Source of the DNA: Tagaea sp. CACIAM 22H2
GTDB taxonomy: Bacteria > Pseudomonadota > Alphaproteobacteria > CACIAM-22H2
NCBI GenBank assembly: GCA_014444615.1
Contig: PVXE01000005.1
Span: 62,001-126,000 of the forward strand
DNA: 64,000 bases
Reading direction: 5' to 3'
Positions 1 to 64,000 of the stretch are shown here, in pieces. The position numbers were made by a program, and so were the translations under genes. Each line of letters starts with the position of its first letter. Within the stretch, counting starts at the first letter, position 1. The notes under the pieces were generated by a model that did no database searches, had not been told where the DNA came from, and was given only the letters and a program-made list of their open reading frames with translations.

Positions 1-253
1 CGCCGCGGATTTCATCCTCGGAAAGTTTCAGCAGATCGCGCCCGCCGAATTCGATCCGCCCGCCGGTGATCGTCAGCGGCGGCGACGCAATCAGGCGCAG
101 GATCGATAAGGCGGTGACGCTTTTGCCGCAGCCGGACTCGCCGACCAAACCGAACGCCTCGCCCGGCATGATCTCGAACGACAAGTCTTCGACGAGCTTC
201 ACGCTGCCAAGCGCGATCGTCAGCCCTTCGACCCGCAGAACCGGATCGGTCAT
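1..253 (-). CDS. Peptide-type ABC transporter ATP-binding protein (DppD/OppD-like), partial
   Basis: The N-terminal 84 residues of an ABC ATPase read leftward and run off the window edge. A Walker A motif, GESGCGKS, is visible near residue 40, followed by the ALSILRLI segment typical of DppD/OppD ATPases. The start ATG overlaps the anmK stop by 4 nt (ATGA), so the two are translationally coupled. It probably powers the oligopeptide-type permease encoded at 1459-4801 on the other strand. That would put the ATPase and the permease in divergent operons. A second ATPase (DppF-like) may lie further left. The family call is firm; substrate specificity is inference. Confidence 0.88.
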   Translation of the reverse strand, partial: MTDPVLRVEGLTIALGSVKLVEDLSFEIMPGEAFGLVGESGCGKSVTALSILRLIASPPLTITGGRIEFGGRDLLKLSEDEIRG

Positions 254-1347
254 GCGGCTTTGGCGAGCGATCCGCCGGTCATCGGATGCGGCACGCCCGT
301 CGTCGTGGGCAGGCTCAGTGACAAGCCGCGCAGCGAGCGCACGGCAAGGAAGCCGAACAATTCGGCTTCGAGATAATCGCCGTTCCAGCCGACCGCTTCG
401 ACCGGTTCGACCGGCACACCCAAGCGATGCTGGAGCCCGTCCATGAAGAAGCGGTTGAGGCGCCCGCCCCCGGTCACCAGCCAGCGCGACGGCTTGGCGG
501 GCACATGATCGATCGCGGCGGCGGTCGCTTCGACCGTGAACGCGGCGAGCGTCGCCGCCCCGTCGGCATCGCCCAGGAAATCGACGATCTTCGCGCGTGC
601 GTGGAAATCGTTGCGATCGAGCGATTTGGGCGGCTTCGCCGCAAAGAACGGGTTGGACATCAGTTCCGCCAGCACGCGCGTATCGACCTTGCCGGACGCG
701 GCGAGCTTCCCGCCCTCGTCGAACGGCATGTTGCGCCGGCGGCGGACGAAGTCGTCGAGCAGCGCCGAGGCGGGGCCGGTATCGAATGCGATCGTCGCGT
801 CGCGGTCAATATAGGTGACGTTGCCCACGCCGCCGAGATTGAGGACCATCAGCGGCTTGGCGAGCGGCTCGGCCAAGGCACGATGATAAAGGGGTGCAAA
901 AGGCGCCCCCTCGCCGCCTGCCGCCACATCGGCATGGCGGAAGCGCGTGATGACGTCACGGCCCAAGGCCTTGGCGGCGCGCGCACCATCGGCCAGCTGG
1001 CGGGTGAAGCGCTTCTCCGGCCGATGCCAGACCGTTTGCCCGTGCATGCCGACGATATCGACGGTCGCGAGATCGACATTGTTTTCGGCCGCGAAACGCT
1101 TGATCGCCGCGACATGCGCGTCGGTCGTGCGCGCCTCAAGCTCGGTCAGCGGATCGGTTTCCGCGCGCGCCGGATCGGCGAGAAATTCCAGCAATTCCGC
1201 GCGTAGTTCCGCCGGATAGGGATAGGAACCGCCCTTGCCGCTGCGTTCCACGCGCGTCCCGTCGCTGCGCAGAAGCGCCACATCGATCCCGTCCATCGAC
1301 GTGCCGCTGATCGCCCCGATCGCGGTTAGGAACTCGCCTGCCGGCAT
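250..1347 (-). CDS. anmK: Anhydro-N-acetylmuramic acid kinase
   Basis: This is a 365-residue AnmK, close to the usual length of about 370. AnmK opens the 1,6-anhydro ring of anhydroMurNAc and phosphorylates it to MurNAc-6-P in cytoplasmic peptidoglycan recycling. Motifs seen are GTSMDGID at the N-terminus (phosphate loop), NLGGVGNVTYI, DTGPASALLDDFV and TGGGRLNRFF near the C-terminus. The start at 1347 is preferred over upstream in-frame ATGs because AGGGGGA lies about 6 nt before it and homology begins there. It overlaps the downstream ABC ATPase by 4 nt. Its product is the substrate of MurQ, encoded at 5990-6880. Confidence 0.93.
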   Translation of the reverse strand: MPAGEFLTAIGAISGTSMDGIDVALLRSDGTRVERSGKGGSYPYPAELRAELLEFLADPARAETDPLTELEARTTDAHVAAIKRFAAENNVDLATVDIVGMHGQTVWHRPEKRFTRQLADGARAAKALGRDVITRFRHADVAAGGEGAPFAPLYHRALAEPLAKPLMVLNLGGVGNVTYIDRDATIAFDTGPASALLDDFVRRRRNMPFDEGGKLAASGKVDTRVLAELMSNPFFAAKPPKSLDRNDFHARAKIVDFLGDADGAATLAAFTVEATAAAIDHVPAKPSRWLVTGGGRLNRFFMDGLQHRLGVPVEPVEAVGWNGDYLEAELFGFLAVRSLRGLSLSLPTTTGVPHPMTGGSLAKAA

Positions 1348-1374
1348 ACGATCCCCCTGCAAAGTGGATTGCAA

Positions 1375-1396
1375 TTGGTATTGTAGAGGACTATAC
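1375..1396. promoter_or_regulatory. Candidate GntR operator upstream of anmK
   Basis: TTGGTATTGTAG (1375-1386) is followed by GACTATAC, giving GTAT...ATAC arms. The TGGTATTGT core recurs on the opposite strand upstream of murQ at 6932-6940. It resembles one half of the TGGT/ACCA sites bound by HutC/NagR-type GntR regulators. A gene for such a regulator lies at 5241-5993. The repeated motif is observed; its role as an operator is inferred. Confidence 0.5.
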
Positions 1397-1458
1397 ATCC
1401 GGATACTCACCTTATGCAATCGGCACGCGGAAACCCGCGGCCACGACGGGGGGCATCA

Positions 1459-2961
1459 ATGCGCAAGAACTGGTTTAGCGCGCTCGCTTTGGCGGGGGCG
1501 ATGGCGTTCGCGAACGGCGCGTCCGCGCAGACGATCGAATTGGCGGTCGACGGCTCGCCCGCGGGTCTCGATCCGCATATCGTCACCGCGTTCAACTCGG
1601 TGCAGATCGTCAGCGGCACGATCTACGAATCGCTGACCATGATCGACAAGGATCTGCGCACGGTGCCGGGCCTCGCCGAATCCTGGCAGATCTCGCCGGA
1701 CAATCTGACCTACACGTTCCGCCTGCGCGGCGGCGTGACCTTCCACGACGGCAAGCCGGCCGAGGCCGCCGACGTGGTCGCGAGCCTCAAGCGCGTGATG
1801 TCGTCGGCGATCGCCTCGCCGCTCGCCTCGCGCCTCGCCTCGGTCGCCGACGCGACGGCGCCGGACGCGCGCACGGTGGTGGTGACGCTGAAGGAACCGA
1901 CCGCGCCGTTGCTGACGGCACTCGCCTCCATCGCCGTCGTGCCGCGCGGCTTCGAAGCCGACAAGGACGGCTTGCAACGCGCCCCGATGGGTACGGGTCC
2001 GTTCAAGTTCAAGGAATGGCAACCGAACGGCTTCATCGCGCTGGAAAAGAACGCGGGCTATTGGGACAAGGCCAAGCCGCGCGTCGATGGCGTGAAGTTC
2101 AACATCGTGCCGGAATCGGCGACGCGCCAAGTGGGCTTGACCAGCGGTCAGTACCAGATCCTGCCGAATATCGACGCGGCGACGGCGTTGCAATTGCGCG
2201 GCCGCCCGAATGTGCGCTTGGTCGACACGCTCGAACTCGCCTACACGCTGATCGGCATGAACGTGTCGAAGCCGCCCTTCGACAATCCCAAGGTTCGCGA
2301 AGCGCTCAACTACGCGCTCAACCGCCAGGAAATCGTCCAGGCCGCGCTGTTCGGTGCGGGCGTGCCCGGCGGCTCGCTGTCGCCCGCCCTCAAGGATTGG
2401 GCCGTCGACGTCGCAAGCTTTCCGTGCTTCCGCCACGATCCCGCCAAGGCCCAGGCGCTGCTGCGCGAAGCCGGTATCACGGCGCCGATCGCGATCACGC
2501 TGCTGGTGCTGCCGCGCCAGGATATCCGCGACATCGCTCAGGTCGTGCAGCAGCAGCTGAATCGCGCGGGCTTCCGCGTCGAACTGCGCATTCCGGAAAT
2601 CGGCCAGTTCGTCCAGGATTGGCGCAACTCGAACTTCGACGCTTTCGCGTCGACCAACGCGGGTTCGACCGATCCGGACGACTACTACTACCGGACCTTC
2701 CGCACGGGCGGCTCGACCAACGTGTTCAAGTATTCCAACCCGGAACTGGACGCGCTGCTCGATTCCGGCCGCCGCGAAACGGCGATGCCCGCACGCAAGG
2801 CGGCGTATGACCGCGCGCAAGCGATCCTCGCTTGCGAAGGCCCGGCGGCGACGCTGACCTACGGTCAGCTCTACACCGCGACGCGCAACAACGTGCAAGG
2901 CTTCGACATCATCGCGAACCGCTCGCTGATGAGCCTGTCGAACGTCGTGCTCGGCCGCTGA
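1459..2961 (+). CDS. Peptide/nickel-type ABC transporter substrate-binding protein (SBP_bac_5)
   Basis: This 500-residue periplasmic binding protein belongs to the DppA/OppA family. A Sec signal peptide (basic MRKNW start, hydrophobic Ala-rich core, cleavage after about ASA) precedes the mature protein. The family body follows, with GLDPHIVTAFNSVQI and the LAESWQISPDNLTYTFRLR signature. The ATG at 1459 is chosen because it begins the signal peptide and follows a G-rich stretch. A strong terminator-like hairpin separates it from the permease genes, so it is probably made in excess. The nearby anmK, murQ and kinase genes suggest muropeptide or amino-sugar peptide uptake, which the sequence does not prove. 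Confidence 0.9.
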   Translation: MRKNWFSALALAGAMAFANGASAQTIELAVDGSPAGLDPHIVTAFNSVQIVSGTIYESLTMIDKDLRTVPGLAESWQISPDNLTYTFRLRGGVTFHDGKPAEAADVVASLKRVMSSAIASPLASRLASVADATAPDARTVVVTLKEPTAPLLTALASIAVVPRGFEADKDGLQRAPMGTGPFKFKEWQPNGFIALEKNAGYWDKAKPRVDGVKFNIVPESATRQVGLTSGQYQILPNIDAATALQLRGRPNVRLVDTLELAYTLIGMNVSKPPFDNPKVREALNYALNRQEIVQAALFGAGVPGGSLSPALKDWAVDVASFPCFRHDPAKAQALLREAGITAPIAITLLVLPRQDIRDIAQVVQQQLNRAGFRVELRIPEIGQFVQDWRNSNFDAFASTNAGSTDPDDYYYRTFRTGGSTNVFKYSNPELDALLDSGRRETAMPARKAAYDRAQAILACEGPAATLTYGQLYTATRNNVQGFDIIANRSLMSLSNVVLGR

Positions 2962-2968
2962 CGGCACA

Positions 2969-3016
2969 GGGGGCGGGCGTCCGCGTGTAACGCGGCCCCG
3001 CCCCTTTTCTTTTTCC
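2969..3016 (+). terminator. Hairpin plus T-tract between binding protein and permease genes
   Basis: An 8-bp G/C stem (2970-2977 with 2997-3004) encloses an inner CCGCG/CGCGG stem and is followed by TTTTCTTTTTT. It looks like a rho-independent terminator or attenuator that limits transcription into the permease genes. Confidence 0.75.
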
Positions 3017-3020
3017 CCGA

Positions 3021-3983
3021 ATGTCGCGGAACTTCCTCGTCACCCGCATCGTCGATCTCGCGATCGTTCTGATCGGCGTGTCGATGCTGACCTTTCTGAT
3101 GATCCGCCTCGTGCCGGGCGACGCCGTGGCGATCATGCTCGGCGCCAATGCCGAGGTGACGGTCGAGCGGATGAACGAGCTGCGCGCACGCCTCGGCCTC
3201 GACCAACCAATCCCCGTGCAATACGCGCAATGGCTTGGCAACGCGCTGCGCGGCGATTTCGGCAATTCGCTGTGGACCGGGAAGCCGGTCGTGCAGGAGA
3301 TCGCCGTCCATCTGCCGCCCACGCTGCAACTCGCGGGGCTGAGTTTGCTGCTCGGCGCGGGTCTTGCCGTGCCGCTGGGGGTGGCGATGGCGCGTTTGCG
3401 CGGCGGCTGGCGCGAGACAGCACTTCAAATCGCTTCGGTCGTCGGCTTGACGGTACCGTCCTTCTGGCTCGGCATCATGATGATCCTGGCGCTGACGAGC
3501 TTCGCGCCCGAACTTCAATTGCTCGGCTATGTGCCCTTCACGGAAGACCCGGCGGGCAATGTCGCACGTTTGCTGCTGCCCGCCATCGCGCTCGCCTTGC
3601 CCATCCTCGCCAATCTGGCGCGCCTCGTGCGTTCGGCGATGCTCGACGCGCTGGCGCAAGATTACGTGCGCACGGCGCGCGCCAAAGGCGTGTCGGAGCG
3701 ATCGGTGCTGTTCAAACACGCGCTGCGCAACGCGCTGATCCCCTTCGTCACCAGCGTGGGCATCATGACCGGCTATCTGCTGGGCGGGGCGATCGTCGTC
3801 GAGCAGGTTTTCGCGATCCCCGGTCTCGGCCGCCTGATTCTCGGCGCGATCTCGGAACGCAATTATCCGCTTTTGCAGACGGCCATCCTGCTGGTGACGT
3901 CGGGCTTCGTGCTGGTCAATTTCGCCGTCGATTTGCTCTACGCGATCATCGATCCGCGCGTGCGGCTGGAAGCCGATCAATGA
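3021..3983 (+). CDS. Peptide-type ABC transporter permease (DppB-like)
   Basis: This 320-residue inner-membrane protein has about six transmembrane segments. It begins with the N-terminal helix typical of DppB-type permeases (TRIVDLAIVLIGVSMLTFLM, then RLVPGD). The cytoplasmic EAA loop that docks the ATPase is visible as DYVRTARAKGVSE. It overlaps the next permease gene by 4 nt (ATGA), and the two should form a heterodimer. The family is certain; the substrate is unknown. Confidence 0.92.
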   Translation: MSRNFLVTRIVDLAIVLIGVSMLTFLMIRLVPGDAVAIMLGANAEVTVERMNELRARLGLDQPIPVQYAQWLGNALRGDFGNSLWTGKPVVQEIAVHLPPTLQLAGLSLLLGAGLAVPLGVAMARLRGGWRETALQIASVVGLTVPSFWLGIMMILALTSFAPELQLLGYVPFTEDPAGNVARLLLPAIALALPILANLARLVRSAMLDALAQDYVRTARAKGVSERSVLFKHALRNALIPFVTSVGIMTGYLLGGAIVVEQVFAIPGLGRLILGAISERNYPLLQTAILLVTSGFVLVNFAVDLLYAIIDPRVRLEADQ

Positions 3984-4801
3984 ACGCGCAACGCAACAAA
4001 CTCGTGACGTTCGCGGGCGGGCTGACGGCGCTGCTGATCGTCGCCGCGTTGTTGGCGCCGCTGATCGCCCCCTACGATCCGCTGGCGCAGAACGTCATCC
4101 AGCGTCTGAAAGGGCCGAACGCCTTGCATTGGCTCGGCACCGATCAGTTCGGCCGCGACACGTTCTCGCGCATTCTCTACGGCATGCGCGCCTCGCTGGC
4201 GATCTCCGGCGGCGCCGTTGGTGCGGCATTGATCGTCGGCGGCGCCATCGGTCTTGCCGCCGCCTTCTATCGCGGCTGGATCGAGCGCGTGTTGATGCGC
4301 GCGATGGACGTGCTGTTCGCCTTTCCGGTGATCCTGCTCGCCATCGCCATCATCGCCATTCTGGGGCCCGGGGCGATCACCACGGCCATCGCCATCGCGG
4401 TCGTCTACACGCCGATTTTCGCGCGATTGCTGCGCGGACCCGCTCTGTCGATCGTCGAAAGCGACTACGTGCTGGCCGCGCGCTCGATCGGCGCGTCCGA
4501 TCTGCGCATCGCGTTGCTGCATGTTCTGCCCAACCTCGCCAGCATCGTATTGGTGCAAACGAGCCTGTTGCTATCGGCCGCGATCCTGGTCGAAGCCTCG
4601 CTCTCCTTCCTCGGCCTCGGCACGCAGCCGCCCACGCCCTCGCTCGGCACGATGCTGTCGGAAGGGCGGAATTTCCTGATGCTGTCGGCGTGGAACTCGG
4701 TCTTCGCCGGGCTCGGCATTCTGATCCTGTCCTTCGCGCTCAATCTGCTGGGCGACGCGTTGCGCGACGCGCTCGACCCGCGCTTGCGGCGCGCGGCATG
4801 A
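3980..4801 (+). CDS. Peptide-type ABC transporter permease (DppC-like)
   Basis: This 273-residue permease has an N-terminal helix, then the LIAPYDPLAQN and HWLGTDQFGRD signature of DppC/OppC proteins and five further membrane spans. The EAA loop reads DYVLAARSIGASD. Its start overlaps the DppB-like gene by 4 nt, and its stop overlaps the following acetyltransferase gene by 4 nt, so the three are translationally coupled. It pairs with the DppB-like subunit to form the membrane channel. Confidence 0.92.
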   Translation: MNAQRNKLVTFAGGLTALLIVAALLAPLIAPYDPLAQNVIQRLKGPNALHWLGTDQFGRDTFSRILYGMRASLAISGGAVGAALIVGGAIGLAAAFYRGWIERVLMRAMDVLFAFPVILLAIAIIAILGPGAITTAIAIAVVYTPIFARLLRGPALSIVESDYVLAARSIGASDLRIALLHVLPNLASIVLVQTSLLLSAAILVEASLSFLGLGTQPPTPSLGTMLSEGRNFLMLSAWNSVFAGLGILILSFALNLLGDALRDALDPRLRRAA

Positions 4802-5244
4802 GATTGCGCCCCGCGACGCCAGCGGATTTCCCTGCTCTGGCCGAGATCGTCGCCACGGGCTATCGCGACGCGTTCGGCACGATCCTGTCGCAAGCCGCCC
4901 TCGCCGAACGCACGGCGGCGCATTTTGCGCGGCGCTTCGCTTCCGAAACCGTGCCGCCGGTTCTCGCGGAAGATGAAAAAGGCCCGCCGCTCGGCTTCCA
5001 CCTGACGTATGGCGGCACGCTGCATATGCTGTTCGTCGATACCCAAGTCCAATCGCGCGGTGCGGGCGCCGCGCTGCTCGCCGACGCCGAACGGCGCGGT
5101 GCGGTGCGCCTCGAATGTTTCCGCGACAACAGGGCCGCGCGCCAATTCTACGAAAAGCGCGGCTGGGTCCATGCGCGCGACTACACGCGCGAATTCGTCG
5201 GCGACGTTTACACCTTCGTCGAATACGTCAAACCGGCGAATTAG
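4798..5244 (+). CDS. GNAT-family N-acetyltransferase
   Basis: This 148-residue protein has a GNAT fold: the start RLRPATPADFPALAEIV, an acetyl-CoA loop region VQSRGAGAALLADAE near residues 85-100, and the C-terminal signature NRAARQFYEKRGW. It is coupled to the permease genes by an ATGA overlap, so it probably acts on the imported compound, for example by N-acetylating an amino sugar or peptide amine; that role is inference. Its stop codon overlaps the convergent GntR gene's stop (bases 5241-5244, TTAG), an unusually tight tail-to-tail junction. Confidence 0.85.
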   Translation: MRLRPATPADFPALAEIVATGYRDAFGTILSQAALAERTAAHFARRFASETVPPVLAEDEKGPPLGFHLTYGGTLHMLFVDTQVQSRGAGAALLADAERRGAVRLECFRDNRAARQFYEKRGWVHARDYTREFVGDVYTFVEYVKPAN

Positions 5245-5993
5245 GACCCGGCGCGCTTCAACTCGCGCGCTTCGGCGACGAAGTCGTAGCGGTCGCCGCG
5301 ATACGCCGAGCGCGTGAACTCGACCGGCGTGCCGTCGGCCAGGAATGCGCGCCGTTCGATGCGCAGCACGGCCGCCCCCGGCGGGACGCCCAGCAACGAT
5401 GCCTCCTCCGCCGACGCGAGCGAGGCTTGCAAACGCTGCAACCCGCGCACCGGCCGGAAGCCGCGCTTCTCGAGCGCGCTGTAGAGCGAGCCTTCGGCGG
5501 GCGCGAAGCCTTCAAGGAATTGCACCGGCACGCAAGCGCGCTCCACCGCCAGCGGCTCGCCGTCGGCCGTGCGCACGCGCGAAAGGCGCACGATCTTCGT
5601 GCCCATCCCCAGCGCCAAGGCCAACGCCTCCTCCGGCGTGGGCAACCCGGTCGCGTGTTTCAGCACGGTGAAGCCCGGCGCCTTGCCGCGGCTTGCCATA
5701 TCGGCGGAGAACCCGGCGAGCAGCGCAGCCGATTGTTCGATACGCGGCGCGATATAGGTGCCCGAGCCATGGCGGCGCGACAGCAAGCCTTCGCGGAACA
5801 GCGCGTCGATCGCCTTGCGCACCGTGACGCGCGAAATGCCGGTCGTTTGGCTCAATTCTCGTTCCGACGGCAACGCGTCGCCGACCTTGATGTCGCCGTC
5901 AGCGATGCGCGTGCGGATCGCGTCGGCGAGCTGGAGGTAGAGCGGCGTGGGGCTCGTTTCGTCCAGCGTCAGTTTCGAAAAGGGCCGCTTCAT
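5241..5993 (-). CDS. GntR/HutC-family transcriptional regulator
   Basis: This 250-residue regulator has an N-terminal winged helix-turn-helix (about residues 12-80; PSERELSQTTGISRVTVRKA) with the RRHGSGTYI wing. A C-terminal UTRA effector domain follows (about 95-240), ending in the TRSAYRGDRYDF motif. HutC/UTRA proteins usually sense sugar phosphates or small metabolites. The gene is coupled to murQ by a 4-nt overlap, so it probably senses MurNAc-6-P or GlcNAc-6-P and controls this locus. Candidate sites with a TGGTATTRT core lie at 1375-1396 and 6901-6941. Effector identity is inferred. Confidence 0.9.
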   Translation of the reverse strand: MKRPFSKLTLDETSPTPLYLQLADAIRTRIADGDIKVGDALPSERELSQTTGISRVTVRKAIDALFREGLLSRRHGSGTYIAPRIEQSAALLAGFSADMASRGKAPGFTVLKHATGLPTPEEALALALGMGTKIVRLSRVRTADGEPLAVERACVPVQFLEGFAPAEGSLYSALEKRGFRPVRGLQRLQASLASAEEASLLGVPPGAAVLRIERRAFLADGTPVEFTRSAYRGDRYDFVAEARELKRAGS

Positions 5994-6880
5994 GCGGGCG
6001 TTCCGAGTGCGGCCAGCGCCAGGCGCAGATTGCCGCCGTTCTTGCGCAGCAAGGCCTTAGCTTGAAGCAAAGAGGCCCCCGAACGCAGCATGACGGCGGT
6101 CTTCACGTCGCCATTGGCCGCATCGAGCGCCTTTCGCGCCGCCGCAACCGAGCAATCGCAAAGCTGGGCCACCATCGCCGCCGCGCGCTTGCGCAGCTTG
6201 TCGTTGGTCGGGCGCATATTGACCATCAGGCCGCGATGGATACGGCCCAAGCGCACCATCACCGCGCTCGACAGAAGATTGAGCACGATCTTCTGCGCCG
6301 TCCCCGCTTTCATGCGTGTCGAGCCCGCGATCACTTCGCTGCCCGTCTCCGCCAGAATCGGAAACGCCGCCGCCTTCAACAACGGCGCGTTGCGATTGGA
6401 CGCGACCGCGATGGTCACGGCACCGCGTTTGCGCGCTTCGCGCAGCGCGGCCAGCGTGAAGGGGGTGGTGCCGCTCGCCGCCACGCCGATCACCACGTCG
6501 CCGCGTCCCACGCGCGCCGCGCGCATCGCCGCCGCACCGGCCTTATCGTCGTCTTCCGCACCTTCGGCGCTGCGCGTCAGCGCGCGCGGGCCGCCCGCCA
6601 TCGCGAACACGACGCGGCTTTCCGGCCAATCGAAAGTCGGCGGCAATTCAGCACCGTCCTGAACCGCAATGCGGCCCGAGGTCCCCGCGCCGGCGTAGAC
6701 GAGGCGACCCTTCGTTCCCAACACCGACGCGGCCGCATCGACCGCACGCGCGAGGGCTGGCAGTGCCGCGCGCACGGCGGCCAAGGCGCTTGCTTGGCCT
6801 TCCCACATCGCTTCCAAAATATCGGCGACGGGCCAAGCGTCGAGATCGACGAAGCGCGGATTTGAATTTTCGGTTGTCAT
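5990..6880 (-). CDS. murQ: N-acetylmuramic acid 6-phosphate etherase
   Basis: This 296-residue SIS-domain enzyme cleaves the D-lactyl ether of MurNAc-6-P to give GlcNAc-6-P and D-lactate. Motifs seen are GAGTSGRIAVQDGAELPPTF (sugar-phosphate loop), GVAASGTTPF and the family signature GSEVIAGSTRMKAGTAQK. The C-terminal helical domain (ALDAANGDVKTAVML) is intact, and length matches the family. It is the first gene of a leftward unit murQ-gntR, divergent from the DMT permease. It acts directly after AnmK. Confidence 0.94.
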   Translation of the reverse strand: MTTENSNPRFVDLDAWPVADILEAMWEGQASALAAVRAALPALARAVDAAASVLGTKGRLVYAGAGTSGRIAVQDGAELPPTFDWPESRVVFAMAGGPRALTRSAEGAEDDDKAGAAAMRAARVGRGDVVIGVAASGTTPFTLAALREARKRGAVTIAVASNRNAPLLKAAAFPILAETGSEVIAGSTRMKAGTAQKIVLNLLSSAVMVRLGRIHRGLMVNMRPTNDKLRKRAAAMVAQLCDCSVAAARKALDAANGDVKTAVMLRSGASLLQAKALLRKNGGNLRLALAALGTPA

Positions 6881-6900
6881 GACGTTGCCCGGAACTTAAT

Positions 6901-6941
6901 AATACCACTATATAACCTTTCAACCATTTCGACAATACCAG
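6901..6941. promoter_or_regulatory. Candidate paired GntR operators upstream of murQ
   Basis: Read on the minus strand, two TGGTATT cores lie here (complement AATACCA at 6901-6907 and 6934-6940), 33 bp apart, or about three helical turns. The right-hand copy extends to TGGTATTGT and is identical to the anmK-side motif at 1376-1384. The region is AT-rich and sits between the divergent starts of murQ (6880) and the DMT permease (6965), so both genes could be controlled. Confidence 0.5.
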
Positions 6942-6964
6942 TCGACCGGGAGCGCGGACCGCCC

Positions 6965-7843
6965 ATGAATATCGACGCCCGCTTCTTCGCACTGGCCGTA
7001 TTCGGCATCGCCTTGCTTACCGGCATGGACGCGCTCGCCAAAGCTTTGGCCGGCGGTTACGGCACGTTCCAGATCGTGTTCTTCCGCTACGCCGTGTCGC
7101 TGCTGCTATTCGCGGCGGCGATTCCGTTGTTGCGCCCGCAATGGCCGCGCCGCGAGCGGCTGCGTGCGCACGCGGCGCGCGCGGTGCTGACGATCGTCAC
7201 GAGCACCACGTTCTTCTATGCGCTGGGCAAGCTGCCCTTCACCGAGGTCTTTGCCATCGCCTATACCGGGCCGATCTTCGTCGCGTTGTTCGGCGCGTTG
7301 CTGTTGGGCGAGAAAGTCCGCTGGCCGACGATGGCGGCGATCGCCAGCGGCTTCGCCGGCGTGCTGGTCATCGCGGCGGACGGCCCGGCCGGCGGCGGCG
7401 GCGATACGCAGCAATGGCTGGCGCTGGCTTGCGCCATCGCCTCGCCCGTCAGCTACGCGCTCGGCGTCGTGCTCCTGCGCTCGCAAACCTTGCACGAAAG
7501 CGTGCCGACGATCCTGATCGTCCAGGCGGCAATGATCACCCTCGGCTTGGCGATCGTCGCGGGGCCGAGCTTCACGATGCCCGACAGCGCCGATCTTTGG
7601 GCGATCGTTGGGATCGGCTTGCTGGGTGCCGTGGGGATCTACGCTTTTTCCGCCGCCATCGCGAAGTTGCAAGCCGCGCAAGTCGCGGCGGCGGATTACT
7701 CGGGCCTGATCTGGGCCGCGATGATCGGTTTCTTCGCGTTCGGCGAAACGCCGCGCCCGGCGATGTGGATCGGGGCGCTGCTGATCCTCGCGGGCTCCGC
7801 GACGATGCTGCTGGTCAAAGCCAAGGCCGCGAAGAAAACCTAA
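6965..7843 (+). CDS. EamA/DMT-superfamily transporter
   Basis: This 292-residue membrane protein has about ten transmembrane helices in two EamA repeats. The first ends near KVRWPTMAAIASGFAGVLVI; the second carries AADYSGLIWAAMIGFFAFGE, a typical DMT C-terminal signature. DMT proteins export or import small metabolites. Divergent placement from murQ, with shared putative operator sites, suggests it moves an amino-sugar catabolite or is co-regulated. Its stop codon overlaps the stop of the convergent kinase gene. Substrate is unknown. Confidence 0.85.
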   Translation: MNIDARFFALAVFGIALLTGMDALAKALAGGYGTFQIVFFRYAVSLLLFAAAIPLLRPQWPRRERLRAHAARAVLTIVTSTTFFYALGKLPFTEVFAIAYTGPIFVALFGALLLGEKVRWPTMAAIASGFAGVLVIAADGPAGGGGDTQQWLALACAIASPVSYALGVVLLRSQTLHESVPTILIVQAAMITLGLAIVAGPSFTMPDSADLWAIVGIGLLGAVGIYAFSAAIAKLQAAQVAAADYSGLIWAAMIGFFAFGETPRPAMWIGALLILAGSATMLLVKAKAAKKT

Positions 7844-8703
7844 TCCGCGCGCGCGAGGCGAATGGCGCCCGACACCGCGTCCTTCAACGGCGGCGTCAAA
7901 CGGCGACGCACATCGGGCGACAGCCAAGCTTCGAGGGCGCTCGCCAAACCGCCGAGCAGCGCCACGCGCGGTGCTCCTTGCGCGATCAGCGCGCGCACCA
8001 AACCGTCGATTTGCTCGGCCGCCCCCTGCACGATCCGGCGTGCGGCCGGATCGCCGGCATCGGCGTGACGCATCACCAGCGGCGCGAACGTCGCGTACTC
8101 CGTCGCACTCGCCTTATCCATCCATTCGACGGCGGCGATCGGATCGTCGCCGAAACGCGCCATCACCGCGCGCAACAAGGCGCTGGGTTCGTGGCGCCCG
8201 TCATGCGCACGTAGGGCCACGCGTACCGCGTGCAGGCCCAAATCGGCACCACTGCCTTCGTCGGAAATCGGAAAACCGTAACCGCCCACGCGCAGATCGC
8301 GCCCGGCGACGCGCCCGATCCCGACCGAGCCCGTGCCCACGATGACGATCGCGCCATCGGCCCCGTCATGCGCGCCCAGACACGCGGCCATCGCGTCGGT
8401 GTCGTAGGCCACCGACGCAAACGGATGCGGCAACGCGCGCAAAGCTTCCGGGAAGCCTTTGCGGTTATAGCCGGCGATCGCGAAGCCGGCGCGCACACGG
8501 GCGAGATCGCCGTCGTTCAATCCCGCCTCTTCCGCCGCCGCGCGCCATGCGGTTTCGATCGCGGCCGAAAGCTTCTCGATCCCCAACCGCGTCGTCGCGG
8601 GCCCGGCGATGCCCTGGCCCAAAACGGCTCCGGCATCGTCTTCGAAACGCGCGCGGCAGCCCGTGCCGCCGCCATCCACGCCGAGGAAAATCGCGTCGCT
8701 CAT
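7840..8703 (-). CDS. BadF/BadG-type ATPase, probable N-acetylglucosamine/glucosamine kinase
   Basis: This 287-residue protein of the ASKHA fold has FLGVDGGGTGCRARF at the N-terminus (phosphate 1 loop), VIVGTGSVGIGR near residue 120, GGYGFPISDEGSGADLG (family signature) and a C-terminal ALLGGLASALE motif. Enzymes of this type include GlcNAc and glucosamine kinases. The start at 8703 fits the conserved beta-strand; it lies 1 nt from the upstream murA stop. With AnmK and MurQ alongside, phosphorylation of GlcNAc released from muropeptides is the most likely job. Glucosamine as substrate is an alternative. Confidence 0.82.
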   Translation of the reverse strand: MSDAIFLGVDGGGTGCRARFEDDAGAVLGQGIAGPATTRLGIEKLSAAIETAWRAAAEEAGLNDGDLARVRAGFAIAGYNRKGFPEALRALPHPFASVAYDTDAMAACLGAHDGADGAIVIVGTGSVGIGRVAGRDLRVGGYGFPISDEGSGADLGLHAVRVALRAHDGRHEPSALLRAVMARFGDDPIAAVEWMDKASATEYATFAPLVMRHADAGDPAARRIVQGAAEQIDGLVRALIAQGAPRVALLGGLASALEAWLSPDVRRRLTPPLKDAVSGAIRLARAD

Positions 8704-8704
8704 C

Positions 8705-9964
8705 TCAATCCCGCACGCGTTCGATCGCAGCCCCGCAGCGCACGAGCTTGCGCGCGAGATCTTCGTAGCCGCGATCGAGATGGTAGACGCGATTGACGGT
8801 CGTGCGCCCTTCCGCGGCAAGGCCCGCGAGCACCAGCGACACCGACGCGCGCAGATCGGTCGCCATCACCGGTGCCCCGATCAGCTTGGGCCGGCCGCGT
8901 ACCACGGCGGTCGAGCCACGCAACGTGATATCGGCCCCCATGCGCGATAATTCGGGCACGTGCATGAAACGGTTTTCGAAGATGGTCTCGCGGATCGTCG
9001 ACGTGCCATCGGCGATCGCCATCAGCGCCATGAATTGCGCCTGCAGATCGGTCGGAAAACCCGGATAGGATTCCGTCGTTACGTCAATCGCCGAAATCTT
9101 GCCTTCGCGCGCGACCATCAGCCCGCGATCGGTCGGGAAGATCCGCACGCCCGCCGTTTCAAGGATCTGGGCGGGCGCGCCGAGATGTTCGAGCCTTGCA
9201 CCCGTCAGTTCGAGATGCCCGCCGGTGATCGCCGCGGCGATCGCATACGTCCCCGCCTCGATCCGATCGGGGATCGTGTGATGGCGTGCGGGGCGCCATG
9301 TCGTCGGCCCCAGGATCGAAATCCGATGCGTGCCCGCCCCGTCGATCCGCGCCCCCATCGCCGTGAGGCACGCGGCGAGATCGACGACTTCCGGCTCGCA
9401 CGCCGCGTTGACGATCTCGGTCTCACCTTTGGCATATGTCGCGGCCATCATCGCGGTCTCGGTAGCGCCAACCGACGGCGACGGCAGCAGCACGCGCCCG
9501 CCCATCAGGCCCGATGGGGCCGACGCGACGATCATGCCGCCGTCGACATCCGCCTGCGCGCCCAGCTGCGCCAGCACCTTCAAATGCAGATCGATGGGCC
9601 GTGCGCCGATCGCGCAACCGCCGGGCAGCGAGACATGCGCCTTGCCGAAGCGCGCAACCAGCGGCCCCAGCACCAGCACGGTCGCGCGCATCTTGCGGAC
9701 GACATCGTAGGGCGCTTCGACATGTTCGGCGGCGGCGGCGTCAAGCGTCGCCTCGTGCGCGCCCTTCGCCGCGATCTTCACGCCGTGCCGGCCGACGACC
9801 GACAGCATGTTGGTCACGTCCGCGACGGCGGGCAGATTGGTGAGCGTCAGGGGCTCCGGGCTCAGCAGCGATGCCGCGATCTGCGGCAAGGCGGCGTTCT
9901 TGGCGCCGGCGATCGCGACCGTGCCTTCCAGCCGCCGCCCGCCGTCGATCAACAGCCTGTCCAT
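8705..9964 (-). CDS. murA: UDP-N-acetylglucosamine 1-carboxyvinyltransferase
   Basis: This is a full-length (419-residue) MurA, the first committed step of peptidoglycan synthesis, which transfers enolpyruvate from PEP to UDP-GlcNAc. Active-site features are Lys22-Asn23 in AGAKNAALP, Cys117 in [11 protein letters not shown] (the fosfomycin-reactive cysteine), and [15 protein letters not shown]. It sits directly upstream of the sugar kinase gene with 1 nt between them, so recycling and new synthesis of wall precursors share a transcript. Whether this is the only murA cannot be told from the window. Confidence 0.95.
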
Positions 9965-10003
9965 AAGCCCCGGTCCTTCGTCGCGCGCGAAATCATGACT
10001 GGG

Positions 10004-10032
10004 ACTAAGTGGCTTTAGACTGGTGTTGTCAA
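10004..10032 (-). promoter_or_regulatory. Candidate sigma-70 promoter for murA
   Basis: On the minus strand a perfect TTGACA (10032-10027) is separated by 17 bp from CTTAGT (10009-10004), about 40 bp before the murA start. The -35 is strong and the -10 is weak. Confidence 0.5.
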
Positions 10033-10057
10033 GCGCTGCCGAAGCGCGGACGGAAAA

Positions 10058-10939
10058 TCACGTTGCGACATCGCCGCGCAACAGCGCGCGCAATGCCGGA
10101 TTCGGGAAGCGGCGCGGCGCGGTGACCGCGTAGAAATTCTCCGTCAGACCGGGCAAACGCACGGCCTCGACCAGCGCCCCCGACGCGAGTTCGTCCTTGA
10201 CCGCGATCGGCGGCAAGACGGCGACCCCCACACCTTCGCGCGCGAGCAAACGCATCATCGCCATATCCTCGACCTCCGCCGCGACGCGCGGCACGACACC
10301 CAGGCGATCGGCCAGCGCATCGAACGCGGCGCGCACGCCGCTATCCACCGTGGGCAGAATGATCGGCTCGCGCGCCAGCAGCGCCGCCGCCGTCCGCACG
10401 CCGCGCACGCGCTTGCGCGTTCCCACCAACGCGACACGCTGATGCGCCAGCCGATGCGTGACCAGCCGCGCCGGATTGTCGCGCCCGGGCGGATGATTGA
10501 GCAGAACGACGTCGAGGTTGAGGGCGGCGAGTTCGCCAAGCAGTTCCGCTGCCCCGCCCGAGCGCAGCACGATCCGAACATCGCCGCGCGTCAGCGCCGG
10601 GCGCAGAAACCCGAGCTGGAAATTTCGCGACAACGTCGCCAGCGCCCCGACGCGCAATTCGGCCCGCGCGGCACCCGCCCCCGCCAATGCGGCCGCGACA
10701 TCTTCCCCCGCCGCGAAGATCGCGTCGGCGCCGTCCAACGCGATCCGGCCGGCCTCGGTCAAGCGAAGTGTGCGGCCCTTGCGTTCGAACAATTCGTGGC
10801 CGAAGCGCGCCTCCAGCGCGCGGATCTGCACCGACAGCGCGGACTGGGAAAGATTGAGCTTCGCCGCCGCGCGCGTGAGGTTGCCGTCATGCGCAACGGC
10901 GCGGAAATACATCAGATGCCTGAAATTGATCGCCGCCAT
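10058..10939 (-). CDS. LysR-family transcriptional regulator
   Basis: This 293-residue protein has an N-terminal winged HTH (residues 4-62; RHLMYFRAVAHDGNLTRAA, then LNLSQSALSVQIRALE) and a periplasmic-binding-like effector domain. It is divergent from the SbtA-like permease gene at 11036, the classic arrangement for a LysR regulator and its target. An inverted repeat immediately upstream (10941-10959) is the likely autoregulatory site. If the neighbour is a bicarbonate transporter, this could be a CbbR/CmpR-like regulator, but the sequence alone does not establish that. Confidence 0.9.
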   Translation of the reverse strand: MAAINFRHLMYFRAVAHDGNLTRAAAKLNLSQSALSVQIRALEARFGHELFERKGRTLRLTEAGRIALDGADAIFAAGEDVAAALAGAGAARAELRVGALATLSRNFQLGFLRPALTRGDVRIVLRSGGAAELLGELAALNLDVVLLNHPPGRDNPARLVTHRLAHQRVALVGTRKRVRGVRTAAALLAREPIILPTVDSGVRAAFDALADRLGVVPRVAAEVEDMAMMRLLAREGVGVAVLPPIAVKDELASGALVEAVRLPGLTENFYAVTAPRRFPNPALRALLRGDVAT

Positions 10940-10940
10940 T

Positions 10941-10959
10941 CGTTCTATTTTATAGAACG
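10941..10959. promoter_or_regulatory. Inverted repeat in LysR/permease intergenic region (LysR box)
   Basis: CGTTCTAT-TTT-ATAGAACG is a perfect 8-bp inverted repeat. It contains the T-N11-A pattern expected for LysR proteins and abuts the lysR start codon. It probably binds the regulator for autorepression and activation of the divergent permease. Confidence 0.65.
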
Positions 10960-11035
10960 ATATCGCTTAAACAATGTCTTTTATGTTCTTCCGGCCCGCT
11001 GGTATCGAGCGCCATCCAATCAACGGAGCCATATC

Positions 11036-12010
11036 ATGCCCGGTCTCGATCTACTGGCGGCCAATCTCCTCTCCCCCATCGTCATGGCTTTCGCGCTCGG
11101 TGCGATCGCCGGATTTTTGAGATCCGAGCTCGAGTTGCCGGATGCGGTGCTTAAACTCATTTCGATCTATCTGCTGCTGTCGATCGGCCTGAGCGGCGGG
11201 CGGGAGCTCGCGCAGGTCAGTCTCGCCGATGTCTCCGCGTTGTTCGCCGCGGCGGCGGCGCTGACCGTCGCCATTCCGGTCGCGACCTATCTCGTTCTGC
11301 GCCGTATCGGCGGCTTCGACGTGCCGAACGCCGCCGCCGTCGCGGCGCATTACGGCTCGGTCTCCTCCGTCACGTTTTTCGCGGCCTTGTCCTTCGCGCG
11401 GGCAATGGACCGGCCCAGCGAAGGCTACCTGACCGCCGTGGTTGCGTTGATGGAGTTCGCTGTGATTATCTCGCTCGCCATCGCGCGCTGGGGAAAAAGC
11501 CGCACCAGCGGCACGTTCCGGCTCGGCGACATGATGCTCGATACGTTGCGCGGGCGCGGCATCCTGCTTCTGACGGGCGGCATGACGATCGGCTATGTCG
11601 CGTCGGATGCCGACTGGCAGCGCATATCGCCGTTCTACGAGCATTTGTTCCGCGGCTTCCTGATGCTGTTCTTGCTGGAAATGGGCATGACGGCTGCGCG
11701 CCAGATCCGCCAGTTTGCACAAGTCGGAATCTTCATGACCGGATTCGCGATCGCCGCGCCGCTCGTCTTTGGCGCCGTCGGTCTTCTCACCGGTTGGGCG
11801 CTCGGCCTCTCCCAAGGCGGCGCATTCGTATTGGGGGCCATCTGCGCGAGCGCCTCCTATATCGACGCGCCCGCCGCGTGCCGCGCGTCGCTGCCCGAGG
11901 CGAGCCCCGGCATCTATCTCACCGCGTCGCTGGGCGTCACGTTCCCGTTCAATCTGACGGTCAATCTGCCGTTGCTCTTCGGCGCAAGCGGCTGGCTTTA
12001 CTCGCAATAG
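11036..12010 (+). CDS. SbtA-like sodium-dependent bicarbonate transport family permease
   Basis: This 324-residue integral membrane protein has about ten hydrophobic segments. It resembles the SbtA/DUF897 family: the start LLAANLLSPIVMAFALGAIAGFL, then LPDAVLKLISIYLLLSIGLSGG, AAHYGSVSSVTFFAAL and the C-terminal ASASYIDAPAACR segment. Family members import bicarbonate with sodium in cyanobacteria, but many proteobacterial homologues are uncharacterised. GGAG precedes the ATG by about 8 nt. The divergent LysR gene presumably controls it. No RuBisCO or carboxysome genes are present here, so bicarbonate supply is a hypothesis. Confidence 0.78.
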   Translation: MPGLDLLAANLLSPIVMAFALGAIAGFLRSELELPDAVLKLISIYLLLSIGLSGGRELAQVSLADVSALFAAAAALTVAIPVATYLVLRRIGGFDVPNAAAVAAHYGSVSSVTFFAALSFARAMDRPSEGYLTAVVALMEFAVIISLAIARWGKSRTSGTFRLGDMMLDTLRGRGILLLTGGMTIGYVASDADWQRISPFYEHLFRGFLMLFLLEMGMTAARQIRQFAQVGIFMTGFAIAAPLVFGAVGLLTGWALGLSQGGAFVLGAICASASYIDAPAACRASLPEASPGIYLTASLGVTFPFNLTVNLPLLFGASGWLYSQ

Positions 12011-12024
12011 ATCGGGCGTGCCGC

Positions 12025-13008
12025 TCAGCCGCGCCGGACGGCGCTGATCCGTTTATGCATATACTCGCCTGCGAGGATCGGCGCATGACGCGGATTTTCT
12101 CCTAGCGACACCGTGCCGGGCAATGCCGCGACGGGCGCGTCGAAATTCGGATGGCAGAAATAGCCGAGCGACAGCCGCGCGCGCTTCGCCGCGTCGCCCG
12201 TCGGGTTCTGCACGCGATGGACGGTGCTGACCCAGCGGTCGTTCGTCCATTGCTGCATCAGATCGCCGATATTGATGACATAGGCATCCGCCGGCGGATC
12301 GACGGGCACGAACGCGCCATCGGGCGTTTGCACTTCCAAACCCATGCCGCCTTCTTCCGGCGGCAGCAGCACGGTCAAGCTGCCGAAATCCGAATGCGCG
12401 CCGGCGCGGAGTTGGCCTTCGACCGGCGGCTTGTCCAACGCGGGATAATGCAGCGCGTGGAACGCGGCGAAGTGGTTGTCGATCTTGTCGTTGAAGAAAC
12501 CGATCGGCAGGTTCAACGCGGCGGCGAAGCAGCGCATGATCTCGCCGGATAACCGCTCCATCTCGCGGAAATACGCGGTGAAGACGAGCTTCAATCCCTC
12601 GGGCTTCGCGGGCCAAATATTCGGTTTGTAGAACGGCGCGGCATTCACGAACTGCGCGTATTCGATGCCCGTGACTTCGGGGCGGCCGAAGCTGAGCAGC
12701 GTGCGGAAATCGGGGGGTGTTTCCACGCCGCGCGAGCGCGCCAGCGTGTTGGTCTCGGGCGGGGTATAGCCGCGCAGCATCGTGCCCTTGGGCGGCCGCA
12801 GCTTTTCCTTCTCCGCTTCCGGCAGCGCGAAGAATTCCCATGACAGGCGGCGCACTTCGGCGATCAGATCGGCCGGCACGCCATGGCCGCGAATGACCAG
12901 AAAGCCGATCTTACGGCAGGCTTCGTCGATCGTGCGGCCCAACGCGGCGATCGCAACTGCATCGCCCGAGCGGATCGGCGAGATGTCGACGACAGGGACG
13001 GCGCTCAT
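12025..13008 (-). CDS. 2-oxoglutarate/Fe(II)-dependent dioxygenase (isopenicillin N synthase family)
   Basis: This 327-residue DIOX_N/2OG-FeII_Oxy protein has an N-terminal PVVDIS strand and GFLVIRGHGVP. The Fe(II) facial triad is His205 and Asp207 (GAHSDFGSLTVL) plus His264 (STVHRV), with the 2-oxoglutarate clamp Arg278-Leu-Ser280. The start overlaps the stop of the upstream ring-opening amidohydrolase by 4 nt, so the two form an operon. Members of this family include fungal thymine 7-hydroxylase and xanthine dioxygenase. Hydroxylation of a pyrimidine- or purine-like ring before or after ring opening is a reasonable guess from context. Substrate is unknown. Confidence 0.87.
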   Translation of the reverse strand: MSAVPVVDISPIRSGDAVAIAALGRTIDEACRKIGFLVIRGHGVPADLIAEVRRLSWEFFALPEAEKEKLRPPKGTMLRGYTPPETNTLARSRGVETPPDFRTLLSFGRPEVTGIEYAQFVNAAPFYKPNIWPAKPEGLKLVFTAYFREMERLSGEIMRCFAAALNLPIGFFNDKIDNHFAAFHALHYPALDKPPVEGQLRAGAHSDFGSLTVLLPPEEGGMGLEVQTPDGAFVPVDPPADAYVINIGDLMQQWTNDRWVSTVHRVQNPTGDAAKRARLSLGYFCHPNFDAPVAALPGTVSLGENPRHAPILAGEYMHKRISAVRRG

Positions 13009-14027
13009 GCTTTGCTTCCTTCCGCTTTCACTTGCGCCACGAACGAAGCGAATCCGCCATCGTCCGGCCCCTGGGCTTCGGCCCCGCCCGAGACGAGCAC
13101 GGCGCCGTGGCCGATCGTCGAGCCGATCATCGCGCCATAGGCCGCGCGCGCGTGGCGATGCATGGCGATATCGTTGTCGAGATTCATCGCGTGCGGCATG
13201 CCCCGGATGGTGCCGTTCGCGGGCGCGTCGCCCTTGGAAATTGCGGCGATCAAACGCTTCGACTGATCCGGCGGCAGTTGCGGCGACGCCGCGAAGCCGA
13301 ACTTCGCCAAAGCCGCCGCGACCGACGGTGAGTCGAACGGATCGGCGAGCACGGCGTGGGAAACCGCATAGGCGGGATCGCCGCCCGCCCCGTTCGCCAG
13401 CACGAAAATCTGCTGGCCGGGCCCGTCATGGCGCGCGACGACGAAGGCGCGGCTTGCGAATGTCGCATCCTTCCCGTCCAGCACTTGCGCGACACCGAGG
13501 GCTGCGTGCTTGCGCACGGCGGGATCGGCGGCCGGGTCTTCGAAATTCGAGGGTGCCCGCACGATCACCAGCCCGACATCTTCCGCACGCCAATTCGATG
13601 CCGCCATCAGATCGGCGAGCTGGCGCGCGGTCGCCTCGCGATGCTTGGCCGTGCCGTGATCGGTGGCGGCGATCTCGATGCGCGACACACCCGCAAGCAA
13701 GCCGCGTTCGCCTGACGCTTTGCTTTTTGCCCAGACGACAAGATGGGGCGACACCGGCCCTTCCGATCCGCCGGAGACGAGGATCGGCACTTGTTCGGCG
13801 ATCGCTTGCTCGTTCACTCCCAAACGCGTGGCGAGCATCGTGCGCAACAAAAGGTCGATCCATGGCTTGGTGAAGTCATTGCGCAGACCGTTGCCGCGCG
13901 TTTTACACCACAGCCCGACGATGTCGGCGGGATCGACCGTTCCGCCATCCAGAATTTCGGCGAAGCCCGCGAGATCGTCGGGGGCACGCATGGGCAGGCG
14001 AATCGGGCGTATCGCGGTCGTTTTCAT
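13005..14027 (-). CDS. Ring-opening amidohydrolase (cyanuric acid hydrolase/barbiturase family)
   Basis: This 340-residue enzyme of the AtzD/barbiturase family opens cyanuric acid or barbituric acid rings. Family members have three related domains, each supplying a Ser-Lys pair. Visible here are Lys42 in WCKTRGNG, Ser85 in LVSGGSEGPVSPH, the DNDIAMHRHARAAYGAMIGS segment and a last serine in LVSGGAEAQGP. The ATG at 14027 is preferred; a GTG at 14036 is possible. It leads an operon with the 2OG dioxygenase and is divergent from the GntR/FCD gene, with an operator-like palindrome between them. Which ring it opens is not evident. Confidence 0.85.
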   Translation of the reverse strand: MKTTAIRPIRLPMRAPDDLAGFAEILDGGTVDPADIVGLWCKTRGNGLRNDFTKPWIDLLLRTMLATRLGVNEQAIAEQVPILVSGGSEGPVSPHLVVWAKSKASGERGLLAGVSRIEIAATDHGTAKHREATARQLADLMAASNWRAEDVGLVIVRAPSNFEDPAADPAVRKHAALGVAQVLDGKDATFASRAFVVARHDGPGQQIFVLANGAGGDPAYAVSHAVLADPFDSPSVAAALAKFGFAASPQLPPDQSKRLIAAISKGDAPANGTIRGMPHAMNLDNDIAMHRHARAAYGAMIGSTIGHGAVLVSGGAEAQGPDDGGFASFVAQVKAEGSKA

Positions 14028-14054
14028 ACTTCCCACTTTGCTGACGAATTAATC

Positions 14055-14068
14055 ATTTTGTCGACAAT
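14055..14068. promoter_or_regulatory. Shared palindromic operator, copy 1 (probable GntR/FCD site)
   Basis: ATTTTGTCGACAAT contains the perfect palindrome TTGTCGACAA (14058-14067). It lies between the divergent starts of the ring-opening amidohydrolase and the gntR gene. The identical 14-mer recurs at 16190-16203 in the other divergent promoter region of this island. Confidence 0.72.
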
Positions 14069-14124
14069 AAAGCCCAAAGATTGACCATTAGGGTAAATTG
14101 CCGTGAATGTGCTAAAGGGCGGAT

Positions 14125-14823
14125 ATGCCTGCCGACACGCTCGCCCCGCGCCCGCTGCAAGCCGCCCTGGTCTCCGCCAAGATCGTCGATGCGGTTTTGG
14201 AGGCGATCGCGCATGGGCGTTTGACCGCCGGCACGCGCCTGCGCGAAGAGGAAATCGCCGGGATTTTCGGCGCGAGCCGGGCGGCCGTGCGCGAGGCGTT
14301 GAAAGCGCTGGCCGAGCGCGGCGTGGCGGTGTTGCAGCCCAATCGTGGTGCCCGCGTCGCGTCGCCCACCGAGGACGAAGTGACGCAAACCTACGCCGCG
14401 CGCGCGCTGATCGAGGGGGCGATGGCGGCCGATCTCGCCCAGCACATCACCGCCGCTGATATCCGCAAACTGCGCGAACATATTGGCGCGCAGCGGCGCA
14501 CCAACGACAGCGGCGAGCGGCGCGAACATCTGCGCCTGATGGGCGATTTCCACACGCTGCTCGCCACGCTGCACGGCAATCCGGTCGTCACCGAAACGCT
14601 GGAGCGTCTGGTCGCGCGCACCAGCTTCATGACCGCGCTGTTCCCGCCGCAAACCCAGATCTGCGCGATCGACGATCACGTCGCGATGGTCGATGCACTC
14701 GCCAAGGGCGACGGCGCGCTGGCCCAGCGTTTGGCGTCCAAGCACATGATGGACAATCGGGCACGCCTGCGCGCGGGCGCTGCGGCGCCGACGGCCGATC
14801 TGCGCGCGGCGCTGCTGCCTTAG
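14125..14823 (+). CDS. GntR-family transcriptional regulator, FCD subfamily
   Basis: This 232-residue protein has a winged HTH at about residues 20-85 (TRLREEEIAGIFGASRAAVR, then the ALAERGVAVLQPNRGARVA wing). An all-helical FCD ligand domain follows at about 90-220, with metal-site histidines in DFHTLL, DDHVAMVDAL and ASKHMMDN. It is the obvious candidate to bind the TTGTCGACAA palindromes at 14058 and 16193 and so control both halves of the catabolic island. Its stop and that of the convergent amidohydrolase gene are 1 nt apart. Confidence 0.9.
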   Translation: MPADTLAPRPLQAALVSAKIVDAVLEAIAHGRLTAGTRLREEEIAGIFGASRAAVREALKALAERGVAVLQPNRGARVASPTEDEVTQTYAARALIEGAMAADLAQHITAADIRKLREHIGAQRRTNDSGERREHLRLMGDFHTLLATLHGNPVVTETLERLVARTSFMTALFPPQTQICAIDDHVAMVDALAKGDGALAQRLASKHMMDNRARLRAGAAAPTADLRAALLP

Positions 14824-14824
14824 T

Positions 14825-16156
14825 TCACACATCTTCCGCGGCCCGCGCCCACAAGCCTTCGGCGGCCTTTTGCGCGGCCGCGCGCACGGCGTTCGTACCG
14901 GCAAACAACGCTTCCCCGTCGCGCACCACTTGGCGGCCGGCGACCCACACATGCTGTACGTCGCGCCCGTTGGCGTCGTGGACCAGCGTGCCCAGCGGGT
15001 CGAGCAGCGGTGTGAGATGCGCGCGGCGAAAATCCCACGCGACGATATCGGCGGCATAGCCCGGCGCCAAACGGCCGAGCCACGCATCCACACCCAGCGC
15101 CCTGGCGCCGTTGCTGGTCGCCATTTCGAAGGCATCTTCGGGCTGCCAATCTTCGGCGACACGGCCCAAATGCACGCGCGCATTCGCCAAGCCCCAGCGC
15201 ATCTGCTCGGCCATATCCTGCGTCAGATTATCAGTGCCCAGCGCGATATTGGCGCCGGCCGCGCGCAAATTCGGCGTATGCGCGACCGCGCCCCCCGTGG
15301 CGTTGCCCTTGGGCACATGCGCGACCGTGGCACCCGCCGCGCCGAAACGCTTCACGTCGTCTGCGGTCATGTGAATGCAATGCGCGGCGATCAAATCTTC
15401 GTTGAGCAAGCCCACACGCTCCAGCAATTGCGTGGGCGTGCAGCCATCGCGTTTCTGGATCTGCGCGTTTTCGAGCTTTGACTGCGACAGATGCGTCGAG
15501 ACCTTCAAACCGTTGGCGCGCGCGAACTCACCCGCCCGGCGCAATAGATCGGCCGAGCACGTATCGGGCGCATGCGGAATCGCGATGGTACGCGCACGGC
15601 CGCCATAGGCGCCGTTGAAGTCGCGGGTGAGTTTTTCGAGCTCGCCCAAGCGCAGACGCCCGATCTCGTCCTTGTGTTCCCAATCGGAGAGATGGACGCG
15701 CGAGAAATCGACGTCGTGCAAACGTCCGCACGCCCAAACGCGCATGCCGAGATCGCACATCGCCGGCAGCGTCAAATCGCCGTGTACGTAGCTGTCGACC
15801 ATCGCGGTCGATCCGGCGAGCAGCGCTTCCAACGCGCCCAGCCGCGCCAAGGCGACGGATTCCTCGGGCCCGATCTCGTGCCCATGCGGCACGCCGCGCG
15901 TATACGCGGGCGCAAAGCCCATATCGATGGCAATGCCGCGCATCAGGCTGAGGATCGCGTGCGTATGGATATTGACGAAGCCCGGCGTCAGAACGCGGCC
16001 CGCCAGGCTTTCGATCCGCCCGTCGAAGGCCGGCAGCGTCGCCATCGGCCCCAGATCGACGATTTTCTCGCCGCTTAACGCCAGCCAGCCGCGCGCAATG
16101 GGGGCCGCCCCCGGGCTTACAATTGTCGCATCGGTCAAGATCAGGTCGGGTTTCAC
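14825..16156 (-). CDS. Metal-dependent amidohydrolase (TrzA/AtzA/SsnA-type deaminase or chlorohydrolase family)
   Basis: This 443-residue subtype-III amidohydrolase has metal ligands His64 and His66 (NIHTHAIL), His222 (STHLSQS), His259/His262 (AAHCIHMT) and Asp309 (LGTDNLTQDM). The Glu usually found in the fourth-strand HxxE motif of deaminases is Gln here (HLSQ), so chemistry may differ. The GTG at 16156 is chosen as start because GGAGAG lies 5-6 nt upstream and the beta-sandwich domain begins there. It is divergent from the ABC transporter operon with the shared palindrome between. Relatives deaminate or dechlorinate s-triazines and purine or pyrimidine bases. Confidence 0.82.
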   Translation of the reverse strand: MKPDLILTDATIVSPGAAPIARGWLALSGEKIVDLGPMATLPAFDGRIESLAGRVLTPGFVNIHTHAILSLMRGIAIDMGFAPAYTRGVPHGHEIGPEESVALARLGALEALLAGSTAMVDSYVHGDLTLPAMCDLGMRVWACGRLHDVDFSRVHLSDWEHKDEIGRLRLGELEKLTRDFNGAYGGRARTIAIPHAPDTCSADLLRRAGEFARANGLKVSTHLSQSKLENAQIQKRDGCTPTQLLERVGLLNEDLIAAHCIHMTADDVKRFGAAGATVAHVPKGNATGGAVAHTPNLRAAGANIALGTDNLTQDMAEQMRWGLANARVHLGRVAEDWQPEDAFEMATSNGARALGVDAWLGRLAPGYAADIVAWDFRRAHLTPLLDPLGTLVHDANGRDVQHVWVAGRQVVRDGEALFAGTNAVRAAAQKAAEGLWARAAEDV

Positions 16157-16189
16157 CGCGTCTCTCCGCTTGGCATACCGCGTGCAAGG

Positions 16190-16203
16190 ATTTTGTCGAC
16201 AAT
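16190..16203. promoter_or_regulatory. Shared palindromic operator, copy 2 (probable GntR/FCD site)
   Basis: ATTTTGTCGACAAT is identical to the sequence at 14055-14068. A further imperfect copy of one arm (TTTTGTCGGC on the minus strand, 16215-16224) and the repeat ATGCA-GTT-TGCAT (16202-16214) lie beside it. It sits between the amidohydrolase start (16156) and the ABC binding-protein start (16270), so one regulator could control both. Confidence 0.72.
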
Positions 16204-16269
16204 GCAGTTTGCATGCCGACAAAACGCTTGGCGGCATCCTTTCGAGCGACCCCCAACCGGGAGATCCCG

Positions 16270-17361
16270 ATGACCCTGTCAATGAATCGCCGTTCCCTTC
16301 TCGCCGCGATGAGTGCCGCGGCCGCCACCTCCGCCGGGCCGGTCTTCGGTCAGGCGCGCGGCGAACAATTGCTCGTCGTCATGTGGGGCGCGCAATGGAT
16401 CGAAGTGTGCCGCCCGATCGGCGAGGAATGGATGCGCGCCACCGGCGACCGCATTCAATGGGAACTCCATGCCGGCGGCGCGATGGGCATCGTTGGCCGC
16501 ATGCGCCCGCTGTTCCCGCGCATTCAGCAGAATCTCGTCGCGGCATGGGACCCGGTTTTCGATGCGATGATCGAAGCCGATTGGCTCGAACCCGTCAGCG
16601 AAACCGAAATGCCCGCGCTGAAGGAAATCCCGGAGATCTTCTTCAAGAAGGACAAGCAGGGCCGCAAGGTCACGGTGCCGCTGTCCACCGCCGGCGCGTT
16701 CTGGGGCTATCGCACCGATCTGGTCGACAAGCCGATCGAGAGCATCGAGCAGCTGCTGGAGCCGCGCTTCAAAGGCAAGCTGTGCGTGCCGGTGCCGGTC
16801 AACCTGTCGGGCCTGTTGATGGTCAGCCTCGCCATTCAGCGCGGCGGCAACGAGCGCAATATCGAGCCCGGCTGGCAATTCCTGAAGGAACTCGCCCAGC
16901 GCGGCAATATCGGCCGCGTCGTCGCCAACAACAGCGAAATGATCAACGCGATGAGCCAGGGCGATCTGTCGGTCGCGTTCTGGAACACCGGCGGCTGGCA
17001 GGCGGTGCGCGAGCGCTTCCCCTCGCGCCTGCTCACGCGCCTCAACGACAACAAGGGCTTCCTGTTCAACGAAGGCTATGTCGTGATGAAGGGCGACAAC
17101 CCGGCGAAGATCGCCGCGGCCAAGCGCTTCGCCAACCATTTCGCCACCGCCGAAATCAACACGCGCTACAACATGCCGCTCGGCTCGGGCCCGACCAACA
17201 TCAACGCCAAGCCCGCCGACGCGATCAAGGATATTTTCTACAACGCCGACGAACTCGCGAAATACGCCTATATCCCCGACTACAGCTACATGGCCTCCCA
17301 GGTCGACGCATGGACGCGCCGCTGGGAAACCGAGATCACGCCGCTCGTCCGCCAAGGATGA
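16270..17361 (+). CDS. Spermidine/putrescine-type ABC transporter substrate-binding protein (PotD-like)
   Basis: This 363-residue periplasmic protein begins [19 protein letters not shown], a twin-arginine-like signal with cleavage near FGQA. The mature part has the class-II binding-protein pattern: LLVVMWGAQWIE, then VVANNSEMINAMSQGDLSVA, a segment seen in PotD/AfuA-type proteins. GGGAGA precedes the ATG at good spacing. It overlaps the next permease gene by 4 nt. Located in the island with the amidohydrolase and ring-opening enzyme, it probably imports the N-heterocyclic or amide substrate that these degrade rather than a polyamine. Confidence 0.87.
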   Translation: MTLSMNRRSLLAAMSAAAATSAGPVFGQARGEQLLVVMWGAQWIEVCRPIGEEWMRATGDRIQWELHAGGAMGIVGRMRPLFPRIQQNLVAAWDPVFDAMIEADWLEPVSETEMPALKEIPEIFFKKDKQGRKVTVPLSTAGAFWGYRTDLVDKPIESIEQLLEPRFKGKLCVPVPVNLSGLLMVSLAIQRGGNERNIEPGWQFLKELAQRGNIGRVVANNSEMINAMSQGDLSVAFWNTGGWQAVRERFPSRLLTRLNDNKGFLFNEGYVVMKGDNPAKIAAAKRFANHFATAEINTRYNMPLGSGPTNINAKPADAIKDIFYNADELAKYAYIPDYSYMASQVDAWTRRWETEITPLVRQG

Positions 17362-18218
17362 AGCGTCTACCGATCGCGGTTTGGCTGATCGTTCCCGGTG
17401 CCGCGGCGCTGGTCTTCCTGATGGGAGGACCCGTCGCGGTACTGACGATCGATTCCTTGCGTCCGTATATTCCCGGCAGCATCCGGGCGGGCGAAGGCTA
17501 CACCTTCGCGAATTATCTCGAACTCGCGAAGCCCGCCTATTTCAACTACGCCTACGAGACTTTCCGTATCGGCCTGATCGTATCCACGTTCTCGGTCGCG
17601 ATGGGGGCGCCGCTCGCCTATGTCGCCGTGCGCAGCAAGCGCGCGGTGGTGCGTAAAGGTCTGCTCACGCTGCTCGTCGGGCTGCTGGTCATGAGCTTGA
17701 TCGCGCGCCTCTACGCGATCGAAATGACCTGGGGCAGTCACGGACCGCTCGCCTTCATCGGTGCCTTCGTCAGCGGCCTCGCCCCGCGCAGCCCGCGCTA
17801 TGCCGAAGTTCTGGTTTCGATCGGCCTGATGCATTTCACCATTCCGATCGTGGCGCTGATGCTGGTGGGCGCGTTTCGCGCGCTCTCGCCGCGCTTGGAG
17901 GAAGCCGCCGCGTCGCTCGGCGCCACGCGCAGCGAAGCGATCCTGACCGTCGTTCTGCCGCTCGCGGCTCCCGCGATGGTGTCGGCCTATCTCGTCTCGC
18001 TCGCCATGTGCATCAGCAATTTCGTGGCGCCCTTGCTGCTCGGGCGCGGCGTCGTCGTTTTCACGACGAACCTGATGTACACGCGCTTCACCGATATCGG
18101 AAACTACCAAGCGGGTGCGGCGATCGGCGTGTTCATGCTGATCGCCAGCTTCGCGGTCGTCTATGGCCTCGCCACCATCGCGAAAAAACTGCTGCCCAGC
18201 GTGGTGCCGACGCGATGA
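17358..18218 (+). CDS. PotB-like ABC transporter permease
   Basis: This 286-residue inner-membrane permease has six predicted spans and the EAA loop LEEAAASLGATRSEAILTVV before the last helices. It overlaps both neighbours by 4 nt (ATGA), which indicates tight coupling with the binding protein and the second permease. It belongs to the BinPT permease group used by polyamine, thiamine and iron transporters. Substrate follows from the binding protein and is unknown. Confidence 0.9.
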   Translation: MKRLPIAVWLIVPGAAALVFLMGGPVAVLTIDSLRPYIPGSIRAGEGYTFANYLELAKPAYFNYAYETFRIGLIVSTFSVAMGAPLAYVAVRSKRAVVRKGLLTLLVGLLVMSLIARLYAIEMTWGSHGPLAFIGAFVSGLAPRSPRYAEVLVSIGLMHFTIPIVALMLVGAFRALSPRLEEAAASLGATRSEAILTVVLPLAAPAMVSAYLVSLAMCISNFVAPLLLGRGVVVFTTNLMYTRFTDIGNYQAGAAIGVFMLIASFAVVYGLATIAKKLLPSVVPTR

Positions 18219-19033
18219 AACCGCTCGATCTGCCTTTGCGCATCGTCGCGCTTGCCGTCGTCGCCACGACGGTCGCGTTCCTGCTCGCCCCTTTGCTGGT
18301 TGCGTGCCTGCTGTCCTTCGACAATCGCAGCTTCCTGGGCCCCTTCCCGCCCAAGGATTTTTCGCTGCGCTGGTACCGCTCCTTCCTCGACAACCCGGCC
18401 TATCTCGACGGGTTCTGGATGAGCGTTCATGTCGCGGTGATCGCGGGTGCCATCTCCACCGCCATCGGCACGGCGACCGCGCTGGCCCTGGCCGATCCGC
18501 GCTTGCCCGGCCGCGACGCGATCGAGGCCGTATTCCTGTCGCCCAAATTCGTGCCGACGGTGGTGATCGGCTTCTCGCTGCTGGTCTTCACCGCCTTCAT
18601 CGGCATCTACGATCCCTTCGTGCGGCTGGTGATGGGCCATACGATCATCACCATCCCGTTCACGATCCGCGCGGTTTCGGCCAGCCTCGTGGCGCTCAAG
18701 CGCAGCCATATCGAAGCGGCGATGTCGCTGGGTGCATCCGAACCGCGCGCGTTGTGGGACGTCGCCGTGCCCGCCGCGCGCAGCGGCATCGTCGCGGGCG
18801 GCGCCATCGCCTTCGTGCTGTCGTTCGACGAGGTCGCGGTCAGCCTGTTCCTGTCGGATGCATTCACGCAAACGCTGCCGATAGCACTCGTCGCTGAGAT
18901 GCGCGCGAATTTGAATTTGACCATCGCGGCGGTGTCGACCGTCTTTCTCGCCGCGACCTTGGCGTTGCTTTTCGTGCTCGACCGCACGCTCGGTATCGAA
19001 CGGCTCGCCGGCGACGTGGGGGCGCGCGGATGA
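18215..19033 (+). CDS. PotC-like ABC transporter permease
   Basis: This 272-residue permease with six spans begins after a short basic N-terminus and has the PotC hallmarks LLAPLLVACLLSFDNRSF and FFAL-type extracytoplasmic segment FSLRWYRSFLDNPAY. The ATPase-docking loop reads IEAAMSLGASEPRALWDVAV. It partners with the PotB-like subunit and overlaps the ATPase gene by 4 nt. Confidence 0.9.
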   Translation: MKPLDLPLRIVALAVVATTVAFLLAPLLVACLLSFDNRSFLGPFPPKDFSLRWYRSFLDNPAYLDGFWMSVHVAVIAGAISTAIGTATALALADPRLPGRDAIEAVFLSPKFVPTVVIGFSLLVFTAFIGIYDPFVRLVMGHTIITIPFTIRAVSASLVALKRSHIEAAMSLGASEPRALWDVAVPAARSGIVAGGAIAFVLSFDEVAVSLFLSDAFTQTLPIALVAEMRANLNLTIAAVSTVFLAATLALLFVLDRTLGIERLAGDVGARG

Positions 19034-20079
19034 AACTCGAAGTTCAAAATCTCGTCCGCCGTTTCGGCAACGCGCTGGCGCTCGACGGCGCCAGCCTCGA
19101 CGCGAACTCCGGCGAAATCGTCGCTTTGCTCGGCCCCTCGGGCTGCGGCAAAACCACGACCTTGCGCATCGTCGCCGGGTTCGAGAGTTCGGATTCCGGC
19201 CATGTCATGCTCGGCGGCGAGGAGATCGGCCGCCTGCCGCCGCACAAGCGCGATATCGGTCTGGTCTTCCAGGATTACGCGCTGTTCCCGCATATGACCG
19301 TCGCCGACAACGTCGCTTACGGCCTCAAACGGCGCGGTGTCGCAAAAGCCGAACGCGCGCAGACCGTCGCGCGCGTGCTGGAAACGGTGCGCCTCTCCGG
19401 CCTCGAAGCGCGCCGCCCGGCGCAGCTTTCCGGCGGCCAGCAGCAACGCGTGGCGCTTGCGCGGGCTCTCGCCATCCGCCCGCGTCTCCTGCTGCTCGAC
19501 GAACCGCTCTCCAATCTCGACGCCAAACTGCGCGGCGTGTTGCAGACGGAACTGCGTGAAATCCTGACCCGCGTGGGCACGACGACATTGATCGTCACCC
19601 ACGACCAGGAAGAAGCGATGGCGCTGGCCGACCGTATCGCGGTGATGCGCAACGGCCGCACGCTGCAACTGGGCACGCCGCGCCAAGTCTACGAGAAACC
19701 CGCCACGCGGTTCGTCGCCGAATTCCTCGGCAAATCGCTCTGGCTCGAAGGCAAGCTCGACGGCGCCCGCTTCGTCACCGATACGGGCTTCAGCTTGCGC
19801 TGCGCGCCCGCCTATCTCTCCGCCGCGCGCTACGGCTTGATGCTGCGCCCCGAAGCGTTGAGCTTGAAGTCCCGCCTGGGCGACGGCGACGGCTTCCCGG
19901 CGACGGTCAAATCGGTGCGCTATCGCGGCCATGCCGAGCTTCTGGAACTGGATATCGCCGGGCGCTTGACCGTATCGATCGAAGTGCCGCACGGTGCGCC
20001 GATCCCCGAACCGGGCACGCGCGTCGCGATCGGTTTCGATCCGGCGCGCGCTTTGCCCGTTCCCGAAGATACGGACTGA
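19030..20079 (+). CDS. PotA-like ABC transporter ATP-binding protein
   Basis: This 349-residue ATPase has Walker A GPSGCGKTTT near residue 40, Q-loop VFQDYALFPHMTVADNV, signature LSGGQQQRVALARAL, Walker B LLLLDEPLSNLD and switch His in VTHDQEEAM. A C-terminal TOBE regulatory domain (about residues 265-345) is typical of PotA/UgpC-type ATPases. It powers the permeases encoded just upstream. The gene is followed after 3 nt by the racemase-like gene. Confidence 0.93.
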   Translation: MKLEVQNLVRRFGNALALDGASLDANSGEIVALLGPSGCGKTTTLRIVAGFESSDSGHVMLGGEEIGRLPPHKRDIGLVFQDYALFPHMTVADNVAYGLKRRGVAKAERAQTVARVLETVRLSGLEARRPAQLSGGQQQRVALARALAIRPRLLLLDEPLSNLDAKLRGVLQTELREILTRVGTTTLIVTHDQEEAMALADRIAVMRNGRTLQLGTPRQVYEKPATRFVAEFLGKSLWLEGKLDGARFVTDTGFSLRCAPAYLSAARYGLMLRPEALSLKSRLGDGDGFPATVKSVRYRGHAELLELDIAGRLTVSIEVPHGAPIPEPGTRVAIGFDPARALPVPEDTD

Positions 20080-20082
20080 CCC

Positions 20083-20829
20083 TTGCGCATCCTGTTGCTG
20101 AACCCGAACACGTCGCAATCGATCACGGATATCCTGGCGACGGCAGCTATCCCGGCGGCGGCACAGGGCACCGAGATCGTGCCGATCACCGCCCCGCGCG
20201 GCGTGCCTTACATCTCCAGCCGGGCGGAAGCGCAGATCGGCGGCGCCATCGCGCTCGAAATGCTGGCCGAGCGTGCCGGCACCTACGACGCCGCGATCAT
20301 CGCCGCCTTCGGCGATCCCGGCCTGTTCGCCGCGCGCGAGTTGTTCGATGTGCCGGTCATCGGCATGTCCGAAGCGGCGATGCTGACCGCCTGCATGCTC
20401 GGCAAGCGCTTCGGCATCGTCACTTTCGCCGCAGCGATGGAGGCGTGGTATCGCGACTGCGTCGAACAACACGGTCTCAGCGGCCGTTGCGCGGGCATTC
20501 GCTGTCTCGAGGGCGGGTTCAATTCCATCGACGACGTGCAGGACGAGAAGGAGTCCGCGTTGATCGCGCTTGCGAACAAATCGGTCTCGCTCGACGATGC
20601 CGAAGTCATCATTCTGGCGGGCGCGCCACTCTCGGGCCTCGCCGCCAAGGTCGCGGATCGCATCCCCGTTCCGCTGGTCGATCAGGCCGCCGCCGCCGTC
20701 AAACAAGCCGAAGCGCTCGTCACGCTCAAGCCGCGCAAAGCGGCCGAAGGCGGCTACCGCCGCCCCGGCGCAAAGCCAAGCACGGGCCTTCCCCCCGCCC
20801 TCGCCGCGCGTATCGCGCACAAGGATTGA
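20083..20829 (+). CDS. Asp/Glu/hydantoin racemase-fold protein lacking both catalytic cysteines
   Basis: This 248-residue protein starts at a TTG codon with RILLLNPNTSQSITDIL, the usual N-terminus of hydantoin and allantoin racemases. The family racemises substrates with two cysteines in ACFxDPG and LGCAGM contexts, about 105 residues apart. Here the equivalent positions are Ala75 (IIAAFGDPGL) and Gly180 (ILAGAPL), exactly 105 apart, so the two-base racemase mechanism cannot operate. The fold, including PVIGMSEAA and VDQAAAAVKQAE, is otherwise intact. It may have a different catalytic or binding role in the island's pathway. It is the last gene of the transporter operon. Confidence 0.85.
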   Translation: MRILLLNPNTSQSITDILATAAIPAAAQGTEIVPITAPRGVPYISSRAEAQIGGAIALEMLAERAGTYDAAIIAAFGDPGLFAARELFDVPVIGMSEAAMLTACMLGKRFGIVTFAAAMEAWYRDCVEQHGLSGRCAGIRCLEGGFNSIDDVQDEKESALIALANKSVSLDDAEVIILAGAPLSGLAAKVADRIPVPLVDQAAAAVKQAEALVTLKPRKAAEGGYRRPGAKPSTGLPPALAARIAHKD

Positions 20830-20867
20830 CCGATCGCGGGAGGCGGACAATGCCCCGCGCTGTCGGT
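20829..20867. terminator. Possible bidirectional stem-loop between convergent genes
   Basis: ACCGA/TCGGT (20829-20833, 20863-20867) and CGCGGG/CCCGCG (20835-20840, 20854-20859) arms form an imperfect stem spanning the 37-bp gap between the racemase-like gene and the lacI-type gene. There is no T-tract, so termination is uncertain. Confidence 0.35.
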
Positions 20868-21865
20868 TAGGCGCCGCGCCCGACGAATTCGTAGGCAAGC
20901 AGTTCGGCGCGCGGCGATTCACCCCGCCAAAGCTCGCCAAGAACGCCGACGATCGCCTCGCCGAAGCCGCGATAAGGAACGCGTACCGACGCCAACCAAG
21001 GCGCGACCCAATCGTTCAGCGGATTGTCGTCGAATCCGATCAGGCGCACATCGCGCGGTACCGACAGGTCCGCTTCCCGCAGTCGGCGTTGAACGCCGTA
21101 GGCGATCAGGTCGGACGCGCAGAAAATGCCTTTCGGCGCGCGCCCCGACAGCAGCGCCGATGCCCCTTCGTAACCGATCTCGAGATGGTCGACGCCCGGC
21201 GCTGTCGCCATATCCTCCGGCGCCAGTTCCCGGCCGAGCTTCGCGAGTTCGCGTTTGAACCCGGCAACACGATCGGCCGTGGCGGAGGACGATAGCGGGC
21301 CATGAACCAGCGCCAGCCTTCCCTTTGGGACGGCCTGCGCCAAAGCGCGCGCCACTTCTCGGCCCGCCGCGCGGTTGTCGATGCCTACAAACGCCGCCTT
21401 ACCCGGTATCGGACAACGGCGATTGACGAAGACTGTCGGGATTGGGCCGGTCAGCGCCGCGCGCAAACCGTCGCTCGCGACGGCCGCGAGCAAGACATAG
21501 GCCCGCACGGCTTGCGCGCGCATCTCGAGAAGATACTCGTCCTGCAAATCGGCGCGGTCGTGCGTGTCGCAAAGCACCATGGCAAGACCGGCATCGCGCA
21601 ACGCCGTTTCGATCGACGCGGCAACCGCCGCCATCGTCGGGTTCGCAAGATTTGCCGCGAACACCGCGACCAGCCGGCTGTGCCCTTTACGCAAAGCCTG
21701 GCCCGCGCCCGTGGGCCGGTAGCCGGTTTCGGCGATAGCTTTGCGCACGCGCTCGACCGTCTCGGGCGACGCCTTTTTCGCGATGCCGTTGACGATCCGC
21801 GACACAGTCGCGATCGACACGCCCGCGCGCTTGGCGACGTCGCCGATGGAGACGTTACGCGTCAT
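20867..21865 (-). CDS. LacI-family transcriptional repressor
   Basis: This 332-residue regulator has an N-terminal HTH (DVAKRAGVSIATVSRIVNG) with a hinge helix near residues 45-58 (GYRPTGAGQALRKG) and a periplasmic-binding-like sugar-sensing domain. The start at 21865 is preferred because GGGAGAA precedes it and the HTH begins there. It is divergent from a sugar ABC transporter operon. A near-perfect LacI-type operator lies at 21910-21927 over the operon's transcription start. The effector is presumably the imported glycoside or uronide; that is inferred. Confidence 0.92.
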   Translation of the reverse strand: MTRNVSIGDVAKRAGVSIATVSRIVNGIAKKASPETVERVRKAIAETGYRPTGAGQALRKGHSRLVAVFAANLANPTMAAVAASIETALRDAGLAMVLCDTHDRADLQDEYLLEMRAQAVRAYVLLAAVASDGLRAALTGPIPTVFVNRRCPIPGKAAFVGIDNRAAGREVARALAQAVPKGRLALVHGPLSSSATADRVAGFKRELAKLGRELAPEDMATAPGVDHLEIGYEGASALLSGRAPKGIFCASDLIAYGVQRRLREADLSVPRDVRLIGFDDNPLNDWVAPWLASVRVPYRGFGEAIVGVLGELWRGESPRAELLAYEFVGRGA

Positions 21866-21877
21866 TTTTTCTCCCGC

Positions 21878-21927
21878 TTGAGAATCCGAGCGCCCGGACG
21901 TATACTGCATGGGTAAACGTTTTCCCA
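21878..21927 (+). promoter_or_regulatory. Promoter and LacI-type operator of the sugar/GH2 operon
   Basis: TTGAGA (21878-21883), 17 bp, then TATACT (21901-21906) makes a good sigma-70 promoter. The palindrome TGGGTAAACGTTTTCCCA (21910-21927) follows, centred on CG with one mismatched pair, and matches the AAACGTTT core of LacI-family operators. It covers the expected start point, so repressor binding would block initiation. Confidence 0.82.
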
Positions 21928-21968
21928 TTTCGATCTAATTTCGGGAAACGGACAAAAGGGAGGAACCC

Positions 21969-23255
21969 ATGCGTCTCGCGCAATTCCTGGGCGCCGCGGC
22001 CGTCGCGGCCGCCGCCGCCCTGGCCGGGCCCGGCGCCGTCAAGGCCCAGCAGCTTGTCATCTGGCATGATCTCGGCGACAACGGCGTGGCGTGGTTCGAG
22101 CGCGCGGGCGCCGAATTCGCCAAAACCAAACCCGGCGTCAGCGTCCGCTCGATCAGCTATCCGACCGATCAATGGTTCGGCCGGGTGATCTCGGCGATCA
22201 ACACCAACACCGCGCCCGATCTGATCTTCAACAACTACGAGCGCGTCATCCGCATCCAGACCCAGACCAAGAAGGTCATGGATCTGCGCGCCACGTTGAA
22301 CCAGGTCGCCGACAAAGGCTTCCTGAGCGAAGACGATCTGCGCGTCGCCACCTTCGACAACGCCATGATCATTCTGCCCGTCCAGCGCGTGCAGATGGCC
22401 TTCGGCATGCGCCAAAGCTGGCTGACGAAGACCGGCGAAACGTTCCCCCAATCCTGGGACGACGTGAAGCGCATCGCGGCGAAGTTCCGCGACAACGATC
22501 CGGATGGCAACGGCCGCGCCGATACGTTCGGCCTCGCTTTGCAGGCCGCCAAGCCCCGCGACCTGGTCCATATGCTGGATCTGTTCACGTTCGGCTCGGG
22601 CTTGCGTCACACGCTGATCGATCCGCAAGGCCAGATCACGATCGACCGCCCCGAACACGCCCAAGTGCTGGAGGAGTTCCTCAAGACCTATTCCCAGTAC
22701 AAATTCGTGGCGCCCGACACGATCAACCACTCGTTCAACGAGATGTATCAAGTCATTCTCGGCGGACGCGGCGGCATGTTCCGCGTCGGCGATTGGAACG
22801 TGCGCGGCTGGGACGGCGCCAACGCGCTGAACGGCGATTTCGTGTCCGGACCGTGGCCCGCTTTCGGCGGCCGGCCCAACTCGGTCGTCATCGGCGGCAT
22901 GCGCGGCGTGGCGGTGCCCGACAATTCCCCCAACAAGGCGCTCGCGCTGGAGTTCGCGAAGTTCCTGCTGGGCAAGGAAGCGCAGCAGGCCTCGCTCGAA
23001 TTGGTCGGCGCGGCGGTGCGCAAGGATCTGAACGTCGACGCGCTGTCGCCGCGCCAGCAATTCTTCGCCCGCGCCAACCACCGCCTCGCCGCCTATGATT
23101 TCCCGGAATCGGTCCACACGTTCTATCCGGAACTCGAGGCGGCCTTCCATCGCAAGCTGCTCGCCGGCATCGCCAATCCGCCGGCCGACTGGAAGCCGTT
23201 CATCGCCGAAACGGCGCGCGAGATGCGCGAGCTCGCCGCCAAGCTGAAAAACTGA
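21969..23255 (+). CDS. Carbohydrate ABC transporter substrate-binding protein
   Basis: This 428-residue family-1 solute-binding protein (UgpB/MalE type) has a Sec signal peptide ending near VKAQQ. The mature part shows TKPGVSVRSISYPTDQWFGR, DLIFNNYERV, and GGRGGMFRVGDWNVRGW near residue 265-280. GGGAGG lies before the ATG. It captures the sugar for the two permeases encoded next. The downstream beta-glucuronidase-like gene suggests a uronic-acid-containing oligosaccharide. Confidence 0.9.
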   Translation: MRLAQFLGAAAVAAAAALAGPGAVKAQQLVIWHDLGDNGVAWFERAGAEFAKTKPGVSVRSISYPTDQWFGRVISAINTNTAPDLIFNNYERVIRIQTQTKKVMDLRATLNQVADKGFLSEDDLRVATFDNAMIILPVQRVQMAFGMRQSWLTKTGETFPQSWDDVKRIAAKFRDNDPDGNGRADTFGLALQAAKPRDLVHMLDLFTFGSGLRHTLIDPQGQITIDRPEHAQVLEEFLKTYSQYKFVAPDTINHSFNEMYQVILGGRGGMFRVGDWNVRGWDGANALNGDFVSGPWPAFGGRPNSVVIGGMRGVAVPDNSPNKALALEFAKFLLGKEAQQASLELVGAAVRKDLNVDALSPRQQFFARANHRLAAYDFPESVHTFYPELEAAFHRKLLAGIANPPADWKPFIAETAREMRELAAKLKN

Positions 23256-23270
23256 TCCAATCGTCGAGGA

Positions 23271-23299
23271 CCGGCCGGCGGGATCGCCCCGCCGGCCGG
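23271..23299 (+). repeat. 12-bp perfect stem-loop between binding-protein and permease genes
   Basis: CCGGCCGGCGGG (23271-23282) pairs perfectly with CCCGCCGGCCGG (23288-23299) around a 5-nt loop. There is no T-run. Such hairpins after sugar-binding-protein genes commonly protect the upstream mRNA and raise binding-protein levels relative to permeases. Confidence 0.75.
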
Positions 23300-23317
23300 A
23301 TATTCGAAGTCTCAAAA

Positions 23318-24214
23318 ATGGCCCTCGCCGCGACCATCGACCTCGCTTGGCGCAACCGCGTCTTCTACCTGTTCGCGGCCCCTTTCGCGGCGCTGACGGC
23401 GGTGTTCGGCCTGTGGCCGATCGCGCTGTCGATCCAAGTGTCGTTCACCGCATCCGGAACGGCGCTGAGCGCGGCACCTTCCTATGTCGGCCTCGCCAAT
23501 TACGCGACCGTTCTCGCCGATCCGCTCTTCCTCGCGTCGATGGCGCGCACGCTTCTCTACACGGCGCTCGCCGTCGTCGCCAATCTCGCCTTCGCCCTGG
23601 CGATGGCGATGCTGATCGACAGTCCGCGTCTCAAAACCGGCACGATGTTCTTCCGCCTGGCGCTGTTCCTGCCGGTCGTTACCCCCGATGTCGCGGGCTA
23701 TGTCGTTTGGCGCTGGCTGTTCGACCGCAGCTTCGGCTCGATCAATGCCGCCCTCGGATCGCTGGGCCTGCCCGAATTCGGCGGCATTGCCAGCGTGGAT
23801 ACCGTCACGACTGCGATCCTGATCGCCGAGCTATGGCATCACGCCGGTTTCTATATGACGATTTTCCTGGCAAATCTCGCGATGCGCGATCGCGCGTTGG
23901 AGGAAGCGGCCGCGATCGACGGCGCTTCCGCGTGGCAGACATGGCGGCATGTGATTCTGCCGCAGTTGCGCCCGGCGATCGTCGTCAACCTCGTCTACGC
24001 GACGATCCAGTTCCTGAAGACCTTCACGGTCGTCGTGGTGATGACAAAAGGCGGCCCCGCCGACCGAACGAATTTCGTCAGCTACTACGCCTATCAATTG
24101 TTCGACCAAGCACGCTACGGCGAGGCGACGGCGATGGCGACGATATTGTTCGCCTGTGTGATCGCCTTGTCGCTGGGCGCGTTCAAGCTGGTCGACCGGG
24201 AGGCGGCGCGATGA
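23318..24214 (+). CDS. Carbohydrate ABC transporter permease (MalF/UgpA-like)
   Basis: This 298-residue permease has six membrane spans, an N-terminal LFAAPFAALTAVFGLWPIAL helix and the EAA loop LEEAAAIDGASAWQTW typical of sugar permeases. It overlaps the second permease gene by 4 nt. The two form the channel for the sugar bound by the protein encoded at 21969. No ATPase gene accompanies them. Confidence 0.92.
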   Translation: MALAATIDLAWRNRVFYLFAAPFAALTAVFGLWPIALSIQVSFTASGTALSAAPSYVGLANYATVLADPLFLASMARTLLYTALAVVANLAFALAMAMLIDSPRLKTGTMFFRLALFLPVVTPDVAGYVVWRWLFDRSFGSINAALGSLGLPEFGGIASVDTVTTAILIAELWHHAGFYMTIFLANLAMRDRALEEAAAIDGASAWQTWRHVILPQLRPAIVVNLVYATIQFLKTFTVVVVMTKGGPADRTNFVSYYAYQLFDQARYGEATAMATILFACVIALSLGAFKLVDREAAR

Positions 24215-25053
24215 ATCACCGTCTGCGCGCGGGCGCCACGACCGCGGCTCTCTATGCGATCGCGATCCCGATCAGCCTCGCCTTCCTTTATCCCTATTGG
24301 TGGATGTGCCTCGGTATGTTCCGCAACGCGCGCCAGGTTCTGGGCGATCCGCTGCGGCTTTGGCCCGAGCAATTCGACCTGTCGGCCTTCGCCGAAATCG
24401 CGCGCGTCGGCGGCGTCGATCTTTGGGTCTATGCGTTCAACTCCTTCGCGATCACGACCGCCTCGACGGCGCTGGGGATCGCCATCACCGCGATGGGCGC
24501 CTACGCGCTGTGCCGCCAGCCCGACCTGCCGGGCTTCCGCTGGCTGCGCTTCGGCTTCCTGTTGACGATCATGTATCCCTATATGCTGCTGGTGATCCCG
24601 GTCTATATCGTTGTCTTCAAACTGGGCCTGCTCGGTTCCTACGCCGGCATCGTGCTGTTCCTGGCGCTGGGTCCGATTCAGTTTTTCCTGTTCGACCGCT
24701 TTTTCCGTACCCTGCCGCGCGAAGTGATCGAGGCCGGAATCTGCGACGGCGCGTCGGAGGCGCAGATCCTGTTCCGGATCATTCTGCCGATGGCGAAGCC
24801 CGTCTTGGCGACCGTCGCGCTGATCACGTTCCTGATCAACTGGTCGCAATGGTTCCCGATCCTGGTGATCTCGCGTTCGCCCGACACGTTCACCCTGCCG
24901 GTCGCGCTGCTGTCGATGAACGGCGAGCTCGGCGCCAGTTTTCGGGCGATCATGGCGCTGGCCTTCGTGACGACGCTGCCCGTGGCGATCGCATTCGTGC
25001 TGGCGCAACGGCGGGTGATGGAAGGCATGGCAGCGGGAGCGGTCAAGGGATGA
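24211..25053 (+). CDS. Carbohydrate ABC transporter permease (MalG/UgpE-like)
   Basis: This 280-residue permease has six spans, with FLYPYWWMCLGMFRNARQV near the start and the EAA loop IEAGICDGASEAQILFRIIL. It overlaps the preceding permease gene and the following gene by 4 nt each, so all are coupled. As with its partner, the ATPase must come from elsewhere, as is common for sugar systems that share a UgpC/MsiK-type subunit. Confidence 0.92.
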   Translation: MNHRLRAGATTAALYAIAIPISLAFLYPYWWMCLGMFRNARQVLGDPLRLWPEQFDLSAFAEIARVGGVDLWVYAFNSFAITTASTALGIAITAMGAYALCRQPDLPGFRWLRFGFLLTIMYPYMLLVIPVYIVVFKLGLLGSYAGIVLFLALGPIQFFLFDRFFRTLPREVIEAGICDGASEAQILFRIILPMAKPVLATVALITFLINWSQWFPILVISRSPDTFTLPVALLSMNGELGASFRAIMALAFVTTLPVAIAFVLAQRRVMEGMAAGAVKG

Positions 25054-26207
25054 ACGACGAAAGCCGAACCGATAGCCGTCTTACGGCGCTGCGCGCGCGG
25101 ATCGAAGCCGCCCGCGCGAGAACCGTCGAATGGCTCGCCGCGATGCGCGCGTCGGGCCACCCGGCGGGTGTGCTGCGCATTTCCGCCGCGCATGACGAAA
25201 GCCTCTGGCCCGGCGTTCTGCTGCCGGGCACCTATAACGGCGTGATGTGCGCCGATCTGATCGATGCGCTGCCTGCGATCGGCGTCGCGAATACGGCCGC
25301 GGCGGCGTCGCTCGTCGCGTGGCTCGAATCTTTTCGGCGTCCGGACGGCGTTTTCCGAATTCCCGAAATGCGCGACGCCGATGTCTTCAAGAAACCCGAC
25401 CGCGACGAGACGTGGCGATACATCGACTTCCATGTCACCAATTACACGCTGGGCGCGATCGAAGCGCTCGCCCCGGCGCGCGCGCCGGTACTGGACTTCG
25501 TCCGCCCCTATCTCGATCCGCAATACCTGAAAGCGTGGCTTGCCGATCGCGATCTACGCGATCCCTGGCAAGAAGGGAACAACATCGTCAACCTGGCGGG
25601 CTTTCTGCTGTCGCTCGAGCGTCACGGCAACGACGCCGACCGCCGGGCCGTCGCCGCGGCGCTGGATATTCTGTTCGACTGGCACGACCGCCTGCAGGAA
25701 CCGACGACCGGTTTCTGGGGAACCGGCCAGCATGAATCGCCGCTGCGGCTGCTGCACGCCATGGCGGGCTCGATGCACAACTATCACCTCTGGTACGCGC
25801 GCGGCCGCGTGTTGCCCTATTTCGACAAGGCCGTCGCCTACTGTCTGGGATTGCCGCCGCGCGTCGACAGCGCGTGCATCGACGTCGATATCGTCGACGT
25901 CCTAATCCACGGCTTGCGCGCCGGCGTGGCGCCGAACGCGCGCACCCGCGAATGGCTGTTTCAGATCGTCGAAGCGATACTCGACGCTCAGAACCCGGAT
26001 GGCGGCTTTGCGGATGTCCGCACCGGCACGCGCCGTCAGGACGGCTGGGTGCGCGGCTACGCCGAGCCGCAAGGCCTGTCCAACACGTTCGCGACGTGGT
26101 TCCGGTGGATCGCGATCGCGATGGCGGCCGAGATCCTAATGCCGAGCCTGCGACACTGGCGATTCCGCCGGTCGATCGGCATCGGTTATCGCGCACCCCC
26201 GTCATGA
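25050..26207 (+). CDS. Unrecognised protein with helical-toroid (prenyltransferase/glycosidase-like) character
   Basis: This soluble protein of 385 residues has no signal peptide. It is rich in amphipathic helices with repeated Trp, Gly and His motifs: NIVNLAGFLLSLERHG, GFWGTGQHESPLRLL, GSMHNYHLWYARGRVLPYF and NPDGGFADVRTGTR. The pattern resembles (alpha/alpha) barrel proteins such as squalene-cyclase repeats or unsaturated-uronyl and related glycosidases. I do not recognise a specific family. It is coupled to both neighbours (4-nt overlaps) between a sugar permease and a GH2 enzyme, so a role in breaking down or recognising the imported carbohydrate is likely. Confidence 0.7.
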   Translation: MNDESRTDSRLTALRARIEAARARTVEWLAAMRASGHPAGVLRISAAHDESLWPGVLLPGTYNGVMCADLIDALPAIGVANTAAAASLVAWLESFRRPDGVFRIPEMRDADVFKKPDRDETWRYIDFHVTNYTLGAIEALAPARAPVLDFVRPYLDPQYLKAWLADRDLRDPWQEGNNIVNLAGFLLSLERHGNDADRRAVAAALDILFDWHDRLQEPTTGFWGTGQHESPLRLLHAMAGSMHNYHLWYARGRVLPYFDKAVAYCLGLPPRVDSACIDVDIVDVLIHGLRAGVAPNARTREWLFQIVEAILDAQNPDGGFADVRTGTRRQDGWVRGYAEPQGLSNTFATWFRWIAIAMAAEILMPSLRHWRFRRSIGIGYRAPPS

Positions 26208-27940
26208 CCGTCGACGATCCGTTCGCGCATCTGCACGATGAGGATTACGCGGCTGCGTTTTCGCGCGGCTGGGCGGGCGCGGACACGCTGTTCGACCCTG
26301 CCGGCCGCACCGGCACGAGCCTCGATGGCGAATGGACGTTGACGCTCGATCCGTATGACGAGGGCCTGCGCCAACGCTGGTTCGAGTTGGACGATGACCC
26401 GCCCGAGCGTTGGACCGTGCCGCGCGATTACGACCCCGCTGGCGGCGATCGCGTGCCGGTTCCCTCGTGCTGGAACCTGTTGAAGCCGGAATGGAAGCAC
26501 TACGAGGGCGCGGTCTGGTATGCGCGCCACTTCGACCATTCGGGGGCGACGCCCGAGCGCCGCTTCATCCTGCATTTCGGCGCGGCGAATTACGCCGCGC
26601 GCGTGTTCCTCAACGGGCGCTTCGTCGGCGCGCATCGCGGCGGCTCGACGCCCTTCTCGCTCGATGCGACGAACGCGCTGCGCCCCGGCGCCAATCGCTT
26701 GATGGTGCATGTCGAGAACCGCCGCCGCGACGACCGTGTGCCGATGTCGCATTTCGATTGGTTCAACTATGGCGGCCTGCATCGCGGCGTGACGCTCTTC
26801 GAATTTCCGCAGGCTCATATCCGCCGCTTCCGGATCGCCTGGCACGACGGCGCGATCCGCGTGGTTGCCGATTGCGGCGGGACCTCGCCGCGCTTGCGAA
26901 TCCCGGAACTCGGGATCGACGCCATCCTCGACGGCGGACGCGGCGTATTCGCGGCGACGCCCGAATTCTGGTCGCCGGATCGCCCAAAGCTCTACGATAT
27001 CGAGCTTTCGCTTGGGCCTGATATCTGTCGCGAGCGCGTCGGCTTCCGCGATGTTCGCGTCGACGGCACGCGAATTCTGCTGAACGGTGCGCCGATCCGC
27101 TTGAAGGGCGCCTGTGTCCACGAAGACGATGTTGCGACGGGCCGTTGCAGCGACGCGGCGGATATCGCGCGGCGTCTGGCGCATGTCAAAGAGCTCGGCG
27201 GGAACTTCCTGCGCCTGTCGCATTATCCGCACGATCCGCGCGTCGCGCGCATGGCCGACGAAGCCGGCGTGCTGCTCTGGGCGGAGATTCCGGTCTATTG
27301 GGCGATCGATTTTGCCAATGCCGAGACCTATGCCGATGCCGAAAACCAACTGCGCGAGTTGATCGCGCGCGACATCAATCGCGCAAGCGTGATCCTGTGG
27401 GGCGTGGGGAACGAGAACGCCGACACCGATTTGCGGCTGTCGTTCATGTCGCGGCTTGCGGCGACGGCCAAGCGCGACGACCCCACCCGCCTCGTCTCGG
27501 CCGCCTGCCTTGTCAATCGGCGGGAGTTTCGCATCGAAGATCGACTCGCGGATGCGCTCGATGTCATCGGCCTCAACGAGTATTTCGGCTGGTACGAGCC
27601 GGATATCCGCGACCTTAAGCGGCTGCTGGCGAATTCGACACCGGACAAACCGGTGATCGTCAGCGAAACGGGCGCGGACGCGGTCGCGGGCTTGCGGGCC
27701 AATGACGGCCGGTTGTTCACCGAAGACAAGCAAGCCCGCTTCTACGCCGATCAGGTCGCCGCACTTCGCGGCTGCGATTACGTCCAGGGTCTCGCGGCAT
27801 GGTTGCTCTACGATTTCCGGTCGGAGCGCCGTCAGACGCGGTTCCAGCGCGGCTGGAACCGCAAAGGTCTGATCGCCGAGGATAAGGCGACCCGGAAGCT
27901 TGCTTTCGGCGCGCTGCGCGACGCTTGGCGCGATTGGTAA
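26204..27940 (+). CDS. Glycoside hydrolase family 2, beta-glucuronidase-like
   Basis: This 578-residue cytoplasmic GH2 enzyme has a sugar-binding jelly roll (about 40-200; WNLLKPEWKHYEGAVWYAR), an immunoglobulin-like sandwich, and a TIM barrel from about 290. The acid/base is Glu404 in WGVGNENADT and the nucleophile Glu488 in VIVSETGADA. GLNEYFGWY and the NxK motif at Asn552-Lys554 (WNRKGL) match the residues that recognise the uronic carboxylate in beta-glucuronidases. Length and domains are normal for this subfamily. It is the last gene of the LacI-controlled operon and should hydrolyse an imported glucuronide. Confidence 0.88.
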   Translation: MTVDDPFAHLHDEDYAAAFSRGWAGADTLFDPAGRTGTSLDGEWTLTLDPYDEGLRQRWFELDDDPPERWTVPRDYDPAGGDRVPVPSCWNLLKPEWKHYEGAVWYARHFDHSGATPERRFILHFGAANYAARVFLNGRFVGAHRGGSTPFSLDATNALRPGANRLMVHVENRRRDDRVPMSHFDWFNYGGLHRGVTLFEFPQAHIRRFRIAWHDGAIRVVADCGGTSPRLRIPELGIDAILDGGRGVFAATPEFWSPDRPKLYDIELSLGPDICRERVGFRDVRVDGTRILLNGAPIRLKGACVHEDDVATGRCSDAADIARRLAHVKELGGNFLRLSHYPHDPRVARMADEAGVLLWAEIPVYWAIDFANAETYADAENQLRELIARDINRASVILWGVGNENADTDLRLSFMSRLAATAKRDDPTRLVSAACLVNRREFRIEDRLADALDVIGLNEYFGWYEPDIRDLKRLLANSTPDKPVIVSETGADAVAGLRANDGRLFTEDKQARFYADQVAALRGCDYVQGLAAWLLYDFRSERRQTRFQRGWNRKGLIAEDKATRKLAFGALRDAWRDW

Positions 27941-28054
27941 TCGACGCATAGCCGACATGCCGGCGTATTTCCGCCGTCCGGGTTCCTTGCTAAATATCTG
28001 TCAAATATGGATTATTTCGCCGCGGCTCGTCGGACTAAAAAACCTGCCCGAACG

Positions 28055-28084
28055 TTGAAAATGTACATTCGCGGACGATGTAAT
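28055..28084 (+). promoter_or_regulatory. Candidate promoter of the cytochrome c gene
   Basis: TTGAAA (28055-28060) is separated by 18 bp from TGTAAT (28079-28084) in an AT-rich stretch. The predicted start is about 30 bp upstream of the ATG at 28123. The 27941-28054 segment holds nothing else that I can support. Confidence 0.5.
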
Positions 28085-28122
28085 TGACGTTCGGCCTATA
28101 AAAACACGAGGAGATGCCCGCC

Positions 28123-28500
28123 ATGCTACGCGCCGCTTTCGGCCTGTTCCTTGCCGCCCTGCTATGGCTTCCCGCCTCCCACGCCCAAGCGGCCGATGCT
28201 GCCGCCGGCGAACAAGTCTTCAAACGCTTGTGTACGGCCTGCCACATCGCGACGGCGGAAGGCCGCCGCGGCGTCGGCCCGACCTTGTTTGGCGTCGTCG
28301 GTCGGAAATCCGGTGCCGTCGAAGGCTTCCGCTATTCGAACGCGAACAAGAACGCGAATCTCACCTGGGCGCCCGATATTCTCGACAAGTATCTGACGAG
28401 TCCGAAGGATGTCGTGCCCGGCACAATCATGACCTTCGCCGGCGTCAAGAACGACACCGACCGCGCGAATCTCATCGCGTATCTGCAAACCCTGAAGTGA
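28123..28500 (+). CDS. Class I c-type cytochrome (cytochrome c2-like)
   Basis: This 125-residue secreted monoheme cytochrome has a signal peptide of about 23 residues ending AQA. Heme is bound at Cys37-Cys40-His41 (CTACH) and Met103 in PGTIMTFAG is the likely sixth ligand. GPTLFGVVGRKSG and FRYSNANKN are typical of cytochrome c2. AGGAG lies 9 nt before the ATG at 28123; an ATG at 28114 abuts the ribosome site and is less likely. Placement beside the photosynthesis cluster suggests it shuttles electrons from cytochrome bc1 to the PufC tetraheme subunit, or to an oxidase. Confidence 0.88.
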   Translation: MLRAAFGLFLAALLWLPASHAQAADAAAGEQVFKRLCTACHIATAEGRRGVGPTLFGVVGRKSGAVEGFRYSNANKNANLTWAPDILDKYLTSPKDVVPGTIMTFAGVKNDTDRANLIAYLQTLK

Positions 28501-28512
28501 TCCCGCGCCGGA

Positions 28513-30426
28513 TCAGGCCCGCAAGGGCCTGACCACCGCTTCCAGGCCGAACCCGTCCAACGCCGCGCGCACGATCTGCGCGGCGTTGAGACCGGCCTCG
28601 TCGTACATCCGCACGGGCGTATCGTGTTCGATGAAGCGATCGGGCAGCGTCAGCGTGCGGATCTTCAGGCCTTGGTCGAGCAAGCCGTTGCGCGCCAGCG
28701 CGTGCAGCACGAAGGCGCCGAAGCCGCCCATCGCGCCCTCCTCGACAGTGATCAGCATTTCATGCTCGCGCGCCAGACGCGCCAACAGCGCTTCGTCGAG
28801 CGGCTTGGCGAAGCGCGCATCGGCAACCGTCGTCGAATAGCCGCGTGCACCCAGTTCGTCGGCGGCTTTCAGACATTCGCCCAAACGCGTGCCGAGCGAG
28901 AACAGCGCGATCTTCGTGCCTTCGCGCAAGATACGGCCCTTACCGATCGGCAGAACCTCGCCGACGGCCGGCAACGCCACACCCGTCCCCTCGCCGCGCG
29001 GAAAGCGCACGGCACTGGGGCCGTCGTCGATCGCCGCCGCCGTCGCGACCATATGGACGAGTTCTGCCTCGTCGGCCGGCGCCATGATCGTGAAACCCGG
29101 CAGCGCGCCGAGGAAGCCGAGATCGAACGATCCGGCATGGGTGGGACCATCGGCACCGACAAGCCCCGCGCGATCGATCGCGAAACGCACCGGCAGCTTT
29201 TGCAGCGCCACATCGTGCACGATCTGGTCGTAGCCGCGCTGAAGGAACGTCGAGTAGATCGCGGCAAAGGGCTTGTAACCTTCGCAAGCAAGGCCGGCCG
29301 CGAAGGTCACCGCATGTTGTTCGGCGATACCGACGTCGAAGCAGCGCGTCGGGTGGCGCTTGGCGAAGCGATCCAAGCCCGTGCCCGTCGGCATCGCGGC
29401 GGTGATCGCGACGATCTTCGGATCGGCATCGGCCGCAGCGCACAACGCGTCGGCGAAAACCGACGTATAAGCGGGCGGGCCCGCTTTGGGCTTGGCTTGC
29501 GTGCCGGTGACGACGTCGAACTTCGCCACGCCGTGATACTTGTCGGGTGCCGCTTCGGCGGGCGCGTAGCCTTTGCCCTTCTGCGTCACCACGTGGATCA
29601 GGATCGGACCCTTGCGCTCGCTATTGCGCGCGTTGCGCAAGATCGGCAGCAAATGGTCGAAATCATGGCCGTCGATGGGCCCCAGATAATAGAATCCGAG
29701 CTCCTCGAACAACGTGCCGCCGATCGCCATGCCGCGCGTGTAGGTGTCGATCTTGCGCGCCGCTTCGTGGATCGGGCGCGGCAAATGCGCGGAGACGCGC
29801 TTGCCGATCTCGCGCAGATGCACGAAGCCGGGCGACGACAGCAGGCGCGACAGATAATTGCTCATCGCGCCGACGGGACGCGCGATCGACATGTCGTTGT
29901 CGTTGAGGATAACGATTAGACGCGACTTCATGGCGCCCGCGTTGTTCATGGCCTCGTAAGCCATGCCCGCCGACATGGCGCCGTCGCCGATCACGCAGAT
30001 GACGTTGTTGTCGCCGCCGTCGAGATCGCGCGCCACGGCCATGCCCAGGCCCGCGGAGATCGACGTCGAAGAATGCGCCGCACCGAACGGATCGAACGCG
30101 CTTTCGCTGCGCTTGGTGAAGCCCGACAACCCGCCGCCTTGGCGCAGCGTGCGGATACGATCGCGCCGCCCGGTCAGGATCTTATGCGGATAGGCCTGGT
30201 GGCCGACATCCCAGATGATCTTGTCGCGCGGCGTATCGAACACGTGATGCAGCGCGACCGTCAGCTCGACGACACCCAGGCTGGCGCCCAGATGGCCGCC
30301 GGTGACGGAGACGGCCGAAACCGTTTCCGCCCGCAATTGATCGGCGAGTTCGGGCAGTTGCGCGTCGGGCAAAGCCCGCAGATCGTCGAGATCGCCAATG
30401 GCGTCGAGCAATGGAGTCTGGGTCAT
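28513..30426 (-). CDS. dxs: 1-deoxy-D-xylulose-5-phosphate synthase
   Basis: This full-length (637-residue) thiamine-diphosphate enzyme starts the MEP isoprenoid pathway by condensing pyruvate with glyceraldehyde-3-phosphate. Motifs seen are [20 protein letters not shown], the ThDP motif [18 protein letters not shown], and [18 protein letters not shown] in the transketolase pyrimidine domain. It lies 37 nt downstream of hemA and is the last gene of the bchF-dxs leftward run. It supplies precursors for carotenoids and for the geranylgeranyl/phytyl tail of bacteriochlorophyll. It converges on the cytochrome gene with 12 nt between stops. Confidence 0.95.
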
Positions 30427-30463
30427 GTCCGCCTCCCTTCGTTCGACGATCCGGAAAGGACCG

Positions 30464-31675
30464 TCAGGCAGCGCGCCGCAAAGTCAACCGCGACCAGATC
30501 GCCGACAGCGAGTCGACGAGATGGTCGATATCCGCGGAGCTATGCGCGGGCGTGGGCGTGATGCGCAGGCGTTCCGTGCCGCGCGCCACGGTGGGATAGT
30601 TGATCGGCTGCACATAGATCGCGTATTGCGTCATCAACTCGTCGCTGATGCGCTTGCACAGCACCGGATCGCCGACCATCACCGGCACGATATGGCTTTC
30701 GTTTTCCATGACCGGAATGCCGGCACGCGCGAGCTTGCCGCGCAGTTCCGCGACGCGTGTGCGCTGAACCTGGCGTTCGGCGTCGCTATCGCGCAGATGC
30801 TTGATGCTGGCGAGTGCGCCTGCGGCCACCGCCGGCGGCAGCGACGTGGTGAAGATGAAGCCCGAGGCGAAACTGCGCACGAAGTCGCACAAGGCGGCCG
30901 ATGCGGCGATATAGCCGCCGACGACGCCGAACGCCTTGCCGAGCGTGCCTTCGATCACCGTCAGGCGATGCGACAGGCCTTCGCGTTCGGCGATGCCGCC
31001 GCCGCGCGGCCCGTAGAGCCCGACCGCGTGAACCTCGTCGAGATAGGTCATGGCGCCGTAGCGCTCGGCCACGTCGCAAAGCTCGTCGATCGGCGCGATA
31101 TCGCCGTCCATCGAGTAGACGGATTCGAACGCGACCAGCTTGGCGATGCCCGCGGGCAGATCGGCCAGCTTGCGCTCCAGGTCGCGCGGATCGTTATGCG
31201 CGAAAATCCGGCGCGGCGCGCCGGAATGGCGGATGCCCTCAATCATCGACGCGTGGTTGCCCGCGTCGGAAAGCACGACGCAACCCGGCAGGCGCGACGC
31301 CAAGGTCGATAGGCTCGCCCAGTTGGAGACATAGCCGGACGTGAAGAGAAGTGCTGCTTCCTTGGCGTGCATCGCCGCGAGCTCGCGCTCGAGCAGCAGA
31401 TGATAGTGGTTGTTGCCGGAAATGTTGCGCGTGCCGCCCGCACCCGCCCCGCAACGGTCGAGCGCCTCATGCATCGCGGCGAGAACGGCGGGATGCTGGC
31501 CCATGCCGAGATAGTCGTTCGAGCACCAGACCGTGACCGGCCTTCCTTCGCCGTCGATATAGGACGTGGCCGTCGGAAACTCGCCCCGCCGCCGCTCCAG
31601 ATCGGCGAAAACGCGATAACGGCCCTCCGCCCGAAGGCCGTCGAGTTTTTCGCCGAAGAAGGCTTCGTAGTTCAT
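30464..31675 (-). CDS. hemA: 5-aminolevulinate synthase
   Basis: This 403-residue PLP enzyme of the alpha-oxoamine synthase family makes ALA from glycine and succinyl-CoA (Shemin pathway), as expected for alphaproteobacteria. Motifs: [44 protein letters not shown] and the PLP lysine in [23 protein letters not shown] precedes the ATG at 31675, which overlaps the puhE stop by 4 nt. Position in the photosynthesis operon ties tetrapyrrole entry flux to pigment synthesis. Confidence 0.95.
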
Positions 31676-32484
31676 GATGCTCTTTCCTCCCCGTTCGACG
31701 CCGCCGGCGTGTTCGCCGCGCTGACGTCCTTCGCCCCAGCGCCCCAGAACCGCGATTGCGGAATTGGGAGCACCATCATCAGATGTTCGAGAATGGCGAG
31801 GCTGAGCAGCGTCGCCAGAATGACCGCCTCGACGCCCGCATGGCCCGAAGCCTCGAGCGCGAATGCCGATTTCCACAGCGGCAAAGCTGCCAGCGCCGCA
31901 AGCCCCACCGTCGCCGGCAATAGCGGCGTCGCAGGCCCGCGCGAGAAATAGGTGCCGAGATAGCGCAAGCGCGGCGGCAGCAGCTCGTCGCCGAGATTGG
32001 GCACGCCGAAATGCAGATTGAGCTTCGCGAGTAGGCGCATCACCCACAGCACCGCGAAAACCCACAGCGCGACCTTGTTGTCGCCCGACCAAACGGCGGC
32101 AAGGATCGCGATCCCCGCCGCCAGCAGCGCGAGTTCGTGGTGCAGGATCGCGCGCACCGCGAAGCCGAAACGCGCGAAGCCGCGCGATGGCGGGCACGGC
32201 CCGCGCAATGGGCCGACGACGAAACCGGTCAGTAAGGCGAGTTCGACGAACCCCCAGATCGCCAGCGTGCCTGCGAAGGCCGCATACGCGCCCATCGTGG
32301 TCGGGCGATCGGCGCTCCACATCACGAGCGCCAAACCTGCGACGGCAAGAATGGCCGCACCGGCGAGACTTGCGGGGAAGGTTCGGCTCGGCAAGCGGTC
32401 GAGGCGCAGGATCAGCGCGGTCGCACTCCACCAGGCGGCGATGACGCAGCCAATCGGCAGAAGCAATGCGAGCCACGAATCCAT
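31672..32484 (-). CDS. puhE: Photosynthetic complex assembly protein PuhE
   Basis: This 270-residue integral membrane protein has about seven hydrophobic segments. It starts [20 protein letters not shown], continues [17 protein letters not shown], a family-typical cytoplasmic stretch, and ends in a hydrophilic Ala-rich tail. PuhE is found only in purple-bacterial photosynthesis clusters between acsF and hemA and affects reaction-centre and LH1 amounts. The start at 32484 is 4 nt from the acsF stop; upstream in-frame ATGs run into acsF. Confidence 0.88.
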
Positions 32485-32488
32485 CGGA

Positions 32489-33553
32489 TCACCAAGCCGG
32501 TGCCATGCGGACGTTTTCGCGTGGCGCCACATGGACCGCCGGCAGCACAAACAACCGCGCGATCGTCACGGCCGCGCGCGCGACCACACCCACGCGCGTC
32601 AAGGCGCCGCCGATACCGCCGCGCGCCTTCGCCGCGGAGTTTATCGCGCTCAACGCCACCAGCTTATCGAGCAGCGGCTTGAACTTCGGATGCTCGACAT
32701 CCAGCACCAGCGGGAAAATCTGCTTGCAGCATTCGTTGGTGATCCGGAAGACCTGGAAGTCATAGTCGTCCGGATTGAAGCCCAAGGCCGCGTTCATCTG
32801 CGGGCGCATGTGGTCGCGCACATACATGGTCGCGTAGACGGCCAGCAAGAAGAAGCGGATCCACAGCTTGTTCCGCCCGCGCAGCAATTCGGGCTGCGCC
32901 TGCATCATCAGCGCGAAGGCTTCGCCGTGGCGGAACTCGTCGTTGCACCAGCGCTGGAACCACAGAAAGATCGGATGGAAGCGCAGATGCGGATTGCGCT
33001 CCAATTGCCGGAAAATCGTGATGTAGCGCGCGTAGCCGATCTTCTCCGAGAGATAGACCGTGTACATGATGAATTTCGGGCTGAAATACTTGTACTTCTT
33101 CACCTGGCGCAGAAGTTTGAGATCGATGCCGAGCCCCAAATCGCGCAGCGAGTAATTGATGAAATTGGCATGGCGGGCTTCGTCGCGGCTCATGAACTCG
33201 AACACTTCCTTGATGTCCGGGTTCTTCGCGCGCTTCATGATTTCGGTGTAGAGAATGCAGCCCGAGTATTCGGCCGTGCACGAGCTCACGAGGAAGTCGA
33301 AGAACTCCTCGCGCAGTTCGGGCGACAGCGCGTCGACTTCCTTGCGGAAATCGCGGTCGCGCTCGAAATGCTCCTCGTTCGCGTCGGCGCGGAATTCCGC
33401 CATCAGCGCGTCCCAATCCTTGCGGATCGGCGTGAAATCCATCCGATCCATGGCCGCGTAATCGGTGCTGTAGAAATTCGGCGTCAGAACCGTGCTGCGC
33501 TTGGCGAGCGCGGTCGACGCGTTCAACGCCGTGTCGGCGGTCATGTCGGTCAT
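32489..33553 (-). CDS. acsF: Mg-protoporphyrin IX monomethyl ester oxidative cyclase (aerobic)
   Basis: This 354-residue diiron oxygenase closes the isocyclic E ring of bacteriochlorophyll using O2. Ferritin-like metal motifs are visible: SSCTAEYSGCILYTEI, MSRDEARHANF and CNDEFRHGEAF. The oxygen-independent enzyme BchE is not seen in the window, so ring closure appears aerobic. The start overlaps the puhC stop by 4 nt. Many proteobacterial AcsF enzymes require the small partner BciE; no such gene is recognised here. Confidence 0.95.
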   Translation of the reverse strand: MTDMTADTALNASTALAKRSTVLTPNFYSTDYAAMDRMDFTPIRKDWDALMAEFRADANEEHFERDRDFRKEVDALSPELREEFFDFLVSSCTAEYSGCILYTEIMKRAKNPDIKEVFEFMSRDEARHANFINYSLRDLGLGIDLKLLRQVKKYKYFSPKFIMYTVYLSEKIGYARYITIFRQLERNPHLRFHPIFLWFQRWCNDEFRHGEAFALMMQAQPELLRGRNKLWIRFFLLAVYATMYVRDHMRPQMNAALGFNPDDYDFQVFRITNECCKQIFPLVLDVEHPKFKPLLDKLVALSAINSAAKARGGIGGALTRVGVVARAAVTIARLFVLPAVHVAPRENVRMAPAW

Positions 33554-34038
33554 TTCGCTTCTCCCATGGCGATCGCGTCGCGCGGCAACAGCCGGGCGAA
33601 CGATGCCGCATTCGTGGCGCCGAAGGCGCGAAGGTCGATCCGCCGCTCGAGGGCGGGGTCTTCAAGCACGATCCGCCCGTCGCCGAAGCGGGCGACGCGG
33701 AACGGCGTTTCCGGCCCGAGGCCGGCATTGCGTCGGTCGCGCGCCATACCGCGTAACGTGGCGCGCACGAAACCGTCGGCGCCGGGCGCGTAAGCGTGGA
33801 ACACGCGATCGTCGGCGGCGTCTGTCACATCGATCCCGCCGTCGTCGCGATCGATGAAGCGCACGTCGCGCATCGCGGCCGGTGTGCCCGACGGCAGGGC
33901 TGATTTCTCGCCGCCCGACAGCCCCATCAGCCGCGACGCTGCGGCCCCCGTCAGGACCAAGGCGATCATCACCGCTGCCGCGATCAACGGCGGACGGGGA
34001 AAGGCGTTCTCGGCAACGATGGGGGTTTGGACGCTCAT
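33550..34038 (-). CDS. puhC: Photosynthetic complex assembly protein PuhC
   Basis: This 162-residue protein has one N-terminal membrane helix (PPLIAAAVMIALVLTGAAAS) and a periplasmic domain (DRVFHAYAPGADGFVRATLR, RVARFGDGRIVLEDP). PuhC is required for efficient LH1 and reaction-centre assembly in Rhodobacter. It overlaps puhB and acsF by 4 nt at each end. Identification rests on motifs and the invariant puhA-puhB-puhC-acsF order. Confidence 0.88.
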   Translation of the reverse strand: MSVQTPIVAENAFPRPPLIAAAVMIALVLTGAAASRLMGLSGGEKSALPSGTPAAMRDVRFIDRDDGGIDVTDAADDRVFHAYAPGADGFVRATLRGMARDRRNAGLGPETPFRVARFGDGRIVLEDPALERRIDLRAFGATNAASFARLLPRDAIAMGEAK

Positions 34039-34712
34039 GCGACCCGGCCTTTCAGCCCGACATCGATCACGTCACGCGGCGGTGCGGGTTCGGCCGAGGC
34101 GATCGGGGCGATCGTCGTGGTGCCGCCTTGCGCGCTGGCCGCCAAGGCTTGCGCCAGCGCGTTCGCGACCTTGCCGACTTGCGGCACGCAACGCAGCACG
34201 GGTTCGGGTTGGGCGAAACGCCACGCCTTCACATGCGGCCAAAGCACGGCGTAGGCGACGTGCTGATCTTTGGCGATGGTCAACGAGATCTCGCCCGTAC
34301 CGTCCGGGCATTCGCGCATCGCCGCCGCGGCAACCTGCTTGAACGGCAGGTTGATCGTGATCGGCAAGGCGATACCCGCGCGTACGACCAGGCGCTTGTC
34401 GGTCAGCGTGTAGATCGTCGTGCGCTCGACCAGCGCCGCATAGCCGCGGAACAGGCCAAGGGCCGCGAGTGCAAGCGCCGAGAACGTGGCGGCGGACGCG
34501 GTGAGTTCGCGCAACCCCACGCCGTCCAGCAGTCCCGAAACGACGACCCATACCAGCAGCGCCATGAAATACGCCGTCAGATGGCCGAATTTCAGGAAGC
34601 GCCAAGCGAAGGCATTGGCATCGGGGCGGCCGCGCCACAACACGCGCTCGCCCGGCGGTAGATGCCGGGGCAAGCCCGGCACCGGCTCGAAGTCGAAATC
34701 ATCGTGGCTCAC
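34035..34712 (-). CDS. puhB: Photosynthetic complex assembly protein PuhB
   Basis: This 225-residue protein begins DFDFEPVPGLPRHLPPGERV, the PuhB hallmark. Two adjacent membrane spans (about 45-90) are followed by a bacterial PH-like domain (YTLTDKRLVVRAGIALPITI). PuhB is a reaction-centre assembly factor. It is coupled to puhA and puhC by ATGA overlaps. Confidence 0.92.
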   Translation of the reverse strand: MSHDDFDFEPVPGLPRHLPPGERVLWRGRPDANAFAWRFLKFGHLTAYFMALLVWVVVSGLLDGVGLRELTASAATFSALALAALGLFRGYAALVERTTIYTLTDKRLVVRAGIALPITINLPFKQVAAAAMRECPDGTGEISLTIAKDQHVAYAVLWPHVKAWRFAQPEPVLRCVPQVGKVANALAQALAASAQGGTTTIAPIASAEPAPPRDVIDVGLKGRVA

Positions 34713-35473
34713 AGCAGCGCTTCCTGTCGCAGCGGCGTGGCGTAGAGCGTGCCCGCACCGAAGTAAGCCGTGACCTTCTCCTCCTCCAGCAGCGTGATGC
34801 TGTCGGGCTTGGCCGTGCGCGGCACGCCGGCGAATTGCGCGGCAAGGATCGAATTGACGTAGATCCGCTTCTCGCCCGCCATGATGCGCGAGAACATCAC
34901 CGGCAGCAGAACGCCGGCGCCGCCGGGCAGTTCCACTTCGAAGTAGCGGAACATGACTTCCATCCGGTCGACCCAGACATCTTTCACCTTGCCGGCGACC
35001 TTGCCGTCCGCGCCCACAACCGTGAAGCCGCGCGGATCGGGATCCTCCTCGGCCACGGTGAAGCTGGGATCGGCGCGCAGCGGCACGATCTTCAGATCGC
35101 CATGTGCGGTGAGGTCCGGCTTGTCGGCGCGGCGCGCGTAAGCGCCCGGCCCCATGCCCGAGGACATCGGATCGCCGTTCGGCACCAGCGGCGCGCCGGG
35201 GAAATTGGCGAGCGGCGTGCCGTTGACCGTTTCCGGCGCTTCCTTGCGCGGCGCGTAGATGGTCGTGCCGTCGTGCAGACGGAAGACCTTCGGCGTCGGC
35301 ACCGAGGGGAAACCCTGCACGGTCACGAGGCCGGAGCGATCCGACTCAAGCGGATAGCCCTCGCGCTTGTTCTCGCGATGCAGATAGTAGATGAGACCCG
35401 CGAAGAACGCCCAGAACACGTAGAGAGCGATCTGCGCCACGTCGATATACGAAGTGACCGAACCTGCCTCCAT
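34709..35473 (-). CDS. puhA: Photosynthetic reaction centre H subunit
   Basis: This 254-residue protein has one N-terminal transmembrane helix (IALYVFWAFFAGLIYYLHRE) with the charged REGYPLE segment after it. A cytoplasmic PRC-barrel domain follows (DPRGFTVVGADGKVAGKVKD, MFRYFEVELPG). The H subunit caps the L-M core and conducts protons to QB. A ribosome site (AGGAGAAG) lies just before the ATG. It starts the puhABC group 27 nt after lhaA. Confidence 0.95.
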   Translation of the reverse strand: MEAGSVTSYIDVAQIALYVFWAFFAGLIYYLHRENKREGYPLESDRSGLVTVQGFPSVPTPKVFRLHDGTTIYAPRKEAPETVNGTPLANFPGAPLVPNGDPMSSGMGPGAYARRADKPDLTAHGDLKIVPLRADPSFTVAEEDPDPRGFTVVGADGKVAGKVKDVWVDRMEVMFRYFEVELPGGAGVLLPVMFSRIMAGEKRIYVNSILAAQFAGVPRTAKPDSITLLEEEKVTAYFGAGTLYATPLRQEALL

Positions 35474-35500
35474 GACACACTTCTCCTTTCGTCGGGTCCG

Positions 35501-36934
35501 TCAGCACGGGTGGCTGGCGAGACCGAACCTTTCCGATGGGGTTGACGTTGCGCCGCGCAAACGCCCCGCGAGCGGCCCGATGGCGGCCAGCGCGACGAAG
35601 AGCAGCAAGATTTCGAGGTGATAGACGAACGTGTAGCCGGCCCACGGCACTTGCATGGCCGAACCCAGCGCGCCGCTTGCCGCGAGCCCGCCGACCATAT
35701 CGGCGACGAAACCGCCCGCCGCGATGGCGATGCCCGCCGACGTCGCCTGAACGGCCGTCCAGGCGCCCAGCGCCAAACCGTTGCCGCCGGAGTCCGGGAA
35801 TGTCAGCACGGCGGTCAGCGTCGCAACGGTGAACAAGCCGCCGCCGAAGCCGATCGCGCAGGCACCGATCCGGAATAGCCATTGCGAGTCGAACGAGGCC
35901 GAGAAGATGACCGCGGAGAACGCGGCGATGCCCGCCATCAACCCGAACGCCGCTAGGCGGAAGGCGTCCGCGCCGCGTTCCAAGCGCCGGGCGGCAAGCG
36001 CGAAGGCCGCGAGCGCGCCGAGTGCCGCCAGCGCGGTCAACTCGGTCGTATCGCCGACCGACATATGCAGCACCTGCCCGCCATAGGGTTCGAGCAAGAT
36101 GTCCTGCATGCCGAAGGCGGCGGTGCCCATTCCGACTGCGACGAGCAACCGACGCAGACCCGGCACGGCGGCGAAGCGCGCCCAGGCTTGCGCGAAATCA
36201 GGATGTTTCTCGTCGTGGCGCGTACGCGAGGGATCGCGGGCTTCCTGCTTCCACAACGCGACAACGTTGAGGATCAGCGTCACGACGGCGGCACCCTGGA
36301 TCGTTTGGATCAGGCGCATCGGGTCGAAATCGCGAAGCAGGAAGCCGAACACAGCGCCACTCGCGACCGTGCCGAGCAGCAGCATCACGTAAAGCAAGGC
36401 GATTGCGCGCGGACGCTTATCGGCCGGCGCCAGATCGCCCGCCAAGGCGAGCCCCGCCGTTTGCGCCATCGCCAAACCTGCGCCGACCAGCAGAAACGCG
36501 ATCGCCGCGCCGATATGGCCGACCCAGACCGGGCCTTCGCCCGTGCCCGACAGCACGAGCAGCGCGAAGGGCATGATCGCGAAACCGCCGAACTGCAACA
36601 GCGTGCCCGTCCACACGAAGGGCACGCGCCGCCAGCCGAGGAACGAGCGATGCGTGTCGGAGCGGAAGCCGATCAGCGCGCGCAAGGGCGCAAAGACCAG
36701 CGGCAGCGCCACCATCGCGGCGACGAGTGCGACCGACACCTCCATCTCGACGACCAGCACGCGATTGAGCGTGCCGTTGAGCAATACGACCGCCATGCCG
36801 CAAGAGATCTGGAACAGCGACAGGCGCAGCAACCGGCCCAACGGCAAGTCGGCGCTCGCCGCATCCGCGAAGGGCAAGAAGCGCGGCCCCAGCGCAGCCC
36901 AGATCCAAGCGAAACGGCGGCCGACGGAGATCAT
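35501..36934 (-). CDS. lhaA: LH1 assembly protein LhaA (PucC-family MFS)
   Basis: This 477-residue membrane protein of the BCH/PucC branch of the major facilitator superfamily has about 12 spans. It carries LRLSLFQISCGMAVVLLNGT and NRVLVVEMEV, the conserved helix-1 region of the family, then LRALIGFRSDTHRSFLGWRR and LLEPYGGQVLHMSVGDTT. LhaA promotes LH1 antenna assembly around the reaction centre, perhaps by delivering bacteriochlorophyll. Its place just upstream of puhA is the classic one. It overlaps bchM by 4 nt. Confidence 0.92.
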   Translation of the reverse strand: MISVGRRFAWIWAALGPRFLPFADAASADLPLGRLLRLSLFQISCGMAVVLLNGTLNRVLVVEMEVSVALVAAMVALPLVFAPLRALIGFRSDTHRSFLGWRRVPFVWTGTLLQFGGFAIMPFALLVLSGTGEGPVWVGHIGAAIAFLLVGAGLAMAQTAGLALAGDLAPADKRPRAIALLYVMLLLGTVASGAVFGFLLRDFDPMRLIQTIQGAAVVTLILNVVALWKQEARDPSRTRHDEKHPDFAQAWARFAAVPGLRRLLVAVGMGTAAFGMQDILLEPYGGQVLHMSVGDTTELTALAALGALAAFALAARRLERGADAFRLAAFGLMAGIAAFSAVIFSASFDSQWLFRIGACAIGFGGGLFTVATLTAVLTFPDSGGNGLALGAWTAVQATSAGIAIAAGGFVADMVGGLAASGALGSAMQVPWAGYTFVYHLEILLLFVALAAIGPLAGRLRGATSTPSERFGLASHPC

Positions 36935-37634
36935 GCGCGCGCGATCTCCATCGCTTGGGATTGATAGAACCCGCTGGCGATGTGCTGCGTGCGCCCGGTG
37001 CGCCAGCCGGCAAGCTCGGCCGATTTCGTCAGCGACGAAACCAGGCTATCGGGGCGAACCGGCTCGATCGCCGGGGCGCGGTCGCCGCGCGGGAACAGGC
37101 GCCCGACCGCATGCATGACCGCAAGGGCCGGCGTGCGCGGGGCGAAGGTGAATACGATATTGCCGCGCGTGGCACCGGCGAAGGCGCCGAGCACGCGCAC
37201 CGCGTCGTCCATCCGGTAGTGGATCAGCGAGTCCATCGCCACGACGGCGTCGAACGGACCCATCGCGGCGGCGGCGGCCATGTCGCCCACACGGAACTCG
37301 ATCTTGCCGTGGCCCAGATCGCGCGGTGCGCGTTCCTGGGCGAGCGCGATGAGCGTGGGCGACAGATCGACCGCGATGACATGCGCGCCGCGCCGTGCCG
37401 CTTCCACCGCCAAGGCGCCGGTGCCGCAACCCGCGTCGAGAATGCGCGCCCCGCGCAGATCGCCCGGCAGCCAGTTCAGCAGCGTCGCGCGCATGCGATC
37501 GCGACCCGCGCGCACCGTGGCGCGAATGCGCCCCACCGGCGCATCCGACGTCAGGCGCGTCCAGGCCTGCACGGCGGTGCGGTCGAAATAGGTTTCGATG
37601 CGGTCGCGGGCTTCGCGATAGGTCAAGGTATGCA

Positions 37635-37635
<1 letters not shown>
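36931..37635 (-). CDS. bchM: Mg-protoporphyrin IX O-methyltransferase
   Basis: This 234-residue SAM-dependent methyltransferase has motif I ILDAGCGTGALAVEAARRG and motif II GPFDAVVAMDSLIHY. YREARDRIETYFDRTAVQAW at the N-terminus is characteristic of BchM/ChlM. It methylates the C13 propionate of Mg-protoporphyrin, giving the AcsF substrate. The ATG at 37635 shares one base with the bchL stop (TGATG), giving tight coupling. Confidence 0.93.
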
Positions 37636-42236
<4,601 letters not shown>

Positions 42237-42262
<26 letters not shown>

Positions 42263-43802
42263 CGTAAAGCGTCTCCACGGTGATGAGGCGAACGCCGCGT
42301 TCGCGCGCGTAGGTTTCGCAGTTCCGGCGGGCCTTGCCGCGCACGAAGAACGGAATTTTCTTGAGTTCGAGCTCCGCCTCGCTCGCCCAGGCGAGGATCG
42401 CGTCGCTCGTTGCCGTTTGCGGCGGGACGGCGCTGGCGACGAGTTTCGCGGCGCTTTCGGTCGGGGCGGCCTTGGCGCCCAAATGCGACGGGGCCGCACG
42501 ATCGTTGAACTCGAAATCCTCGCGGAACATCGCCAGCAGATGTTCCTCCAGCCCCATCATCAGCGGATGGATCCAGGTGTCGAACAGCACGTTCGCACCT
42601 TCATGCCCCATCTGTGGCGAGTAGCGCGCGGGGAAATCCTGCACATGGACGGGTGCGGAGATGACGGCGCACGGCACGCCCAGGCGCTTGGCGATATGCC
42701 GCTCCATTTGCGTGCCGAGCACCAATTCGGGCTGGGCCGCGGCGATGGCAGCTTCGACATCTAGATAATCGTCGGTGATCAGCGCTTCGATGCCGTAGCG
42801 CTGGGCGGCGGCGCGCGTCTCGCGCGCGAACTCGCGCGAATAGGTGCCCAAACCCACAACGTCGAAGCCGATTTCCTCGGCCGCGATCCGCGCGGCGGCG
42901 ATGGCATGCGTCGCGTCGCCGAACACGAAGACACGCTTGCCGGTGAGATAGCCGGAGTCGACCGATTTCGCGTACCACTCGGACCGCGCGGCATCGCCGC
43001 CCTGCCCCAAGGCCGGATCGACACCCGCAAGGGCCGCGACCTCCGCGACGAACTCCGCGGTCGCCAAGCGGCCGATCGGAACGGTGCGCGTATAGGGCCG
43101 ACCGAATTTACGTTCCAGCCATTGCGCCGCCGGTAGTGCAATTTCGGGATAGAGGACGACGTTGAAATCGGCCTCGCCCAGCTTGACGAGATCGGCGGGC
43201 GAAGCGCCCAGCGGCGCCACGATCGATACCTCGATCCCCATTTTGCGCAGCAGCGCCGAAATCTCCGCGACGTCGTCGCGATGGCGGAAGCCCAGCGCCG
43301 TGGGGCCGAGAATGTTGCAGGTCGGCGCACGGCCCGCCGCGCGCGGCGGCACGACGGGTGCGCCACCGGCGAGCCCGCGCACGAGACGATAGAACGTCTC
43401 GGCCGCACCCCAGTTTTCCTTCTTCTGATAGGCCGGCAGCTCGAGCGCGACGACCGGGATCGGCAGGCCCAGCGTGCGGGCCAAGCCGCCCGGATCGTCC
43501 TGGATCAGTTCGGCGGTGCACGACGCGCCGACGATCATCGCCGTTGGCCGGAAGCGCTCATAGGCTTCGCGCGCCGCCGTCTTGAACAATTCCGCCGTAT
43601 CGCCGCCCAAATCGCGGGCCTGAAAGGTCGTGTAGGTGACCGGCGGGCGGCGATCGCGCCGTTCGATCATGGTGAACAGCAGATCGGCGTAAGTGTCGCC
43701 CTGGGGTGCATGCAGCACGTAATGCAGATCGCGCATCGCGGTCGCCACGCGCATGGCGCCGATATGCGGCGGACCTTCATATGTCCAAAGGGTAAGTTGC
43801 AT
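42237..43802 (-). CDS. bchB: Protochlorophyllide reductase subunit B
   Basis: This 521-residue subunit of dark-operative protochlorophyllide reductase has Asp36 in [13 protein letters not shown], matching the aspartate that completes the NB-cluster ligation in Rhodobacter. [20 protein letters not shown] is conserved, and a C-terminal light-independent-reductase helical domain ([20 protein letters not shown]) is present. It starts 4 nt after the bchN stop and overlaps bchH by 26 nt. It pairs with BchN. Confidence 0.95.
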
Positions 43803-43806
43803 GGCG

Positions 43807-46083
<2,277 letters not shown>

Positions 46084-47532
46084 GTGATGAAACGCGCTGA
46101 CCCAAAGGAATCGCGCCGGATGTTCGAGTTCGCTACGCCTACGAAGACCTTCGAAGGCCTGTCGGCGGCCACCGCCGCGCGTCTGGTTTCGGCGGCGTGC
46201 GACATGGTGCTCTCGATCGACGGCCGCGACATTGTGCGCGACGTCAGCATCCGTCCGCCGGGACTCGGCGAGCAATTCGGGCAGCCCGAAAAATGGATCG
46301 GCAAGCGTTTGTCCGATCTCGTCACGTCCGAAAGCCGTGCGAAAATCGCGATAATGTTGCGCGAAGCGGCCGACGGCCTCGAGCCGAAATGGCGTCACGT
46401 CAATTATCCGACGCGCAAAGGGGCGGATATTCCCATTCAGCACGCCGCCGTTGCGCTGCCTGAAAGTGGCCGCACCCTTGTCTTCGGGCGCGATCTGCGC
46501 GGCGTCTCGGCCTTGCAGCAGCGTCTGACCGACGCGCAATTCGCGATGGAACGCGACCTGTCGCGCGTACGGAAGACCGAAACCCGCTATCGCCTGCTGT
46601 TCCAGAATTCGCCCAACGCGATCCTGATTCTCGAACAGCCCAGCGGCAAGGTCGCGGAAGCCAATCTGGCCGCCCAAGGCTTGCTGGGCGCCGCGCTGAA
46701 GCGTGGCATCTCGCGCGGATTCGTCGATCTGCTGTCCGCCGGCGGCCGCAAAAACTTCGAAAGCGCCGTCGCACGCATGCGCGCCACCGGCCGCGAGCAG
46801 ATCGCCGCCGTCGAAATGGCGGGCGACAAAGGCGCGCTGAACGTGACGATCTCCACCGTCGGTGACGCACCCGACGCGCCGCTATTCGTCGCAATCGCCA
46901 AGGCCGCCAACGGCGCCGGAACGGCGAACGGGCGCAACGGCGCGATCGAACCGTCGGCGGATTCGCCCGACGGCCTCGTCGTCGCCCATACCGACGGCAA
47001 TCTTATTCAGGCGAATCCGGCATTCATGCAGTTCGCACAGGTCTCGTCCGCGGAGGTCGCGACCGGCCATCCGCTGGAACGCTGGATTGGCCGCGACGGC
47101 GTGGATTGCGACGTGCTGCTCGCCAATTTGCGCCAGCGCGGGCATGTGCGGAACTTCGCGACCGTGCTGCGCGGCGACAAGGGGATGCTGACGGACGTCG
47201 AGATCAACGGCGTTCTGCAAGGCCGCGGCAAGGATGCGCGCATCGTGCTCGCGGTGCGCAGCGTCGAAGGGCGCATCGCCCCGCCCGGCGCCGCGGGGTC
47301 GGGATCGCGCTCGCCCGAACAGCTCGTCGAGCTGATCGGCCGCGTCTCGCTCAAGGATCTCGTGCGCGAGTCGACCGACGCGATCGAGAAGATGTGTATC
47401 GAAGCCGCGTTGGAATTAACGGGCGACAATCGCGCCTCGGCGGCGGAAATGCTCGGCCTTAGCCGTCAAAGCCTTTACGTGAAACTCCGCCGCTACGCGC
47501 TCGACGATCCCAGCGACGTCGAGAATGACTGA
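46084..47532 (+). CDS. ppsR: Transcriptional regulator PpsR/CrtJ
   Basis: This 482-residue regulator has an N-terminal PAS-like region (about 25-140), a coiled-coil Q-linker (LQQRLTDAQFAMERDLSRVR), two further PAS domains (RYRLLFQNSPNAILIL and PDGLVVAHTDGNLIQANPAF) and a C-terminal Fis-type HTH (ASAAEMLGLSRQSLYVKLRR). Cys438 in EKMCIEAALEL lies where the redox-active cysteine of CrtJ/PpsR sits. It represses bch and other pigment genes in air or light. It overlaps bchG by 8 nt. Candidate targets are boxes near 45.8, 48.6 and 62.4 kb. Confidence 0.94.
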   Translation: MMKRADPKESRRMFEFATPTKTFEGLSAATAARLVSAACDMVLSIDGRDIVRDVSIRPPGLGEQFGQPEKWIGKRLSDLVTSESRAKIAIMLREAADGLEPKWRHVNYPTRKGADIPIQHAAVALPESGRTLVFGRDLRGVSALQQRLTDAQFAMERDLSRVRKTETRYRLLFQNSPNAILILEQPSGKVAEANLAAQGLLGAALKRGISRGFVDLLSAGGRKNFESAVARMRATGREQIAAVEMAGDKGALNVTISTVGDAPDAPLFVAIAKAANGAGTANGRNGAIEPSADSPDGLVVAHTDGNLIQANPAFMQFAQVSSAEVATGHPLERWIGRDGVDCDVLLANLRQRGHVRNFATVLRGDKGMLTDVEINGVLQGRGKDARIVLAVRSVEGRIAPPGAAGSGSRSPEQLVELIGRVSLKDLVRESTDAIEKMCIEAALELTGDNRASAAEMLGLSRQSLYVKLRRYALDDPSDVEND

Positions 47533-48421
47533 CACGCCGCAGAACGTATCGGCGCTGCCGCGACCGTCGGCGATTCTCGAACTTTTCAAACCGATCACCT
47601 GGTTCGCGTCGATGTGGGCCTATGCCTGCGGCGTCGTTTCCGCCGGCCGGCCGATCTTCGAAGCGCCCGGGCTGGTCATCCTCGGCATCGTGCTGTGCGG
47701 TCCGCTGGTCTGCGCGACAAGCCAGGCCGTCAACGATTGGTTCGATCGCCATGTCGACGCGATCAACGAACCGATGCGCCCGATCCCGTCCGGCCGAATC
47801 CCCGGTAATTGGGGGCTTTACATCGCGATCGGCTGGACGATCGTTTCGCTGGGCGTGGGCTGGTTGCTCGGCGACTGGGGCTTCTACGCGACTTGCGTCG
47901 GCTTGGCGCTCGCTTGGGCCTATAGCGCGCCGCCGTTTCGGTTGAAGCGCAACGGCTGGTACGGCAACTCGGCCGTCGCAGTCTGCTACGAAGGCCTGCC
48001 CTGGATCACCGGTGCGGCCGTCATGGGCGCCGCGATGCCCGATGCGAAAATCCTCGCTTTCGCGGCGCTTTATAGCGTCGGCGCACACGGCATCATGACG
48101 CTCAACGACTTCAAATCGATCGAAGGCGATTTGAAGATGGGAATCGGCTCGTTGCCCGCGCGTCTGGGCGTCGCGCGCGCGGCCAAGGTCGCCTGCGCTT
48201 TCATGGCATTGCCGCAAGCCGCCGCAATTCTGCTGTTGCTGTATTGGGGACATCCGTTCGCGGCGATCGCGGTAATCGCGGCGCTCGGCATCCAATTGCT
48301 GCTGATGATGCGTCTATTGGCAGCGCCGGCGGCGCGCGCGCCTTGGTACAACGCCACCGGCACGGGACTCTACGTGCTCGGCATGATGGCCTGCGCCATC
48401 GCGATCGGCGCGAGCGATTAA
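47525..48421 (+). CDS. bchG: Bacteriochlorophyll synthase (bacteriochlorophyllide geranylgeranyltransferase)
   Basis: This 298-residue UbiA-family prenyltransferase has about eight membrane spans. The prenyl-diphosphate Asp motifs are NDWFDRHVDA (first) and NDFKSIEGD (second, TLNDFKSIEGDL). MWAYACGVVS near the start and NEPMRPIPSG are typical of ChlG/BchG. It esterifies bacteriochlorophyllide with geranylgeranyl diphosphate; BchP then reduces the tail. Its start lies inside the ppsR C-terminus. Confidence 0.94.
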   Translation: MTDTPQNVSALPRPSAILELFKPITWFASMWAYACGVVSAGRPIFEAPGLVILGIVLCGPLVCATSQAVNDWFDRHVDAINEPMRPIPSGRIPGNWGLYIAIGWTIVSLGVGWLLGDWGFYATCVGLALAWAYSAPPFRLKRNGWYGNSAVAVCYEGLPWITGAAVMGAAMPDAKILAFAALYSVGAHGIMTLNDFKSIEGDLKMGIGSLPARLGVARAAKVACAFMALPQAAAILLLLYWGHPFAAIAVIAALGIQLLLMMRLLAAPAARAPWYNATGTGLYVLGMMACAIAIGASD

Positions 48422-48554
48422 ATTTCACGCTACGCGTGCGCTGCGGAATCGAATTATTTTTCGGGGTACATCGGTATTGCTTCGGCACACGTCGCGCGGG
48501 AGTGCCAAATCAAAGCGCGCGCAAAACCAATGCGATGGGGCTGCGGCATTAGAT

Positions 48555-48572
48555 TGTCTACCCGCGTTGACG
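48555..48572. promoter_or_regulatory. PpsR/CrtJ-type box upstream of ppaA, distal
   Basis: TGTC-TACCCGCGTT-GACG matches TGTC-N10-GACA except for the last base and includes a TTGACG hexamer. A second box lies 43 bp downstream. Confidence 0.6.
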
Positions 48573-48615
48573 GATTTGCTGCATAGTCGAACAAGACCTC
48601 TACAACCCAAAAAAG

Positions 48616-48633
48616 TGTAAGCCTTGCTTGACA
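48616..48633. promoter_or_regulatory. PpsR/CrtJ-type box upstream of ppaA, proximal
   Basis: TGTAAGCCTTGCTTGACA is an exact TGT-N12-ACA match ending in a perfect TTGACA, so it could also form the -35 of the ppaA promoter. No good -10 is seen 17 bp downstream. Confidence 0.65.
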
Positions 48634-48733
48634 TTCCGCAGATATCGGGCGACGCTTCTTCCGGGAGCCTGCCAAGTCCGTCTACGACCGCTAAATCGCG
48701 GCGAACGGCACGGCGGCCAAGGGGAGCGGCACA

Positions 48734-49573
48734 ATGCGGGCGTTTGCTTCAGCGGGTGCCATCGTCGAAAGTGGTGGAGCGTTTTTCTCGGGCGTCAGAC
48801 CGATCGACACCGCGCGGCGGCGGCGCGCGATCGAAATCCTGCTGGAGCAGGCCGTGATCCCCCAACTTCTGCGAGCAAATTCGGAATCGATCGCCGGTGC
48901 CGCGCCCGAGTTCGCGCGCGTCGACGTCGAAGCGTTCGCAGATACGACGCTGAGCGCGGATGAGCGCGCGGCGGCCGACTATATCAACCGGCTGCTCGCG
49001 GCCGGCGCGCCGATCGACCGGCTCTATCTCTCTCTGCTCGCCCCTGCCGCGCGCCTGCTCGGCGAGCGCTGGGTGGACGACACGCTCGATTTCGTTCAAG
49101 TAACGACCGGCGTGGCGCGGCTTCAGATGCTGCTGCACGAGTTACGGCCGCACTTCGTGGCCGGTGCCGCGAACAGCACACGCCGCGCTTTGATCGTGCC
49201 GGCACCGGGCGAACGGCATGTTTTCGGCCCGATGATGATCGCCGATTACCTTGCGCGTGCCGGATGGTCGACGAGCTGGGAGTCCGACACGACTTCGGCC
49301 GTCATCGCGCGGCGCGTGCGCGAGGATTCGATCGAAATGCTCGGGCTTTCTTGCGCCTCGGAGCGGCATCTGAGCGCCCTCGAGCGCTGCATCAAAGCGG
49401 CGCGGCACGCGGCACGCGGACACAAACTCGCCGTACTCGTCGGCGGCTGCGTTTTCGACGACAAGCCGCAACTCGCGCAAGACATCGGCGCCGACGCCAC
49501 CGCAATCGATGGGCCGCACGCGGTCGCCGCGGCGGATCGCCTGGTTCCGGCACGCCGCAAACTTGATATCTGA
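48734..49573 (+). CDS. ppaA: PpaA/AerR-type cobalamin-binding antirepressor
   Basis: This 279-residue protein has a helical N-terminal half (TTLSADERAAADYINRLL, LLGERWVDDTLDFVQVTTGV) and a C-terminal B12-binding Rossmann-like domain. Its cobalamin-ligand motif reads GERHVFGPMM (His162), the ExHxxG form seen in AerR/PpaA rather than the DxHxxG of methionine synthase. Such proteins bind B12 and modulate PpsR/CrtJ. Here the gene is separated from ppsR by bchG and has its own PpsR-type boxes, so the pair may form a feedback loop. Confidence 0.85.
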   Translation: MRAFASAGAIVESGGAFFSGVRPIDTARRRRAIEILLEQAVIPQLLRANSESIAGAAPEFARVDVEAFADTTLSADERAAADYINRLLAAGAPIDRLYLSLLAPAARLLGERWVDDTLDFVQVTTGVARLQMLLHELRPHFVAGAANSTRRALIVPAPGERHVFGPMMIADYLARAGWSTSWESDTTSAVIARRVREDSIEMLGLSCASERHLSALERCIKAARHAARGHKLAVLVGGCVFDDKPQLAQDIGADATAIDGPHAVAAADRLVPARRKLDI

Positions 49574-49597
49574 ATTTCCGCGTCCCGCGCGGAAGGA

Positions 49598-52156
49598 ATG
49601 GGCCGATTGACCGACGACGCTTCGAACCGGTTGAATCCAGCGCTCGGATGGTTCGGCGTCGTACGGATCGGGCTCGTGCAAGCCGCACTCGGCGCCGTGG
49701 TGGTGATCGCCACGTCGACGCTCAATCGCGTGATGATCGTCGAATTGGCGCTGCCCGCGATCGTGCCGGGCGCTTTGCTTGCTCTCCACTACGCCTTGCA
49801 GGTGATGCGCCCGCGCTGGGGCTACGGCTCCGATCGCGGCGGGCGGCGCACGCCATGGATCGTCGGCGGCATGGCCGCACTTTGCGCCGGCGGCGTGGTT
49901 GCGGCCGGCGGGGTCGCCGCGATGGAAAGCGACACGGCGCTGGGCATAGCCATCGCCATCGCGGGTTTCGCGATGGTCGGCACGGGCGCCGGTTGCGCCG
50001 GCACGACGCTGCTGGTGCTTTTGTCGAAACGGGTGGCGACCGAGCGGCGCGCCGCCGCCGCGACGATCGTGTGGATCATGATGATCGTGGGTTTCGCGGT
50101 CACGGCCGGCACCGCTGGACGATTCCTCGACCCCTTTTCGACCGGGCGGTTGGTCGCCGTATCGGCCTGTATCTCGGCGCTCGCTTTCGCGCTGGCGCTG
50201 CTCGCGTTGCGCGGGCTCGAAGGAAACGTGCCGGCAAGAACGGCCGCCCCCGCCCCTGCGCGCGACATGCCCGGCTTCGGCGCGGCGCTGGCGCAAGCCT
50301 GGCGCGAGCCGCAAACGCGGCTGTTTACGATCCTGATCTTCGTCTCGATGCTCGCCTATAGCGCGCAGGATCTGATCCTCGAGCCGTTCGCCGCGACGCT
50401 GTACGGCATGACGCCGGGCCAGACGACGTCGCTTTCCGGCATTCAGCATGCGGGCGTGCTTGCCGGGATGGTGATTCTGGCGATTACGAGCACGGTCTTC
50501 GGATCGGGCGCCAAAACCGATCTGCTGCGCTGGACGGCCTATGGCTGCTTAAGCTCCGGTGCAGCGCTGTCGCTGCTCGTCGCGGCAGGATTCGGCTACG
50601 CCATCCTGTCGATCGAGGCGATGACCTTCGTGCTGGGCGTGGCAAACGGCATGTTCGCGGCCGCGGCCATCGGCGCGATGATGACGCAGGTCGGCAGCGG
50701 TCATGCGGGCCGCGAAGGCACACGTATGGGCATGTGGGGCGCCTCGCAAGCCATCGCCTTCGGCGCGGGCGGTATCGCCGGCGCCGCCGGTGCGGATATC
50801 GCGCGCTTGCTGCTGAACGACGCCATCGCCGCCTATGCGATCGTCTTCGCGGGCGAGGCGCTGCTCTTCGCGCTGTCGGCGGCGCTCGCGCTTGGTATTG
50901 CCGCGCGCGCCGCGTTGGCGCCGGAACCGCGCGCCGCACTCGGCGCGAATGTCGCGCCCGACTCGATCGAGGAATACGACGTCGCCGTCGTCGGCGGCGG
51001 TCCGGCGGGCGCTACGGCCGCGGAGGATTTGGCGCGCACCGGCGCGCGCGTGTTGCTGCTCGACCGCGCCGGACGGATCAAGCCCTGCGGCGGTGCCATT
51101 CCGCCGCGTCTGATCGCCGACTTCGCGATCCCAGACTCACTGCTGGTCGCGCGGATCGGTGCGGCGCGCATGGTGGCGCCGTCGGGAAAACACGTCGATA
51201 TCCCCATCGAAGGCGGCTATGTCGGCATGGTCGACCGCGAGGTCTTCGACGAATTCCTGCGCGAACGCGCGCAGCGCGCGGGCGCCACGCGCCGGACCGG
51301 CGATTTCGATCGCGTGCTGAGCGGCGACGCGGGCGCCACCGTGCTGCGCTGGACCGCCCGTAACGCGGACGGCACCGAAATCGCCCATCATGCGCGCGTG
51401 CGTTTGGTCATCGGCGCCGACGGCGCCAACTCCGCCGTCGCGCGGCGCGAGATCGGCGCCAGCGACCGCAGCAATTTGGTGTTCGCGTATCACGAAATCG
51501 TCGAATCCCCGCAAAGCGGCGGCGTCGATTTCGATCCGACACGCTGCGACGTGATCTATCGCGGCAAAACCTCGCCCGATTTCTACGCCTGGATTTTTCC
51601 GCACGGGAAGACGACCAGCGTCGGCACGGGTTCCGCGCAAAAGGGTTTCTCGCTGCGCAACGCCGTCGCCGAAACGCGCGCGATCGCCGGGCTCGGGAAT
51701 TGCCGCACGATCCGCCGCGAGGGCGCGCCTATTCCGCTGAAGCCCCTTCCCCGCTGGGACAACGGCCGCGACGTGCTGCTCGCGGGCGACGCTGCGGGCG
51801 TTGTCGCCCCTGCCTCGGGCGAAGGCATTTATTATGCGATGTATGGCGGACGCGTGGCCGCGCAGGCGGCTACGGAATTCCTCGCGACCGGTGACGCGCG
51901 TGCGTTGGCCGCCGCGCGCAAACGCTTCCTCGCCAAGCACGGAATCGTGTTCCTGATCCTGCGGATCATGCAGCGCTTTTGGTACGCGTCGGAAAAGCGG
52001 CGCGAAAGTTTCGTCGATATCTGCCGCGATCGCGACGTGCAGAAGCTGACTTTCGATTCCTACATGAACAAGGAACTCGTGCGCGCGCGGCCGGGCGCGC
52101 ATATGCGGATCTTCTTCAAGGATATCGGCCATCTGCTGGGCTTCCTGCGGCCATGA
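49598..52156 (+). CDS. bchP: Fusion of a PucC-family MFS protein (Bch2-like) with geranylgeranyl reductase BchP
   Basis: One 852-codon reading frame encodes two complete proteins. Residues 1 to about 445 are a 12-span PucC/BCH-family transporter (STLNRVMIVELALPAIVPGA, DLILEPFAATLYGMTPGQTT). Residues about 458-852 are full-length BchP: the FAD motif YDVAVVGGGPAGATAAEDLA, GGAIPPRLI, VIGADGANSAVARREIG, GDAAGVVAPASGEGIYYAM and the C-terminal FDSYMNKELV. The linker (about 446-457) has no in-frame ATG or GTG. BchP reduces the geranylgeranyl tail of bacteriochlorophyll to phytyl. In relatives these are usually separate adjacent genes. The stop overlaps the tspO start by 4 nt. Confidence 0.93.
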   Translation: MGRLTDDASNRLNPALGWFGVVRIGLVQAALGAVVVIATSTLNRVMIVELALPAIVPGALLALHYALQVMRPRWGYGSDRGGRRTPWIVGGMAALCAGGVVAAGGVAAMESDTALGIAIAIAGFAMVGTGAGCAGTTLLVLLSKRVATERRAAAATIVWIMMIVGFAVTAGTAGRFLDPFSTGRLVAVSACISALAFALALLALRGLEGNVPARTAAPAPARDMPGFGAALAQAWREPQTRLFTILIFVSMLAYSAQDLILEPFAATLYGMTPGQTTSLSGIQHAGVLAGMVILAITSTVFGSGAKTDLLRWTAYGCLSSGAALSLLVAAGFGYAILSIEAMTFVLGVANGMFAAAAIGAMMTQVGSGHAGREGTRMGMWGASQAIAFGAGGIAGAAGADIARLLLNDAIAAYAIVFAGEALLFALSAALALGIAARAALAPEPRAALGANVAPDSIEEYDVAVVGGGPAGATAAEDLARTGARVLLLDRAGRIKPCGGAIPPRLIADFAIPDSLLVARIGAARMVAPSGKHVDIPIEGGYVGMVDREVFDEFLRERAQRAGATRRTGDFDRVLSGDAGATVLRWTARNADGTEIAHHARVRLVIGADGANSAVARREIGASDRSNLVFAYHEIVESPQSGGVDFDPTRCDVIYRGKTSPDFYAWIFPHGKTTSVGTGSAQKGFSLRNAVAETRAIAGLGNCRTIRREGAPIPLKPLPRWDNGRDVLLAGDAAGVVAPASGEGIYYAMYGGRVAAQAATEFLATGDARALAAARKRFLAKHGIVFLILRIMQRFWYASEKRRESFVDICRDRDVQKLTFDSYMNKELVRARPGAHMRIFFKDIGHLLGFLRP

Positions 52157-52647
52157 TTTTCGCGAAAAAAAGCCGATCGCGGCCCTTCGCCGCCGGTGTC
52201 GCCTGCGCGATCGCCGTCGCCATGGCCGGCGGAGCGATGACCGAAATCGGACCTTGGTACGAATCGCTCGCGAAGCCGAGCTGGCAGCCGCCGGGTTGGG
52301 CCTTCGGGCCCGCCTGGACGCTGATCTTCGCCGCTTGCGCATGGTCCTTTGCGGAAGCCTGGGCCGCTGCGCGCGGACGTGCCGCACGCCTAACCATTAT
52401 GTGGCTCTTTGCGTTCAACATGCTGCTCAACATGGCGTGGAGTGGCCTGTTCTTCACGCTGCGCCGGCCCGATTGGGCGCTGGTCGAGGTCGCGCTGCTG
52501 TGGCTTTCGATCGCGGCCCTGATCTTCGTCTTGCGCCCCGTTTCGCCGCGTGCGGCGGCGTGGCTCCTGCCCTATATCGCGTGGGTAAGCTTCGCGGCGA
52601 TCCTCAATTTCGAGATCGTCCGGCTCAACGCGCCGTTCGAAGGCTGA
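52153..52647 (+). CDS. tspO: TspO/MBR tetrapyrrole-binding membrane protein
   Basis: This 164-residue protein has five membrane helices. Family signatures are WYESLAKPSWQPPGWAFGPA after helix 1 and NMLLNMAWSGLFF. TspO of Rhodobacter sits in the outer membrane, binds porphyrins and negatively affects pigment gene expression in response to oxygen. Here it is coupled to pucC-bchP and precedes hemF, so porphyrin sensing or export during pigment synthesis is plausible. Confidence 0.93.
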   Translation: MIFAKKSRSRPFAAGVACAIAVAMAGGAMTEIGPWYESLAKPSWQPPGWAFGPAWTLIFAACAWSFAEAWAAARGRAARLTIMWLFAFNMLLNMAWSGLFFTLRRPDWALVEVALLWLSIAALIFVLRPVSPRAAAWLLPYIAWVSFAAILNFEIVRLNAPFEG

Positions 52648-52665
52648 CGGGAGGCGCGTTCGGCA

Positions 52666-52935
52666 ATGGCGGAGTTCTTCGCAAGCGGCCTCGTCGTCGA
52701 CGCGATTCTGGCGCTGATGGTGCTGCAATTCGCGCTGCTCTGCGTCTTGCGCATCGTCATCGCCAAGGCGCCGCCACCGTTCGACTTTCTGCCCACGATG
52801 CTGGCCGGTGCCGGGTTGCTGCTGGCGCTGCGCGGCGCGTTGACCGGCGCGGCGTGGCCCGTAATCGCAGCCTGGTTGCTGGCCGGGCTTGCGGCGCATC
52901 TCTTCGACCTCTATCTGCGCAGACCTTGGCGATGA
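52666..52935 (+). CDS. Small membrane protein in photosynthesis cluster (orf89)
   Basis: This 89-residue hydrophobic protein has three predicted spans ([57 protein letters not shown]) and a basic C-terminus RRPWR. GGGAGG precedes the ATG. It lies between tspO and hemF in the same operon, 4 nt from hemF. I do not recognise a family with a known function. Its fixed place among tetrapyrrole genes suggests a role in pigment metabolism or complex assembly. Confidence 0.8.
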
Positions 52936-52939
52936 CATC

Positions 52940-53818
52940 ATGACCGACATCGAAGCCCGCAAAGCCCGCGCCCAGAATTGGTTTAGGGAGCTTCGCGACA
53001 AGATCTGCGCCGAGTTCGAGAAGATCGAAGACGAGCTCGATACGGGTCCGCACGCGCATCTGCCTGCCGGGCGGTTCGAGCGCAAGGAGTGGGCGCGCAC
53101 CGATCATTCGGGTGCCCCCGGCGGCGGCGGCACGATCTCGCTGATGAAAGGCCGCGTGTTCGAAAAGGTCGGCGTCAATATCTCGACCGTGTTCGGCAGC
53201 TTCGCGCCCGAATTCGCCAAGCATATACCGGGGGCGGCCGACGATCCGCGCTTCTGGGCCTCGGGCATTTCGCTGGTGGCGCATATGCGCTCGCCACGCG
53301 TCCCGGCCACGCATATGAACACGCGCCATATCGTAACGACGAAAGCGTGGTTCGGCGGCGGCGGCGATTTGACGCCGATGGTGCCGCACGAGCCCGACAC
53401 GGCGCATTTCCACGGCGCGTATAAGGCCGCGTGCGACAAGCACGATCCCGCCTATTACCCGCAGTTCAAAAAATGGTGCGACGAGTATTTCTTCCTGCCC
53501 CATCGCAACGAGCCGCGCGGCGTGGGCGGGATTTTCTTCGACAATCTGGGCGACAAGCACGGCACGGGCGATTGGGAGAAGGATTTCGCCTTCACCCGCG
53601 ATGTGGGCCTGGCCTTCATCGACGCCTATGCGCCGCTGGTGCGCCGGCACATGCGTGAGAAGTGGACCGAAGCCGAGCGCGAGCATCAGCGCGTGCGGCG
53701 CGGGCGCTATGTGGAGTTCAATCTGCTCTACGATCGCGGCACGACATTCGGCCTGAAGACCGGCGGCAATGTCGAAGCGATCCTGATGAGCCTGCCGCCC
53801 GACGTCGGCTGGCCCTGA
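52940..53818 (+). CDS. hemF: Oxygen-dependent coproporphyrinogen III oxidase
   Basis: This 292-residue enzyme oxidatively decarboxylates two propionates of coproporphyrinogen III using O2. Family signatures: [40 protein letters not shown], the catalytic-site region [13 protein letters not shown], and [19 protein letters not shown]. Its presence with acsF implies oxygen-dependent tetrapyrrole synthesis. It is the last gene of the rightward operon and converges on pufC. Confidence 0.95.
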
Positions 53819-53867
53819 AAAATTTTGCCCTCCGGCGGCTGTGGGAGCAAAGCCGCGCGGAGGGCAA
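53818..53867 (-). terminator. pufC: Rho-independent terminator of the puf operon
   Basis: A 16-bp stem (53825-53840 with 53851-53867, one bulged base) has a 10-nt loop. Read leftward it is followed by AAAA then TTTTT (complement of 53818-53822). It ends transcription from crtE-puf just before hemF. The T-tract is absent in the hemF direction. Confidence 0.75.
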
Positions 53868-53891
53868 GTAGTGCCGCAGACCCCGTCTGGA

Positions 53892-54908
53892 CTAAGGCCG
53901 CAGCGAAGCCAGGTAGTCGCGAACCATGCTCTGGCCGAGCAATGGTTTGTTGGCTCCCTGGTGGCAGGTCGCGCAGTTGATCTTCGCGACGTCGCCTTCG
54001 TGACCCAGCCGGCTGGCCGGGAACGTTGACGTGAGCGGCACCAGATAATCCTTGTTGAGTTCGCGGACCATCCGGATGCCGTGCCACGCCTTGGCGCGGA
54101 TCGTGCCGTTCTGTTCCCACGATTTGAGCGCCTGCGTGTTGTGGCACGCCGTGCAATTCACGCCCAAAGCGTCGGACATGTGCATCATCAGCCCGTATGT
54201 GCCTTCGGTGGCCTGGATCGACGCGCCCGGACCTTTCGGCAGTGCGCTATCAGGCTGAACGCGGATCGGCGTGTTGCCCAGCAGATAGCTCGCGAAGGGA
54301 TTCGCCGGCAGCGAAGTAAGCCCGACACTCGACGACGGAGCGTTTTGTCCGTCCGGACGGCCGCCGGCATAGGTCGCCATCTTGGACTGCGGCGACGGCA
54401 TGAACCAGATCTCCGCCGGCACGGGATTGCCGCGATGGCAGGTGTAGCAAGTGACGCCCGTCTCCGCGACATGCGCAGACCAATTCTTGTTCAGATCGAT
54501 CGTCATTTGCAGCATGCGCCGCGCGACGATCTTCTGGTACGGCTTGTCGGAAGCGAGATTGCCGTCTTCATGGCAATAGGCGCAGCCTTCTTGCGGCGCC
54601 ACCCATTCGGTCATCGCTTGCATCACGCGCAGGAACTCGTTGGAGTCGAGATCCTTGAGCACTTGGACGTTCTCGTAGACAGCCGACGATTTCTCGCCGC
54701 TGGGTTCCGACGCCGGTTGCGCTTCCGGCAGGACGTTGGCGGCTTTGAGCCGATCCAGCGCGCCGGGATAGCCGAGCTGGGCCATGCCCGTGCCGCGCGG
54801 ACCGTTTTGCGTCGAATTCACCGGCGGGAAACCGAACGTCGTGAAGACGACGGCGACGCCGAGAAGAACGCCGACGACGATGGCGATACGCGTTCCGAAG
54901 CCGATCAT
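53892..54908 (-). CDS. pufC: Reaction centre tetraheme cytochrome c subunit
   Basis: This 338-residue periplasmic subunit has four heme motifs: CAYCH, CYTCH, CTACH and CATCH. One N-terminal membrane helix ([20 protein letters not shown]) anchors it; no lipobox cysteine is seen. It accepts electrons from soluble cytochromes and re-reduces the special pair. The start overlaps the pufM stop by 4 nt. pufC in place of pufX is typical of many purple bacteria outside Rhodobacter. Confidence 0.95.
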
Positions 54909-55885
54909 TTCGCCGCTCCTGGCAAAGTTGCGGGGTCGACCGCCGGCAAGTAAGGCGGATAGGCGGGCGCCACATGGTGCTTGACGGCCCACAGATACCA
55001 ATCGTCGACGACGGTGCCCGTCAGCAGGATGCCGATGCCGCCGGTCAGCGGACACAGCACGGCGAACCACCACGCCCAGCGATGGATCGACTCCATCGTG
55101 GCGTTGAAGCCCATCGTCCAGCGCCAGAACAGCGCCGCGCGTTCGGAAGCCGTGCCGCGATCGAGGATCTGCTCAATTTCGCGCTCGCCGCCGTAACGGC
55201 CGACCGCGAGGATCGTGGCACCGTGCATGGCGAAGAGCAGCGTCGATCCGTAGAGAAACGCGATCGAGAGCATATGGAACGGATTGTAGAAGAGGTTCCC
55301 GTAGCGCAGCGAGAACGCCGCCGTCCAATCAAGATGCGGGAAGATGCCGAAAGGCACCGCCTCGCTCCAGCTACCCATCATCAGGGGACGGATGAAGCCG
55401 AGCACCAGATAGAGCCAGATCGCTGCCGCGAAGGCCCAGGCGACATGCGTGCCGAGGCCGAGCTGGCGCGCGCGCCGGTACATCCGCGCCCACCACAGCA
55501 GGATCGACGCCGTCAGGAAGAAGCCGGCCATCAGCCACCAGCCGCCTTCGTTGAGCGGCGGGATGGAGAGGCCGTATTTCGGTGCTGGCGGTTCGAGCGC
55601 CAGCCAGAAGAGCTGACGGACGAACTGGACCGGGTCCCAGCCCACGCTCGCGAGCATGTTGAGGCCGATGATCTCGAACGCGATCAGGCCGCAAGCGAGC
55701 GACGCGACGCCGAGCGTGCCGAGATAGATCGGCCCGATCTGCGCGTTGCCGATAATCCCCATAAGATGGGAGAAGAACGGCTTGCCGTCGCGCGCCCAAT
55801 CGCCGGCCGGCAACGCGATCCCGTCATGCGGCGCGCTGCGCGCCTGGATGCGGGTGAAGATGTTCTGATATTCGATGCTATTCAT
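54905..55885 (-). CDS. pufM: Photosynthetic reaction centre M subunit
   Basis: This 326-residue subunit has five membrane helices. It shows [20 protein letters not shown] (special-pair histidine), [20 protein letters not shown] (iron-quinone region with histidine ligand) and [22 protein letters not shown]-terminal tail, [14 protein letters not shown], extends the M subunit as in species with PufC. It begins 14 nt after pufL. Confidence 0.97.
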
Positions 55886-55899
55886 GCGAACCTCCCCGC

Positions 55900-56724
55900 T
55901 CAGCGCCAAATCGGCAGGTTGAGCCACCAGCCCCACCATTCGGGCCAGCCGCGCGTCCAGAACGGACCGCTGATCACGATACAGACCGCGCTCCAGAAGC
56001 CGGCGTTCAGCGCCAGCACCAGGCCGACGCGGTGAATGCCGAGCGTGCCGACCGAGTAACCGATCGCGTCGCGGAAGAACGTATCCTCGTGCTCGGGCGT
56101 CTTGACCGTCTCGCCGGGCTTCGGATTGGTCGCCGACAGGATCAGCGAGCCGTGCAGCGCCAAAGCGAGGCAAGTCGTGAAGAAGAACGTGACCGCCAGC
56201 ATATGCGCCGGGTTGTAGTGGAAGTGCAGATACTGGTAGCCGGTGTTCGACACCCAATCGAGATGCGAGATGATGCCGTAGGGGAAACCGTGTCCCCACG
56301 CACCCATCAGGATCGGGCGGATGACCACCAGCGTGACGTAAGCGAAGATCGCCACCGAGAAGGCGAACGGCACGTGATAGCCGATGCCGAGTTTTCGGCA
56401 GATCTCCACTTCGCGCAGCGCCCAAGACCCGAAAGCCCCGATCGCGCAGACGGTGATGATCTGCCAGAAGCCCCCCTCCTTCAACGGCGCCAGACCAAGG
56501 CCGTAGCTGAGGTCGGGTGGTGCGATGTTGATCTGCCAGGGGTTCCAGGTCGGTCCGTCGGCCGCCGCGACGAAGATGAGCATCGTACCGACGAACGAGA
56601 AGAAGATCGTCGTCACGCCGAAGAAGCCGACATAGAACGGTCCGACCCAAAAGTCGAACAGATCGCCGCCGATCAGCGTGCCTCCCCGTACCCTGTATTT
56701 GCGCTCGAAACTGAGCATCGCCAT
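55900..56724 (-). CDS. pufL: Photosynthetic reaction centre L subunit
   Basis: This 274-residue subunit begins [20 protein letters not shown], as in most PufL proteins. It has five membrane helices with the special-pair and accessory bacteriochlorophyll histidines in [15 protein letters not shown], the Fe-ligand region [16 protein letters not shown] and [20 protein letters not shown] in the QB pocket. No residue changes stand out. It is preceded by two stable hairpins that separate it from pufA. Confidence 0.97.
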
Positions 56725-56756
56725 CGTCGCGTCCTCCTCGTAACCGGCCTAGCTTG

Positions 56757-56780
56757 CCCGCCGGGGGCTTACCCGGCGGG
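56757..56780 (-). repeat. pufA-pufL intercistronic hairpin, proximal to pufL
   Basis: CCCGCCGGG (56757-56765) pairs perfectly with CCCGGCGGG (56772-56780) around a 6-nt loop. Together with the neighbouring hairpin it forms the 3' barrier that usually stabilises pufBA mRNA. Confidence 0.8.
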
Positions 56781-56782
56781 AC

Positions 56783-56818
56783 CGGACGGAACGAAAGCCT
56801 GCGCTTTCGCCCCGTCCG
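56783..56818 (-). repeat. pufA-pufL intercistronic hairpin, proximal to pufA
   Basis: Outer arms CGGACGG/CCGTCCG (56783-56789, 56812-56818) and inner arms CGAAAGC/GCTTTCG (56792-56798, 56803-56809) are separated by a small internal loop and closed by a 4-nt loop. It is expected to block 3' exonucleases after pufBA, raising LH1 polypeptides over reaction-centre subunits. Confidence 0.85.
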
Positions 56819-56843
56819 CGCCCGCGGGCGGTTTGATCCGCCT

Positions 56844-57026
56844 TCAGGTCAGCAGGAACATCGATTGTTCCACCAGAGCGGCGGCCGCTTTGCGCGGACC
56901 TTCGATCCAGTTGAAGCGATCGGTGCTCAGCAAGATGAAGTGAATCACGATCGCGAGACCGAACAGGAAAACGGCCGTCGCGACGAGCGCACGGCGCGGG
57001 TCGAACAGCTTCCAAATACGCCACAT
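56844..57026 (-). CDS. pufA: Light-harvesting 1 alpha polypeptide
   Basis: This 60-residue antenna peptide begins [20 protein letters not shown]. It has a single membrane helix, the bacteriochlorophyll ligand His29 ([11 protein letters not shown]) and the DRFNW segment that follows it. It pairs with PufB to form the LH1 ring. A good ribosome site (AGGAGG) precedes it; it lies 12 nt after pufB. Confidence 0.95.
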
Positions 57027-57038
57027 TGCCGCCTCCTT

Positions 57039-57263
57039 TTACGCCACGAACGGCGCGATGAGTGTGCTGGCCGTCGTGATGCCTTGTTCCAGCATCGCGT
57101 AGCCCTTCGGGCCGGGCAGCCAGGGCCGCCACATCCACGCGAGAACGTGGGCGATGACGGCGATGATCGTGAAAATGACGAAACCCTGGACGAAGTAGCT
57201 GTGGAACTCCTGGGCCTCATCGTCGGACAACCCCGAAAGGTTGCCTTGCTTGTCTCCTGCCAT
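57039..57263 (-). CDS. pufB: Light-harvesting 1 beta polypeptide
   Basis: This 74-residue peptide has the beta signature [17 protein letters not shown], the ligand His39 ([17 protein letters not shown]) and a longer C-terminal tail ([20 protein letters not shown]) than the usual 48-50 residue LH1 beta chains. AGGAG precedes the ATG by 9 nt. It follows a 48-codon reading frame instead of pufQ. Confidence 0.93.
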
Positions 57264-57277
57264 GGAGATCGACTCCT

Positions 57278-57424
57278 CTAGCTGGCCTTGCGGCCGTTAC
57301 CGCGCACCCCCCGCGCGGCAGGGAATACGGCGCACGGCCTTTCGACCGGCACGCCGCATTTCGAGTACCGGCCGAAGCCGGAATTCTTTCGCAGGCGGAT
57401 GGCGCGCGTCTTGCGCATCCTCAT
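57278..57424 (-). CDS. Putative 48-residue basic peptide between bchZ and pufB (orf48)
   Basis: This frame starts at an ATG overlapping the bchZ stop (ATGA), remains open for 48 codons and stops immediately before the pufB ribosome site. The predicted peptide (start [20 protein letters not shown]) is rich in Arg and Lys, has two Cys and no membrane helix, so it is not a PufQ homologue. High GC favours chance open frames; the exact fit between neighbours is the main evidence. Confidence 0.35.
57368..57381 (-). repeat. UUCG tetraloop hairpin between bchZ and pufB
   Basis: On the transcript strand CCGGC-TTCG-GCCGG forms a C(UUCG)G-closed stem of 5 bp. Such hairpins are unusually stable and may protect or mark processing of puf mRNA downstream of bchZ. 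Confidence 0.5.
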
Positions 57425-58869
57425 CCCGCCTCCGCCAAGGCGCGCGCCAGATGCGCGCGCGTGACTTTTCGTTCGCCGTCGAGCAGCGCTTCGCGCTCGG
57501 CGCGATCGCGCAGCCGCTTGGCCGCCGAGATCCGCACCAGGAACGGCTCGCTTTCGACATGCTTGTCGAGTTCGGCTTGCGCCGCTTCGTCCCAGGAATC
57601 GGGCGGCAGCGCGCCGACCTTGGCGGGCGTGCGCTCGACTTTGTCGAGTTCCGTGCCCAGCGGCAAAATGTGGAACAACGCATCGAACAGCGCGTTGCAG
57701 TATTCCTGCACGATATAGACGGCCCCCGCGTAGCCCATGAAGGGCGTGCCCGTGGCGCGCCGGATGACGGCACCGGGGAACGACGCGGGGATATAGGTGC
57801 AGCGCGCGCCAATCTCGGCCGCGTACATGCGTTCGTTATAGGACCCGAACAGCACCAGCGGCGGTGATTTGCGGATCGTCTCGCGGATCTTGTCGTTGTC
57901 GGGCTTCGATCCGGGATTGCGCTCGAAGGCGAAGCTGCACGGCACGCCCAGCTCGTCCTGCAGGAAGCGCTTCAAGCCGCGCGCGTAGGTGCCCGTCGCC
58001 GACACGCCGAACGACGCGGTGCCGAAGAAATCCTGCGTGACCGAGCGCCATAGATCCCAGATCGCCTTCAGCGTCGTGTGCTTCTCGCGCTCGATGAAGG
58101 GCTCGGGATCGATGCCGACGACTTCGCCCAGCTTGCGTAGAAAATTCGTCGTCGCGAAGACGCCGATCGGCGCCATCAGATAAGGCCGGTCGAGCGCCTC
58201 GCAGAGTTTGCGGCCGAACTCCTGATACATGCAGATATTCGCGTCCGCGTCGGGCAAGCGCTTCACGTCGTCGATATGGGCACCCAGCGGGAAGGTCATG
58301 TTGACCTCGCAGCCGATGCCTTCGACCAGGCGGCGAATCTCGGCGAGATCCGACGGCATGTTGAACGTGCCGTAAGCCGGGCCGATGATATTGACGCGCG
58401 GTTTGACGCCAGGCGCGCGCTCGCCCTGCGGGCGCGGCTTGATGCGCTTCAAGCCGAATTCCTGCCACAGCCAGAACATCGCGCGGTCGGCGGTCTGCCA
58501 CTGGTCTTCGTCGATCGTGCGCGGAATGAAGCGCAGAAGATTGGAGCCTTCGGGCGTCACGCCGCCGCCGATCATCTCGGCGATGGAGCCGGTGACGACG
58601 ACCGCGGGCAGCTCTTGATCTTGCGTGCCGCTCGCGCGGCGCATGGCGCCTTCGGTGCCGTCCATCGACAACGATTCTTCGTTGAGGCCCGTGACCACGA
58701 CGGGCAACTCGTGCGGCGGCAATCCGTCGGTGTAATGCAGCACCGCCGTCACCGGCAGATTTTCGCAGCCGACCGGCCCGTCGATCACGCAGCGCAAACC
58801 GCGCACCGCGGTGAAGACGTAGACTGCACCCCAGTAGCCGCCGGCCCGATCATGGTCGAGGACAAGCAT
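57421..58869 (-). CDS. bchZ: Chlorophyllide reductase subunit Z
   Basis: This 482-residue NifK-like subunit of chlorophyllide a reductase starts [20 protein letters not shown]. Cys27 and Cys35 in [16 protein letters not shown] are candidate cluster ligands. A C-terminal protochlorophyllide-reductase-like domain ([19 protein letters not shown]) is present. With BchY it reduces the C7-C8 bond, converting the chlorin to a bacteriochlorin. It begins 2 nt after bchY. Confidence 0.96.
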
Positions 58870-58871
58870 TG

Positions 58872-60389
58872 CTAGACCTCCCCCGTCAGCGCTTCGGCTT
58901 TGGCCTTCGCGGCGCGCGCCTTGCGCAGGCGATCGCGCGCACCCGGCGGTTCCTTCGGCACGCCGTCGAAGCCATAGCCCGCCGCGGTCCCCTTACCCAC
59001 GCCTTCGAAGAACGAGATCATCCGGCGGAAGCGTTCGGCCCCGCGCGTTTGGCCCGCGACGATACCGGCGAGAGAACCCGCACCGGGCGCGCCGAACAAC
59101 GGCCGCGCCGAAACCATGTTGGTGAAATAGAGTGCGGGAATGCCGAGTTCCTTGGCCTTCTGCACCAGCGGCGTGGTGCCGACGGCCAGATCGGGCTTGG
59201 CGTCCATCATCGCCGCCATGTCCTGTTCCAGCGACGCGCGATACTGAACATGGGTGCCGCGCGCTTCGAGCCAGTCGCGGTCGGCGTCGCTCCACGGCGT
59301 GCGCGGGCAAGCCGTGCCGACATAGGGAACTTCCGCACCCGCTTCGACGAGCAAGCGCGCGACCAGCAATTCCGAGCCTTCGTAGCCGGACAACGTGATC
59401 CGCGCCTTGATCGGGCATGCGGCCATCACGGCCCCGATCGCGCCTTGCGCTTGGGCTTTCGCCGCATCGATCTTAGCCGACGCGACATTCGCCGCTTTGC
59501 CGATGCCGTCGAGCCAAGCGAGCGTCCCGTCGAGCCCGACGGGGCCCGAGCCGACGATCGGCCGGCCCGCCGCCTGAAACTCGCGCACGCTGGCCGTGTA
59601 GAAGGGATGGATGGCGCCGACCGCGACGCTGTCGAGTGCGGCGTAAAGATCGCGCCATTCGCGCGTCGGGACCGACGGTCCAAGGCCCAGCCCCATCGGG
59701 GCGAGCATTTGGCCGATACCGATGGGATCGGCCGGGAAAAGTTCGCCGAGTAGCGCGACCTTGGGCCGCTCGTCGGCAGCGCCGCGCGGGCGCTGGACGG
59801 GGCCCGCTTCGGCTTCGAGCCGCGCGTATTTCAGCATGGCGCCCGCGAGCACATCCTTGGCTTCCGCATGCGTGGGCACGCCGAAGCCAGGCACGTCGAT
59901 GCCGATGATGCGCACGCCCTCGATCTGCTTGGGCAGAAGTTCGAGCGGCACGCCCGACGCCGTGGGCACGCAAAGATTGATGACGACGACCGCGTCGTAA
60001 TCCTCGGGCTTGGCGATCTTGAAGACCGCGTCGCGGATATCCTCGTAAAGCTGGCCGCGCACCAGGCTTTCCGAGTTGAACGGCACGTAGCCCACGCTAC
60101 GGCGCGCACCGTAGAAATGCGACGTGAAGGTCAAGCCGTAGACGCAGCAGGCCGAGCCCGAAAGGATCGTCGCCGTGCGGCGCATGCGCAAACCGACGCG
60201 CAGCGAACCGAAGGCCGGGCACATGGATTGCGGCTGATCGTGGGGTCCGCGTGGATAATCGGCCATCAATTTGGCCATCGCGTCGCTTTTACCCGCGGCC
60301 TTGGCGGCCTCCAACATCGTCTCGCGGCCGCCATGGCAACCGCCGGCCGTCAGCGGCGAGGATGTCGGAATGCTGCGGGCGTCATCCAT
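58872..60389 (-). CDS. bchY: Chlorophyllide reductase subunit Y
   Basis: This 505-residue NifD-like subunit has cysteines Cys57 ([11 protein letters not shown]) and Cys81/82 ([11 protein letters not shown]), plus [19 protein letters not shown], likely [4Fe-4S] ligands shared with Bch[21 protein letters not shown] is conserved in the family. It begins 3 nt after the bchX stop and completes the BchXYZ complex. Confidence 0.96.
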
Positions 60390-60392
60390 CGA

Positions 60393-61376
60393 TCAGGCGC
60401 CTTCGTAGACGACTTCGAGGGACGGCTTCTCGACGAGGCCCGCCGCGCACATGTCTTCCATCGACGCGGGCTGGAGCACGTAGCCGCGCCCGACCGCATC
60501 GCCCTTGAACAGGCCGAGCAGATCGTCATGCGACAACGGCGTGGGCCGCAGCGGCGGGGCCGTCGCGACTTCCATGCCCAGTTGCTCGAACAGCGACGCC
60601 CAGCGCCCGCCGGGCGTGCCGACGATCTCGTAATTGGCGCTTTTGCGGCGGATATCCTCGTCCGCCGGAATGGCCGACAACACCGGGATGCCGACCTTCT
60701 CGGCGAAGGCTTGCGCTTCGCCCGTGCCATCGTCCTTGTTGATCACCATACCCGCGACGCCGACATTGCCGCCGAGCTTGCGGAAGTATTCGACCGCCGA
60801 GCAGACGTTGTTGGCGACGTAAAGCGATTGCAGATCGTTCGAGCCGACGACGATGACCTTCTGGCACATGTCGCGCGCGATCGGCAGACCGAAGCCGCCG
60901 CAAACGACGTCGCCCAGGAAGTCGAGCAGCACGTAGTCGAAGCCCCATTGATGGAAGCCGAGCTTCTCCAACAACTCGAAGCCGTGGATGATTCCGCGCC
61001 CGCCGCAGCCGCGCCCGACCTCCGGACCGCCGAGCTCCATCGCGAACACGCCGTCGCGCTTGAAACAGACGTCGCCGATGGCGACCTGTTCGCCCGCCGC
61101 TTTCTTGCGCGCCGACGTCTCGATGATCGTCGGGCAGGACTTGCCGCCGAACAGCAGCGAGGTCGTATCGCTTTTCGGATCGCAGCCGATCAACAGCACG
61201 CGCTTGCCCTGCTGGGCCATCATGTAGGAGAGGTTGGCGAGCGTGAAACTCTTGCCGATGCCGCCCTTGCCGTAGATCGCGATGATCTGCGTCGCTTTGG
61301 TCGCGGGGGCCGTCGACACCGGGTCGGGCGGCGTCGCCGCCTCGGCACGCAGGCGTTCGGTCATGACGTCCGTCAT
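60393..61376 (-). CDS. bchX: Chlorophyllide reductase iron protein BchX
   Basis: This 327-residue NifH-like ATPase has P-loop [16 protein letters not shown], cluster cysteines in EVGRGCGGRGIIHG and [14 protein letters not shown], and a short N-terminal extension. It donates electrons to BchYZ. The ATG at 61376 overlaps the bchC stop by 4 nt and is preferred over an upstream in-frame start inside bchC. Confidence 0.96.
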   Translation of the reverse strand: MTDVMTERLRAEAATPPDPVSTAPATKATQIIAIYGKGGIGKSFTLANLSYMMAQQGKRVLLIGCDPKSDTTSLLFGGKSCPTIIETSARKKAAGEQVAIGDVCFKRDGVFAMELGGPEVGRGCGGRGIIHGFELLEKLGFHQWGFDYVLLDFLGDVVCGGFGLPIARDMCQKVIVVGSNDLQSLYVANNVCSAVEYFRKLGGNVGVAGMVINKDDGTGEAQAFAEKVGIPVLSAIPADEDIRRKSANYEIVGTPGGRWASLFEQLGMEVATAPPLRPTPLSHDDLLGLFKGDAVGRGYVLQPASMEDMCAAGLVEKPSLEVVYEGA

Positions 61377-62314
61377 TGTTGGCCCCTCCAGTCGAGGATC
61401 ATTTTTAGGCATTCCGGATCGGTGAAAGCTGTCCGGTAGGCGTCAGGCGCGCGCGGAGCGGCCACGACATGCGTAATCAAATTGTCGAGCGACAAGCGCC
61501 CGTCGGCGATGCGCTCGCGCACCGCGTCGAGATCGGGCGCCGTCCATTCGGCGGCGATGCGCAAACGCGCCTCGCGCATGAAGGCGGGCGGAAAAGCGAA
61601 GGTGATGGGGGCCGCGTAGAAGCCCGCGAGCACGATCTCGCCGCCGGGCGTGAGCCGCGAAATCAGCGTATCGAGCAGGCCCGCATCGCCGCTGACGTCG
61701 TAGATCGACGCATAGCTGCGGCAGGAATCGTCGGTCGGGTCGATCGCGCGATAGCCTTGCGCCCCGGCGCGGCGGCCGGCATCGGTTTCCCAAACGACCG
61801 GAGGTGCGCCGCCATCGGCGCAAGCCAAGCGCGCGAGCAGACGCCCCAGCACGCCATGACCGATGATGAGATCGGGACGGCGTGCACCGGGTGCCGCCAA
61901 TGCGTGGTACGCGGTCGCGGCCAGTGCCATCAGCACGCCGCGCTCCGCCAAAGTCTCGTCGATCGAATGCGCGCGTTGCTGCGGCACGACCAAGCGGCCA
62001 GCGGCACCGCCGAACAAACCGCGGATCGGGCCGAAGCATTTGGCGCCGGGCACGAACACGCGCTCGCCCACGCGGCGACCAGCTTGCTTGCCGGCGGAAA
62101 CGACGCGTCCGACTGATTCGTAGCCGGGGATCAGCGGATAGCCCATGCCGGGGAATTGCGGCATCCGGCCCGCCCAAAGCAGGCGTTCGGTGCCTGTGCT
62201 GATCCCGCTCCACTCGACGTCCACGACGACGTCGTCGTCGCCGGGTGGCGTCAATTCGACGCGTCCCAGGCGTAACGCCTTCGGTTCTTCGAGCAGGACA
62301 GCTAGGGTTTCCAT
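61373..62314 (-). CDS. bchC: 3-hydroxyethyl bacteriochlorophyllide dehydrogenase
   Basis: This 313-residue medium-chain dehydrogenase-like enzyme has VVVDVEWSGISTGTERLLWA near the start, YPLIPGYESVGRVVSAG, GERVFVPGAKCFGPIRGLFG and the nucleotide-binding LIIGHGVLGRLLARLA. It oxidises the C3 1-hydroxyethyl group to acetyl after BchF. The promoter upstream has paired PpsR boxes. It leads the bchCXYZ-puf segment and may also be read from crtEF. Confidence 0.94.
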   Translation of the reverse strand: METLAVLLEEPKALRLGRVELTPPGDDDVVVDVEWSGISTGTERLLWAGRMPQFPGMGYPLIPGYESVGRVVSAGKQAGRRVGERVFVPGAKCFGPIRGLFGGAAGRLVVPQQRAHSIDETLAERGVLMALAATAYHALAAPGARRPDLIIGHGVLGRLLARLACADGGAPPVVWETDAGRRAGAQGYRAIDPTDDSCRSYASIYDVSGDAGLLDTLISRLTPGGEIVLAGFYAAPITFAFPPAFMREARLRIAAEWTAPDLDAVRERIADGRLSLDNLITHVVAAPRAPDAYRTAFTDPECLKMILDWRGQQ

Positions 62315-62397
62315 TCGCCTCGTATCGCCTCTTGTCGTTTTTGCGTCCGAACTTCCGGGCGCGATCGCGGCGCATCGATGCCCCTTTTGGAGGCAAT

Positions 62398-62441
62398 CGT
62401 CATCTTAGAGTGACGAACTAATATGTCAATTTATCTTTACA
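62398..62441 (-). promoter_or_regulatory. bchC promoter with paired PpsR/CrtJ boxes
   Basis: Box A is TGT-N12-ACA at 62424-62441. Box B is CGTC-N10-GACG at 62398-62415, with perfect TCGTCA/TGACGA arms. The gap between them is exactly 8 bp. On the minus strand a perfect TTGACA (62429-62424) in box A and TAAGAT (62407-62402) in box B are 16 bp apart, so the repressor would cover both promoter elements. Box A overlaps the crtF stop codon. The same architecture is known for CrtJ at bchC in Rhodobacter. Confidence 0.85.
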
Positions 62442-63567
62442 CTCGGGTTCGTGCGGTCGCGCTGACGACCCCAACCTGAAGCGGTAGCGCGGTCGGGTGA
62501 CGGCGTGCATTCTTGAATCCGGCCTGCGACAAAAGGGCTTCGATTTCGCCGGCGCGGCGCGCGCGACCCTGCCCCATCGCCAGGAAATAAAAGCCGAAAT
62601 AGGCGGCACCCACCGTTTCGGCCGATGCGGCGTCGGCCATCGGCTCGCCGATCACGACGGTACCGCCTTCCGGCAGCGCCGCATGTATTTTGCGCAGTAG
62701 CGCCAGCGCCACATCGTCGTCGTGATCGTGCAACACGCGCACGAGGGTCACGATATCGGCCCCCGTCGGCAGGGACTCGCGGCGAAAATCCGCGCCGACC
62801 ACCCGAATCGAGTCGATCTTCGCGAGTTTCGATTCCGCGCGTGCCGCGACCGCCGGCAGATCGACCAGCGTCAAAGAAAGCCCGCGATGGCGTGCCGCGA
62901 CCGCGGCGACAAAGGCCCCTTCGCCGCCGCCGACATCCATCAAATGCCGGTGGCGCTGGAACGGATACGCGTCGAGAATCTCGTTCGCGACCAGATCGAT
63001 CGAGCCGGACATCAGCTTCGAATAGTCGGCCGCCGCCCCGGCATCCGGCGTTTGACCGCCCGCATAACGCCAGAATGCGCCGAGTTCGCCTGTCTTCGTC
63101 GGATCGCGCAGCAACGCGACCGGGTCAGCCAGATCGCGATAGAACATCGCGTGATGCTCGATCATCGCGCGGATCGCGGCATCGCTTTGAATGACGGCAC
63201 CGCGCGGGCCCAATACATAGCGCCCGTCGCCGAGCTGGTCGGCAAGACCGAGCACGCGCGCCGCATCGCAAAGCCGCGCGGCACTCGACGGGGACAGATC
63301 GGTCATGGCCGCGACATCGGCAATGGATCGCGGCGCGCTTGCGAGCAGATCGAGCAGACCGGTGCGAAGGGAGGCGTAAAGGATCTGCGAATAGACGAAG
63401 CCCGCGCAAAGATCGAAAACCGCTTTCGCCTCGCGCCGCGCGATGGCACGCGTGGGGGCGAAGCGTGCGGCGAAACGCCGAAATCGCGAGTCGCCCAGCA
63501 GCGCATTGCGCCAATGCCGCCATAGACCGGAAAAACCGGTTCCGGCGGTTGCCGCGTTTATCGTCAT
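62437..63567 (-). CDS. crtF: Hydroxyneurosporene/demethylspheroidene O-methyltransferase
   Basis: This 376-residue SAM-dependent methyltransferase has a dimerisation domain (FVYSQILYASLRTGLLDLL, SPSSAARLCDAARVLGLAD). The SAM-binding motif is MDVGGGEGAFVAAVA, followed by LVDLPAVAARAE and LVRVLHDHDDDVALALLRKI. It methylates the 1-hydroxy group of acyclic carotenoids in the spheroidene or spirilloxanthin pathways. It lies 19 nt after crtE, in the classic crtEF-bchCXYZ order. Confidence 0.92.
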   Translation of the reverse strand: MTINAATAGTGFSGLWRHWRNALLGDSRFRRFAARFAPTRAIARREAKAVFDLCAGFVYSQILYASLRTGLLDLLASAPRSIADVAAMTDLSPSSAARLCDAARVLGLADQLGDGRYVLGPRGAVIQSDAAIRAMIEHHAMFYRDLADPVALLRDPTKTGELGAFWRYAGGQTPDAGAAADYSKLMSGSIDLVANEILDAYPFQRHRHLMDVGGGEGAFVAAVAARHRGLSLTLVDLPAVAARAESKLAKIDSIRVVGADFRRESLPTGADIVTLVRVLHDHDDDVALALLRKIHAALPEGGTVVIGEPMADAASAETVGAAYFGFYFLAMGQGRARRAGEIEALLSQAGFKNARRHPTALPLQVGVVSATARTRV

Positions 63568-63586
63568 GGCGGCAAGATCCGTTCGA

Positions 63587-64000
63587 CTACGCCGCGTGCA
63601 AGGCGACTTCGACGGGCAGCAGCTTGCGCGTGCGTTCGGCGATATGGGCGCGCAACGGAACCTGCCCCGGACATTCGGGGACCGAGGCGATCGCCTCCGC
63701 CGTCAATTCGTGAAAATGGTCCAGGGCCCCGCGCAGGCCGAGTTCGGCGACCGCATTGGGCCGCCCCAGAACCGCATCCCGGCCCACCGGCTTGCCCGCC
63801 GTCGCCGTCTTGCCGATCGCGTCGAGAATGTCGTCGGCGATCTGGAAGGCTTCGCCCAAGCGCTCGCCCAGCGTGCGCCAAGCGGCCCCATCGCCGCCGG
63901 CCGATTGCGCGCCCGCCACCGTCGCGGCCGCGAACAACGCGCCGGTTTTGGCTTGTTGATAGGCCGCCAAGGAAATCGCGGGTTCGCTTTCCCACGCCTG
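63587..64000 (-). CDS. crtE: Geranylgeranyl diphosphate synthase, C-terminal part
   Basis: The last 137 residues of a polyprenyl synthetase read leftward into crtF; the N-terminal half is outside the window. AAYQQAKTGALFAAATVAGA and the second Asp-rich region LGEAFQIADDILDAIGKTA with GKPVGRDAVLGRPNAVA match CrtE. It makes GGPP for carotenoids and for the bacteriochlorophyll tail. First aspartate motif cannot be checked here. Confidence 0.9.
   Translation of the reverse strand, partial: QAWESEPAISLAAYQQAKTGALFAAATVAGAQSAGGDGAAWRTLGERLGEAFQIADDILDAIGKTATAGKPVGRDAVLGRPNAVAELGLRGALDHFHELTAEAIASVPECPGQVPLRAHIAERTRKLLPVEVALHAA

Follow-up and report, generated by a model that had tools for sequence, protein, structure and literature searches.

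The window analysed here is a 64,000-nucleotide stretch of DNA from Tagaea sp. CACIAM 22H2 (GenBank assembly GCA_014444615.1, contig PVXE01000005.1, positions 62,001 to 126,000). It contains a predicted catabolic island in which two divergent intergenic gaps carry the same 14-bp repeat, which raises the question of which regulator recognizes these sites and which genes it controls. Taken as a whole, the best explanation, which we judge highly probable from the comparison of sequences, is that the palindromes serve as operators of an autoregulated FCD-type GntR repressor encoded at 14125-14823, with neighbouring dimers placed 20 bp apart. The arrangement is a standard bacterial control layout and comprises the following features:

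12025..13008, minus strand: 2-oxoglutarate/Fe(II) oxygenase, second gene of the leftward operon, overlapping the end of the ring-opener gene
13005..14027, minus strand: AtzD/TrzD/barbiturase-fold amidohydrolase ('ring-opener'), first gene of the leftward operon (Pfam PF09663, 2.2e-58)
14038..14047: degenerate box of gap 1, TTGCTGACGA, a satellite at 20 bp from the main one that immediately precedes the ring-opener start
14058..14067: putative main operator box of gap 1, TTGTCGACAA, a perfect 10-bp palindrome within the repeat at 14055-14068
14098..14107: weak, tentative box of gap 1, TTGCCGTGAA, lying 40 bp from the main one toward the GntR gene
14125..14823, plus strand: GntR-family regulator with FCD domain, 232 aa (Pfam GntR PF00392, 6.2e-14; FCD PF07729, 3.4e-22)
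14825..16156, minus strand: TRZ/ATZ-type amidohydrolase with GTG start, left of gap 2
16193..16202: putative main operator box of gap 2, TTGTCGACAA, within the repeat at 16190-16203
16213..16222: degenerate box of gap 2, ATGCCGACAA, a satellite at 20 bp from the main one; it includes most of an arm at 16215-16224
16270..20829, plus strand: transporter operon encoding a substrate-binding protein, two permeases, an ATPase and an Asp/Glu/hydantoin racemase

The ring-opener start was placed at ATG 14027, because the corresponding gene in a relative of the same genus (G014) has no upstream start codon; GTG 14036 is also possible.

The sequence-only reading had described ATTTTGTCGACAAT as a 14-bp palindrome present at 14055-14068 and 16190-16203. 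Both positions are correct and the copies are identical over 14 bp, but perfect palindromy is confined to the central 10 bp, TTGTCGACAA, and the flanking bases form an asymmetric identical repeat. The arm at 16215-16224 is indeed related, as had been proposed, but it represents half of the degenerate full box ATGCCGACAA at 16213-16222. The two gaps bearing ATTTTGTCGACAAT are also the only divergent gaps of the island, which extends from 12025 to 20829; the next ones (LysR/SbtA near 11.0 kb and LacI/SBP near 21.95 kb) fall outside it. When up to two mismatches were allowed, the window contained two matches to ATTTTGTCGACAAT, compared with 0.26 expected, and no other copy. A genome-wide scan, which the same reading had suggested, revealed that the 14-mer is not frequent: exactly two copies are present in 4.39 Mb (144 contigs), both in the two gaps. 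The 10-mer TTGTCGACAA occurs four times in the genome, and the two extra copies sit within a DUF3422 gene and an epimerase gene. The longest word common to gap 1 and gap 2 (88 and 113 bp) has 14 bases, a length that was reached in none of 20,000 shuffles.

Several candidates for regulon members elsewhere were rejected. The remaining TTGTYRACAA copies in the window's genome (G000) and its two closest island-bearing relatives (G014 and G015) are located within long open frames and lack satellites, as does a site in G011 near a distant ring-opener homologue (L105:9159). A 14-mer with a single mismatch (C48) lies just within a coding sequence.

The protein encoded at 14125-14823 has the domain composition of the FadR subfamily, i.e., an N-terminal GntR winged helix-turn-helix and a C-terminal FCD effector domain, and its residues H143, H185 and H207 are invariant, also in the paralogue described below. 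It is not one of the named FCD regulators (PhnR, NanR, LldR, GlcC etc.) as defined by NCBIfam equivalog models, the best score being 99 bits for PhnR_burk against a cut-off of 271.5. FadR-subfamily operators have the form TKGT/ACMA, with a 2-nt spacer in HpxS, HypR and UxuR, and a survey of these sites also described divergons to which the gene of the regulator itself belongs (Suvorova et al. 2015, PMC4494728). A TKGT-N2/3-ACMA palindrome is located beside the regulator gene here, as TTGT-CG-ACAA in gap 1, and is kept in other genera. In addition, E. coli NanR bound to (GGTATA)3 demonstrates that dimers of GntR proteins can associate cooperatively along a series of repeated boxes (PMC8012715). 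Based on the form of the box, the known divergons and this cooperative assembly, the sites are read as probable operators of the encoded GntR protein.

According to this model, one GntR dimer would occupy each TTGTCGACAA, and the weaker box 20 bp away, at a distance of approximately two helical turns and on the same face of the DNA, would hold a neighbouring dimer, which makes cooperative binding probable. Binding in gap 1 would repress the ring-opener/oxygenase operon and the GntR gene itself, while binding in gap 2 would repress the amidohydrolase gene and the transporter-racemase operon. Repression would be released by a metabolite of the pathway, probably a small acidic compound.

GntR might bind the same boxes as an activator or as a dual regulator instead of a simple repressor, although this appears unlikely. 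The sign of regulation is not readable from sequence and no clear core promoter was found; as no sigma-70-type promoter was recognised in gap 1 or gap 2, an overlap between box and promoter cannot be shown, and terminators were likewise not found in either gap. The main box centres are, however, only ~36-41 bp away from the start codons of the leftward genes, where a repressor would typically bind. In gap 1, the centre is ~36 bp from the ring-opener ATG (14027) and 62 bp from the GntR start, and in gap 2 the distances are ~41 bp to the amidohydrolase GTG and 72 bp to the ATG of the substrate-binding protein. Divergent, autoregulated FadR-type divergons are furthermore the described norm (PMC4494728), which also argues for repression by GntR.

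The GntR interpretation is well supported for gap 1. The whole island is present in G014 with 91-98% protein identity, and a part of it is found on a 6.4-kb contig of G015; the gap 1 box reads TTGTCGACAA in G015 and TTGTCGGCAA in G014. Each gap is ~90% conserved over its full length within the genus, and G014 and G015 alone are therefore weak evidence that does not single out the box. Two Acetobacteraceae MAGs (L047 and L050) have the same gene order from the oxygenase to the ATPase, and their GntR proteins are 61% and 67% identical to that of the window. Their gap 1 is otherwise diverged, but TTGTTGACAA is present, and each of these genomes (5.2 and 4.0 Mb) contains exactly one TTGTYRACAA, which is located in the GntR/ring-opener gap. 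The ring-opener/oxygenase pair is also present at three other loci (L046, L048 and L049); neither a GntR homologue nor TTGTYRACAA was found in the DNA fetched for them.

In more distant relatives of GntR (L053-L082), a recognisable upstream box is mostly missing, and they add nothing to this comparison. L085 was not counted, because it has no ring-opener within its 12.5 kb (L112); upstream of its GntR gene (L085:1200-1500), whose product is 44% identical to that of the window, TTGTGTACAA is found together with weaker boxes in steps of 19 bp. Another GntR gene, which is more distant, is preceded by the FCD-type boxes TTGTCGACAG and TCGTATACAA (L072:1340-1380); these are 23 bp apart and thus have a different pitch.

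For gap 2, the GntR interpretation is reasonable within the genus. The sequence-only reading had assigned control of both gaps to the one GntR/FCD protein. As a prediction, this assignment is supported for gap 1, where the box type, its distant conservation as a genome-unique site and the absence of the box where GntR is absent agree, and for gap 2 it is supported within the genus only. Among genus relatives, gap 2 was readable outside the window only in G014, where the main box is identical (TTGTCGACAA) and the satellite ATGCCGACAA is also kept. No GntR box was found in gap 2 of L047 and L050, and co-regulation of both gaps is therefore supported only in the window's genus. This finding would suit a situation in which gap 1 contains the only true operator and the gap 2 copy is a recent or incidental duplicate, with the transporter and the amidohydrolase controlled otherwise. 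We consider this rather improbable, because the gap 2 14-mer is identical and has its own satellite at 20 bp, both of which are kept in G014, and because the chance of a common 14-base word is below 1 in 20,000. The short gap between the amidohydrolase and the substrate-binding protein genes in L047 and L050 contains CATGCATG-type palindromes (GGCCATGCATGGCC in L047) without a GntR box, which might be the site of another regulator.

The use of the window's palindromes by a different regulator, i.e., the LysR protein (10058-10939), the LacI protein (20867-21928) or a global factor, is very unlikely. LysR and LacI are both encoded just beyond the island, and LacI operators can have a CG centre. 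However, wherever a copy of the island was read across, GntR was the sole regulator found within it, the DNA fetched around the GntR-bearing islands yielded neither a LacI nor a LysR homologue, and a global factor would need a more frequent motif.

Wherever a gap has a main box, a degenerate one is also present, and their centres are exactly 20 bp apart, the distance at which the GntR model places the neighbouring dimer. These satellites read TTGCGCGCAG in L047, and TCGCCGACAA and TGTTCGACAG in L050. The spacing was analysed by two tests in which the offset was left free. When all offsets up to 60 bp were scored, 20 bp was best on both sides of the main box, and the symmetric 20-bp score was not attained by any of 5000 dinucleotide-preserving shuffles. 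In the second test, which used an 8-position consensus and included the paralogous island, the score was 43 at 20 bp and 25 at the next offset. A value of 43 was not reached in 20,000 mononucleotide shuffles, and for the three gaps of the window's genome alone, 5 of 20,000 were as high as observed; these shuffle figures are somewhat generous, because the 20-bp spacing had been seen by eye before testing. A chance repeat is practically negligible as an explanation. A 10-bp palindrome of this kind does turn up a few times per genome anyway, but the exact 14-mer in both divergent gaps, the cross-family conservation and the spacing statistics strongly disfavour it.

A second, paralogous island is present in G000, G014 and G015, with a ring-opener that is ~47% identical and a GntR protein that is 43-46% identical; for the paralogous GntR gene, the sequence was read in G000 and G014. 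In the window's own genome, this island is located on contig C6 (L038:6048-9380), and its ring-opener, amidohydrolase and GntR are 40-47% identical. The paralogous GntR/ring-opener gap contains (C/T)TGTATACAT and TTGTGTGCA(A/T), 20 bp apart, in all three genomes. Compared with the island in the window, the main box sequence has changed and the 20-bp pitch is kept. Possibly, although we would put this at slightly less than an even chance, a clade of FCD-type GntR proteins reads a fixed lattice in which a strong palindrome is accompanied by weak boxes at intervals of exactly 20 bp. After duplication, the regulators would then have changed the box from a CG centre to a TA/GT centre and kept the lattice, implying that the dimer-dimer contact is conserved independently of DNA specificity.

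The 13005-14027 protein has the Toblerone fold (model pLDDT 90.8; TM 0.90 to 6dhj). In cyanuric acid hydrolases and barbiturases, the Ser226/Lys156 dyad was described as the only absolutely conserved one (PMC4051656). In the alignment of this protein and its clade (L006, L018 and L046-L050), Lys is replaced by Arg and Ser by Gly or Ala, whereas domains A and C retain their dyads. Ala at the Ser position is also found in some other distant homologues that retain Lys, and thus only the Lys-to-Arg exchange is special to the clade in the sample compared. These replacements suggest that the chemistry differs or that another pair of residues is catalytic, and because the Ser-Lys dyad is replaced, the name 'ring-opening operon' is provisional.

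The predicted regulon is small and specific, consisting of the four transcription units of a heterocycle-type catabolic island. GntR is probably released by an intermediate of the pathway, and this effector could thus provide a route to the island's substrate. In addition, a 20-bp lattice that is kept across paralogues with different boxes would offer a simple test of GntR dimer cooperation.

Control of an AtzD-fold amidohydrolase operon from a divergent gap is also known for atzDEF, but its regulator AtzR is a LysR-type activator, whereas a GntR/FCD protein is encoded here. None of the papers listed by the literature searches described this operator, nor was a GntR paper with 'center-to-center' spacing found, and the exact 20-bp satellite spacing is apparently an unreported detail. 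As in E. coli NanR (PMC8012715), GntR/FCD dimers would be placed side by side on repeated boxes; NanR differs by its close direct repeats and a 32-residue N-terminal extension, while the boxes here are palindromes 20 bp apart and the regulator has no such long extension. The FadR/FCD divergons (PMC4494728) are alike in the combination of a winged helix-turn-helix and FCD regulator, a divergent gap, a TKGT-N2-ACMA palindrome and probable autoregulation. The same survey reported paired sites at constant distance as well as additional half-boxes at 7-12 nt from the centre of the site, and its background was taken from positions -20/-21, whereas near-full degenerate boxes are found here at exactly 20 bp. 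In view of the divergons, constant-distance pairs and half-boxes that were already reported, the present arrangement is a variation on known practice.
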